Shown here one piece after another: positions 1 through 59,101 of a stretch of 59,101 nt of DNA. Position numbers and translations under genes: made by a program. Origin of the DNA: Bryopsis sp. KO-2023 (lineage: Eukaryota; Chlorophyta; Ulvophyceae; Bryopsidales; Bryopsidaceae). The DNA lies in assembly GCA_030272585.1 (NCBI GenBank), contig BSYQ01000022.1, forward strand, positions 1 to 59,101. Direction: 5' to 3'. The stretch's first letter is position 1; each line of letters begins with the position of its first letter. Under the pieces are notes generated by a model. The model saw only the letters and a list, made by a program, of their open reading frames with translations. It was not told the origin of the DNA and did no database searches.

Positions 1-880
1 ATCTTTTCTTTAGACTTCGGTGATAGAGATCCTTTCAGTGAACCCGAAAGGGCCGTCAAGTATAGGACGGCGCTTAGGGTAGCCATGTTACGATACTGCA
101 ACAAAACACCACTCGCTTGTTTTGTCTCCAAAGAAGGATAATGTTGAAAAAAATAGGGGTCAATTTTTTGATTAAGCATAACTTGAACAAAGTTGCATCG
201 TTACGAAGCGGGCGACAATAAATGGAATACTCCATAAGATGATTGTGTCAAGCACAAATAAAACCCAAGGCAACTTACACCAAGTTGGAACTGACTTCCT
301 TGAAGACATTTGTGCTCTATTCCCGTTACAATTATGCCAACCGCACTTTTCTTTTCGCCTTAAGACTTTTTCCTTCTGAAGAAAGCGGTGAGATTGCCGT
401 CTCAAGCTGTTGTGATGAGCTATTCAGCGAGCCCTCAAACGCCGTTTGAAGTTTTTTGCACACGATAGATCGATCTTCGGCAAGCTTTTGTTATGACAAC
501 GGATGCAACTAGAGCAGTACGCGCTAAATAGTGAGCCAAAGTTTTTAAATAGATTCAATTGATAGTTGATACGATACAATTGAAAGGCCACAATACTTGT
601 TCTACGTCATATTATCGCAATAAGCACTTAGAAATGGAGAGCTTAACGCTAGCGGAGCAAATGAACTCAAAATTGGATCACATCCGAATACAAGCCGCAT
701 TCATGAGTCAAATACACTTTTTAGATTACGTTAGGGACCTAATTTATCATATGAAAAAAATGGAACATGGAAACAATAAAGGAGTTGGGTGTTGATGAGC
801 TATTGAACATCTTATAATCTCCCTAAATAGTCACAACACCAAAGAATTTGCAGGGAATTTGAAAACAAAGTCAAAGAAAT
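1..880. other. Unannotated sequence
   Basis: I see no recognisable gene, RNA or repeat here. The open frames are short, overlap on both strands and lack domain-like residue patterns. Composition is ordinary and there is no long homopolymer. Confidence 0.5.
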
Positions 881-887
881 CATGTAG

Positions 888-1115
888 TTGAAAAAAGGAT
901 TTTTTTATACTTTAAAACTTTTAACAATGGTTTTTTTTTGGGTATTGTTTGTTTTTTATCTTTCATGGAGGGTGGTTTTTTTTTGGTTTTTTTTTTCATG
1001 CATGGTGGGTTTTTTTTGGGTTTTTTTATTATGGAGGGTGGTTCGGTTTTTTATTCATGTAGGGTGGATTTTTTTTTTCCATGGAGGGTGGGTTGTTTTT
1101 TTTCTTAACCGTGGC
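888..1115 (+). repeat. T-rich degenerate minisatellite
   Basis: Roughly 25-35 base units alternate a G-rich core (catggagggtgg and variants) with a run of 7 to 10 T. The core recurs at about 965, 997, 1032, 1057 and 1081. The open frames here encode only Phe/Trp/Val-rich translations of the repeat and are not genes. Confidence 0.7.
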
Positions 1116-1981
1116 CCAATATGACGCCGCGGGGATTTCAACAAGAAACCCTTTGGGCCGGAATCGCCGATAACCACGAAGGGGGAAGGGGTTGGTAAAT
1201 AGATCGATCGGTAGGATTGTATCTCGGCCGGTGTTTCTTTTGTTCTTTTTTTCGTTTTGATTACGGCCCATTGTAATGATTCATCGAGTTGGAAAAGCAT
1301 AAAAAATCCAAAAGCTGCAACGATCGGGACAAAAGCAAGGGTGCTGACATATGGGTAGCATCTACTTATAGGGCGACAATGACTTATGGTGAGACACAAT
1401 GGATGGGGTATTTTCAAATAAACAAGTTCAGTATAGTCGTGGGGAAACTCGGTCAAGCTAACAAATTCTCAAGGTCATCGATTTCTACCGGTTGATTGGC
1501 AAGTTTTTACAACAGAGCTGGTGATGCTTTTTGAACCATGAATGCTTCATGAGACGTCCAAAGAAAACGTTCGTGTAGCGCTTGTCTAACACCGTAACAG
1601 TTTGTCTACGCCAACAAGAACAGTGGCGCAGTTTGTCGAGCTTTCGCGCATTGGCGTTTAAAGTGCCAGAAATGTGTGCAAACGAGAAGTATTTGTTGTT
1701 TATAAAATGACTAAGCTATAATTTATGAAGCCAAGTAATGTGTTGGGCCCCAAACAGCTCGAGAATGCCTTGGTTGCTCTGAGCGACTAGCAAGAATTCG
1801 GACGCCACCATTCTTTGTGCGGACTCGATGAGAATGCTTTTCTAGAGCCCCAATACATTTTGGGCAAATGTTATGCTAATCCACTCAAGAGGACATCGTT
1901 GATTCGCCGTCTTTTTCTTTTTTTGTTCGTCAAGAGTTTCGATATGAACAACATTTACTTAGGGAGGTAGTATCCCACGAC
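1116..1981. other. Unannotated sequence before the rRNA fragment
   Basis: No gene is supported. The overlapping frames at 1029-1495 on both strands have no family features. The sequence just before 1982 does not match SSU rRNA, so the rRNA similarity starts abruptly. Confidence 0.45.
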
Positions 1982-2019
1982 GATTACGTCCCTGCCCTTT
2001 GTACACACCGCTCGTCGCT
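1982..2019 (+). other. Fragment of 18S (SSU) rRNA, conserved 3' region
   Basis: The 38 bases match the near-universal segment around helix 44 of SSU rRNA, whose core reads ccctttgtacacaccg, with one visible change (CTCGTC for the usual CCCGTC). The similarity begins and ends sharply, so this is an isolated scrap and not an rRNA gene. It ends 6 bases before the leader of the endonuclease-bearing LINE at 2026. R2-type elements that insert into rDNA commonly carry a short stretch of upstream rRNA at the 5' end of their RNA. The likeliest reading is target sequence copied along with the element. Confidence 0.8.
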
Positions 2020-2025
2020 GATCTT

Positions 2026-2183
2026 TAATGGTGGTATTGACGAAATCGGGGGACGGATGGCCGGCCTTCGGGTCGAGCAACCGAAACCTGCCGGGCCAAT
2101 TGAGGAGCCCCGGATGGAGAGGCTGAAGGCCTGGGAGTGGTTGATGGACATCACTGGGCGGTGGGTTTGACTCCCACGGCGGG
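2026..2183 (+). repeat. 158-bp GC-rich leader repeat, copy A
   Basis: This block recurs at 8092-8249 with one difference that I can find (A/G near 2079). It contains a strong hairpin: GGCCGGC at 2059-2065 pairs with GCCGGGCC at 2090-2097 (one bulged G), closing an inner stem TTCGG/CCGAA (2067-2071 and 2081-2085). Near the 3' end GTGGG-TTTGACT-CCCAC has the shape of a tRNA T-arm (5-bp stem, 7-base loop). It precedes the coding region of LINE copy 1 and probably serves as a structured 5' UTR or internal promoter. That role is inferred. Confidence 0.85.
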
Positions 2184-2425
2184 ACTGTTTATGATTGGCA
2201 ATCCTTCGGGTAAAACAATCATCTCTCTTTGGCTCGTGCGCACCATGGAACATATCTTCGCCAATATGAGAGTAGTGGCAATGGTGACCGTGGACAGGGG
2301 CCAACCACCCCTTGTAAAGCTCGGTAGAGTTATCCACGTAAAATTAGGTTCCTCCAAGACGACATGTACCGGCAAGGCCGGAATCAACCGAAAGTCGTGG
2401 CGGTTTGGCAGGAGTTAGGCGATAC
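2184..2425 (+). other. 5' untranslated leader of LINE copy 1
   Basis: Lies between the shared 158-bp repeat and the first ATG of the pol frame. After 2183 the sequence no longer matches the equivalent part of copy 2 (after 8249), so the strong similarity is confined to the 158-bp block. Confidence 0.5.
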
Positions 2426-5400
2426 ATGCCCCCAGGGGAGCCGTATGAACGCTCTAGCCAACCTAGAACCCTGGCTCGTGGAGCCATTAATTGGAAACAC
2501 AGGCGAAACCAAATTGATCTCGCCAAATGTGTTATGGAGATCCGGGGAAGATTTTCTGGGGAGAGGACTAAGTGGATCATGGTACTTGCTAAATGGATTA
2601 ACACTCATTCATTTGCAGTCAACACTTCAGTCAACGCTCTTCAAAAAGCCTACGCTGGCTTAACGGAGGCCGCAGTTTTGGAGGCAGAGAAGGAACTGCT
2701 GGAGGAGTCCATCGAAAGGAGGGTCACTGGAAGCTTAAGGGGTGGTGACCAAAGGATATCGAGTACAACCCCACTCTCAACGGAACAAAGGGATGATGAT
2801 CCGACTGCTGAAGTCATAGCTCAGACGCTAGCTCCGGACACACCACAAGACGGTCTACCAATGGAAATGGAGATGGACGTTCCGGAGGCGGACCTCGACT
2901 TGGTTGACTCAGAAATTTATGGTGATGCGACAAGAGTGATCCAAGCTGGGATTGATGGTGAAATTGCAAAAAGGTGCTATCAGAAAAATCAAGAACTATC
3001 AACCCGGTTTTGGATTGTTCTGGGCGAAATTCTCGAGAATGAAGGAGATTTTGCGTGCCGACCCCGTTTTGTCAAGTTCAAGCTTAGAAATGTGGATAAG
3101 GATGTAGTGGAGATCGTAAAGGACCTGGTGGAGTCCTCTTTATTGAGGATTCAGAATTTGTCCCTATGGAAAATTAACTGTGTAGCATACGCAGCTACAT
3201 ATGTATGTGCTAAGGAAGTCAAGAGCCGGCAAATAGACGTACATAAGTCAAGATTGGCGAGATGTGATGCCAAGTTGGCTCAGTTAAGGAGGATCTGTAG
3301 CTGGCTTGCTACCGAGCAAGATCGGCAGGACAAAAAGGGAAAGATAACACCAGGACTTCAACGGATCCGATACGAACTCCGGAAACGCATTGGCCGACTG
3401 AGTAAAAGAAATATAAAAGCCAATTTGACAATCTATGCTCAGAAGGTCAAGGGGGCGAACTTGCGACGGAACTAGGCACGGGATCAAGCAAGAGAAAGTC
3501 TCGAGAATGCGCTTTTCACGGATGACCAGAGAAAGTTTTATGAGTACATCAAGCATCGAGGGAAACCACGGATCTACAAAAATGCTCCAACAGTTGGCAT
3601 GGACTCGGTTGAAGAATATTGGTCAAGTATATACGAAAATCCACACGACTTCAATCGGAGAGCTAGCTGGGTAAATCCATGGGGAACGTACATTGATACG
3701 GTAATGGAGGAAGTGTCGGAGATGGATGAGCAGGCGGAGGCGGTAACGCTTGGGGAAATAGATAGTTCGATCCGAGGAAAAGGTGGATTACGGGCTCCAG
3801 GTTGGGATGGTATCCCATACTGGACATACAGGAATTTCCCGGCTCTCAAAGAAAGCTTATGTCATAGCTTTTCAAGACTAATGAATGAGAGTGCAGGAAT
3901 TCCTGAATGGTTAGTCCAAGGACGAACTATTCTAATCCCCAAGCCGGGGAAAAGTCTTGACTCACCGGAACACCTGTGACCCATTACATTATTGAATACT
4001 ATGTACAAGATATTCACAGGGGTCGTAGGTGGAAGGCTAAACCGGTGGGTCAAACCGGTCACCCAAGACCTAGTAGAGCAACATGGAGGAGCCAGTAAGG
4101 GCAGGTTGGACCTTGGTTGTCAAGGAGCCCTTCTGGTGGATTCCGCAATCTCTGGTGATGCTCAACGTAATAGAAAAACGTTGAGGTCGGCCATGGTCGA
4201 TTTAGCGAAAGCTTTCGACTCAGTGTCGCACGAAGGCTTAGTGCGACTGATCCAGAGAATGCGAATCCCCATGTTGCTAAAGGATATAATAGAAAGACTA
4301 GTGTCTTCTTGGGTGACCAAATTTGAGTTGAGAGTGGGGAAGGAAAGGAGTACATCGAGGTCCATCACCCTAAAGCGAGGGATCTTCCAAGGAGATACGC
4401 TAAGTCCACTACTATTCTGCCTTGCAATGGCCCCCACAACAGTTATGTTAAGAAAAGAAGATCAGTGGGAGTGGGGTCTTGCAAGAGAGAGACTGCCTGT
4501 CTATGCCTTTAATCATCAAATGTTCATTGATGACTTAAAAATGTATGGCAAGTCAGAGCAGCATCTCGGGCAGTTAATAGTAGTGGCAAGGAGGAGTTGT
4601 GAGGAGATGGGCCTTCAGTTCAGCATTGAGAAATGCGCTAAATCTGCGGTCATCAGAGGAAAACAGCCCACCGGGATGTCGACAGGCGTCGTTTTTGCCA
4701 TGCTTAGCCCAGGAGATACATACAAGTATCTGGGAATACCCCAAGGACACGTCAATAGCCCTACAGAGTTTAAAAGAAAACTAAAAAGTGAGTATTACAA
4801 AAGAGTCCACCTTGTGTGGTCGTCAGGTTTGTCGGCCAAAAACAAGGTGGTAGCTCACAACTCTTGGGCTGTTGGCGTGTTCAAATATGCATTTGGGGTT
4901 CTGGCATGGACAAAAACGGAGCTGGAAATTGTCGACCGTCGCACGAGGCATATCTTACAATCATGGGATTGTCACAAGCGACTAGGGAATATGGATCGAC
5001 TCTACATGTCAAGGGATAAAGGAGGAAGGGGCCTGGTGGCCTTATATGAGGAATACATGTTAAGAGTCATCCACATCGCTTGTAAGATATGCCTCATCCA
5101 GACTCCAATTCTGCGGGTGGTTGGAGCCCATGACCGTATCCCGCAAAATCCACAGTTGAGGGAACGCTATCGAAGGAAACGTGTGATTCTTGGGCGGGCG
5201 GAGGAAATGGGTCAGGATGCTGGAATCCAAATTGGATTCTCACCGCAGGGCGGCATGGAGGCGAATGGAGAAGTCATAAATGAAGTGAAGAAAATTGCCG
5301 CCCTGTTACGTGACATCAAGAGAAGTCTTCAAGAAAGGAGAGTGTCATGTTTACTTGATAAACATGACATGGGAAAATATATGAGGACGTTGAAGGAAAG

Positions 5401-6153
5401 ATCTCTTGATGTTAGTAAAACTTTCGGGTGGTTGAGTAGCAGCACGCTGCGCAGCCGTTTCGAAAGTTTGGTGTTTGTAGCCCAAGAAGAGCGCCTACCC
5501 ACGAATTATGTACTACACCACGTTATGAAGAAAGCGGACCATCCATTGTTTTGCCGCACATGCAAAAATCGTCGGAAACAGTGAATCATATTCTTGCCGG
5601 CTGTTTTGAGTGTTATGGGCTCAATTCTTATTTGAGACGTCATAATCAAATTTTAAAGTGGATCTATGCCACAATAAGAAAGGGAATGGGTATGGACCAG
5701 ATTATGCAAAGCCCTAACACTATCAAAACGCCCGCATTGTGCGAATACGATGGATATCAACTATGGTGGGATTTTAAATGGACTGCGGTGACAGCCAGTG
5801 CGACAAAACCGGATATGGTGATCGTGGACAAGAGGGGGTCCAAGCTTACAATAGTTGAAGCTACATGCTGCTCCGAGTACCATATGACAGATCGTTACAG
5901 AGAGAAAGAAGAGAAATATCGCCACCTCGCAGGAGATTTAAGGAAAATCTATGGAGGGTATGAGGTGGCGATAGTACCAGTTGTCATAGGGGTGCTCGGA
6001 GGCATAGGCGAAGGGAGAGTAAGCTTGGACCACTCCCTCTCACGAATCCCATTCTGTGGCAAACAAAGGGAGAGCCTGCGAAAGGCCATACAGAAGAGCG
6101 TGCTGCTGGAGTCCATCCGTCTACTAATGTTCCATCTCAGCCAACCTTCCTGA
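2426..6153 (+). pseudogene. Non-LTR retrotransposon pol (RT + zinc knuckle + restriction-like endonuclease)
   Basis: A polyprotein of about 1240 codons from an R2/CRE/NeSL-type LINE, which copies its RNA into a nicked genomic target. In order: an N-terminal W-rich, Myb-like stretch (INW...W...VLAKW, codons 30-70); a pre-RT segment with LSLWKINCVAYAA; RT motifs including LAKAFDSVSHEGL (about 4204), GIFQGDTLSPLLF (about 4380) and catalytic FIDD (4523-4534); a CCHC knuckle (CRTC at 5552-5563, H at 5587, C at 5602); and a restriction-like endonuclease with KPDMVIVD (about 5806) and EAT (about 5856). Three lesions are visible: in-frame TAG at 3473, in-frame TGA at 3977, and a one-base frameshift near an A5 run at about 5563. 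It is otherwise well preserved, so the copy looks fairly recent. Confidence 0.92.
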
Positions 6154-6167
6154 CAAAAACAAGGAGT

Positions 6168-6244
6168 CTCCTGAGGGCCAGGATACCGGATATATTTATA
6201 TTCAGGTTTTCATTATGAGAGAGCGGATCCTGGTCTCTCAGGAG
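6168..6244 (+). other. 3' UTR hairpin of LINE copy 1
   Basis: CTCCTGAGGGCCAGGAT (6168-6184) pairs almost perfectly with ATCCTGGTCTCTCAGGAG (6227-6244), enclosing an AT-rich loop. It begins 15 bases after the pol stop. R2-type reverse transcriptases recognise structured 3' UTRs to start target-primed synthesis, so this is a candidate recognition element. Its function is inferred. Confidence 0.6.
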
Positions 6245-6536
6245 AGAGGATAAAAAGGAAGGAAGGAAAAGGAAGTTGGTGAGTGGATACAAAGGCGGAT
6301 GGAGGCGGCAAATGGATAGAGCTGAAGACAGTCGAAGACAGAAGAGCAAGTACCAGGGACCGATAAGAAAGGAAGGAGAAAGAAAGATACGGGGCTTGAC
6401 TCGTGATATACGGTTTCCTCATTGCTAACAAGCGAAGAAACGGACATTTTGCGAGTTCTACAGCTATTATTGCGAAGTGAATATACCTCCATCATTGAGG
6501 TAGTATTCGTATATCTTGAGTTCAACTACCTCGGAT
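6245..6536 (+). other. Purine-rich leader before the ORF1-like gene
   Basis: G/A-rich sequence between the LINE 3' hairpin and the ORF1-like frame. The minus-strand ORFs here are Ser/Phe/Leu-rich mirror translations of the purine tract and are not genes. The element border between the two LINE-type units should lie in this stretch, but I could not find target duplications. Confidence 0.4.
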
Positions 6537-7488
6537 AAGAGTCATATACCAAGAAGGGATCTACAAAGGAAGAAGTCAAGATAGAGACTAGGAGTAAAAG
6601 GAAGGAACGGGAAGGCAAAATGCGCGCCGCCGCCGCAGCGAAGCTGGAAAAAGAAAAACTGGAAAAGGAGAGGATCGAGCGTGCGGAAAGAGCTGCAGGC
6701 CGAAGGAAGAAAGAGACGGCGTCCCCTACACCGGAGAACATCATGACAACAATAAGAGAGGGATTTGAAGGAACTCGCAGGGATATCAGGGATCTTAAGG
6801 AAGCTCATACTGTCAGGCTGGATGCCATTGACAAGAAAATAGATGATATTCATGCGCAGTTTCAAAAAAAGAATTAGTAGAAGTTCGCGGTGAAATAAGT
6901 GAGTTAAGGGGACAAACAGATTTGGGGATTTCCAGGCTAGATGAAGATGTAGAACAGATGAGGGGAGATCTTATGAATTTAGAATCTCAAATTTTTGCTA
7001 AAACCCTCATAGTGGTTAATGTTCCAAGGCAGGTCCAGGTGGAAACGTTCCTTCTCGATCTTGTGACGCAGGTGCTTCCCGGAGAACGTATAATGTTCGT
7101 TAAAGTCGAAAGACTTGGGAATACTACCTCGCTCAGGGCCGAGTTGGAAAACGAAGCCCAAAAAGTGAAATTGCTTCGGGCTAAGGGGAGGCTCCGTGAG
7201 CTTCAAAAGGACAAGGAGGGTAGGCAGCCTTCCTGGAGCCAATGGTTGAGCAAGCGCCAGAGGGACCCCTTATCAGACTCTCGATCCTTGAAGGACGCCC
7301 TGGATAGGCTCCCGGATCCACCCAAAACGCGGTTCCGTGACGGGTATATACTCGAAGCGGAGTTTTTGGGTCGGTGGTCCTTGGTGACAGAGAGGGTGGT
7401 CATCGAAATGCTTCATGTTCAATCAGGGGAGTCTGTCGAAAACATCCCACGGGATGCGAGATGGAGGGATGAGCTGCAAGTAGCCTAA
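6537..7488 (+). CDS. ORF1-like protein: coiled coil plus RRM-like fold (one frameshift)
   Basis: The first ATG is at 6620, but the frame is open from 6537 and the extra residues share the same charged composition. The N-terminal half is a Lys/Glu/Arg-rich coiled coil (KLEKEKLEKERIERAER). After a -1 frame change in the A7 run at 6864-6870 the chain continues with AKTLIVVNVP, a FLLDLV helix, a VERLG turn and a helix ending GRLREL. That order resembles the RRM of L1 ORF1p, an RNA-binding chaperone. The C-terminal part (SQWLSKRQR, RFRDGYILEAEFLGRW) is shared with the minus-strand gene at 46086-46690. A structural ORF1-type protein is likely, with no RT in its own frame. Read through the shift it would be about 290 residues. 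Confidence 0.65.
6864..6871 (+). promoter_or_regulatory. Candidate -1 frameshift site (A AAA AAG)
   Basis: The upstream frame reads CAA AAA AAG AAT TAG. The downstream ORF1-like frame is -1 to it (AAA AAA GAA TTA GTA). The run contains the heptamer A AAA AAG in the correct phase for tandem -1 slippage. A simple one-base indel in a homopolymer explains the data equally well, and I saw no clear downstream pseudoknot. Confidence 0.3.
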
Positions 7489-8091
7489 CTCGTCTTGTCC
7501 TGGAGGGCTCACGGAGTCTCTCTGGATCCCGTTGCAAGGAAGCTGGGGACCTGCCTTGGATAGTTTCGTCATATAAGCCGATAAGAGAAGAGGAGGGGGG
7601 GTGGACAAAGGGAGAGGGGAAAAAGAAGGGGGGGAGGTGGTATCGGGTAGGGAGTGGACAAAAGGGGGGGGGGGGGATTACGGGACTAAGAAGAAAAGAC
7701 TTCTTGTACTTTTTAGGTTCCTAATTGGATATGATTTATATTGCAGATTTTCTTTTCTCCTTTTCTTTCAAAAAGAGGATTAATAACACTTTGTTTGGCA
7801 AAAAGAAAAAGAAAAAGTTACAAAAAGTAAAAAAGAAAAAAGATCAATAGATCATTTGGTTTCTAGGGAATAAAAACACGGGCTTAGGGTTTCTAACGAT
7901 CAATATGGCACAGGACCTCGGGTTTAGGCCTGTCATATTGGCGTCACGCCAGTCTGGGACGTTGCAAGGTACCCCGGGTGCCCTTTTCATTAGGAAAATG
8001 CCCTAGTACAGGGAGGATTGGGAGGAAGGGGGGAACTATCTTGTACTTAGACCAGACTGTAAAAAACTCCCTGTCGGGGATCTTAGATGGC
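7489..8091. other. 3' region of the ORF1-like unit, G-rich and then A-rich
   Basis: Contains G runs (7594-7680) and an A-rich tract (7795-7850), followed by a short imperfect hairpin around 7900-7955 (AATATGGCA...TGTCATATT). No gene is supported. The element end and the junction with the second leader repeat at 8092 lie here. Confidence 0.4.
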
Positions 8092-8249
8092 TAATGGTGG
8101 TATTGACGAAATCGGGGGACGGATGGCCGGCCTTCGGGTCGAGCGACCGAAACCTGCCGGGCCAATTGAGGAGCCCCGGATGGAGAGGCTGAAGGCCTGG
8201 GAGTGGTTGATGGACATCACTGGGCGGTGGGTTTGACTCCCACGGCGGG
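8092..8249 (+). repeat. 158-bp GC-rich leader repeat, copy B
   Basis: Same block as 2026-2183, including the paired GGCCGGC/GCCGGGCC hairpin and the T-arm-like GTGGG...CCCAC. The single visible change (AGCAACC to AGCGACC) falls in the hairpin loop. Sequence on both sides differs from copy A, apart from a possible GATCTT just upstream. It sits 99 bases before the first ATG of LINE copy 2. Confidence 0.85.
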
Positions 8250-8348
8250 TCTGGGTGCCTCGGCTATGCAGGAAGAGAGGGTAACCTCGTCGGGGCACTC
8301 AAGATTTGTACTCCCATGCCATGAGCCTAGGGCTAGCTACCCTAGGCC

Positions 8349-9877
8349 ATGTACAAGACGATTCCTACTTCTTCACAAAAAGAATATGAAGACCGCATAC
8401 GCGGAAGTCGTAGCACACAGGTCAGTGGACCAACTGTAGCCGATGCCTTCGAGGCAGTGGCGTCGCAAAGCCATAGTGCTAATACTGACCGAACCCTCCA
8501 AGGAGGGCGCATCGTTAATTGGAGAAACGGTATTAACATTTGGAAATTAAGGACATCCGTAGACCAAGTAATAAAGAACCACGGGAGGATCCGATGGGCA
8601 AAGGTTCTGGAGCTATGGAAGCAGGGTGAAAGCAATCCGACCATTTTGAATGTCTCAAGTAATGCCCTGTCATAGGCATACGTTAAGATCCCGGGCTTCG
8701 GAGACCGTCCAAGAGCTTGGGATATTCCACGAAGGTCAAGGAGCTCACAAAGAGTCCCCAGGGATGATAGCGGATCACAACTCCCCCAACCTGGTTCAGA
8801 AAGTACCCCCTCACTTTTGGAAACGGAAGCCTTATATGAAGAACAAATACGGAGATATGCCGTTTACGGAGGTTGTTCGGAAGGGCCTAATAGGGAGCAA
8901 TATAGCATTGGCGTGTCGCAACCCAACCATATTCAGTATGATATGGTCCACCTTTCAAGAAATTAAGGACATAGAAGGCGAGTTCCGCAATCGCCCAAGG
9001 TTTAGAAAATTTTCTTCAAACAAAGTAATCTCCGAAGCTACAAGCGATGCAAAAGGGACCTTGCGGTTCTGCCTTGATAATCTGAAATTAAGCTTGTGGG
9101 AAATTAAATGTTTCGCCTATGCCCTAGCCCATACCTTAGCTAGATCGGTACGAGGAGCTAGAAGTATCTTTAAGGGAACGACTGGCTGAGCAGGGAAAAA
9201 AGGTGTTAAACGAGAGAAAATGGCTAGGCTGGGTGAATACAAAAATCTATCGTATGAGGGAAACAAGCAAGATTACAAGGAAACAGGCACAAAACCGCAG
9301 GAAACTGAGGGAAAACCTCGGAAGGCTAACCATAAAAAAGTTGGAATTGGAAATTTTTCTAGCAAAGCAGCGATTGCTGGCGGTGGCCTTGTGTAAAAGA
9401 AGGGTGAAGATGGACATATCAAGAGATGTACAGAATGGGTTGTTCGCGGACAATCAAAAGAAATTTTGTGCTTACCTAGAGGGCCAAAGACGGACTACTA
9501 GAAGGAATGGAATTAGCACAAACGAGATGGAGACTTACTGGGCGCAAAAGTTTGAAGGGCCTCCAATATCTAGGAGTGTACAATGGGAAGAGGAACTTGG
9601 TGCTTACTGCCGTGAACGTACAGGCAACATCTCAAACATGAAAAACAGGACTATGATTATTACGGGAGGAGATGTTGCTCAAAGTTTAAAAGGGAAACGA
9701 AGCAGTAAAGCATTGGGATTTGATGGGGTTCCATATTGGGTCTTTCAACATTTTCCAGAAATACACACACCACTGGCAAAGGAGTGTAGGAAAATTGCCA
9801 AAAGAGGCCTTATGGTCCCCAAATGGTTGTCTAAGGGGAAGACAATCATGTTGTTGAAACCAGGGAGGGATCTTTAA
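8349..9877 (+). pseudogene. LINE copy 2: 5' part of a diverged relative of the 2.4-kb element, 3'-truncated
   Basis: Three successive frames (8349-8675, 8650-9189, 9203-9877) together give the N-terminal half of a pol protein. Visible parts are a W-rich Myb-like segment (INIWKL...GRIRWAKVLELW), the pre-RT signature LKLSLWEIKCFAYAL, and the start of the RT fingers (SKALGFDGVPYWVF, TIMLLKPGRDL). By eye it is about 40% identical to copy 1 in the best-aligned stretch, so it is a different subfamily. It stops at the PKPG/LKPG motif. The catalytic palm, zinc knuckle and endonuclease are absent. Loss of the 3' end is unusual for LINE copies, which are normally 5'-truncated, and points to later deletion or insertion. 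Confidence 0.85.
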
Positions 9878-10120
9878 GATCTTTTCCTTAGCAAAGGTCC
9901 CCGACCCCGAAGAGTATGCGTGCCAGTCAGTGATCGTATGGGCCCCGCGGCACATGTATAGAGACCTGCTCACGTGTGTGGATTGTCGCGGGGATTTAAC
10001 CAGCAAGGGGATCTACCGAAACGTGAGATTAGTGGTGGGGGTGTCGAAACGTACTTGTTTCTCACCGAGTGTCTGAAACCCCTAAGAGTATTAGCGGTGG
10101 TGGAGATGGACCGGCAGTAG
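9870..10120 (+). pseudogene. DUF6729-like zinc-ribbon fragment
   Basis: An open stretch reads FSLAKVPDPEE, then VIVWAPRHMYRDLLTCVDC, then LTSKGIYRNVRLV. After a shift in the G run near 10045 it continues GVETYLFLTECLK. The order (VW.P, C..C, L.S.G.Y..VR.V, Y...TE.L) resembles DUF6729, a domain I know from ORFs of large eukaryotic transposons. It abuts the truncated LINE copy 2 directly. Only the start of the domain is visible and it carries a frameshift and stops. The family call rests on memory of the pattern. Confidence 0.45.
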
Positions 10121-10341
10121 GCGGAGCACCTGAAACTCAGTGTAGTAGGTGCTCCAAGCAGCCGGATGCAAACGCCTACGTACCCCAACAATGCCGGTTC
10201 CGCGACAGTCTAGGATGGCACAAGCATTGTTCTCGCGACCGATATAATAGAATGTTGAAGGCATGCGCAAAGTCCATTCTCACAATCCCGGTAGCGCTCG
10301 ACCGCCTAACCTGGTATGTAGGGGGAGAGGGCGTACTATAA
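10035..10341 (+). other. Open frame with CxxC motif, unidentified
   Basis: An open frame of about 100 codons without a clear start, containing TQCSRCSKQPDA, then QQC and a basic segment HKHCSRDRYNRMLKAC. It overlaps the DUF6729-like fragment in another frame. It could be a LINE zinc knuckle of the CxxC...H/C type, or the continuation of the DUF6729 gene after another shift. I cannot decide, and it may not be translated. Confidence 0.3.
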
Positions 10342-11425
10342 TCACTTCAGAATGATGTCGAGTTGATTCTTTGACAAGTTAATATCGGGGGGATGAGGAT
10401 TGGAATGAACTAGGCCACGATAATGCGTCTAAGTTAGTCCATGTTTACGATCGTGTTTTTCGCTAACGAAACCATGTCGGGTGTCAAAGAAGGGCAGATT
10501 ATGTTGCGTGTAGGGTAGAAGCGATGAACTACCGTAATTGCGATAGGTCAAAAAACAATTTCAAGTGCATATTTCGCGTGTTACCATATTTGCATGCCGT
10601 ATAAGATAATAGGAAATCTAGATCGGTTAATCATTAGTCAAAGTAAATTACCCCTTTTGCGTATATTGACATAACATTTTAAGTTCATGAGAACCCTAGC
10701 GAGAAGCACGAGTGATGTGGCGTAAGTTAAAAAGGAAAGACTAAAAGAATAAAATTGGTTGGCGTATTGCGTAAGATTGAGTTGTTCTAGATTGTTGTCA
10801 CAATGAACCAATCAGAAAGGAGCACCTCATCAACTGAAAAATATATGTTCTTTCTCCCACATTGCAACACCCCTAAAAGTGTGAATTATGACAAAGCAAA
10901 CTTCTTTTCGATTTCTCTACATAAAAGAAGATGCAATAAACGAATTTGTCAAGCACGATGGTGTTAGGTGTTAATTTGATAGTAAGAGACCGAGTCTTGA
11001 TTGTGGCGGAAAGTCGGGTCAACGGCATCTTGGTTAATGCACAGCATTTTCAAGCACGATCGAGAAGAAGGGTGAATCACGCACGCTACACAAACTGACC
11101 CTCAAAGTCAGTAAACGAGTTGAAAGGATGCAAAATTCCCTTGAGTTGTGGCCTATTTGCTATTTTGTTTGCACGCAACCTGGTTCGTCGGGAATTGCTG
11201 ACTAGCACTCCTACTCGAGCTATGTAAATTACAAGATCTCCTACCAAGAAAATCACTACATCTTAAAAACAAGAACAGAAAAAACATAAATTGAAAGGTT
11301 TGATTGCTCTACTTAGGATGATATTGCTAATGCAAGAATGGAGCTTGTTGTTGACATGTAGTCAAGTCATTCAAGACGAAGGTTGATTACTTTTATTCTT
11401 TCTTTTTGTCAAATAAAACTTGCAA
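10342..11425. other. Unannotated sequence
   Basis: I find no open frame with coding character, no tRNA-like boxes and no repeats longer than chance. Confidence 0.45.
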
Positions 11426-11690
11426 AATCTCGTGGCTCACCTCCGGGCCTGACGTGCGCGCCGTCGGGCTTTGTGTACGGCTCTAGGCTCACGGGTATGA
11501 TGCCCCTAGGACATAGCGGAACATACACGCCGTGTAGGCTTGCACTTATGGAGTCGGGCGACGTCCCTGTCGACGTCTTGGAGGCTTTCCCCAGGGAACC
11601 AGAAAGCCAGGCACCAATAAAAAGCCCAAGGAGAGGCAGATTTGTCTTGCTTCTTTTTTTATTGTGTGGGGTTAATAGATTTTGAACTAC
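11426..11690. other. GC-rich island with overlapping frames, unidentified
   Basis: About 250 bases are clearly richer in GC than the flanks and stay open on both strands (+ frame 11383-11685, - frame 11720-11409). The change in composition suggests a fragment of an inserted element. No family signature is visible in any frame, so I do not call a gene. Confidence 0.3.
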
Positions 11691-13068
11691 ATTGGTCTGG
11701 ATAGCCCGGAGGGTTATCACCTCTAGGGGGTAATATTGACATTTTTCTCACAAGAGCCAAAAGAAATATTAATTTTTTACAAGGGAGGGTAAGGGACCCT
11801 TACCCTTACTAAGGGTAGTTGTCAAGAAAAAGCATGGACGGTATAAAGGGTATGGTGGTTACAAAAAGTGATGAGGTAGTGAACTGATTTCACATGTTGT
11901 GGGACATGTTATGAAGTATGTGTAATAGGCCCTTTCTCCGACCTTCGCCACCGAACGTTCACACTCGAGCACTCACACGAAGCCGACAAGGTTGTCCTTA
12001 CACAAAACAATCCAAGTCCAAGAGGTCCTAACTTCGAATCCCTAAGTACACGGGGTTTGATGACAGAAACAAACCGTGTGTCCGACTTCTAACTCTACCT
12101 AGCCAATTAGCATCCAAAATTACCGTGTTCACCTTGTCTGCACCGTCAAAGAGTGCATGATTGCAGCTATGGCGGTGGTGGGTTCGAATCCCGCTGAGCT
12201 CAGAGTTCTCTCTCTCTTTTGTTCGTTCTTTTCTTTCGGTTTGTTTCTTTCGTTACTTTTCTGCTACAGTATGTAATTTGTGAAAATATATCATCATAAG
12301 TTAACGAGTCACACGAAAGACATGCCTTCGTTATATACAGTCGTCCCCCGTTATAAGACGTGAAGTATTGAGATAATTGCACATTCATTTGGCTTTGATC
12401 AAGAGGAAAAGTGGGCTTGAAGCCATCAAATATCTACTAGTCTGACTCGTGATGAAATAAAACGAAGAAGAAATCGATTCGAAAGAAGTGTACCCACTTG
12501 AACGACAACACAAGGGCCCTTATGCCACACAACCCCCTTAAGAACGTACTAGGGGTTGACCCATGATCATTGTAAAGAGAGAACGGCTTTACACACGTAC
12601 ACCTTAGATGAGTACTTCACATCCACATCCACGTTACGGTTTTACAAATATTTCGGCGAAAGCATGATAGACAAACGACTCGAGAAGTTTAATGACGTGC
12701 GATATATTGTAAACAAGGGTTGATTTTCATAGGGAGCCCTAGCTCGTAGATAATGAGTTTACAAGTTCCCGTGTAGAACTGCCATCAAAACGAAATATAT
12801 TTACACGAAGTGTCAACGGGCGTGCATATGGAAGGGTATTCAACATGAATTTTTAGCTCACTAGTATTGATGTCCTAAGCCGCTCACACCACCCCTAAGC
12901 CGTACATTACCGCTGTCCCCACTGGGATATTGTTCTATACCATACTTTCGAGACTACGAGAACTATCCCCGTACTTCAAGCACCCTATTGAAGACACACG
13001 TGGTTTCTTTGGCAATAACTCCTCTCGTTCTCTCCCTTTAAAGTTTAGACGTGCTCTGTACCATCCGT
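11691..13068. other. Unannotated sequence with one isolated B-box-like motif
   Basis: Contains GGTTCGAATCC at 12181-12191, a perfect match to the pol III B box (tRNA T-arm), in the context GTGGTGGGTTCGAATCCCGC. No convincing A box or cloverleaf lies upstream, so it is a tRNA- or SINE-derived remnant at most. The rest shows nothing I recognise. Confidence 0.4.
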
Positions 13069-13069
13069 G

Positions 13070-13100
13070 GGTTTCGTGGTGTAGTGGTTATCACGTTAGT
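13070..13100 (+). repeat. 5' half of a tRNA-Val-like sequence
   Basis: The sequence GGTTTCGTGGTGTAGTGG followed by TTATCACGTTAG matches the acceptor strand, D-arm and start of the anticodon stem of eukaryotic tRNA-Val. It breaks off where the anticodon should be: the following bases (TTGAAGTGG) give no anticodon loop or T-arm. This is a half-tRNA relic, 300 bases upstream of a gypsy-like pol. It could be a retro-inserted tRNA fragment or a SINE head. Confidence 0.6.
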
Positions 13101-13374
13101 TGAAGTGGAAAAAATTGAGCGACTTAGAAAAATAATATTTGAGGAATCGGTTCATATTCAGATATGCAAAGAAACATTCAAGAGGGACCAGAAGTTTATA
13201 TGCATGATGCCAGTCAATTTGGGGAATTTTACATAACATCAGTTCAAAACCACAAATTTTGACATATCGAATGCCTCTTTTTTTCAATTCACTCTTCAAT
13301 TCAACGGTTTTTTTGTACCCACAGGTCCTCTCCATTGTGACGTTCCACATCGAAACATCAGGAAATCGCCGATT

Positions 13375-14472
13375 AGTGGTCCTTCTGAAACAAAATTATT
13401 GCTTGATGAAGAAGGAAAATTGCAGGCGGATAGGGTAGTTCGGGAACTCAATTATGAGCCATATTGCTCGCCTGTTTTTGGCGTGGCAAAACGCAACGGG
13501 TCAGTGGGTATGGTGGGAGATTTCCGAGTTTTAAATGCTTGTACTCGGGAACAAAGCTATAATAGGGTTAATCGTGATCACTTGTTTTTGGCTGTTCGGC
13601 CTTTTAGAATAGGTAGCTCTCTAGATCTTCAGGACGCGTTTCATCAAGTGCCCCTCCAAAAAAATATTCGTGATTTATTCGGTTTTAGTATCGGGGGGAG
13701 ATTCTTTCACTATACGAGACTTCAAGTTACACAAACAGCCCCAGTGAATTCCTTAGGGCTCTTGAACCCACTTTGAGAGAAAGTCCATGCGGCAATTTCG
13801 TCGCAAGTTTTGAATTACATGGACGATTTGGTGGTTTTATCTCGTGATTATTCTTCGCATATGGCCGATATACAAGTGATTTTATCGATTTTTGAGAAGT
13901 ATGGCTGGAGAATGGGATCGGAGAAATGTCGTTTTCTGCGCAAAGAGTTTGAGTTTTTGGGACACAAGTTAACGACTTGAGGATAGGAAATGACGATCGA
14001 CAACCTGGGTAAACTGCAAGATTTGGTTCGGCCCACCACTCGGCAACAATGGAGGAAACTACGCAGCTGGTTATTACAGGTTCAGCGGTTTCTTTTCAAC
14101 GGGGCCACAGTGCAACATTTGTTGCGCACTGCGGAGACTCAATCTTCTCAGTCCTCCTAGGAAGCGTTTTTGGAGAGTCTCGCCAATCACATGGTACGCC
14201 TCACCCATTCTAAGGGGTTCACCGGTCTTTCTGTTGCTGTGGATGCCAGTTCTCAGGGCTGGGGGGGAATTCTTATTCAGTCTGGACGAGTAGTGGCATG
14301 TTGTTCCGGTTCTTGGCCGTCGGGCTGGCGTAATTTTTTGTCTAACGAATTGGAAGCCGAGGGTCTTTTGCGGGTTTTACGATGTTTTCGGCCGTGGTTG
14401 TTTGGTCAATCCGTCCAAGTCTATACGGACAATCGTAGTACGGCTAGTTTCCCAAACGTTACGAACTCGTGA
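13375..14472 (+). pseudogene. Ty3/gypsy-like pol remnant (RT and RNase H)
   Basis: Frames joined by eye give RT signatures VAKRNGSVGMVGDFRVLN (13480-13540), SSLDLQDAFHQVPL (13616-13658), FGFSIGGRFFHYTRLQ, NYMDDLVVLS (13813-13842, catalytic YMDD) and EFLGHKL. RNase H follows with VAVDASSQGWGG (from 14233), a NELEAEGLL helix with the catalytic Glu, and VQVYTDN. Stops occur at 13774, near 13978 and at 14158, and there is a shift after 13740. The RNase H layout fits Ty3/gypsy better than DIRS, but the YTDN ending leaves some doubt. No integrase, LTRs or PBS are visible nearby. Confidence 0.8.
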
Positions 14473-15408
14473 TGATTGGAGTTAGAGTAGATTTGGCGAA
14501 TGCACATCTCATTAATCGTCTTAAATACCGAGCAAACTACAAACAAGCAGTAAGAGTTATGACCTCCAATTAATTGAAACAATTAGGTAGTTCGGTGAAG
14601 ACACTTGAGGTGGCCGATTTCATAACGTGTTTCTTAGGAAGAGTTGAAAACAAGTCAACACGATAGAGGTCACATTTGGTCGTATGACTTGCTACCTCAT
14701 GTTACCCTCCTGCATGTCCTTAAATTAAAGATATCCCTTCAGCCCGACAGGTCCTTTTTTGATCTAAAAATAATCCGATTGATCTAACTTTTGGTGGGCA
14801 TGTCCAAACGAGGTGTGTTATGTGTTTTGTTAAGCTTCATTAAAATCTAAAGTCATATAGGCATGATCAACAAAGGAAAACCGATTTCTGTAGTGGATTC
14901 CTAAAGAAAGCTCATTCATGGCTGTATGTTTTTCTTTGACATTTTTCTGCAAGATGCACAGTGTTCTTCGATGTCCATAAAAGCAACCGGAGTGAAAAAT
15001 ATGAAGTAGGGAAGAGTTATGCCTCTCTTTCTGGGACAGCCCCTACCGAATCTAAGTTCGGGTACCGGTGGTCACAAGGTTAAACAACGCCTTCTATTTA
15101 ATCGAGCGATACGTTGTGTTCGTATGTTTTAGCTCTCCGCTTGTACTGAATTTATGTGAACAATATTGATATGTTGATAAACACACGCGCGCTTTTTCAA
15201 CCGGAAAATAAATTGCACCACGCATCATAGTTTTAAACATCCTTCAACTTTGTTGCTTTAATTTCCAAAAATGTGTTCAGGTTCAAGGATTTACACAAAC
15301 CAGGCAAGATATTTTCGGAGGACAACACAACTCGTAGTCTGAGGGCAAGGACGAATCGGGTGGACTATCGAATCTCTTGGATTGTTTCGCTGAAAGAGTT
15401 CTTAAGTA
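14473..15408. other. Unannotated sequence
   Basis: No open frame of note, no tRNA-like boxes and no clear repeats. It may be decayed internal sequence of the gypsy-like element. Confidence 0.4.
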
Positions 15409-15687
15409 CTGTAATACGCAAATCTTTTCGCACTGCTTTATTTTCGCGCGCGGACCAAAGCACGAAAAATAAGGTAGGCGAGAAAAGAGCAGGAACGAAA
15501 ATAAAGCAGGCGGAAAAACCAAGGCTATTCAGGTACGCAAGTTTGTAACTACAGATTATACCCAATCACGCGTTTGCTTTATTTTCGCACTGCTTTATTT
15601 TCGTGCCCATCTGTGGAGACGAAAATAAGGTAGGCGAAAAAAAAGACGAGCGATCCTAAAGCAGCGCGAAAGATTTGCGTATTACAG
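15409..15687. mobile_element. 279-bp TA-flanked MITE
   Basis: Begins CTGTAATACGCAAATCTT and ends with the reverse complement of the same sequence. The inverted repeats run about 32 bp and continue with CGCNCTGCTTTA. TA dinucleotides flank both ends (15407-15408 and 15688-15689), as expected for Tc1/mariner-type insertion. The interior holds further inverted copies of a GGTAGGCGAAAA motif, so most of the element can fold back. The open frames inside are mirror translations without coding evidence. Confidence 0.75.
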
Positions 15688-15689
15688 TA

Positions 15690-16287
15690 TATCTTAAAAC
15701 CGATATTTTCCCCACAATTAGAGTAGTTTCCCCGATTGCGAAATATTAAAACTATTTTTTTCATTGGGACATATGCGTTTCCAAAAGAATTCAATATTTG
15801 GGATTGAAAGAAGTATCGTGAGGAAATCAGTTCTAAGATCACGATGTAACTCATATCTTTTTGAAAGAGACTCGCCTTGGTTCTACTTTACTTTCTATCA
15901 ACAATTTATGGGTATGATTACTTGCCACTTGGGTTTCCTCGGATTTTGAGGACCAGTTTGATTCTGATCACAAGTCTCATCATCGTGTTTTAATTTTTCG
16001 CAAGAGCCGATGACGTTGAAAGAGGTGCAAGAAGATTATGAACATACGGATCAACTTATATGTTTACCGTTTTAGCAAGCATGCGTGTGCAACCATGAGC
16101 GAGCCCCGTCGAGTTTTTGCGACGACGTTCGAGAAAAAACGATGTCCGGGCGAGGCAAGAAATACTGGAGTCTTTTGCGACGTAAGTTAAAGTTTGGCGA
16201 ATAACCATATACCCTATAAGATTTTTGTTTTTTTGACCAAAAAAAGGAAACGAAACTCGAATGTATCTAAAAGTCCCCCGATATTAA
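15690..16287. other. Unannotated sequence
   Basis: Nothing recognisable on either strand; short frames only. Confidence 0.4.
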
Positions 16288-16552
16288 TTCTACGAGGAAT
16301 TCCTATCTACAACGACGACAAATTTTGGCTGCAAGAAAGGGCCAGCTTCAAACTACTACTTCAAGAGCATCGACAAGGGCCTCGAGTACCCGAGAAAGTT
16401 CAAGAGAGACAACACTGTCACGGTGCCTCTTGCGAGAAGACCAAACATAAATGCCTTATTCGGGAGAGCTACTGAAATCGAGGTCGAGGAATTGTACGGG
16501 TGGGCGTCTTTTTTATGTGGTTCTATGAAGCTACCTACTCTTTTTGATGGAT
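16288..16552 (+). pseudogene. Unidentified coding-like tract, no start codon
   Basis: An 88-codon frame, open from a TAA to a TGA at 16550, reads with protein-like composition: NFGCKKGPASNYYFKSI, then a basic stretch YPRKFKRDNTV, then ATEIEVEELYGWASFLCG. There is no ATG near the front. I recognise no family. It lies between gypsy-like fragments and may be gag- or pol-derived. Confidence 0.35.
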
Positions 16553-17318
16553 GATAAAGTTCAATCCACTTCATAATGTTTGATCCACAATAGAATCGTT
16601 CCGAAGGTTCTAAAAAAAAACTCACCACCCACAGCCAATTGATGCTGAATCCAAGGTTGGGTTACTATTGACGTTGTTGAGGTGGGTTATCTATTGAGTC
16701 TTAGTGAGGGAGAAAACGTAATTAGGCAAGTATGAACGATTGGGACGAGAGTTAGCGAGGCAATATGAGCACTATGAGTGTCTCATTATTCTATTGATGA
16801 TGAACAAATATCTAAACGTGCTTTGTTGAGCGTGGGGGTGACGGCGCGAAGGAACACCGCAGGAGAGTTAGAATAACCTTGACAAAATATATATACCTTA
16901 ATATATATAGAGAAAATCCGACCTCCAAAGGTTTGTTTTTGAAACCTCGAATCCAATATTTCCATTTCCTCGCGCTGGAGATGCGCGGCCGCTGAGATGC
17001 TTATCGCTATATTTTGCTCGTTAGAGCTCACTATGATAAGCCATTTTGTAGAGTCTCAAACACCGATTGATATTCTTAACATACAATGGAACAGTTTTTG
17101 ACAATCCGTTTTTCTATCTAGGGGCGCAAGACTTCTTGTCTTCGATTCAAGATCATCAGCGACATTCCTCGGGGAATGTCGTGGCATGCTAAGGACCACC
17201 GATTGTGGTGGAGAAAAAAGCCAAAATTTGGCGTCAAATCGTTTTGGAACGTTGTTTTTAAAGTGATTCGGTGTTGTCCGTTATGTTTTCCTCGGTGTGA
17301 ATGAAACCTCGATAGACA
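16553..17318. other. Unannotated sequence
   Basis: No supported gene. A short alternating AT tract lies at 16885-16910. Confidence 0.4.
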
Positions 17319-17873
17319 ATGCCTCCAAAGAAGTCGATGCAAGTTGAGGAACGAGCGAGTTTGAGGACGGCCCTTGAGCCGATGGTGGCTCGAATCACTG
17401 GATACGAAAGTGGTGAAAAGGTTTGGGCGACAGAGAAGCAAGCGCTGCAGAGTCGCATCGCAGCATTACAAAAAGAAAAGATGAAAGAGAGTAAGGTTGT
17501 ACAAGCGCTTAGAGCTTAATAGGATTTGGTGGTGAAAGAAGTTCTGGATATAGTGAAAAGTTTTATCACGGGTTTGAGCCAGAGTCTATATAAGTTCCAA
17601 TCTGAGTCGGGTCTGATGAAAGAAAAGGAGGTTAAGAATACCAAAAGGAAAGCGGTTGATGGTGTACCCAAAGGAGTATTCATAACCTTCGGAGTGTTTG
17701 ATACTGAGATACTCCAGGTTCTCGATAAGTTGTTTTTAATTTACTTGGTTTCGTATGACTCTACCAGAAAGAAACAAGCGTTATTGCGGAACTTTATTGA
17801 TCTAGAGAGTGCATACAATAGTGTATTTCATTCGACGTGGCTTGGTGAATTAGGAGTCGATTTACTCTATTGA
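17319..17873 (+). pseudogene. Coiled-coil ORF interrupted by a double stop, unidentified
   Basis: The first part (ATG at 17319, 66 codons) ends in a Lys/Gln/Ala-rich coiled coil (SRIAALQKEKMKESK). TAA and TAG follow back to back at 17517-17522. The same frame then continues for over 110 codons (EVLDIVKSFITGLSQSL, a basic TKRKA patch, then LYLV-type hydrophobic segments) to 17873. Keeping the same phase across the stops suggests one decayed gene of about 180 codons. A gag- or ORF1-like origin is plausible but unproven. Confidence 0.45.
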
Positions 17874-18104
17874 TCTTATCATACTACATTTTCTTCTGGA
17901 AAAATGATTTATTATTGCATTCGAAAAAAGAGAGTTTGGACGTTTTCGAAAAAACAAGCCTAAAGTTATCTTCGGTTTCCTTGTGGAAATTGGCGCAAAG
18001 GTGAGAGCAAGTGGGGAAAAATTAAGGTCGGCTATTTCGTCCTTTTCCGTTATTATCTCTCCATCGAAGCATAAAATATCTTATGTTGTCATTAAGGTGT
18101 TACA

Positions 18105-18560
18105 ACATTAGTCTGATACCCCCCCCCTTGCTTGCGATGCCTAGGGGGGTCGAACAGGACCTCCGGGTTTGATAATAAGTACCATGAGAGAGAATCGCTT
18201 TTTGGCATCACCAAGGTGGTTGAATAATTGTTGCTAATTGAGTTATAGAGGTCGACCTCGGCTGGAACCGGAACAAGAACAAATGTGCCAAATAGGATTA
18301 ACGATACTACAATTGATCATCTAGGATGATTGCGTTGCACTCCGGAATTACAGTGTTAAAGAGCTACAGAGCCGCTAAATACCGGCACAAAGCACCCACC
18401 GCACCTCAAGCAGGTGGACCCAAGTTATTTGCAAGATATGCCGCAATAGATCATCCACGGCACAACGTATACCCAGGATACTCAAATAAAACTCCCGGGC
18501 TATTAAAAAAAGACATGGAAAGAGCAAAGAAACGCATTTATATCAATAAACGAAAGAGTT
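18105..18560 (+). repeat. Dispersed repeat family R, copy 1
   Basis: Matches the reverse complement of about 45590-45180 over most of its length. Shared landmarks are TTGCGATGCC, GGTCGACCT, AATTGATCATCTAG, AGGTGGACCCAAGTTA and AAAGACATGGA followed by AAGCAAAGAAACGC. The last part also matches 27000-27100. Identity is moderate with small indels, so the copies are old. The nature of the element is unknown; a gypsy-like RNase H remnant follows at 18640. Confidence 0.75.
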
Positions 18561-18639
18561 TTTGAGATACAATAAAAAAAATTCTAGCAGTCATGGTGGT
18601 CTTTAGACTATTTCGATTTTAGCAATTCGAAACCACTCA

Positions 18640-18914
18640 CTGTATTTTAGGATTCTACTAAGTCGGGTCATGAAGGAGTTTTGTTCCAAGGAAATAAATT
18701 CTTTTGGATGTTTTCGACTGGGAATAGCAAACCGTGGGCTTCCTCAGCCCATGCTAAGCTAGACGGGTATTGTCGAACGTTGAAAGCGTTTAGGCATTTT
18801 TTGTTCAATCACGCATTTCGCGTGTACACGGATAATAAAGTAGTGTTGTTTGGGCACGATGGGAAGAATACATCTCAATTTTTTTGCGGAGATTACACGA
18901 TTTACAGGGCCTAA
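18640..18914 (+). pseudogene. Ty3/gypsy RNase H fragment
   Basis: A short frame includes GNSKPWASSAHAKLDGYCRT, then LKAFRHFLFNHAFRVYTDNK. This matches the gypsy RNase H pattern in which a Glu/Asp-bearing helix (ELxAxxxALKxFRHYL) is followed by FxVxTDxK. The catalytic Glu position reads Asp (KLDGY). The fragment ends at 18914, with no integrase after it. Length is about a third of a normal RNase H. Confidence 0.6.
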
Positions 18915-20950
18915 GGCTGAAGGCACAAAGACGACCGAACAGGTTGGGATGGCGGATAACCATTAAAATGCAGTTTAATAAAAAAGCATTTTTGTGGTAA
19001 TTTCTTTTTATTGTTGGAATCGAGCGGAAGGGGCGGGTTAAAAGGAAGTGGGAGCTGAATGAGCTTAGTTTTTACCAAAGGAAATTTTTAAGTTTTGGGG
19101 GGGATTAAAATGAAGATGTGGATGCTTGAGAAGACGGTCACCTAAGATGGCTTGTCCATACTCAATCCCAACCTGACCTTTGATCAATTTAGTTCCCGAC
19201 GCACACATAAATTGAACCCGAATTTGTTGATTGCGTTCAATCTTGTTTCAAGACTTTCTCACTAGAAAACACTCGACGATCAAAGACGATTATGAGCCAT
19301 ACCTCGATTAGGCTATTTATGTAGTATCAAATCAATCGACGCTCGGCTATTTGTATACGACTTTTGTGGGTTTCTTAGATAATTTTGACATAGTCGGTTT
19401 CCCAAAACAGGTATGGTTTAGGGATATAAAGGAAAATATGTGGCGACCTCAACTCCCCCTACGTCTCAAGGGAAGGGATATCACATCGTTGATTGTGGAT
19501 TTTTGCAATAAAATTAATTATATTATTAACTCTTTTTTCTTTGCTACTAACTTGTTGAATGTATGCTTTTGGGTCGGGATCAATGGGGCCACCGACTACG
19601 AGTTGCAAGAAAATTTATCATGAATAACATGCGATCTGAAGATGAAATTTATATCGATTAGGTTCCCTTACGTAAAATTTTCTTAGTGTGTTCAACGACA
19701 ATTTTCCGGCTCGCGAACGTGATTACAAAAACAAATAATATAGTCATGTTTTCTTATGATATTGTGTTGTTTTTTTCAACCATGTGTTTTTATGGGATTG
19801 ATTGCAAGAATGACCCTGTCCTCCACGGATTGAAGGAAAGGAGTTGATAAAAAAAATATGGTTGAAGTCAGGTATCGTAAGTATATTCGATGAAAAAGCA
19901 CAAAAATTATATAGGCAAGAAAAAAAAAACCAATATAGATACCGGAAAAATGCTAATTATTTTCACAATATGTCATAAGCATTCTACAGATGTTACGTGT
20001 TCCAATTAAATTTGAAAGTATAGCAAAGTTGGTAGTTGATGAGGTGAACAACCCATAGGGCCTTTAGTGGTTGCGTTCCCCAATTTGGATACGGTATGTG
20101 GGAAGCTCTTTGCTGTCGATGCCTTGTCGCAGATTTGGATGGAAGCATGGCAATATGCCGGCAAATCATACGGACCCTTCAAAGGAATGGTACGAATCCT
20201 ATAATGGTTGCTACATGTGTTTTTGGTTTCCCTTCCTGCGTTTTTTCCTTATTTCGAGTTTTCGATTAATGCGACTGGCTTTGATGATAACACATTTATT
20301 ATTTCAGAGTTCAAGATCAAAGTGTGATCGACATCGCTTCTCAAGCAATTATGGGGGGCTAGAAACACGAAAGCGACCGGTGAATATTTACCAGCATTTT
20401 TTAGAGGGAGGAAGAGACTTGGCTAGCCAAGGCTCGTACAATAGACGAGCTCCTATTGGAAGGGGGATCTCTGGCAACTTTTGGGTTTTTAATTTAAGCA
20501 ACCACTCTCGGTCAGAGGTTCATTGCCCCTCCGCGAGGAACCCCTCATGTTGAACGGCTGGAATACGATACCAATTATCTCTCTTCTAAGTCGAGAATAT
20601 TAAGTAATCTGTCGCACTTCGAATCTCTTAAATACTGTAATAAAGTGTCATATAGCTCGAGACTTCCGAGTTACACACTCAAGATCTATAACGTATAATA
20701 TTATATAACGTTCACGAAGCAATGTGAGAACTGGCTGAACACTCCATACATTATGCAGAAACGCAACCCGAATTTGAAAATTGCGGCGTGTGCTATTCAA
20801 GCGGTGGCTCTTAGTCGTCTGGTTGTGTCGGAATGAGGTTTGCGTGCATGGGAAATGTGTGGAGCGAACGTGGAAGAAACTCGGGAGCACTTTGTGGTGA
20901 GACCAACCAGTCAGCCAAGGGGCGTTTTTGAAAGAAGAAGGAGAACAAAA
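18915..20950. other. Unannotated sequence with decayed frames
   Basis: Two longer frames (19351-19623 and 20071-20553) have no recognisable family features. Another frame near 20405-20500 reads EEEDWLAKARTIDELLLEGG and looks locally coding. The stretch probably contains further decayed mobile-element code. No RNA genes seen. Confidence 0.35.
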
Positions 20951-21011
20951 AGAGAGAGGAGCATGTTTATAGGAAACTCCATGGCTTGAGGAAACCTTAC
21001 GCCAACTCGAT

Positions 21012-21173
21012 ATGGATTTCATGGACGAGAAGATGAAAGTGTTTACACCATTAGAGATGGACGATTGCGACGCGTATTTCCACATTTGCCAGAGGTATGA
21101 CTTTTTCGTGGGAACCGAGCTAGAGACAGTTATGGGTAACCGAAACCAAGCCCTTTCGAGGAAAGCGGTTTGA
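21012..21173 (+). CDS. Small ORF, 53 residues, unidentified
   Basis: ATG at 21012 opens a frame rich in acidic residues: MDFMDEKMKVFTPLEMDDCD, then AYFHICQRYDFF. It looks more protein-like than its neighbours. It is too short to classify and could be a fragment of an older gene. Confidence 0.25.
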   Translation: MDFMDEKMKVFTPLEMDDCDAYFHICQRYDFFVGTELETVMGNRNQALSRKAV

Positions 21174-21639
21174 TTTGGGCTTTGAAATCACGAGTATTGG
21201 GGGATACGATGTAGGAGACGTGTAAACTTTAATCATTCATTAAAGCGAAAAAACGTGCACAATATTTATTAACTTGTGCGAAAAAACGAACGTGGGCATG
21301 GAAGAAGAAGAGGTACTTCAGCATGATGGCGTTACAAGTTCAACGAACAAGACGAGAATGGAAAAACGTATTTTGATTTTACCAAAACGACATTAGTAGC
21401 TAAGGGGTCGATGATGATTATTTTCGATTTACGAAAAGCAATTAAGAATGTTGAAGAATTATCTTCGCTTCCTTATTACAGGCTTCTCAATATTTTATAT
21501 AATATCAATGTTACCTCCAATTTACATAGTGGAGTTGAAGATTTATTTTTTTTTACCCTTGTTTTCGAAGTTAGATTTTTTTCAAATTGTTTCTTTTTCG
21601 ATTTTTTTTTTTTTTTTTGAGTTCTTTATGGCAAAGTTT

Positions 21640-21870
21640 TCTTCACATACACCTACGTGTCTACCTGAATTTCTGGGACTAGAATATATTTCAAAGAGAT
21701 AAAAGTGCCAGCCGACATCGGATTGCAAAGACAAGGAGATAACGAAAAACCGATAATTTTGTACAAGTACAACGCCACTCTTTGGTGGTTGTGACTTGGG
21801 GTTTGATTCCCCGAGGTGGCAATTAAGAAAGAAAATCCGTTTCACGTATTGCAACAAAAGGATCAATTTT
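21640..21870 (+). repeat. Dispersed repeat family R, copy 2 (3' part)
   Basis: Shares with 27740-28060 the order CACGTGTCTACCTGAA, then ATATTTCAAAGAGATAAAAG, GTGCCAGCCGACA, and a tRNA T-arm-like TTGGGGTTTGATTCCCCGAG at about 21797-21816, followed by GTTTCACGTATTGCAACAAA. The T-arm-like hairpin has a 5-bp stem and 7-base loop. A poly-T run lies upstream at 21605-21619. Confidence 0.65.
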
Positions 21871-22233
21871 CTTCGTGGTTAAGCCGGTGAAGGAGATGGC
21901 GGGCAAATTTCGAGTAACAATATAAGCACAAGTAAAAACTTGTCAAGAGAAACTTTAGTTGTAATATGAGGATTTTTGGGGGGTTCGTATCTTTTACGAT
22001 AAGGGACATTAATAATAGATCGAATTAAATAATTATAGTTTATCTTTTCGCGTCGAGTGAAGGATGTTCTAAAAGATATTGAATTGCTACTAGGATGCAA
22101 TCTTCGTTTCCTTTACAAGGTTGCTATTGAGTCTGTCAAATCAAACCCCCAAATATCGTTGCCTTTTGCGCAAAAGCTCGCGTACTATAGCGATGCCCTT
22201 TGGCCGGTACTTCGGCGTTCGGAAACACGTGTT

Positions 22234-22699
22234 CAGAGATAGGACTTTCCGGTTACGGTACCGTAAACCGTACCGTAACCCCACTCCGGTCACTTACGGT
22301 TACGGTAGTTACGGTCCGGACCGGAGTGGTTTTCGTGCTCGGAACCGGACCACCGTACCACTCCGTACTGCTCCGGTACCGGACCGTACCGACCGTAACC
22401 ACCGTACCAACCGTAAACCGTAAATAGTAACCCCCGCAGGGTCCCGAGAACCCAAAGGAACCCAAGGGGATTCGAACCCACGACCTTACAGACTACAGCC
22501 TAACGCTTTAGCACTGAACCACACTACTTCACGATGATTTAGGGGCTACCGTAGCTATACCGTACCTGTTCCGTACCGTAAAAACAACATATTACTCCGG
22601 TTACGGTACGGAGTTACGGCCGTAATACGGAACCGTAAACCGACCGTAACCGGACCGGACCGTAGCCGGACCAAAAATTTGGCCCAAGTCCTATCTCTG
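22234..22699. mobile_element. hAT-type palindromic element H1 with tRNA-like core
   Basis: The ends are perfect 14-bp inverted repeats, CAGAGATAGGACTT and its complement. They are flanked by identical 8-bp copies of CACGTGTT (22226-22233 and 22700-22707). An 8-bp duplication and CAG-starting TIRs are hallmarks of the hAT superfamily. The arms are packed with inverted motifs of the ACGGTACCGT/GGTCCGGACC type, so almost all of the 466 bp folds on itself. No transposase is encoded, so it is non-autonomous. The centre (22466-22527) holds a tRNA-Tyr-like sequence on the minus strand. Confidence 0.88.
22466..22527 (-). repeat. tRNA-Tyr-like core of element H1
   Basis: Read on the minus strand: an A-box-like GTGGTTCAGTGCTAAAGCG, an anticodon region GGCTGTAGTC (GTA, as in tRNA-Tyr), AAGGTCGTGG and a perfect B box GGTTCGAATCC. 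Order and spacing are those of a tRNA, but the anticodon stem pairs poorly. It probably works, if at all, as a pol III promoter or is a relic, not a charging tRNA. Confidence 0.65.
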
Positions 22700-22707
22700 C
22701 ACGTGTT

Positions 22708-23726
22708 GACGACCCGCACATCAAGCACAGAACGAAACTTTTTTGGTTCGGGTTTAGGCATTCTTTCAACCAGGGACTCTTTGAAGAAAATTGAACATTC
22801 GATTGAGATTAATTCGAATTGAAAACGAGGTGTATTGTGAGTCATGATGGTAACACATATACTATTAGAAGAAGATATGCGAATGGGTGAGATTGACGAC
22901 CCTCTCCCCCGAAAAATGTGGATGTCTTATTTAAAATAGAGATCATCTGTATTTGTGAGTCACACATACGGCTAAGTTCATCACCACGGACTTTTTGCCT
23001 CTAAGCCTGGTGGAATCACTCGGCTTTAGAGCTTTTTGAAAAGCCTGGACCCAAAATCCCCCGATTTCGGCGGGAAGGCACTAAGCACAGAAATCCAAAA
23101 CCTGTATAACACCGCCGTGGAGAAGCTTAGTGGGCTGGAGGATTGGTTAGTAGTTCAGCCCTCCTACACCTGTGATTTGCGGAGCATCCGGGCCCAAAAG
23201 GAATTTATAACGCTAACTGGACATTGGGTGACAGAGAAAAGGGTGGAGGGACTGAGGGGGCTGCGAATGGGTGGGTCCTCGAGCGAAGGATCTTGGTCAC
23301 GGTGGGCCTGGGAGGAGAGCAGGCAACCGCCGAAAACATAGTGTCACGGTGGCAGGGCTCGGCATGATAGCCCCATGTCCCACAATCACTACAGACTGTG
23401 GGGCTAATGTTTAAAAAAACCTTTGATGGCTGTTTAGCATGGGATTGGGTACGGTATTCATGCCACTCAGTGCATAAATTATGTAGCATAACATCGTATC
23501 GTGCGGGGTCCAAAAGGTTTTGAAAATAAGTTATTTTCCCTTGGGTGACACTTGAATTACATGCCGAAGTATAATCAGCAAATGATTTCAGATTTTAAGG
23601 GGTTGATGTCTAGGCAAAGGGCTGCTAGTGGCAGTTTTTTTCATGCTCTAACGTAGAAGTTCGGAGAGTAGATGGCGTCTCTGAAGGATTTGATGGAATT
23701 GGAAGGGTCCACTGTATATGTTTGTT
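22708..23726. other. Sequence between the two hAT elements, with one GC-richer ORF
   Basis: The frame at 23036-23341 (open to TAG, 101 codons) ends with FITLTGHWVTEKRVEGLRGL. This faintly recalls the C-terminal motif of the two ORF1-like proteins (GRWSLVTERVV and GKWVEITDLVV). I cannot show homology by eye. The remainder is not recognisable. Confidence 0.3.
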
Positions 23727-23734
23727 GTCATGAG

Positions 23735-24891
23735 CAGACCTGGGCCCGACCGGACCGGCAGCGAAAAACCGGTCCGGTCCGGTCCAACCTGTCCATGGAC
23801 CGGCTGACCTGTCCGGTCCTGTCCGGTCCAACGGAAAAACGCCGGTCCTTGCAAGACCGGACAGGTTGTGACCTGTCCGGTCCTGTCCACTCCGGTCCAG
23901 TCAACCTCGGAAATCTGCAGAAATCTGGACCGGTTTTCTGACAGATTTTCCGTTTTTAGACAGGTCACACCCACATTTCGCCTTTATTAGACCGGCGATG
24001 TGACCTGTCTAAAACCGGAACGACCCTGTCTTGACAGGGTTGTTCTCCTGTTTCAGACCGGCTCCAGGTCGGTCTGGACAGGTGGGCTGCCTGTCCAGAC
24101 CGACCTGGAGCCTGTCTAGAACAGGTCGCACAATTAAGCACTTTTAACGTGCTAATTGTGTATCAATCGATTGGGAGCTGATTCAATTGATTAAAGAACG
24201 AAGTGTTATTTATTATACACATTTTTAATGCATGAATGACGTGAGCCAAGCCCACCAGCCACCGACTAGAGGGAGTCGGTCGACTCAAGGAGGATTCGAA
24301 CCCGGGTTGGCTAAGCCCGAGTCGAAGGCACTATCACTAGTGGACCCCACCACAGGGACGCTCAAAAGGGGGCCGTTACTTTTAAGTACCCGCTTAATTT
24401 TGGAAAATTAATGCACGTCATTCATGCATTAAAAATGTGTATAATAAATAACACTTCGTTCTTTAATCAATTGAATCAGTTCTCAATCGATTAACACATT
24501 AAAAAGTGCTTAATTGTGTGACCTGTTCTAGACAGGTGCCAGGTCGGTCTGGACAGGCGGCCCACCTGTCCAGACCGACTTGGAGTCGGTCTAAAACAGG
24601 TCATATTGGGCGTCACATCGGTCTAAAACAGGGTCACACCGGTCTAAAACAGGTCACACGAGTATGACCGTACTAGACAGGCGACAACCTGTCTGGAAAG
24701 GTCAAATCCGGTCTAGAAAGGTCAAATCCGGTCTAGAAAAGGTGGCCTTTATTAGACCGGATTTGACCTTTCTTGGACCGGATTTGACCTTTCCAGACCG
24801 GATTTGACCTGTCTAAGAAAGGTCAAATCCGGTCCAGAAAGTGGTTGCCGGTCCGGTCCGGTCCGGTCCAACGAGTCGACGCCCAGGTCTG
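23735..24891. mobile_element. hAT-type palindromic element H2 with tRNA-like core
   Basis: The 1157-bp element begins CAGACCTGGGC and ends with its reverse complement. It is flanked by perfect 8-bp duplications GTCATGAG (23727-23734 and 24892-24899). The arms consist of GGTCCGGTCC-type and GGTCTAAAACAGGTC-type repeats, and the halves are inverted copies of each other out to an asymmetric centre of about 170 bp. One internal hairpin has a perfect 23-bp stem (24060-24082 with 24090-24112). The inner arms also match, e.g. CGAAGTGTTATTTATTATAC and its complement. There is no transposase. It shares architecture with H1 but not sequence. Confidence 0.88.
24288..24352 (-). repeat. tRNA-like core of element H2
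   Basis: The minus strand gives GGGGTCCACTAGTGATAGTG (A-box-like), a central CCTTCGACTCGGG, and a perfect B box in ACCCGGGTTCGAATCC. The cloverleaf is imperfect and I could not assign an anticodon with confidence. It differs from the H1 core, so the two elements did not simply share one insertion. Confidence 0.6.
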
Positions 24892-24911
24892 GTCATGAGG
24901 CCAAAACCTCA

Positions 24912-25440
24912 CTGTTATTCCGCCACTTACTAGACAATGTGACGTCTCCTCGAATTGCCAAGGTTTCAGAGACCGCACGCGAGAATTTGACGAATTTGAA
25001 GCTAACAAGTGCAAGCCAAAAGGCCAAGAAAATCACAAAATTTTTCGAAAACAACACAAAAGCTAATAAAGAGCTGTGGAATGCTTAAGACTCTAAAGTT
25101 AAGAGGAGCAAGTCGTGCGCAAATGCCAAAGCTGGCGTCGGTACACAAGGTGGCAGTTAAAGGGAGTGAGTATGAATGGGAGGATGTTTGACAAAGCAAA
25201 AAAAAACGTTCACAAAGAATAAGATGCTCGTTCTAAAACCCTATGTGGAAACATGATGGTCCTGCCTGTGCTCCATGATCGAGCGGTTGGTTTGTTGCAA
25301 GAGGGCCTAAAAGCATTCCTCGAAGCGCATCCAAAGTTGACCCACGCACTCGAAATAGGAGACTAGGCAGACCTGAGAGAGATCGAAGAGCCTTTATCAT
25401 TCCCCAAAATGGTGAGCAAATGTTAGAGAAAAGTGCAACA
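24912..25440 (+). pseudogene. Decayed coding tract, possibly gag-like
   Basis: The frame 24804-25088 leaves the H2 repeat and then reads as protein: RIAKVSETARENLTNLK, QKAKKITKFFENNTKANK. After stops another frame gives VLHDRAVGLLQEGLKAFLE and HPKLTHALEIGD then a stop, then ADLREIEEPLSF. It is Lys/Glu-rich and helical. No zinc knuckle or protease motif is visible, so a retroelement gag origin is only a guess. Confidence 0.35.
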
Positions 25441-25939
25441 TATGGGCCAATAGTGAAGCTCGTCTACCGCACGATCAATAATCAAGTAAAGTAATAAAAG
25501 TTTTCCACATTACAAGATGGGCAAATTGTGTCAAGTTTATTGTATCGAAAACCATAATAGGAAAAACAAAAGGACTCCATAATTACCCATGATAGATAAG
25601 AAGATATTTCACGTAGAGTGATAAACAAGTGTGGGTGTTGAGCGCTCTGCGAGCCACAAAACATTAGGCAATCAACGATCGCCATTCTGAATCGAACATT
25701 CATGAGGTCTCATGTAAGTACAAAGCAGATGTTTTGACGATATAAAAATTTTGTTAATCAAAGAGAAATTAAACCATATTTGGATTTTTTCTCGTACTTA
25801 TGGCAAAAATGCAGTGTGGATAAGGTTGAATTAAACGGAGTTTAAAACTCGGTCGCTTTGTCTACGAATGAATTGCGAAGTCAGGGATGGCGTTTTTATC
25901 AAGGAAAACGATAATAGGTATCAAGGATTGAACAAAGTG

Positions 25940-26220
25940 TTTTGAGAGTTAAAACCAATAGTTTAGGTGTTGAGCAAGTTGGAGAAGGCAATCGAATGTT
26001 CTAATATCAAGTCATACCAAAATAAATCACAATATTAGCAACCAGGTTTTATTATGCCACCTACTCGACAAGACTATGCTTGAATTAGAGTATTCTCAAC
26101 AAATATCCATAGAAAAGTCGCCTCCTTGTCCACCTAAAGTCTTGGAGATTAAAATATCTTTCAAAGAGATGGAAGTGCCACCCAACAACAAATCGCAATT
26201 CACGACCCGCTGCAACGAGC
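25940..26220 (+). repeat. Dispersed repeat family R, copy 3
   Basis: Matches 27585-27830 and the reverse complement of about 45000-44825. Common landmarks are GTTGGAGAAGGCAA (GTTAGACAAGGCAA in copy 4), TATGCCACCTACTCGACAAG, TTAGAGTATTCTCAACAAAT and AAAATATCTTTCAAAGAGAT followed by GGAAGTGCCACCC. At about 26200 it joins gypsy-like pol code. Confidence 0.7.
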
Positions 26221-26490
26221 GTCACCTCAATGCAGACGCTATGAGTCGCCTGAATCAAACGCACTTGGCCGAGTCGCTCCCTGTGGAAGGCGCGCGCGTT
26301 GCCATAGCGTGGAACTCCAGAAGCCTATCGCACAACGTTCAGCAGAGGTCGCTGCATTCTTTGAACGCCAGGGGGTGTTGTGTCGGTTGGACGTGGACGG
26401 AGCCTGGAAAATCTGTCTCTCCCCCAAAGACGTCGAGGCAGTTATCCGCACGACCAACAACTTGGGTCACTTCTCCGCAACAAAAAAACA
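26200..26490 (+). pseudogene. Ty3/gypsy pol fragment (RNase H end and H2C2 region)
   Basis: The first frame includes ERHLNADAMSRL, corresponding to the gypsy ADALSR motif that ends the RNase H/connection domain. About 90 codons later, in the next frame, comes FERQGVLCRLDVDG followed by AVIRTTNNLGHFSATK, which fits the zinc-binding H2C2 entry of integrase (hNxxGHxGxxK) though key His/Cys residues are missing. One frameshift lies between them. No catalytic integrase core follows. Confidence 0.55.
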
Positions 26491-26521
26491 AACAACAAAA
26501 GATCTCGAAAGAACTTTATTT

Positions 26522-26821
26522 ATGGCTAAAGTCTCGAATATTGTGCGAACTTTCGGATCCAAAACGATTTATGAAATTAACTTTCTTTTGTGGCTTATAA
26601 GGACGTTCCTTTTCTACATTTTGTTTGCTTTCCTGGTGGGAGCTTCGATGCACCCGTACATCATCAAGCCGAGGGTCAAGGTGGAGGATGGGCTCTATTA
26701 TGACGAGTACTGTGGGAATATGGCGTATATGTTTAATAAGGCGGCGTATAAAGCCAAAAATAATGAGCCTGATCATTTTGATCCGAGAGAGTTCTTGCGA
26801 CGGATACATTCTGGCTTTTGA
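26522..26821 (+). CDS. ORF with one predicted membrane segment, unidentified
   Basis: Continuous with the gypsy fragment frame but different in character. From MAKVSNIVRTF (26522) it runs into a hydrophobic segment FLLWLIRTFLFYILFAFLVG, then YYDEYCGNMAYMFNKAAY and a stop at 26821, giving 99 residues. It may be a separate gene fragment fused by insertion. No family is recognised. Confidence 0.3.
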   Translation: MAKVSNIVRTFGSKTIYEINFLLWLIRTFLFYILFAFLVGASMHPYIIKPRVKVEDGLYYDEYCGNMAYMFNKAAYKAKNNEPDHFDPREFLRRIHSGF

Positions 26822-26989
26822 GTACCTTGACTATTTATTATAATAGGCTGGTGGAGTTGGACCACGATGGTGGTATTGGCGGCCTTTTTCGACAAGCTAC
26901 CTTAAGGTATAAGGGGATGGTTGAATCGTTTGAAACACAAAGTTCTAGAAACGATGCATTATCGTGTGGAACATTGCATCGCTGAAGAT

Positions 26990-28065
26990 TGTCGATACGA
27001 TAGATCATTCATGGCACCATGAATATTTAAATAGAGCTCCGGGGCTAACAAAAGAGACATGGAAAAAGACAAAAAGCACATATATGTATAGATAACTTTT
27101 CCGTGGAAACAGCAGCCACTTTTTAGATCTATCATTACTCACTAAGCAGGTCATGGATTGCCACCAGATTTAAGCATCGGATAGCTTAGACAAGATCTCA
27201 AACATCCTCTAAAGTTCAAACCCATCCAGGGTCTGTTGAAAAAGATATGTTGGATTTTTGAATGAAGAAAATCTAGCAAAGAATATTAAGTCACGATCAA
27301 ATAGATAGTTTGAAATCATTGCGTTAAGAATTTGATGCTCAAAGAAGAATATTCCCCACCTTATTTTCGTAAAAATGGATGCACCGTTCAAAGGGAAGAT
27401 GAATTGGACGGTTTGTATCTGATAACGATTATAGTTTAGATGACAATTGTCGATTTCAAAATCTCCTTGGTATAACCTGATATTTCGAGGTTTCAGAAGA
27501 CAGGTTCAGGCGGGAAAATGTTATAGTGCCGTGGAAAAGACAAAAAGTCAAGAGAAAGACAAAAGAACGAAGTGTTCTAAGAGTTAGAAACTAATAGTCT
27601 AGGTATTGAGAAAGTTAGACAAGGCAATGGCCTATTTTGACACTAAGCCGTACGAAAATAATTTGCAACCGGACATAAGTGTGCCACGCACCTGACAAGA
27701 TTATGCTCGAATCATAGTTTTCAATAAATGCCCATGGAAAAGGCGTATAGAAATATACATCCACGTGTCCACCTGAAGTCTCGAAGATTAAAATATCTTT
27801 CAAAGAGGAAGTGCCACCCGACAAATTTCAACGTGGCGGCAATAAGACCAACACCCGAACCCGCTAGAAATCGAAAAAGAAAAGCAGAGATGGACAGAAC
27901 CTCTAGAGGTATCACGCGGGGAGTAGTGGGAAGGGCAAAACGCGTAAAACGCCACTATATGATGGGCATGACTTGGGGTTCGATTCCCCGAGGTGACAAA
28001 TAAGTACTAGGGGAAAGAAAAGTCGTTTCACATGTTGCAACAAAGCTTCCGAGATGCATTTCACT
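26990..28065 (+). repeat. Dispersed repeat family R, copy 4 (most complete)
   Basis: Its 5' part (GATCATTCATGGCACC, AAAAGAGACATGGAAAAAGA, ATCTATCATTACTCACTAAG, CGGATAGCTTAGACAAGAT) matches 18440-18560 and the inverted copy at 45290-45080. Its middle (27585-27830) matches 25940-26220. Its end (27960-28060) carries a T-arm-like TTGGGGTTCGATTCCCCGAG and matches 21790-21870. The combined order suggests a single ancestral element longer than 1 kb ending in a tRNA-like sequence. I found no terminal inverted repeats. Confidence 0.7.
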
Positions 28066-28295
28066 TTGGTCGTTTCTTTACGAACCATGGGTTGCCTCCG
28101 GCCGTCTCGGAGCAGTATCCGGATAGAGTTTACATCGGATGGACATTGATTACACGTAATAAGATCTATAGATGCTTCCGACATGCATTTCACTTTGGTC
28201 GTTTTTTTATGGATCATGGGTTGTCTCCGGTCGTCTTGGAGCATGCATACAACATCCGGATAAAGTTTACATCGGATGGACATTGATTACACGTA
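28045..28295 (+). repeat. Two-copy tandem duplication, about 130 bp
   Basis: Units 28045-28158 and 28174-28295 share GCATTTCACTTTGGTCGTTT, ACCATGGGTTG/ATCATGGGTTG, CTCCGGYCGTCT, and the ending TTTACATCGGATGGACATTG. The spacing between equivalent bases is about 130-137. The first unit starts within the end of repeat R copy 4. Confidence 0.85.
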
Positions 28296-28299
28296 CAAT

Positions 28300-29065
28300 G
28301 GCCCTTTGAATAATACAAGTTAGCGAGTTCTTCATGCTCTAGCGTTGAAAAATAGATTAGACGAGTGTAAAAACTTCCGGATTGGTGAAAATGTAGAGGA
28401 GAATATTTGTTCGCGCGTTGAAGAAAAGGCGATAGACCTCCCACTGGTTATAACCTCCATATGGTCGAAAAAACCGATTTTATATTAACGACTCCACATC
28501 TTAAAATGACAAAGCACCTGAGGAAGGTGGAGTTAGCCATATTTTTTTCGTGGCTAACCAAGGGGGCATTGTATGCTCGCAGCTTCTTGATAGGCGTTTG
28601 CCAGTAGGTTTTCGAGATATATATATATATATATATTTATATTTTTAGATCGCAACCCTCGAAAATTGTTTTGCATATTATCTCGGGGGCGCAAAGGGTT
28701 TTCTTTCCATCTCCTTGACGTACTAAAATCTAACACTCGAAAAAGACGAAAAAGAGGTGTTTTTATCTGTAGTCCCCTCACGTATTATAGATAGAATTAT
28801 ATGGAAGGCATATGGCATGCTCCCCTATTCTAAGATTGTTTGGAGCGTTCTATTCATGGTAGGGCAATTTTTGATACCATGATGATGCCTTCCTCTTATA
28901 GCACCCAACTATTAATACCCTTTATAAGTTCATCCTTTCGATAAGTCTTTCGCTCAAAAGAGAGGATCGGTACCTCCCTCTACTATTGCCAACCTGTATT
29001 CCTAAGATTTTTTCCTATCATTATCATTATCTCTCTGATTACATTATTTCATTATTTTCCATTAT
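28300..29065. other. Unannotated sequence with an (AT) microsatellite
   Basis: Contains an alternating AT run at about 28615-28636. No supported gene. Confidence 0.4.
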
Positions 29066-29311
29066 TACATGGACGTCGCGGCCTTAGCAGCTACCCTGGG
29101 CCGAAGAAGTTCCAAACGTGTCCCGTGTGCGCCAAGAAAGCAACTCGCGCTTGGTCATGAAAGCTGAAGAAGGATCTTCAGGAATGGGAAGGAGCTTACA
29201 AGAGAGCGGTCGGGTTGGACCCCAGGAAAAGGGCGAGGACAACAGCGGAGTCAGGCACCAAGGTCCCTTCCACCTCGGACCAGGTCAAGCAAGAGATAGA
29301 GTGGAGGTGTG
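29066..29311 (+). pseudogene. GC-rich coding tract with CxxC motif, one stop
   Basis: In the frame of GGA CGT CGC the sequence reads YPGPKKFQTCPVCAKKATRA, a TGA at about 29159, then a Lys/Arg/Glu-rich stretch (KLKKDLQEWEGAYKRAVGLD, then PRKRART). It is noticeably GC-richer than its flanks. GTGTGT follows at the end and could be a splice donor. The CPVC suggests a zinc site. No family recognised; a competing frame also stays open (29118-29324). Confidence 0.3.
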
Positions 29312-29324
29312 TTTGTTTGCTTGA

Positions 29325-30770
29325 TTGTTTGCTCTAGACTCGAACTGAGTTTTTCTAGTATTTCTCTTTATGGCTGTTGGAAGGCATCAATAAATTGGAA
29401 GAACAAGATAGAGAATCGACGAAGAAAATACGATGTATATATAGATATATATCTTTTCCCTCAATAAAAATATAAATTTCTGTTGCTAGATCACTCACAG
29501 AGTTTAGGGATCCTAAAGTCCTGTTCAAGATATTGTGGATGACTTTGATAACCGAAATACAAGACAAGTTCGGACGGGTTCTTCTACAAGGTAGTCAACA
29601 TTAGCATTGGCGTATAACCATTGACTAAAAATAACATTGGCGTGTTACGAAATGAGCTGTTGGCTCTCGGACTCGAAAACGTTCAATGACCAAACCCTGG
29701 CCATGATTTACGAATTTTGTGAATACGGGGAGGGACCTTCAATATAAAAGCTAGCTCAAAGACCTTGAAGTTATCCTTGCATCGGATTAAGTTCGAAGGA
29801 ACGAGACACACTGGGGGGCTTCTTTACGAGAAGATTTGTGTTTTAAACACTACTCCCCTCCGATGCAAGAGTCCCCTCCCGATTTTAAAGAGTTCGCAAG
29901 GTTGCATCTTTTGGATTGTCAATATATCTATGGTCCCACGGATAGCCCGAGTAGCTTTTAAGACGTCCTCCACGGAGAAATAGGGTGGCGCGTGTAGCGG
30001 TTGGGTTACTCCGTATTTGGTCCGCAAACGCAAGATTTTAGGGTAGGGTGTGGAACGACGCTTAATCATGTGTCTAGGCATTGGTGATGGTATACTTGGG
30101 CCCACCAGCATTTAGGAACAAAGAGGGCATAAATTTCCCCATAAGGTGTTTTTACTTCTTCCTTTCATATCTGAGCAAGGTATCGTCTGCATATGACGAT
30201 AAAGAGAAAGAAAACAACCTAGACATTCCGTTGCAATTTTGAGTGACGTCAACTGTTTTCAGCACCTTAACGACCTTAACCCGAAAGCAGGGTGCCACCT
30301 CGAAAAAAGGTTCTTTAACAGACATGACTTCAAAAAGTGATAGGATTTGTCGATGGGGATCGACCTTTGCCGTTATTAGAGATTCAGACGGGGTTTGTCA
30401 ACACAAAAGCATAGTGATACAAGAGGGCAAGCTTGCATGAAAGTAGAGAGACGTCTAGAGTGATACGATTCACATGAAATTGAGACTATTCTTTATCATC
30501 AAGTGAGAGAGTTGTTTTGGCGAATGGTCAGAAGTAATGACTATTGTATGCTCAACCAGTTTCTTCTATGAGATAATGACAATCAGATGTCAAAACGCAA
30601 AAAATGAGGTTTGCTCGAGTTCTTCTGGTATAGTGGCATGCTCGCAAGGGTTGATTTATGAAATCGAATGGCATAACTCTCCAAACCACCACCACTACCA
30701 AAAATATTAAATAAAACACAAAAGAAAAAGGATCGTATTGAGTCAAGCAATTAGTAAGCCAAGGGTGGCG
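29325..30770. other. Mostly unannotated, one minus-strand ORF
   Basis: The minus-strand frame 30111-29824 (95 codons) has plausible protein composition (LRLRTKYGVTQPLHAPPYF, SVEDVLKATRAIRGTIDIL) but no domain I recognise. The plus frame 30243-30440 is weaker. A short GGC/GGT repeat occurs at 30766-30785. Confidence 0.35.
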
Positions 30771-30889
30771 GCGGCGGCGGTGGTGGATAGGGTTCTAATA
30801 CTCGCACCCAAGGTTGTTTTTGAGAGAACGACTTTGTAGTAGTTTGCAACTAAATAATGACCATTAATTAATATTGATACATAAATAGA

Positions 30890-32880
30890 TGGCATATCCT
30901 TCCATACTCACCCCCCGCCGGGAATAATAAGAAGTTAGGATAATTTTTTCTGGTTGGATCGATGGCTACTGTCTATTACCCTTACCACCCCGGCTTGAAA
31001 AAAAATGAAGAAAAAACAAAGGAGAGAAAAAACGACCCTCCTTTTTTTTCGATATCAGAGGATCGGATGATTTATTTTTTATTTTTTTACTTTTTCATTT
31101 TTAATGTTTAAAAATATTTTATCACTTGCCAATTGAGATGCTCCTCCCTGTCTCCTCTCCTTTTTTGTTTCCATGGTTTTTGGCTTTGCTGAAAAAATTA
31201 ACAAAAATGAAGCAAAAAAAATCAGAAAACTCTTCATGATCTTTTTTTTATTGTTTTTTTTTCGTTCCCCTTTTTATTTTCATTTTTCTCCTGTGAATTT
31301 TAAGTTTAGAAATAAAAGAACTGCGACTGGAAAGGAAACGTTGGGAAAGAAAGGGAAAAAAAACCCTGGCAACGTATTCGATGGCCTGTTTAGAAAATAA
31401 AATTAAATAAAAAAGTCTAGCTTCCTTAAAATATGTTGGAATTATTTTAATCAATATCAGTTTAGAAAGAAGGGCGATTTTTTGCCCCTTCTATATAATA
31501 TATATAAAAATATTAAATAATATTATAATATAATACTATATTATATATATATATAAATTCCAGCTTTTTTGAGATAGGCTGGAAAAACTTCGATCAATAT
31601 CAATTCCAAAAAATGAAAAAAATAAAAAGGGGGGGGGGAGGAAGGGGATTCAGAAATACTGTTTGGGGGAATTCCTTTTATTTCTTTTTTATTTTGACGG
31701 ATTTTTTTTTTTCCCCAGGAGGGAAAAAAAAAACCCACAGCCTATTTTTTTTTCAAGAAAAAAAGTAAGAACAAAGACAAAGAAAAAAAAAGGCACATCT
31801 GTTTGGAGTTAATTTCATCCCACCCCTGCTTTGCTCAGCCGTCATTCGGCTGAGCTCCTGCAATCGATCCTTGTACTCCATAGTCTAAAAAAAAAATAAT
31901 AACTTCATGGATTTTTAGGTCAAATCCATCCACAGTCACAAGAAGAAGAAAAAAACCACAGCTCTCTTTTTCTCCCCAGAAAAAAAAAAAAAAAAAAAAA
32001 GGAAAAAGAAAAAACTCTGTCTATCTATCTCTCTCTCCTTTTTTTTTAATTATAAATCATTAGTTGTTTTTTAAAATCAGAATGCATCTGTTATATATAG
32101 ATATATATGGAAGTTTAAATATACATATTTCCCATAGAGTTTCTTCCTTTTTTTTCCATTTCTGGAAAAAAAGAGAGAGAGAAAAAAAGCACTGCCAATC
32201 ACAGAAGGAAAAAAAAAAATTGTTCTTCTTCCACACCCTTCACTTTTTTTTTCTCACTTTTTTTGTACCTCACTCTTTTTTCTTGGACATTTTTTAGTCC
32301 ATCACCAGAAGGCTTTCATCAGGAGCTCACACCTGAAAGGGAAAAAAAAACAAAAAAAAGAACTCTTTTTCATATATCTGTGTCTTGTTTTCTTCCCTTC
32401 TATTCTGGTGGAAACCACTGCACTGCATCTCTACCAAACAAAAAACGAAAGTGGAAAAAAAGAGGGGGGGACTGGGGGCAGGGGCGGGGGGGGGGGGGAT
32501 TCCACACCCTATTTTCGACGGAACCGTTCTGGGTTTTTTTTCCGACGGCGTCGCGGAGTGGAAAAGAAAAAACAAAAACCGAAAGGAAAGGAAAGGGAAG
32601 AAGCAAAAGTCGACAATTCTAAAAAAAAAGAGGAAGACAGAAAGCAAGAAAACTGACGCAGAGATCTTCTCTTTTTGTTTTTTTTTCGCGACAGCCGTTC
32701 GGTATACCTTTTTTCCGCCGGCTGCTTCTTTTTTCTTTTTTTCTCTCGACCCCTTCCCATCCCCTTCCCTGGTGAAAGAAAACTCGTCCTTACAAAAAAA
32801 AACAAAAAAACGTAACCCCTGCTGAGCGCCGAGGGACGTTGTCAACAGGACCTCCGTACAATTCTGACAACGTCCAGATG
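30890..32880. other. Low-complexity A/T-rich tract
   Basis: Long runs of A and T, an alternating TA region (31494-31555), CT-rich and GA-rich stretches and several poly-G runs (e.g. 32463-32498). The many overlapping frames (32263-32890 on both strands) are Lys- or Phe-rich translations of homopolymers, not genes. Confidence 0.6.
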
Positions 32881-33093
32881 ATGCACTCACGTAACGGAGC
32901 TATTTCTGGACCAAAGGTCAGATTTCAAAAACAGGATTTGAGAACCTCATTAAAACTGGAAGGGGATTTCCCATGCGTGGGACGATGCGCACGTGGAGCA
33001 ACGGCAAAACGGTAAAATACAAGAAAAAACAGATCTATTCTTCAAACACAACACACACGCACGCACGCAGTCCATACATAGGCCAGAGGGGGA

Positions 33094-33172
33094 AGAAAAG
33101 TAACCACAGGGATAATAACTGGCTTGTGGTGGCGGAGCGTTTACAGCGACGTAAACGCTTTTTGATTCTTCA
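33094..33172 (+). other. Degenerate fragment of 28S (LSU) rRNA
   Basis: AGAAAAGTAACCACAGGGAT, then ACTGGCTTGTGG, AGCGTTTACAGCGACG and CGCTTTTTGATTCTTC follow the order of the conserved LSU domain V segment. There is a small insertion after GGGATAA and several substitutions. It is about 80 bases long and isolated, so it is a scrap of rDNA rather than a working gene. It shows that rDNA pieces have moved into this locus at least twice, counting the SSU piece at 1982. Confidence 0.75.
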
Positions 33173-33194
33173 TCACAAATACTCCTCGACCCCC

Positions 33195-33248
33195 CGACAC
33201 CACCACCGACCAACGCTGCGCAGCTTGCTTTGGTCGGTGGTGGTGTCG
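33195..33248 (+). repeat. Perfect 19-bp stem hairpin, 16-base loop
   Basis: CGACACCACCACCGACCAA (33195-33213) is followed after 16 bases by its exact reverse complement (33230-33248). The loop itself contains the palindrome GCTGCGCAGC. It starts 22 bases after the LSU fragment. It could be a structured RNA, a foldback remnant or a transcription-related hairpin. Confidence 0.75.
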
Positions 33249-36068
33249 AGGGCTCCAGACTCACCATCTTTCGCTTTCAGTGGATTTGATAGATTGATCA
33301 AAAAAAGCGATGTAAACCTTGCAATTCCAGAAAAATGTGACCGCACTCCCTTGTTCAGCTTCCAGGAACATTGACGCACCTTCACAGCCAGCAAGAACTC
33401 GGCTTGACGCACGATCGAGTCGCTGAGCTGTGGGAAACTTGCTTGGACGTTCGACTGGAAGTTCCTTTACCCAACTTTTGCGTCTGCTCTCTTGCCCTGT
33501 TCCTCGTAAGTCTTCGGCGACGTAGGGCCGGATGGGGGGGGGGGTTGCTGTTTGTCTGTTTGCTCGTGCTGGGCATCCCCACAGCTTTGTTCCGCTTCAA
33601 AAGTCTTGCGCGCTCGGAAAGGAAATGAAAATATCGCACTGGAGAGCATCGTTTCTTTAAGACTAGAGTGCCTCCTCTTGCAACATATAATCATTGATTG
33701 ATTGGCTTATTTGTGGATCGTTTTTTTGAATTGAAGGGGGCCCGCGTTTTCTCGAAGTGCACTAACATTTGCTCAAGCAATGTGTAAAACAGAACCCCCC
33801 ACCACCCGCGTCAAACTGCTGGTCAATCCTCAGTGTCTTTGGGTGAATTTGTTTTGGGTGTGACTGAATATCTTGCAGAAAAAAACATCAAACGAGCCCA
33901 AAATAGAGGGGGGGGGAATCAAGCACGAAAAACTTCACTGCCGTTACAACAATCAGTCTTCTTCAAGTAGCAGCGTGTGTTCTTATTCTGGCGGCGCTTT
34001 GTTCACACGTGTTTTTACCGTTTGATCCCTCAAAAGTGAATCGAAGTTTCGATAGCTCACACACTCCTCCTGCGAATCATAGGAAAGTAATTGCAGCAGA
34101 CCCAAAAAAATTCCACAAGCCACCGAGTGCGGGTCGTGAAAACTCAAACCTTGATCTTTATCACGACCACTGCAGCTCGCAGGAGGGCGTGTGGAGAGAA
34201 ATACAACCTTCGAAACATGAAGAGGTTGCATTGGCCCCGTCTAACCGCCTGAAACTCGAGCCTGCTGCATCATGTTTGTTCCAAAACCTGTGAGCGCACG
34301 CGTATGTCACACTCGAACCAATCCGCGAAGAATACTCAAAGCACAGTACGCGTGAAGTAGCTGATTCTATAACGGTCAGGTCACCGTCGCTTGGAAACCG
34401 GTGATTTGGTTACGGCGCAGTACTAAGACCAGTCACGCCCCAAAAAAGCATCATCGCGACCTTCGATATGTGGATGTGGTGTTGTTTCGGCAAACCACTG
34501 TGCGAAAGAAGCCAGACGAACATCGACACCCCCCCGCAGCGTGAGATTACTGAGGCAACGGAGCATTTCGAGCTAGTGGGGAGACCCCCTGGGGTTTTGT
34601 CGGAGAAGCAGAAACACAGGAGCGACAAGTGAAGTAACGAGTCAACTAGGTGTGTGCTTTTTGTTGTTAAAGGTGGAAGACCAGGGTGAAATTCCATTCG
34701 CCGATGATTCAATCTAGTTGGAGTGCTTTCAGGGGTATCCGACTTGCTGCTACATCAGTACATTAGGTAAGAGCCTGAAGCTTAAGCCTGAGCTTGTACA
34801 ACCTTGTCATGATATTCGGAAAAAAGCTTGTTTTCACTACACCTTATCGTTCACTCTGGGGAGTTTTGTGTCTGGGGTCTCTCAGCTACGACTTGGAGCC
34901 GACTGCGCAAGGACTCGAACATCGAAATAGAAATGACAGCGAAGAAGTACTTGAACATGTGCTTCGTGACGGCGATGTATGGAATGAGATGCGGCGGAAA
35001 CGTCGCAAGGTCCGCTAGTATCTCTGTGAACATCGCGTTCCCCCCCGTCCAACATGACAAAAGGTGCTCAAGTCTCTTCGGGAATTCGAACGCTGTTTCA
35101 AAGCAGACAAAAGTTTTGCACTTTTTGGAACACGCTGCTGGAGATCTCTGAAATCAGAGAATCATGCAAGCAATGGCATTCATTGAGTTTGATCTTTAGG
35201 CTGGTTCTTCCACGGAAAAACAACGCACTCATCCACACAACACTCATGATATTGCTTGCAGCTTTTCACCTGGGCAGTCACAGGAGCACACAGCAAATGA
35301 GATGCGTATGCATCCAGAACGAAAAACATTGAAAAAAAAACACACCACCCAATAGGACGCTCAAAAAGAACTGTCGGCGTTATGCATGCTCGTCGCCTCC
35401 TGTTTTCTCGAACTCTTCAATTCACTGCAGCAGCGTTGTGACACTGAGATACCCAGGGAAAATATGAAAACCTCTAAACCACCCCAAAGAAAAACCAAAT
35501 ATATCAGTAGTAGCCTGTGATTGGGGTTTAAGGGAGCGCCGCTCCAAAGCTCGTTTCTTGGGCACCTCTGCGAAATAAAAAAACAATAGGCATCTCGGAA
35601 AAACAGAATCGAACACGCGTCACAAGAAGTCCAACCAGCGACGCATCCTTGCAGATATATCTCGAGCCTTAACCGTAAAAAATGGCTAAACAAGGAGTGT
35701 TAAATTTATTAAGCAAACGAAAATCAACGTGCAAAATCGAGGGGGGGAGGGGAAATCGATGTGCAAGGAAAAATGTGACGGGAGGGATTTGAACCCCCGC
35801 CGGAAACTCGGGTTTAAGTCGCAAGGACAACACGCGCATGCACCTTGTTAAAGATAGCGGGTCTGTTCCAACTTCAGCGTGGTATAGCACCGCCACGCTC
35901 ATTCTGACCCCCAAAAAAGCCATATAGCCCAAAACTCAACATCAGAAAAACTCACCAGAAAAACCAACGTACAGCGCAATCATTCCACAAGAAAACTGTT
36001 TCCGAGAACGAGACATATACCCCCCTCCCCCGACCCGAACAGCTCGCACCTTAGTTTATGAGCTCACA
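33249..36068. other. Unannotated sequence upstream of the palindrome
   Basis: Many overlapping frames of 60-110 codons exist on both strands, but none shows a domain, signal peptide or intron pattern I trust. One tRNA-like B-box sequence is listed separately at 35769-35830. Composition is close to 45-50% GC, so this is a different compartment from the A/T tract before it. Confidence 0.4.
35769..35830 (-). repeat. tRNA 3'-half-like sequence
   Basis: On the minus strand GCGGGGGTTCAAATCCCTCC forms a T-arm with a perfect B box, followed by an acceptor-like CGTCACA, and is preceded by GACTTAAACCCGAG. I find no matching 5' acceptor strand or D-arm at the proper distance, so a functional tRNA is not supported. 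Confidence 0.4.
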
Positions 36069-36090
36069 GCAGGTGGAACGTTCCACCTGC
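36069..36090. repeat. Perfect 22-bp palindrome
   Basis: The sequence GCAGGTGGAACGTTCCACCT plus GC is exactly self-complementary with no spacer. A half site (GTGTTCCACCT) recurs about 40 bases downstream. It lies about 610 bp beyond the 3' end of the secreted-protein gene. Binding by a dimeric protein is conceivable, but nothing else supports it. Confidence 0.8.
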
Positions 36091-36700
36091 CATTTCAATC
36101 GTGTTTTCTTCAAGAAATGGGCGTGTTCCACCTACCCTGGAAAACTTGACTTGTGCAAGGGGCAGTCGTATACGTTTTTGACGGACACAGCTTTCAGCCA
36201 CAAGCATTGGACACACACACACACGAGAGACGGCCAAGCCACAAAAGCTCACCATAGCGTCCGTGAGGGACCGTTTACTGGCATTTGAGGGTGCTCGGCG
36301 GATGAATCGTTGGGTTGTGTTCGTGAGGGTGTTTTCTCTGCGAAGGTCGACGTTTCAAATACCCAGGCTGGGGTATATTATTGGAGATCGTATTTGCTGT
36401 TGTTGAAGGGGTTTCTCTAAGGGCTGTGTAAAACCGTTGCTTGCTGAACGACTGCAGGCTCACATACGTGTCGAATCTGTGAAGGTCTCTCTCGAACGAC
36501 TTCCCCAACCGCAGTCCGTCACTCTTTTTCCGATCACGACCCCGCATTTCGACCTGATCACTAGGACGTAAACTACAAGGTGTTTTTAAGCACATCCCCG
36601 CAGGGAGTCCAGAAAACTCAGAAAACTGACACTCCGGAAATCAACCTTTTTTAGGTTTCGATCTCATCTCTTGAAAATTGGCTAGACCTAAGTGTTACAT

Positions 36701-38618
36701 CTAATCGTCCTTGCAGAAGCACTCGACGTTACTAATCTGGTCTCTCCAGACTTTCCTGTCGTTCTCGGCCTTGACTGCACGCCAGGTGGTCCTTCTGCAT
36801 CTTCCACTGAAAAAACATAAGGAAAAAAGCGGTCAATCATCAATTAAACAGAGACACTCCTCCATAACACACAAAGTTTCCATCAGACAATTGAATTTCT
36901 AGGCGCTCTTCGAATCAATCATATACTTTTCCCATATTTAATTATTTTTCTCACAATTAAGCTAAATTTTTATCCATTTCTATAATATTTTTTAAATTTT
37001 ATTATATATTTTACAGAAAAGCATTGTCAAGTGGAAGCTACAACAGACGCAGCAAAAAAACTTACGTGCACTTCGGGTCCTTGTTGAATCGGCACGATCG
37101 TGCGTTGGGCTTGAGGGAACAGCAGGTGGATCCACCAAGTCCCTCGCAAGCGGGGATATCAGAGAGACCGGAGCAGAAGTTGCCATATCTCTCCTCGAAT
37201 ATCCTTGAGGTGGAGTCGACTCCTCCCTCACCCCGGCACAAGGATCCGGCGGTGACATCGTCACCATCTTCTGTCCATAGCGAGCAATCGAGAAGATATC
37301 AGTAAGATTTTTTGGGAGTAAATCATGGACAGGGGTAGGGAGGATAAATATTATTAGAGTGGAGGGCCCATATCACTCATTTGCATAGTGGACGGGCTAC
37401 ATGGGGCGGTTAGCAACTTTGGGATCAGTAAGATTGCAATGGTGGGGATCGCATCGTAACATCGAACATGGAAATGTCACTTGCTATATACATCAAGACA
37501 ACACTGTTGCAGCTGAGAACAGCTATCTAAATATACTTAAGCTCAATCCAAGCTCACTTCTGCAGACTATGCCACTGGCGGAGGTGAAGGCAGTAGCAAC
37601 GGCGGTGTTGATCGAGGAGACGAAAGAGCTCTCGTACACAGAGGCGGGTTCCTGGCCGGCACCAGTGCAAGCATCAGCGGCGGCATCGGAAGCTGCCTGG
37701 GTGAAGACACCGGAAATAGCACGGATATCGGCGAAGCATAAAGCGTCTGCAACCTCAGCACCCTCCTGTTCGCGCTCCTCCAACGCCAAACTGGCGTCAG
37801 CAGCAGCTGCCGCGACAGCCTCAACAACGGCAAATCCGAAAGTTTGTCCGTTGGCGAAGGACCAACCGCAAGAGAAGCCCTGTGACTTATCCTCACACTC
37901 AACATCGACCGCGGCGGATGTCCACACTTTCGCGATCGCGGTGGCGACAGCCTGGGCAGCTACTTCGATCTTGTTTTCATCGCAGACGTCTTTAGTCTCT
38001 CCCTCACTCCACCACTCCTCGAAAGCCTCCTGGAAAGCTTCCTGGGATTGGGACCAGGTCTGCAAGGAAACAAATCCACCGGTTGAACGAAAATATGGTA
38101 CAAACCCAAAACAAACAATTCCGACAAAAACGCATACAAAGCCACCGGTTGAACAAACTGTAGTACAAACACCAAACAAACAATTCCGACAAAACGCATA
38201 CAAAGCCACCGGTTAAACAAACTGTAGTACAAACCCCAAACACACAATTCCGACAAAACGCATACAGCTACGACGTAGAGCAATTCCCATGCTTCCTTTG
38301 GTTGGGATAAATAACAAAAAATAAAAAATAACGGTTGAATAACGCCAGTGGGCGTTGTGTTTTGTACATTTGTCGAATTAGACCATCGAGTGTGAGAAAG
38401 TTTGGGTTTTTTTATGCTTCCTTGGTGTCTTGTGAGCTAACCTTGCAGTTGGCCGAAGAGGTCCCTCTGCACTTTCCTATCGTGGCCTCGATCTGAAGAG
38501 TCGAGACAGCGCTACAGTTGGTCGAGGGACCTGACGGGCATTTTCTAGGTTGCACTGAGGCCAGAGCGCATTGAGCCAAGCAAGCGAAAACCAACACAGC
38601 CAAAGCAATAGTCTTCAT
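36701..38618 (-). CDS. Predicted secreted Ala/Cys-rich protein, four exons
   Basis: Exons on the minus strand: 38618-38442, 38059-37558, 37270-37066 and 36806-36701 (stop TAG). All junctions are GT-AG and keep phase (0, 1, 2); donors read GTTAGC, GTGAGC and GTAAGT, and acceptors TTGCAG, GGACAG and TTTCAG. The 329-residue product starts MKTIALAVLVFACLAQCALA, a clear signal peptide, so it is probably exported. The middle (about 60-225) is helical, Ala-rich and acidic with spaced cysteines (AAQAVATAIAKVW, FAVVEAVAAAAADA). The C-terminal 100 residues are Cys-rich (CSGLSDIPACEG, TCCSL, CTGRC, ECFCKDD). No family recognised. It is the best-supported host gene in the window. The donor of intron 1 (GTTAGC) is the weakest point of the model. 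Confidence 0.82.
38076..38267. repeat. Three-copy minisatellite inside intron 1
   Basis: Units at 38076-38141 (66 bp), 38142-38205 (64 bp) and 38206-38267 share CCACCGGTTGAACAAACTGT-type starts and end CCGACAAAACGCATACA. It lies in intron 1 of the secreted-protein gene and ends 17 bases before the acceptor of that intron. Frames read through it (37401-38216 on +, and the start of the minus frame at 38209) are artefacts of the repeat. Confidence 0.85.
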
Positions 38619-40407
38619 CGTGATGTTAAGTCGTCCACGGTACAGAAAAGAGTGTTTTTTTTTTCCACGAACCAGCAATTCAAAAGATGTGATTCTGGTT
38701 TGATAGCAGTCGTAGCAGCAAACAAACAATATTGTTGCTCGAACGTCAGAGGGGCGTGAATTTATTCTTTACCGCGGCTGCTGCTCTGGCACAGAAAATC
38801 ATTGCGAAATTTCGCTCTGTCGATCACAACGTGTCGTGCCGTGCACCGAATGCGGCAACACAGCCGCCCCGTCGCACCGTCACGCGGCAGTTGGTGTGAA
38901 GCGTTCACTGTAAAAAGGATCCCATTTTACATTCACTGCTGAGCTGCCGCAGCGAATTTGCATTGAGTTAAGTCATGGCGCGCCTTGCGGGCTGTTCGCA
39001 CAGAGCATTGGTTCGACACCATTCTGTTCCAGCCCGTGATTGCTGGAGTTGAAACTGGGACTGGGCGTGGTGGTGGCGGTCAGGAAAGCGAATAGGTTTT
39101 GTTTGTTCTCGAACAGGTGTCTTGTGTTTGTGTGGTGTGGAAAATCGCACCCTGGCGGCGGGGTGATTGGAATGATCGGGAGTACCTCATAAATTGAAAA
39201 CGCTGAAAACGCTGAAAACGTTTTTGAAAACGCTAAAAAAAGGTCCCTTACGTCACTGCACCTGTGGAGAACATACTTAATTGGGGTTCGCACAATTTTC
39301 GGAATTTTTTTTTTGGCGCGGGGAGTGGAAGCGAAAAAATCGTGCGGGTGAAAGTGACGAAGGTGTTCCTTCCCCTCTCTCCGACGAGCTCGAAGAAGGG
39401 AAAAGCCAAGCGAAAAAAAAAGGTTGCTCAACGGTTGCAGGGTATGCGCTCAAAAAATGGCGGACGGTCAAAATTGGGGATCTCAGAACCCCTCTCGAAT
39501 ATCTCTGCTCATTTCTCTTTTTTTTTCCTCTCTTGCTGTTTTTTTCGCTGGAAGCTTTTTTTTCCTGGTGGGGTTTCGCGACTCAAGGTCGTAAATAGAA
39601 GATATATATATCGCGACAGAAAACAAATGCTGTTTGTTTTTCGGTTTTTTTTCCGCTGCGCAGGTCGTCAGGAATAAAAAGTCGCTTCTCCCCCCGCTGA
39701 TCAGGTCTTCCAAAAAAAGCATTTTCGACAGAAACGAGGTATTCTGAAAACCAAGAACGAGGTTTTTTTTGTTTATTTAAATTTTATATACAGTTTCCAG
39801 ACCCCTGCAGCGAAATAAAAATAAAAAAAGAACAAAACAAATAGTTTCTCTTTCACCTCTTCAACTTTTTTTTTTACTGGCCCAGAATCCTGTCCTTTTT
39901 CTTGGTAAGAAAAAATAGAGCAAGTGCTGAGCTTCGTTTTTTTTTTCTCTTAGAATGTAATTCATTCAACTACAAAAAATCAAATGAATTTTTTGAACCG
40001 AGCAGTCACCCTCTTCCCCCCCCCTTTTTATCCTTCAAAACCAAAAAACTGGGCTGTTGGCGGTGGAATAATAAAAAAAATCAAAAGTAAAGAAAATGAG
40101 AATCAAAAATATGTATTTATGTACTTGTTTTTTCAACCAGGTTTATTTCTTACATTTTCTGTGGATTTACTTTCTTAGTATCTTCATTCTCAGTTGGTTT
40201 TTTTCCCCTTCACATTTTAGTGATTTCTTTTTCCCCTGTGGGTTTCTCCCCCAAAAAATACTTCAACAGAAAATAGATTGTTGTTTCCTGTAGATATAAA
40301 GTTACAAAAATGTATATTCGTATTTTCTCATCCCCCCTTTTCTTGATATTTTTTGTGGATTCTTCCAAGATGGTGGTTCTTCTTTTTCTATTTTTAGTGA
40401 ATACTTA
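38619..40407. other. Upstream region of the secreted gene and A/T-rich low complexity
   Basis: The first few hundred bases would contain the promoter of the minus-strand gene; I see no clear TATA box. A short tandem GAAAACGCT array occurs at about 39197-39237. From 39300 on, runs of T and A dominate and the frames found are low-complexity translations. Confidence 0.45.
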
Positions 40408-41267
40408 CTCCGTCCGGGAATAACTGTCCACTTTAGTTTGGGTAACAGTTCACGCGTGAAACGTTCAATTGACGTGAAATTTTGTGGGCAGCATCTCTGA
40501 TACACGTAGATGAAGCCCACAAAATTTCAGTTCCATTGGTTTAGAGGCTGCGATGCAGTGGCTCCGAAACCAGAAACGAAGCAAAACCCCCATTTTCACT
40601 TTGACGACTTTTACATCTTGCACACAAAAATTATCCCAAAATTGTAAGATACTGTTATGAAGCAACAATATACACTTCGCAAAGTGTACCCCGAAAAATT
40701 TCCTCTAAAAATTCAACCCCGCCACTCGTATAATGTGCCGGAAGGCCCCTTGGTGCTCTCCCTGCATTCCCCTTCTCCTTGTTGACTGTCGCTCCTATTT
40801 TCAAGCGAACTGGCGTGCAAAGCTCTTTTGAGTTGCGTTTCTGACGTTCGCGAGATCGAGGTGGAGTTTCCATTGCGCCGCTATTTTCGGTTTCAGAGGT
40901 CGACTTTCCTCAGTTTTATAGTCGTCACGATTACCGAACGACGACATCATGCTTTACTCACTGGTTCAATTACGACGAAATTTTGTGAGCTCGCCACAGA
41001 ACATCTAAAGAATGTGTTCACAAAAGTTTGTGGCAAACGATGAACGTTTGACGTGTCAAAACGTTCACAGGAAGGTGAAAATGGGGGTTTTGCTTCGTTT
41101 CTGGTTTCGGAGCCACTGCATCGCAGCCTCTAAACCAATGGATCTGAAATTTTGTGGGCTTCATCTACGTGTATCAGAGATGCTGCCCACAAAATTTCAC
41201 ATCAATTGGACGTTTCACGCGTGAACTGTTACCCCAAACTAAAGTGGACAGTTATTCCCGGACGGAG
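40408..41267. mobile_element. 860-bp Stowaway-like MITE with long inverted repeats
   Basis: Starts CTCCGTCCGGGAATAACTGT and ends with the reverse complement, flanked by TA on both sides (40406-40407 and 41268-41269). The inverted repeats extend about 196 bp (40408-40603 and 41072-41267) with only a few differences. The terminus resembles plant Stowaway/mariner ends (CTCCGTCC). Each arm also contains an internal inverted repeat (AAATTTTGTGGGC...GCCCACAAAATTT). The 470-bp centre encodes no transposase that I can see, so it is non-autonomous. The small number of differences between the arms suggests recent activity. Confidence 0.92.
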
Positions 41268-44200
41268 TAAGTACATTCTTTCCCTCCCTTTTTTTTTCTT
41301 TTTAAAGTCCGAGTTAACTGCCTGGATATTTTTAGTTTTTTTTTTTTCTGAGGCTTGTTGGATATATTTTAAATCAGTCGTTTAAAAATGATAGACCTCG
41401 TGGAGGTTTACTCAGGGTTGCATGACTGACATGGAGATGTGGTCTCCAGGAGGTGCTGGCTTCCAGGAAATCAGTTCTTCTCGATTTGGTGTGGGCAGAA
41501 AGACCACTCCATCAAAAAAAAAAAATGAGATGGGTTGATGAACGCATGGGAAAAGCAACTGAGGTAAAAAAAAAGGAGGAAAAAAACAAAAATCGTTCAC
41601 CATGATGGATATAAAAAGATAAATTCACGTTTTATTCTTATTATTTCTACTTTTCTTTTCCCGGTTGCGAAACCAATCCCCCCCTCCTCAGGCTCTGATT
41701 AGGAGTCCAAAAATCTCCCCCCCCCCCCGAAAAAAAAAAGCCGAAAAAAACTTTCACCCGAAGTCGTGACGTGATAGAGACTTGGAAAACATCTACACCC
41801 CTGATGATATTGAGTGTAGGCTACACTATTTCCTTAAACCGCAAAAATTTCGGAAAACAGAAAATGTTGTGGGCCATAATCGATACTTGTTAAGGTTTTG
41901 GTTTCTATGAATTGGTGTGGCCTGCACTATTATTTGGGTAACACTATTGAAGACCCACACTAAATATGATGGAGGACGTGGTGTATAGAATTGGTGTCGA
42001 GACCACGGTGGTGGTTTTCCTTCGTGGGATGGTCGAGAAGGTCTGAAAACAATGAGATTTTCTTTATTTCATACAAGAATCGATCAATATAATTTTCAGG
42101 TATTTACTTCTGGTAATCAAGACCATGACTCTCTCCACCGAACAAAAAGACAAATATAAATTTGCCGTCTCGTTAAACCTCTCTCAAAGTCATGTCGTCT
42201 TTGGGTCATCTTACTTCGTCAATCGGGTTACTTCGCTTCGGGGTCAACAAACTCCATCTAAATTTTGGAAAAATAGACTCTTAGGTATCCGTTTGTCCGA
42301 TAAAAATGACGAAAGGGAAATCTTTGTTGACAATTCAACTTTTTTTCATGTCTTGTCCGAGACGTCTTGCTTTCGACTCGACAAACCTCCGAGGCTTACT
42401 TTCATTTCATATTGCTTCCCTGTTGTACTACCTTGATAGCGCCTTAGTAAGATGACCTTATAAAGAGTTCTAGCGATAGCAACACCTCCATCCATAATCT
42501 AAGAGGTAAGGTCCGTCCGTACCTTTGTAAAGATCCGAACTATGAATACCCGAGATCTTTTACTCAAAATAAGTTATAAATGTTACTTACGAACGTGCAA
42601 CCGAGAATTTATGCGGAGAAGGTTTTTTTGGACAACAATTTAAAATGCGGAGGAAGTGTATTAATTGAAATCTTCAGGAAGAGAACATGGTCGACCTCTT
42701 CTTCTTTCTAAGTTATACTTCATATGAAAGCCAAGCTCTCTTCTATCTGGTGTCTTGTGTGCAAAGTCAATAAGGCTTGTAGCTAAACACTAAAGATGAT
42801 ATTTCACATAAAAGGAATAACAAACGTTGAACATATCTGAGGCTTCTAAGAGATTGGTGAGGTAAAGATAAGTTACGGGGTAGCACAAGTATACTTTTCG
42901 AGCAGACATTGCATCCAAATACGATCGACCATCCCCATATCTTGGACGTTGTCTTGACTAATACACCTCCCACCTCAAATACCGCATCAAGATGTTCCCA
43001 TCGATAATTGAGATTTTTTTCATATATATTTAATTATTAATGCTAGAGTTTTTCGTGCAGCCTCGAAGTTCAGCTCTTTTGGGATCTAGTAGAAGGTCGT
43101 TTCACATCGTCTCCTCGAGAGTGGTTCTGGGAGCAATTGAGAGGTTTTGTGGACAAGAAAAAAAAACAATTCTTACTAACACTTGCACCCCCCTAATTTT
43201 CGAGGCAATTTTAACTAACAAAAATCTGATATATCCTACCATTTTGAATCCCGTCAGACTTCCGAACAAGTTCTTGCTTCCGTAAAAAACAACGACAATC
43301 CCTCGCATTCAAAATTTTAGGTTGTATGTTCGTCCATAACATTGAAAGACTCGATATCCGAGCTATGGTGAATGAAACTTTTTGCAACTACGGTCATGTG
43401 CGTTCTGGATGAACTATTTTTCATTACTGAACGCTCAAACTCTTGTGTTATTTTGAGGCATAGAGTGTAGTATAATTCTTCTATCATGGATCGCCTCCCC
43501 CGTGAGGTTCGGTAGTAGGGCGTAGAGAATGAATGACTAATTCTGTGATTCTCGTACGATCCATCCACCATAAAAGTGTCATGGTCGTTGATAAGATCCG
43601 ACTTTCGTTTTCTGGATCAAAGTAGAACATTCGATGCTAAAATTGATAGTCGATGCAAAACCAGTTGTCTTTAATCCTTGGGTCGTGGGCTACCTGTAAT
43701 AGTCGTGAAACGTGGGGAACAAAACAGAAAGGAAACGAGTTCAATAAAGAACCTTTTTACACGAAAGGTTGTGTTTTGTCGACTAAAATTGCCTCGAGGG
43801 GTGCTCAACGCTTCTCTAACTCTCGACATTCTTGATATGCCCTCACGTGTTACAAAATATCTTGTCGCAAGGTGTCTGTGAGAATTTCCGCAACGCTCTG
43901 CCTTCTAGCTTTCCTCTCTTTAATAGCTAACCCCCCTAAACTCTTTGGATACTATTCCGTATGAACCCTCCCCCAACACTCTTGAGACGTCCTAGCGATC
44001 AATTTTTCGAAGGAAAAAGAAAATAGAATCGACTCTCCTTGAATGCTCTATGCCAAAGGCTATCGGGCCACCCGATGATAGACTTGAAATCGATGTTCGT
44101 TAACTTTCATAAGGATGACAAGACAAACAACATTAGTATGTGTTCATGCCAATTATAGCACATTCTCGGGAAAAGGAGAGGGGGGAAGCTTCCCACCATC

Positions 44201-44820
44201 TCGATCTTTTTTTTCTCTAACGGAGATTCTCCCTCGTTACGCTCACTAACGATCCTTTTTCAATTAATTTTAAAAACTTTCTTGCTTATCCGTTGATAAA
44301 CAACTCATTATATTTTAACTTTTTATGTATTCCAACATCCCTACCTCGTCTTTTAAAGCTTATTTACTCCTCTAATTTTTGCGCACAGTCGTCGATCGGC
44401 TGAAGGGAATCCCACAGGGAGCACTTGTTGACGTCGTTCTGTGACGCGTACATTACACCCGTGTGCTCAAACAAAACCAATGTGCCTACCCCCTTAGGCC
44501 TCCTATTTCCATCGTGTTAAAGCGCTCTAGACCAAATCTCTTCCATTCGACCAAAGAGAAGTCGCCGTACCCCTGGATGTCACACTTCTAAGGTCCCACC
44601 CACTCCCCACTAGTCGACATTAATGCTTGAAGCACTAGTTCAACGAACAAGGCTTGGTGCCACGACAAGTACCCCTAGGGTAAACTTATATCGCGTGCTA
44701 GGTCGCCCTTTCGCTACCAATCACGTAGGGTATAATCCACTACCCTGATTGGTCTAGTAAGGGTGGCATCGTCCTTGGTCACTAGAAGCTGTCTAGGGGA
44801 TCTATATTTCTACACGACTC
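41268..44820. other. Mostly unannotated sequence, one 103-residue ORF
   Basis: The frame 42125-42436 (ATG at 42125) encodes STEQKDKYKFAVSLNLSQSH and ends with a Leu/Pro-rich tail. It has protein-like composition but no known domain, and the flanks look decayed. Other frames at 43040-43881 overlap on both strands. Poly-A and poly-C runs occur at 41513-41523 and 41719-41729. Confidence 0.35.
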
Positions 44821-44824
44821 TCTT

Positions 44825-45590
44825 ATAAACATTTATTGAAAATACTCCAATTCGAGTATCATCTTCTCACCTACTTAGGTGGCATACTGAAATCCACTTG
44901 CCCATTATGTGGTGAACTTTGGTACGGCTTGATATCAAAATAGGTTTTTGCCTTGTCCAACTTTCTAAATGCCTAACGCAACAGTTGCAAACAAACTATC
45001 TAACCTTGAGGTAATCTCCTTAGGTAGATCCGCTTGAATAGAAAATCCTGCGCATCTGTTTCAAAGGACCTTGGATGCGTCGGAAACGTGAACCTTATTA
45101 TGTATCTTGTTTAAGCTATCTGATGGTTAACTATAGCAGCAATCTATTTCCTACTCAGGGAGTAATGATGGATCTATAAATTATCTATATATAGAAGCGT
45201 TTCTTTGCTTTGTCCATGTCTTTTTTGGTAACCGCTTGGAGTTTCTTCTATTCAAGTATTTTTGGTTTCGGTGGTGCCATGGATAATTTGTATGGCGGAA
45301 TACGTAACTTGGGTCCACCTCCTTGGGGTGCAATCAGTACTTCGTGATTAGAATTATGGAGTGCCTTGCATCATACTAGATGATCAATTTTAGTGGTGTT
45401 AATCGTATTCGGCACGGATCTTTTTCTTCCGGTCAAAGGCAAGGTCGACCCAAAGAACGCAATTAGAAACGATTGTTTAACCATATCACTTTCATGATGC
45501 AAAAAAAAAGTCTTGCATGATAATTGTTATCAAAGTCGCAGGCCCTATTGGACCCCCGACGGGCATCGCAACTAGGGGGGGAGCGGGGGT
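44825..45590 (-). repeat. Dispersed repeat family R, copy 5 (inverted)
   Basis: Its reverse complement follows copy 1 (18105-18560) and then copy 4 (26990-27740) in the same order: TTGCGATGCC, GGTCGACCT, AATTGATCATCTAG, GGTGGACCCAAGTTA, CCATGGCACC, AAAAAAGACATGGACAAAGC, GATCCATCATTACTCC, ATCAGATAGCTTAAACAAGA, AGAAAGTTGGACAAGGC and TATGCCACC. It bridges parts that are separate elsewhere and so shows that they belong to one element. Confidence 0.75.
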
Positions 45591-46085
45591 GGTGTATGTG
45601 GGTTAATTTTCTTATTTACCCCAACAGGGATGCATACACGAACCTTTGGGGCCGCCCAGGGTGGATCCATTCAACATAATAACCTCCCTTAAGAGGGCAC
45701 TTCGACAAATGGTTAAAAGTCTCTGGGCCGTGACTGCCTTTATCGGAACGGCGTAGCATAGGATGCGGGGGATTGCTCAACCCGCACCCTCCCTACAAGG
45801 ACATTGAATTACATCAATTGTTTATAACATATACACAAAACAAGAGAAACAACCAAACGTATTGTTCCCTTGATCAGGCTCTTCATCATATTCTCCAAAA
45901 GTTTATTAATCTATTACTGTTGGCCATTCCCCATTGTTCACTCTAATCTTGAGGGCAGCCTCCCTCCTATTCTCCCCAAGCTAAAAGCCCCTATAACCTT
46001 AATGAGTTCGAGAACCACCCCCCCCAATAAATTCAACCTAACCCAATGGAACCATGAACATCACATATATCCCTTCTTTATTTAT
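45591..46085 (-). other. 3' flank of the minus-strand ORF1-like gene
   Basis: GC-rich near 45600-45790, then T/C-rich. It contains no gene of its own. It is probably the 3' UTR of the unit encoding the ORF1-like protein. Confidence 0.35.
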
Positions 46086-46690
46086 TTATGTGTCGTTCTC
46101 CATTCTCACAAAAAAAACCACCACCATTTCTAAGAACAACACCTCACTACCTATATTTCCATCCCTTACTAAGCCTCCCCTTAGAAGAACCTTAATTGCT
46201 CTTATGTTTTCCATTAATTCATCTTGAGTAATCTTTTCTAATTGACCCCCATCACCTAAATGTCTCAGCTGACTAACCACCAAATCCGTAATCTCAACCC
46301 ACTTCCCTTCATAGGCAACCTCCAAGGCGTACCCGTCCTTAAACCTACACTTGGGGGATTTGTTCAATTTGTCTATTTTTTCTTTCCACTCCCTTGATCT
46401 CTTAAGCCATCCCCGTTGCCTATCAGACAACCATTGAGAGTAGTTTGGTCTCGGGACGGCATACTTGTCGAGTTTTTCCTCAAACTTAGGTTTTGCGTGA
46501 AGGAGTGTTACTTTTTCAGTCTTCGACCCCACCACCACCTTCACTGAATTAGTTTTTCCCAGGCGTTCAACTAACTCGACATTAATTGGAATTCCGGCTT
46601 CCGCACCAGCGATAAGCTGGACTATAAAGAAGGACGTGTCTACATTTAGGTTAATATCAGACCTGGGCGCAAGTGGTGGTGGACCGGACC
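46086..46690 (-). CDS. ORF1-like protein, partial, relative of the 6.5-kb gene
   Basis: The minus-strand frame stays open upstream of the GTG at 46544, through NLNVDTSFFIVQLIAGAEAG, IPINVELVERLGKTNSVKVV and HAKPKFEEKL. It then gives NYSQWLSDRQRGWLKR, KSPKCRFKDGYALEVAYEGK and WVEITDLVVSQLRHLGDG. The residues SQWLS.RQR, K.RF.DGY.LE and G.W...T..V align with 7240-7420 of the plus-strand gene, and VERLG matches VERLG there. No coiled coil is seen before about 46690, so the N-terminus is missing or in another exon. No ATG start was identified. Function is probably RNA or nucleic-acid binding, by analogy with L1 ORF1p. Confidence 0.6.
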
Positions 46691-47198
46691 AGATCCGCCA
46701 ACTTTAAGCTAAAGCCTTTAGCTCCTCGTGGTAATGGTAGTCCAACTCATGGGTAGCATTCCCTTTGTGCTTTTGACAGACTCTTTCATTCTATCGCAAT
46801 AAAATAGTGGAGAAACTCTGTTTTAAAGTTTCCCCCAAAAAATCTCTTACGGTATATCCAGCAGCATTCTTGGTTGCTCCGGTGGTGAGATGTTCATACA
46901 TACACTTTGAACTCTCCTCATTTGAACACTCTTTTGGTACACATGTTCCCTTTGATGACTTTTCGGTCGTTTAAATTAACAAGTTCCGACTCTCTGATGT
47001 TCATGTAGTCCTCAGTTGTCTTTCGCCATCATATTCTTTCACTTCTTGAATAAGAGAAGGAGAATGTCGCGATGATCTGTAGAATCGAGGAAGCGCAAAA
47101 GTGTAAAGTCGGACCCGGTAGTAACTTTCAATTCTCACCACTTTCGTTTTTTTATTTCTTGTGCTACCTTATTGTGGTTTCGAACTCAATAGGAAGCA
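46691..47198. other. Unannotated sequence
   Basis: No further coiled-coil coding of the minus-strand ORF1-like gene is visible here. No other features. Confidence 0.35.
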
Positions 47199-47482
47199 TG
47201 TATCGACCATCTTCCGCCGAGTGTGCGATGGGCGTGGACTTGCAAGATGCTAAGGAGACGCTTGAAATGATGGAAGTGGATTTGCAGGTTGCGAAAAAAG
47301 AGCTAATTGAGACAAAAAAGATGCTTACCATGGCTAAAATGAACTTGGAGGAAGTTAAAGAGGACCTAATCTTATGCAAATGGTTTAACGCAATTGTTGA
47401 AAATGCGAACGCCCAATTCGTTGTTGATCATTTAACAACCTCCAAAGAAACAATGTTGACGCCTTGGTCAAAGGAAGGGTGA
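47199..47482 (+). CDS. Small coiled-coil protein, 93 residues, unidentified
   Basis: From the ATG at 47199 the frame is a strong heptad-like helix: DLQDAKETLEMMEVDLQVAK, then KELIETKKMLTMAKMNLEEV. The frame is open further upstream (from 47072), but that part is hydrophobic and less convincing. It resembles the N-terminal coiled coils of ORF1 or gag proteins. No partner domain follows. Confidence 0.35.
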
Positions 47483-47857
47483 ATCTCACCAACAGAAAAG
47501 GAAGGAGTAGTGCGCACTATTTTTGCCATTTTTGAAAGCAAATCAGATTTGAACTATCACGCTTGCTTTTCCATCCCAAATATTTACGACTCATAACTGA
47601 GGTTCGTTTCGGTAGCGGCATGGAATTTTGATTTGTATATCCCCAACACTTTGTTACTCGAGATAGATGCTCGTTATTTGCTCCTCGGCTGCCCACAGAA
47701 ATCATATTTTCGGTCTTCGGAGGCACCTAAAGTCATTGAAGGACAATATCAAGCTAATGAGTCTTCTAATCTCAGAGCTATATTACTCACATAATACTTT
47801 GAAAAAAAAGAGAAAGTTTTGCTACCTTAGTGCCTCGTGGTTTTTCTGGTTGTTTAT

Positions 47858-47937
47858 AGCTTGGTGTGGATGAGCTGTTTGCCAACCCCAAAAGCCCGAC
47901 CAACAGTACGTTGCAAACAGCTCATCCACACCAAGCT
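47858..47937 (+). repeat. Perfect 25-bp stem hairpin, 30-base loop
   Basis: AGCTTGGTGTGGATGAGCTG plus TTTGC (47858-47882) is repeated exactly as the reverse complement at 47913-47937. The loop is 30 bases. The stem is long enough to yield a small-RNA-like duplex if transcribed. No flanking direct repeats are evident. Confidence 0.85.
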
Positions 47938-50410
47938 GTAACAGGTTGCCAACTCTTCCTTCCCCCTTGGCGCAACTTGAATGGGATGATCAATGCATTT
48001 GACGGCGTTTTTTGGATTTTATTTCCTCCAATCGACTTTTTTTTTTGCGAGTGGATGCTCCCCTTTCGGCTCCCCTGGTGCTCTCTTCTGGTCTAGGCCA
48101 TGTGCTTAAGCTACCTGGGATTATGTGGCTTCTCTCATCAAGGAAAGACGTGGAAAACGTTATACAAGATATTCAGGCAAGGGAAGATATAATCTTGGCG
48201 AATATACGTGGATATAAACAAAGAAAACGAGAGGCTGATTCAATGAAGATAAACACAATTGTGAGTCAAGAAGGTGTGTAGTCTGTTTTCTATCGCTCTA
48301 GATGTTATCTGCATAATCAAGCCATGGAGAGGAGTGTTCATTCCCTAAAACTTGAACATTACGTTAAAAACTCTTTTATTCGCCTTCAAAAGTTTAGCAT
48401 CAAATAATAAGTTGTAATGGAATTATAAAACTTCGAAAGTCGAGGAAAAAAGAAAAAACCCTCCACATCTCATTACATAGGTCACGAATGATGCTAAGTT
48501 TCCATGCTTAAGGAATAAACATTTCTCAAATAATTTTCCTCGAGTTGAGATGCAAGAAAAAATCGGATCATGACTTCGAAGGTTCTACTAACCTGAAGAT
48601 ATCTTGATAGTTTGGTTAACTTCTATCGTAGAGTAAATGTCCAACTCCATCCTTGTCGCTTCTTCAATCAAACTAAGGCTTACTTCTCCTTAATTTAAGC
48701 CATATCTGACGAAAACTTTTATGTACGACACTTGAAGTGTTGACCGCGCATGATCGCACCACTCTCACATATGCATTAAGGACATCAATGGTTGTAGGAC
48801 TGCATCAACGTTAGCGATGAACAGGAGTCATAACATGACAGTTTGTTGAGGTTTCACGAATAGCGATTTATTCACATGCAAGTGTATAATCATTCCCTTC
48901 TCGAATGACAAGTGACAAACACCTCTTCACGTCATACTCCACACACCCTTTCGCTCGGTTCTACTTCTCTTTATCATTGTCCTTTGCGTTACCCACAACA
49001 AATGCCACTGTCGCTTCTCCTTTTATCTAGAGCTTCTTCAGGGAAGCTGGGTTCGGGACTATATTCAAATTTGGCGAGACCTTTCGTGTCGTGTGAACTC
49101 GGTGTATTCATTATATTCGTTTCCTCTAAGTTCATTTTACTCTATCTCATTATTAATGCAATGGCCTTTGCTGGATCCGAACCATCACGTTCTCCTTTGT
49201 GCAAAAGAAAGTTGCACACAAAACGATATTCCTTTGGTCGTTGCCTCGGTCTGACCTCGTATTTACAAAACAAATTCTAGTAATCTTTGAATTAATCAAT
49301 GTACTCGTCTTCTGTGTTCTTTCCCCCGAAACCTCACGTAGAAACTTTTTAGTTGCAAACCCTGTGAGTCTATCAAAACCTGGTCGATGATGTTTTATCC
49401 AACTATTTCCACGTTGTAAATGCCTTATTCGGGACGTATCTATCTGAAATATGTAATTTTACAGATAACGATTCTATCACGCTTACGATGCTCTTGAGTT
49501 ACTTTACCTTCAAAAACATCTAACAAAACCTTCGATAACTCATGTTGATGACATATCCAATTCATACCACCATTAACTTGTCCTCTTGCACAAACACATT
49601 TTATCCATGCACACAAACGATTTACTAGCTCATACATACCTATCAGTCATGTGGTTACTTATGACTTTAAACCCAAGGCGGAAGTCCATTCTCCCGACTA
49701 GCACCCCAATCTGATTGGAGGGATGGAAAAGCATCCTTTAGATTTACCTGAGCAAACTTCTTTGAACTCACCATCAATAAACCTCAACAACGGCCCCAAG
49801 GCACCAATGCTTCCGGTCATTTCCTTGACGACGTCTTTTTGAATTTGATTTTTTAGCGGTATATTTAGCTTCAATTCGTGTAGATACTTTGCAGCCCGTT
49901 CCGTACTTGGGAAGTTCAACGGCGGAATCTATATCACAAGAAGGAAAATATAGCTTTATAATATTCAATAAAGACAAATCCACCAGAATTATCACCAACT
50001 CACTTCCACTTTGATTTTCATGTTCCCCCAGTTTCTTTTTTTCTCTGCATCCAACCCTTCAGCATCCAACTCCTCTTCCACTTGCAGCCCTTCTGTGGAA
50101 GGGCCTTGCAATCTTTCTCCTACTCATGAGAGTCGCTCTGATCTCCTTCTTTCCTTGCGGCGTGGACATGCTGGAATTTGCTGAGATCACTGCAGGCTCG
50201 AAATTCCACGATGGATTTTAAAAATATGAATATAATTTAAATTTAACTGCTTTTGAGACTGCAGGCACGAATTGCTTATGCGGTTAATAATCTGTCCTTT
50301 TATTTTTCCTTTACAACAAATTTTGGTCGGAAGAGTTCATTATGAGAAAAAAAGGGGAGTTAATTAGCAGACTTTTGGATGAAATGCTATCACAAATTAA
50401 ATATGTTTGT
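47938..50410. other. Mostly unannotated sequence
   Basis: The frame 48012-48281 ends in a charged helix (SRKDVENVIQDIQAREDIIL, then YKQRKREADSMK), which may be decayed coding. Frames at 48912-49390 and on the minus strand at 49440-49998 have no known domain. No RNA genes recognised. Confidence 0.35.
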
Positions 50411-50414
50411 AACG

Positions 50415-50545
50415 AACACTGTTGGGGAAAAGCGCAAACCAACACCCCGGGGAATCGAACCTCCGATGCCTCACCTTGAGTGAGGTATTTTGATTTGGTT
50501 ATGTAACGGTGCTCACCAACCAAATCAAATAATGGTTGCATCTAT
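50415..50545 (-). repeat. tRNA-like repeat, copy 1
   Basis: On the minus strand an anticodon-arm-like CCTCA-CTCAAGG-TGAGG (50485-50469, perfect 5-bp stem, 7-base loop, CAA in the anticodon position) is followed by GGAGGTTCGATTCCCC, a B box. The upstream AAATACC and the following arm recur at 55200-55320. Spacing fits a class I tRNA, yet CAA would be leucine, whose tRNAs have a long variable arm. A tRNA-derived SINE is more likely. Confidence 0.55.
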
Positions 50546-50699
50546 ATTTTATTAGAAAGCGCATGATCTCTAGGAGCTCTCAAGAAATTATTTTTTCAAT
50601 GATGTGCCTATTGATAGCTATGCACGTTAACCATACTATTCATCTTGAAAGAAAAGTATACGGTCTTAACTTTTGTGATTTAGCAAGCTTGGAAAGTTA

Positions 50700-50930
50700 A
50701 CTCTGTTACATGTTCATATGCGTTCAAGGGGGGGTTGTCGCAGGTGTGCCACCGGCAATCCATTCGCCCTTCGTCCTTCCAGCCTATGGGTGATAATCGG
50801 GGTTCTGTATGTTACAGCCGCCAGTCGTCACACTCTAGGTGTCTCACCTCACCTTTCCATGCATGCCGACAATTTGGCTTGGAAGTGCGACCCATTGTTG
50901 GATTCATGAGAATATGAAACAACATGTTGA
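50700..50930 (+). pseudogene. GC-richer decayed coding tract, unidentified
   Basis: Two overlapping frames (50718-50909 and 50735-50917) both stay open in a GC-richer island; one ends SRCLTSPFHACRQFGLEVRP. I cannot tell which, if either, was real. It may be a piece of an old retroelement. Confidence 0.25.
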
Positions 50931-52550
50931 GCTTGTTATAACATAGCCGTCTTTAATGTTCCCATGGTTGTCTCTTCCTAATTACCCTCCCGTGGTTGTA
51001 TTGCCTTTCGTGTGTTTGGTGCTTTACCCCCCTTTTCTTCTTCCTACGATTTCTGAAGGGCCAAGACTAAGTAATGTCCCCATCAGAAGGACCAAATCCA
51101 TTTCTTCTTGACCTTAACATAAAAGCGAACCTTCACCCTTCTTAAATAACTTAAAGTACCTCTTTTGATGTTGCAAATCACAATCAGTAACCGGTGAATC
51201 GTGAGCTTTTCTAGTGACAGCCTCGCTGATAATGCGGTCCTTCTGCTCCTCTCGACGGCGGTGCACACAATCTCGAAGGGTCTAAAGAGCAACATCCAAT
51301 TCAGGTACCTCCGTGAAGGGCGCACACAACACCAAACTCGATTTTGCCACCATATCGACCAGTAAAATGAAGCAAAACTAAAACAAACTCCACAACAAGA
51401 GAACAATAACCACTCGTCGCCGACCGCACGTCGCGATAGAATCGACACTCTTTATTACCTTCTTGTCCAAACTTTCCCTCCCCTCTCTTTTCAATCTACT
51501 TGAGGGCCCCGCGATGCTGAATGAAGAAGACCTCCACATGCTAGAAAAGCAGGCTCCGGTCCCACTAACTTTTCAAAGGATATGATTTATCTGCGTCAAA
51601 CATTGGAGCCGTCAACGTAGACATAACACTTCCTTGTATTCTCGTGGAATCTTAGAAGGGAACTATGCACTCATGAAAGAAAAAAGGGGGGTTGTTGAAG
51701 ATAAAGTTTTCTCATCAAGGAATATCTCGTCAAAAAAAGCATGTGACACCGTTCAAAAATCTCAGAAAACGGAGCAAATAGCCCAATGCTTACAGCCAGT
51801 CAGAGCAGTTTCGGAGCCGGCAATCGTTACATCGGCTAACCTTATCGCATAGGCGAAGAAAGAGTAGGAAAGACAGAATAACGTTTGATTAGGATCCATC
51901 CCTACAACTAATACCGATGGCTTTGTCGTCATTTGTGAAAGGCTTTTTCTCTTTCGCGACTTATCCTTGTGTCTTAAATTAAGACTCTTAATTTATGATC
52001 TTTCGGAAAATTTCAAGGAGATCGTGACGTGTCGTTTGAGATGATGAAGAGTGCAGCAGAAAACTTACTACCATCGACACCATTGAGATGGGCAACCAAC
52101 ATTCCCAAAACCCCTGCTTATTTCGGTTAAGTTCATTCTGGTGATATATTAATTCTATTAGGGATACAAGGGGAATTTTTCAAATTAACTCACGTAGTTG
52201 CATCACATTGTGGTTTGTTCAACACCCAAATACATAGAAAAAACCCTCGGACTCTGTGAGAATGACGGAGGAGCAATTTCAATCATTCTAGATCACTGAT
52301 GGAGTCTATCCCGATGTGATACTAATTATAGGAATGTGTGTTTTTCTTATTGTGTCCAAGCAAAGGACATCTAATAAGGAAGTTTATCGCTTTATCAAAT
52401 CGGTATTGTGCTAGAAGCTCCATGTTCAGAAAATTCATGATGAGAAAGTCCATCGTAAGAACGCCAATTACACCGAGACAAACGTTGGCAAGTTCGCGCT
52501 CGACAATTCAACTATTTAACCAGGAAGTTATTGTGAGACATGTTCATGTC
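50931..52550. other. Mostly unannotated sequence
   Basis: The longest frame is on the minus strand (51448-51083, 121 codons), Arg- and Trp-rich without a known domain. Nothing else is supported. Confidence 0.35.
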
Positions 52551-53255
52551 ACTAAGACGAATGTAATAAAATTGCGTGCCGTGAAAAGAGAAAATGCTGA
52601 AATTTAAGATTTGTTCTTTTCACATCTCCCAAACTATCAATTGGCTTTATATCAAGCGAAAATAGTGCGAAAGTCATAAGACGGTAACTGCTTAGCAAAA
52701 GGAGGCCAAGAATATGGCAATTCAAGAAGTCGCAGTGCCACATCAGGCCAACCTTCGTGAAGATCGCCTTCCCTATGGACATATCACTCGGTTGATGCAA
52801 TCGGTGGCATATCAGTGTGTTTACTGTGTATATGCGGCACAAAAGCGCAGATAAGCGGTTTTGCGTCAAACCCTGACTTTTAAGAGTCATGCCCTTTGAT
52901 CCTGCTGGTAGTCGCTGATTACGGAATCCTTTGCCACCAAGAGCTCGGTTAACGCTTGAGCGGCTTCCCTCGCTTGAGCTGTTCCCGCTTCGACATGTTC
53001 GATCGCCTCGGGGTCGGTGTTTCTGTCCTATGTTTACAGTTGTCGTGCCGGTACTCTCTGTTTCCACCCTTAGAGCTAGAATGCAAGAATCGATCTCCAA
53101 CAGCTTGTGCTATAAGGCACTTTCCTCCAGGTCTTCTCAGGATGACTTTCCATCCTTTCGTGCTCATTGATGAGGTAAGAGGTGGGTCCATACTATCTAC
53201 AATCTTGAGGCCTAGTGCGAGCGATTTCCTTATGAAACTATTCAATCCAAAATAG
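52551..53255 (-). pseudogene. Decayed coding region, unidentified
   Basis: Minus-strand frames 53245-52949 (LALGLKIVDSMDPPLTSSM, then a basic tail) and 53100-52552 overlap out of phase. The first has a more protein-like composition. No catalytic or binding motif is visible on either strand. Confidence 0.25.
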
Positions 53256-55190
53256 AGAACTTGTTGTATACTTCTGGAATCTCAAGGCCATGGGGATCTG
53301 CGGCGAAGCCATATTCGTGTGAACAAAACAATTAGGTACAAAGCGGCAGTATGATGTATTAGAAATCGATTAAAAAGGGTCTAACCCGTGGAAATTGATG
53401 ATAACATCACGACTTTCATCATGTTCTCAAAAATTATCTCATGTTTCTAACATGAATGAATACCATCACAAGACTCAATCAATCTTTGATTATTGAAGAT
53501 ATCTTATGAATGTCCTCAAATCCGAGAATACTTTTTCGCTTGAAGCATAGATGGTGGCAGTGAGTGAATTTCTCTACAGGAACGATTGAAGAAAAAAACA
53601 TAAGTGGGTTTGTAAGGCAAACAAATATTGTCTATTGATATATCCAAACCACTTGTAATGATGTCGAGGTGCCCATAGATACGATATGGGGACTAACAGG
53701 TAGATTTGATGATCCGACATCATGCGAGGTCTCCCGCGTGAAATTACAATGATCCTGAAGGGTGGCCACGAGTGTGTCCGGACTTGCATATTATCTTTTA
53801 ACTCCCAAAACTTGATCTATGTTGCGCTTTGTTGACACTCAAAGCGTAACATGATACTTTTTGATGCCAATCCAGTAGGTTTTTAATCTTTGTCCAATGA
53901 ATTAATTGGGTGATAAAAGTTTCCGTACAATGTGAATGTAATGTATCACACTTGAGCCGAGTACAAAGAATTGTTTTATCTTGGATACTACCCAATCTTG
54001 TTGCCTATAACTTTGCAAAAACTTAAGTGCCCATCTCCTAAGATGCATGGTTCTTGTCAATCAGATTGTTATTAAGAAATATACATGATGTTATTCGGTC
54101 TACCTACAAAAAGCATGTCATCGCGCTTATGATGCATTGTGCTCCTCTAAACACCGAATCGAATCAAGAAACATAACGAACCTTGGTGATTTCAAGAAGC
54201 GAACAACCGAATGGAGCAGATGAGAAATCCAACCAATCATCACTACGTTCGTGGCAATGGGACAGGCTCATGGAGAGGCAGCAAGCAGTAGAAAGAGAGG
54301 CAAAGACAACGTATCTTACTACCTTAAGTCCTAGCCACAGGGATCACCGTCTTGGATTCTTGAGATCCTATCCTAGTATTAGTGCTAATCTTAGTAGGCA
54401 AACGAAGAAGTCGTTCGTTAGTTAGACGTTGACATTCCATCAAGAAAGCTACATAAATATTTCTCTTTTCGCACAATAGGTTTTCTCTGGTGCTCTTTAA
54501 TGAGTAAATTGCGCATCTTCTAGTTACCATTCGATTCCGCCAATCACCCGATCAGAATATAAGTATGGAGCGGGACACACTTATTACTTTAGATATCTAC
54601 ACAAAACGAGTTTTATCGCCGTAGGGACCACTTGTTCTATTTATTATTGATTGTTTCCTTCTCAACATGGCCGGGTCTGAAAGAAAGCATGCGCACATGT
54701 CCTCTCATTATGAGCGGGAAGCAAATTCACTTCAAAACTCGTGTCAACAAGACACCTGGAGCAAGATACTATCCCGATTCTTAAAGGAGCAAGAGGGGTC
54801 TTGGGTCTCAGTTTTGTCGTTGATTTCGATCAGGTGCTATGGTTGGAGCTTCTTTCCGAATTTTAAAGGTGTTCTCCACCATCAAGGCCTTGTCAATCAC
54901 CGTCTTCTAGCCACTATCGATCTATATATATTTATCTGCATGGCCTTTCCTCCACATCTCTGCATTTCATTGTCGCACCTCAAGATTTACGGACATTTCG
55001 AGACTAAAAAAAAGTAAAACTACATTCCCAGGTCCTTGGTTTGTTGCAATAGATGTGGATAAGCCCATCTATCCGATCGTGTTCTTATTTCATGTTGTAT
55101 ATATCGCGCTTCTTCCCTCTTGAAGCTTCTTCATGAATGCATCCCACAACGGTCCTAACATAAGAGCTCTCGAGATAGAGCTCAAAACTC
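53256..55190. other. Unannotated sequence
   Basis: Frames 54183-54425 and 54667-55017 on the plus strand show no family features. No tRNA-like boxes or long repeats. Confidence 0.4.
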
Positions 55191-55199
55191 TTGGAAAAA

Positions 55200-55325
55200 A
55201 TCTAATCTATAACAAACCTTGTTGGGGGTAGTAACGGATCGACACTGAGGGTTCAAACCCTCGGTGACTCACCATGAGTTGTCTTGGTATTTAGGATACA
55301 ACACTTCGTGTAATGTAATCTTTTA
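55200..55325 (-). repeat. tRNA-like repeat, copy 2
   Basis: The minus strand reads ATCCTAAATACC, ACTCATGGTGAGTCACCGAG, then GGGTTTGAACCCTC with a B-box shape. Compared with 50415-50545 it shares AAATACC, the ACTCA/TGAG arm (here shortened) and the T-arm position, plus CAACA shortly after. The two look like diverged members of one SINE-type family. Confidence 0.5.
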
Positions 55326-55339
55326 GTCACGTTCCTATG

Positions 55340-56590
55340 TCTCTATCTCTCCCTGCCGACGTCTCTCCCCATTGCGGAACCTATGCGTCCGATAGTGCCA
55401 TCGAAGCCGAACGCCGTACAGTGGTGCCCGCTATTGAGGTAACTCATCACAGTGGCAACGTTATAGACATAAGGCATCGTGCATTTCTTCACTGCCACCC
55501 CAAGGTAGTCTCTCACGTCATCGTCAATGACTACTGCATGGACATCATGCTCATTCATGCACTCATCGGTATCTACGGTGCAACGCAACCTACAGATCAC
55601 AAGCCGCTCTGCCTTGCAAACCCAATCTTTAGTAAAGATTTGCAAGCAGTAAAGATTCTTTACTGCCCCGGGCCTCCATCTATCTACGCATAAAAGCTCG
55701 CCATGTTGCAGAAGTTGTCTCAAAACTAGTTGCCCCAGTTAACAGCATCCCCGTTGAGAGGGTGCTAGTGGACGAACGCATTTCCTATGCTTGTGACACC
55801 TTCGAGGACCTCCCTCGTCACAAAGAAGTCAAACTGACCCGGAGCCGTTTGAACGAAAGCCTCCTCCCCACCCGGTCGCCTATTCACAATGTTTTTGTCG
55901 CCTTGGCTGCAAACTTCACATACCTATACTCGGCAAGGGTAATTCCCAGGGTTTCGTCAAAAGCCGCAATTGCACCGCCCCCAGCCCCCAGATCTGCTAT
56001 GATGGAAGCAAGGCAGAACTTTTGCGCTGCGACAACTTGGGATGTTCGTGGTACAACGCCGCAACTACGTACAAGAGGCCAATGTCCGCGTCTCCAGATG
56101 TTCAGGGTGCACCTACAGGGTGTTGGTCCTAACTATGATAATAGCACCCACGTCTGCATGATTGTTCTCCCAAGCGTCTACTAGGGTCTCGATACGCGTA
56201 GCATTGAAAGCGCCGGGGGCCCAAGCAGCAGAGACAACCACACGTAGCCCTGCCAAATTCGCCCAAGTAGAAAATATTTCATCGGCCATGACTTTATTCA
56301 TTGGGATGGTGTCACGAGGGCGATGTGCATGGCAACGATGTGAGCAGGATCAACCGCGACAGGCCAATGGGCGTCGGTTGTGATACGAATATGAGCACCT
56401 GCGGTCAGAGCACCACTGTACATAGTGTATCGAAGATAAAGCAGGGGAAACAAGAAGAGGTGCTGCAGGGGCTGCCGTGACGGCAAACCATATCCCGTGT
56501 GTTACGGTATCGACTTGATACAGGGTGTGCCTGAAGAGAAACGCAGAATTATCGGCGTCAGCATGTCGCATCTCCAGTTTTCTCAAGTTA
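55340..56590 (-). pseudogene. Decayed minus-strand gene, unidentified
   Basis: Consecutive minus-strand frames with similar Ala/Val/Thr-rich composition follow each other with shifts: 56586-56350, 56486-56298, 56301-56113, one through about 56045-55890 (ASIIADLGAGGGAIAAFDET) and 55723-55343 (VVIDDDVRDYLGVAVKKC). Together they span about 400 codons of one broken gene. No polymerase, protease or zinc motif is seen. An old integrated virus-like or retroelement structural gene is one possibility, a host gene another; I do not choose. Plus-strand frames over the same span are probably shadows. Confidence 0.45.
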
Positions 56591-56814
56591 GGGGAAACTC
56601 CACCTTGTGGCCGCCAGGAGGTGCCATGCCTATCGCTTGAAAAGTATGATCAGCCATCGAGCGCAAAGAACTTTGGAAAGGCTAGATAGTTTGATAATAG
56701 AACTTCTACGTACATGTTACCGGAAAACGAAAGGTCCATTCATGTAACAAACGTGCCGCCATTCGTGTTACAGAATCGATAAACCACTCCACTCACTCGA
56801 AAAACTGAAAGATG

Positions 56815-57290
56815 GGTTCAGTGTACCTGATAGTGTTTTAGTCCGCCGAGTGCGCCTTAGAGTGCGCCTGAGTGCGCCGAGGTTGTTTAGGTTAGAGCCG
56901 AGGGTGGCGTGGTACACTGACGCGTGTTCGAACGCGAGTAAGACGGATGGGACTCCGGCACCGTCAGTGGACTACACTTTCTAGTATATAAGCTACGCTC
57001 GTTCATTGTTATTTTGACCCTACTGTAAGAACGGGATTCGTGGGAATGGTGTGTGCCCGCTTGTGTGTTGTGTGTGTGTGTTTTGTCTAAGTGTTTGCCC
57101 GACGCAATCACTTATCCACCTAAGTGTTCTAGTAGCGTTTACAACCGCGCTAGCTAGAGAGTTGTCTAACCACAGACTCCACAAGTATACTTGCGTTAAC
57201 CGCAAGCTATCACGAATCCAACCAACACAGCCAACCACTACTGCGTCACCCACGTTCACAAGCTTCACTATCAGTACCGATAATCAGCCT
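56815..57290 (+). promoter_or_regulatory. TATA-containing, LTR-like region
   Basis: The motif GAGTGCGCC occurs three times at 56848-56880. The complementary pair CAGTGTACC (56819) and GGTACACTG (56911) brackets it. AGTATATAAGCTACG at about 56982 is a good TATA box, followed by C/A-rich sequence. The arrangement resembles the U3-R part of an LTR, but no second copy, PBS or TG...CA border is visible in the window. Confidence 0.35.
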
Positions 57291-57734
57291 GTCTCGAATT
57301 CAATCCCAAGACTCACAATTTCTGTAACTACGCACTCCCTAACCACAAGGTAACAAGAGGTAATCTCTGAAGCAACATGGGTCTTGATTCATGGTTGCTT
57401 TTGGTTAATATTATTTCAATTATCCTCTTGGACGTCGTTCGAGACGTGTGATCATGGCCCGGAGTTTGATGTTAGCTCGGGCCGGTCGACTGTTTGTTTT
57501 TTTTTCGGGGAGCGGTTTTCGTGTACAGAATCTATGCTGCGAATCACGAAGAAGAGCCGGCTCCCTTTAATTTTCCGGTCTCTCCCTTAGGTTTACTCCT
57601 TACAAATCGGGGCACGCTTCAAAAGAAAAAACAAAACGAAAAGGCTTCATCTTCATTGAAACTAAATTCTTATCAATCCTGTTTAGTCTAAATTCTTTTT
57701 TCTAGACACACGAAGTATACATACATAAATTGTC
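57291..57734. other. Unannotated sequence
   Basis: A short hydrophobic frame from ATG 57377 (MGLDSWLLLVNIISIILLD) ends after 24 codons. Frame 57384-57590 is not convincing. Confidence 0.35.
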
Positions 57735-58040
57735 AAAAGTTGATCAAAGATCGCTCATCATCGCTCTCCACATTGAAACCACTGGAACCGGGGCCCATAG
57801 GTAATCCCACCTCTTGCGAAAAAGTTTTTCCTTGATATTTAAGAAAATTCGTGGATAAAGTTAGTTTCCTGGTTCCCATAATAAAGTTAATAGCGTTAGA
57901 CTCGGCAGTAAAAAAGTTAGAAGAGCCCTCCTTTTTCTCCATTTCTTTCAAGATAATTCTATCGGAAAGCAACGTAATGTCATCCTTGAGCTTCGCCATA
58001 TCCGCGCATCTCCTATCGGAACGCGTTTCAAGTATTCATT
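57735..58040 (-). pseudogene. Possible reverse transcriptase fragment
   Basis: The minus-strand frame (ATG at 57999, open from about 58040) reads DDITLLSDRIILKEMEK, then FIMGTRKLTLSTNFLKYQGK and TFSQEVGLPMGPG. The layout n.F...G..y.Q..G.pMG matches the RT region before motif B in Penelope-like and some other RTs. The expected S/P after PMG is changed and no YxDD region follows, so it would be a fragment. I hold this loosely. Confidence 0.35.
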
Positions 58041-59101
58041 CGTAGCACCGGCCCCTACCATTGATTTTGCAATTTTTTTATGTTTAAATTTTCGGTACCA
58101 ACTTCAATTCCATGCGAGGGGAAAAAAACACACGACCATTGTACGGAAGATCCGCCACTCTTATGTTTCCTCGCGGCCTCCATTACTTTTCATCATCCTT
58201 ACAGAACGTATCAAATTTCTCCCCCATAGCACGCTTCATTCGCTTTTCAATAATCGATTTGAGAATTACTATGATAGTTTCAGCCTAGGAATAACATAAC
58301 CTATTGTGCTCAAAATATTATCGCTATATATATCTAGATAGGGCATCTTTCTTTTTTGTTTCGGGTCTCTATCCCATACCCCACACACAAGCTCAGGGCA
58401 CAACCTGGGCCCAAGCTTGACGCCCAGCAGAAACTGCGTCGACAAGCGGACAGACCTCAAGCCGGGGAACGATAGGGGCACCCGCCAAAACGATGGCGAC
58501 AACAATGATGATAAACGTTAGAAAAGTTAAAGCCCTGGTTTCGACAAATATCCTTGCAATCCAGGATAGAACTGCAATTGTTCTCGTAGAGGGCCAATGG
58601 TTTTGACGAACTTAATCCGAAACATCAGGATCTGCATGATGGTTTCTCATAAATTGTTCGTGCTTCCTCCCGTTCTGGGTTTGAACAGATACGAGTCCCT
58701 TCAATAAAGGTCTTTTTGAAGGTGCTAATCGCCCCTGTTTTGGGTAACAAAGGGAAGCACCGAAATTTTTACAAGAGATCCATCAAATAAGGACAATACC
58801 ACATAAATACAAACCAACAGAGAACTCCATCCGATCCCAAACAGAAATATACTTCCACCCTCTACTACCACCAACAGAATTCTATTTCTTTCAACACATT
58901 TCTTCTTCCACCAACTGAACTTTTTGTAGAGATAAAAATATAGAAAGACAAATGCACAAATCAACCTAATAATCACACTCACTTTTCCTCACCTCCAACA
59001 ACTTTAACTCACCAAAGACCTCACCATGATACTTCACATCCTGCGGTTTTTTTATTTTTTTGCTTGGCGCCTTGACAATTTTTGTTTCCATTCCAAAAAA
59101 A
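58041..59101. other. Unannotated sequence to the window end
   Basis: No supported gene. Minus-strand frames 58505-58269 and 58982-58725 are hydrophobic and unremarkable. The window ends in an A/T-rich tract. Confidence 0.4.

Follow-up and report, generated by a model that had tools for sequence, protein, structure and literature searches.

Two short, multi-copy elements of the giant-celled green alga Bryopsis sp. KO-2023, H1 (466 bp) and H2 (1,157–1,305 bp), are best explained as hAT MITEs that carry a shared TFIIIC/Pol III-type cassette, and we put the probability of this reading as a whole at roughly 0.55. Its parts differ in strength. The division into a hAT chassis plus a shared cassette is very probable, and at least four hAT end-types share the B-box plan. 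The odds that TFIIIC or Pol III would engage the cores, by binding and transcription, are about even, and a benefit of the cassette to the spread of the elements is suggested tentatively.

H1, H2 and their relatives

Both elements lie in the window, the whole 59,101-bp stretch that was analysed, which is the entire contig C22 of the 91-Mb, 28-contig assembly used for the genome searches. An Hsp90 encoded on contig C8 of the assembly shows 100% identity to BSKO_09438 of Bryopsis sp. KO-2023. The window was scanned for CAG..CTG ends at most 4 kb apart, with at most two mismatches in the TIR and at most one in the 8-bp duplication, and H1 and H2 were the sole matches. The coordinates, 8-bp duplications and CAG-starting TIRs given in the preliminary description proved exact, with perfect TIRs of 14 bp in H1 (CAGAGATAGGACTT) and 11 bp in H2 (CAGACCTGGGC). 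No window ORF of 130 aa or more was found inside either element. Elsewhere in the window, an ORF at 3992–5584 carries a reverse-transcriptase domain (E 1.3e-20). The features are as follows, with the strand given where one was assigned.

22226..22233: H1 left target duplication, CACGTGTT
22234..22699: H1, non-autonomous hAT element, 466 bp; TIRs 22234–22247 and 22686–22699
22234..22357: H1 left arm (subterminal motif array), 93.5% identity to one end of a 6,385-bp hAT
22424..22545, minus strand: H1 core, a single alpha-type unit; bounds set by eye, from homology to the H4 and H5 units
22468..22478, minus strand: exact B box GGTTCGAATCC of H1
22596..22699: H1 right arm, 93.3% identity to the opposite end of the 6,385-bp hAT
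22700..22707: H1 right target duplication, CACGTGTT
23727..23734: H2 left target duplication, GTCATGAG
23735..24891: H2, non-autonomous hAT element, 1,157 bp; TIRs 23735–23745 and 24881–24891
24047..24127: hairpin flanking the central module, left copy; duplicated relative to core-less relatives
24159..24243: central module, left AT-rich arm
24247..24387, minus strand: gamma unit, the left member of the pair in full-length copies
24292..24302, minus strand: exact B box GGTTCGAATCC of H2
24411..24414: site of the lost second, plus-strand unit; about 150 bp extra here in most other copies
24414..24498: central module, right AT-rich arm
24522..24602: flanking hairpin, right copy
24892..24899: H2 right target duplication, GTCATGAG

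The arms had been described as built of short inverted motifs, and the counts bear this out. Exact 12-nt inverted words covered 29% of the bases of H1 and 45% of those of H2, whereas 200 dinucleotide shuffles gave averages of 0.7 and 0.3%. With the window divided into 126 consecutive 466-bp tiles, some of them running across parts of H1 or H2, no tile reached the level of H1.

The best 40 genome places for H1 showed 99–100% identity. Perfect 8-bp duplications flanked 25 of the 28 fetched loci (the exceptions were L042, L046, and L055), and the exact B-box 12-mer was present in all 28, which had been picked from the best matches. With up to one mismatch, the H1 TIR occurred at 872 genome sites compared with 16 for the control. 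On contig C1, 76 such sites formed 34 pairs, 30 of them 465–467 bp long, one 436 bp and one 330 bp, while the remaining two (581 and 823 bp) are an apparent artefact of one nested pair; the 12-mer was found in 32 of the 34. The exact GGGTTCGAATCC had 1,043 genome sites, and the reversed pattern had 3. By these counts, the core is part of the amplified families.

For H2, perfect 8-bp duplications were found in 26 of the 30 fetched loci (not at L010, L022, L027, and L036). The full-length form, present in 21 of the 30, measures 1,299–1,305 bp and has one outward-facing B box on each strand. With one unit and 148 bp less than the 1,305-bp form, the window copy is by comparison of copies a deletion derivative of that form. 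The ends and duplications of the H2 described from the window are therefore real, but the complete element is longer and contains two inverted units.

Members without the centre, which the preliminary description had named as evidence against its proposal, were found for both elements. A core-less element of 330 bp has H1 TIRs and the duplication CACCCAAC, and core-less relatives of H2 (682 and 672 bp) have H2 TIRs, perfect duplications and a match to the outer parts of H2, without the module. Among the best 40 places for a core-less H2 query, 8 matched unbroken (the query itself and seven at 88–95%) and 32 matched from position 267 onward at 96–97%; many of these 32 are known H2 places, and the presence of the module was read in part of them. 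Since core-less relatives have also transposed, the core is dispensable for transposition as such. In core-bearing H2, an 84-bp hairpin (positions 267–350 of the core-less query) lies on either side of the module. This duplication exceeds that made by transposition, and repair at a palindrome could leave it.

A parent was read through to both ends for H1 alone among H1–H4. It is an autonomous hAT of 6,385 bp (C2:1989450–1995834, L092 with L099) with ATGTGGAG flanking both sides, and it has short TIRs in common with H1. Its ends are about 93% like the H1 arms, over 124 and 105 bp, and the motif CCGTA/TACGG reaches 70 and 57.5 per kb in its outer 400 bp compared with 2.7 in mid-element. One of its ORFs contains a hAT dimerisation domain (PF05699, E 5.9e-19), while the second tested ORF (355 aa) had no Pfam match. 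The assignment of both elements to the hAT type was thus upheld, by duplications and TIRs in both and by the parent of H1. Because the arms match the ends of this hAT, the H1 arms are hAT subterminal repeats. The only B boxes found within the parent belong to an H3 element nested there, which makes the core of H1 an addition.

Searched as a protein, the H1-type transposase half yielded a single relative. In a visual comparison of the first 100 listed H2 TIR sites with hAT-domain places, the nearest one examined (L093) was a core-less H2 MITE. At L089 (C1:5016950–5021500), a C-terminal half of an H1-type hAT adjoins a GATCGG-rich stretch with an H3-TIR-like end, and homology to another copy ends at the border of the two.

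The central B-box unit

The plan of H2 is repeated in three further elements, each with two outward-facing units. H3 has the TIR CATACTATGGATC and GATCGG arms, with the duplications TTCGTTAG, GCGCCGAC, and CCTGCTGC in three copies. H4, of 963 bp, has the TIR CAGAGCTGGGCAGT and the duplications ACAGGTGC, TCAACGAC, and CTCAGAGG in three copies; three of the five copies fetched together were cut or interrupted. H5 is a hybrid with an H3-type end and arms and an H4-type unit, seen in one copy with the duplication ACTGGCAG. Since H3, H4 and the hybrid H5 repeat the plan, the unit behaves as a cassette. These hATs are often nested in one another or in the H1-type hAT (L004, L008, L010, L033, L043, L048, L049, L081, L092, and L104). 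An insertion preference for cores was considered and set aside: 10 of 71 duplication-bounded copies lay in or beside library elements, only about two of them in cores.

Pairing was scored on the best 40 places for each half-module query, with the unpaired places read in part. Divergent pairs made up 39 of the 40 for alpha (H4), 45 nt apart; all 40 for beta (H3), 64 nt apart in 39 and 78 nt in one; and 31 of the 40 for gamma (H2). In a few divergent pairs one half was shortened. Within these 40 places for each query, no standalone unit traceable as a SINE was recognised, nor was a SINE nested there with a duplication of its own, which the preliminary description had named as evidence against its proposal.

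The B box is exact in H1, H2, and H3, and has one mismatch, at the first base, in H4. Of the A/B-box segment reported at the centre of both window elements, the B box was confirmed as exact and on the minus strand in both, but the A box was not significant in either: it matched 6 of 8 positions in H1, equalled by 66% of 500 shuffles, and 5 of 8 in H2, equalled by 98% of shuffles. In H3 and H4 the A box was borderline (6–8% of shuffles) and at tRNA-gene spacing. A GGTATATWAT word stands upstream at the same alignment place in H3, H4, and H5, with looser words in H1 and H2. No downstream TTTT was found in H1 or H4. In H2 and H3 the right halves lacked it but the left halves had it, as did H1b, H1c, and the L008 copy of H3. 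The absence of a TTTT terminator was dropped as an argument.

The cores had also been called tRNA-like. ARAGORN found no tRNA in the whole window, and Rfam none there at the gathering score; in eight loci, including H1 and full-length H2, Rfam gave no tRNA-family match at E ≤ 5. As a positive control, 63 scored tRNA places in the genome reached 50–77 bits. The H1 and H2 cores are therefore ruled out as tRNA genes, and "tRNA-like" can only mean B-box-like. Descent from host tRNAs was examined against 10 tRNA loci of the Lys and Ile types only, 9 of them called by ARAGORN, with the B box masked and the top 3 of the 10 taken for each of five cores. Of these 15 pairs, 2 of 200 shuffles equalled the similarity of H4 to L109, and at least 20 of 200 equalled that of each of the other 14. 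Contig C5 has many near-identical tRNA matches (G000:C5:2779182–3144253 and 3665776–3768604), often at intervals of about 3.0–3.5 kb that suggest tandem arrays; those loci that were read were of the Ile or Lys type.

The first 30 exact B-box sites, all on contig C1 and so not a random sample, fell in H1- or H2-type elements (17), in an LTR-like repeat (6) and elsewhere (7). The repeat, about 365–378 bp long with TG..CA ends, has one exact and one near B box and occurs on C1 as like pairs about 12–53 kb apart (L064/L065, L066/L067, and L082/L083). It looks like a retrotransposon LTR and was set aside as a separate kind of element. A further repeat with the B-box 12-mer, with near-identical flanks on both sides, was seen at L072 and L079 (C1:2744581 and C1:3946437).

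Kinship and conservation of the units

The units were compared with the B box masked and with 200 shuffles. The similarities of H1–H4, H1–H5, and H4–H5 were far above the shuffles, and that of H1–H3 was clearly above them (scores of 47 and 34 compared with maxima of 25–26). The similarity was slight for H1–H2 (30 compared with a maximum of 25) and H3–H2 (25 and 24 compared with 24), and near chance for H4–H3 and H4–H2. On this sequence comparison, H1, H4, and H5 have homologous units between different ends, and the units of H3 and H2 may be related to the others. The statement that H1 and H2 share no obvious sequence therefore holds for the arms, but the cores are weakly similar. Convergence on one layout had also been proposed. 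The layout does recur in at least four end-types, but the cores of H1, H4, and H5 are clearly homologous, so the unit is shared, which explains these three better than independent convergence.

Paired units were better kept than the adjoining DNA in most elements compared. Between the halves of one element, 439 of 448 unit positions were identical in four representatives (H2 L023, H4 L102, H5, and H3 L010), while the centre had 125 of 155 and the near arms 351 of 465. In further copies the units matched at 110 of 112 positions (H4 L106 and L031, each) and at 105 of 112 (the H3-type L008); in the H3 copy L092 they were no more alike (93/112) than the centre (32/38). Such likeness of halves may also arise by gene conversion within the palindrome.

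Between copies, the 21 H2 elements had 11 variable sites in 216 unit positions compared with 39 in 319 of the AT arms and centre (p 0.006), and the units were no less variable than the outer arms and hairpins (p 0.52). The 28 H1 copies differed more in the core (16 differences in 122 bp) than in the arms (19 in 344 bp; p 0.012), with no core difference inside the B box.

Origin and possible role of the cassette

In the mechanism that we propose, the chassis is a pair of hAT ends, with short TIRs and subterminal motif arrays to which the transposase would bind, as in other hATs. A hAT transposase supplied in trans would cut and join these ends and leave 8-bp duplications, a step well supported for H1 and assumed by analogy for the others. 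The cassette is the B-box unit of about 110–140 bp, present as two outward copies in H2–H5 and as one in H1. At the centre, the unit may bind TFIIIC and perhaps start Pol III, doubled so that each half has one. A TFIIIC/Pol III role is the likeliest because of the exact B box, the borderline A box of H3 and H4 and the GGTATATWAT word of H3–H5. As the likeliest benefit, the complex at the centre would keep the donor DNA accessible and so favour mobilisation.

The most serious competitor, which we regard as possible though on balance doubtful, is a functionless B-box fragment that break repair or template switching brought into the palindrome centre, and that was copied along thereafter and passed from one hAT family to another when gaps were repaired between similar palindromes. 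The transposition of core-less relatives, the 84-bp hairpin on either side of the H2 module, as palindrome repair could leave, and the higher variability of the H1 core than of its arms all fit such a passenger. It accounts less well for units that, in most elements compared, agree better between the halves than do the centre and arms, for H2 units less variable than the adjoining AT arms, and for a B box unchanged across H1, H2, and H3 apart from the first-base mismatch of H4. "Extra TFIIIC" sites are known from other eukaryotes, and the cores might likewise recruit TFIIIC but no Pol III, serving as boundaries or as nuclear tethers. An exact B box with a weak or absent A box in H1 and H2 would suit this role, which we nevertheless consider unlikely, as the A-box-like words of H3 and H4 at tRNA-gene spacing and the conserved TATA-like upstream word of H3, H4, and H5 resemble start-site signals.

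Two other accounts have little in their favour. Transcription of the palindromic element into double-stranded RNA and then small RNAs is improbable, in spite of the dense inverted motifs; microRNA-precursor matches in H2-, H3-, and H4-type arms and in other stretches were weak, all below the gathering score, and were dropped. Outward units in a palindrome would give like, not complementary, RNAs from both halves, and only read-through from outside could give a full hairpin. By this reasoning from the layout, the self-complementary RNA suggested in the preliminary description is a weak idea. The separate insertion of a tRNA-derived SINE into each MITE is the least probable account. The alpha units are SINE-like in their B box and shared 3' tail, and MER6 offers a precedent (PMC6887750). 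Against it stand the fixed-spacing divergent pairs at 39, 40, and 31 of the best 40 places (alpha, beta, and gamma), the lack of a tRNA-model match, and module borders formed by the 84-bp hairpin duplication in H2 and, by eye, by inverted and not direct repeats in H4 and H5.

The hAT MITEs with a TFIIIC/Pol III-type cassette can be set beside several known systems. tRNA-derived SINEs have a B box and a shared tail. The Bryopsis elements resemble them in the B box, in the A-box-like word of some families and in the shared tail, and differ in ending in TIRs with exact 8-bp duplications and in pairing their units. MITEs with captured SINE parts and core-sharing MITE families are already known, the former from MER6 and the latter from CMITE. 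MER6/MER6A is a Tc1/mariner MITE of mammals that has captured an Ac1-like V-SINE (PMC6887750). Like the Bryopsis elements, it has the ends of an autonomous element around a SINE-related insert and was amplified as one DNA element; it differs in being a single mariner family with TA duplications and in that the tRNA-related head of the SINE lies outside the match (PMC6887750), whereas the Bryopsis elements are hATs on several chassis, with the B-box unit present and paired in a palindrome. The coral CMITE families likewise have an internal region common to families with different TIRs and, outside the ends, weak resemblance to the autonomous parent, but they are piggyBac-like, about 100 bp long and flanked by TTAA duplications, and the text does not mention tRNA or polymerase III (PMC2872659). 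BniHAT-1/2 of Brassica nigra are also high-copy non-autonomous hAT elements, and the opening of the abstract mentions no B-box core (PMC7385995). The subterminal repeats of Kat1 (PMC4763223) and Hermes (PMC10368747) are reported to be bound by the transposase. These repeated motifs inside the ends are comparable to those of the H1 parent, and the putative binding motifs of the Bryopsis elements differ in each family. In the open-licence literature, searched by titles and abstract openings, we found no description of hAT MITEs with paired B-box cores and none of the transposons of this Bryopsis genome. As far as that literature shows, pairs of B boxes carried by several hAT chassis represent a new variant.

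A bolder extension, which we consider rather unlikely, is that a mobile, outward-facing pair of Pol III-type B-box promoters has spread across unlike hAT MITE chassis within this one alga and raised the success of its carriers. Such a pair, in the same speculative vein, would be the DNA-transposon counterpart of a SINE head, kept paired in a palindrome. The centres of MITEs are usually taken as filler; here a homologous unit sits on different ends, and its pairs are mostly better kept. This makes it testable whether internal sequence, notably one for the Pol III machinery, aids the spread of a DNA transposon, and B-box scans of such a genome may largely count transposons.
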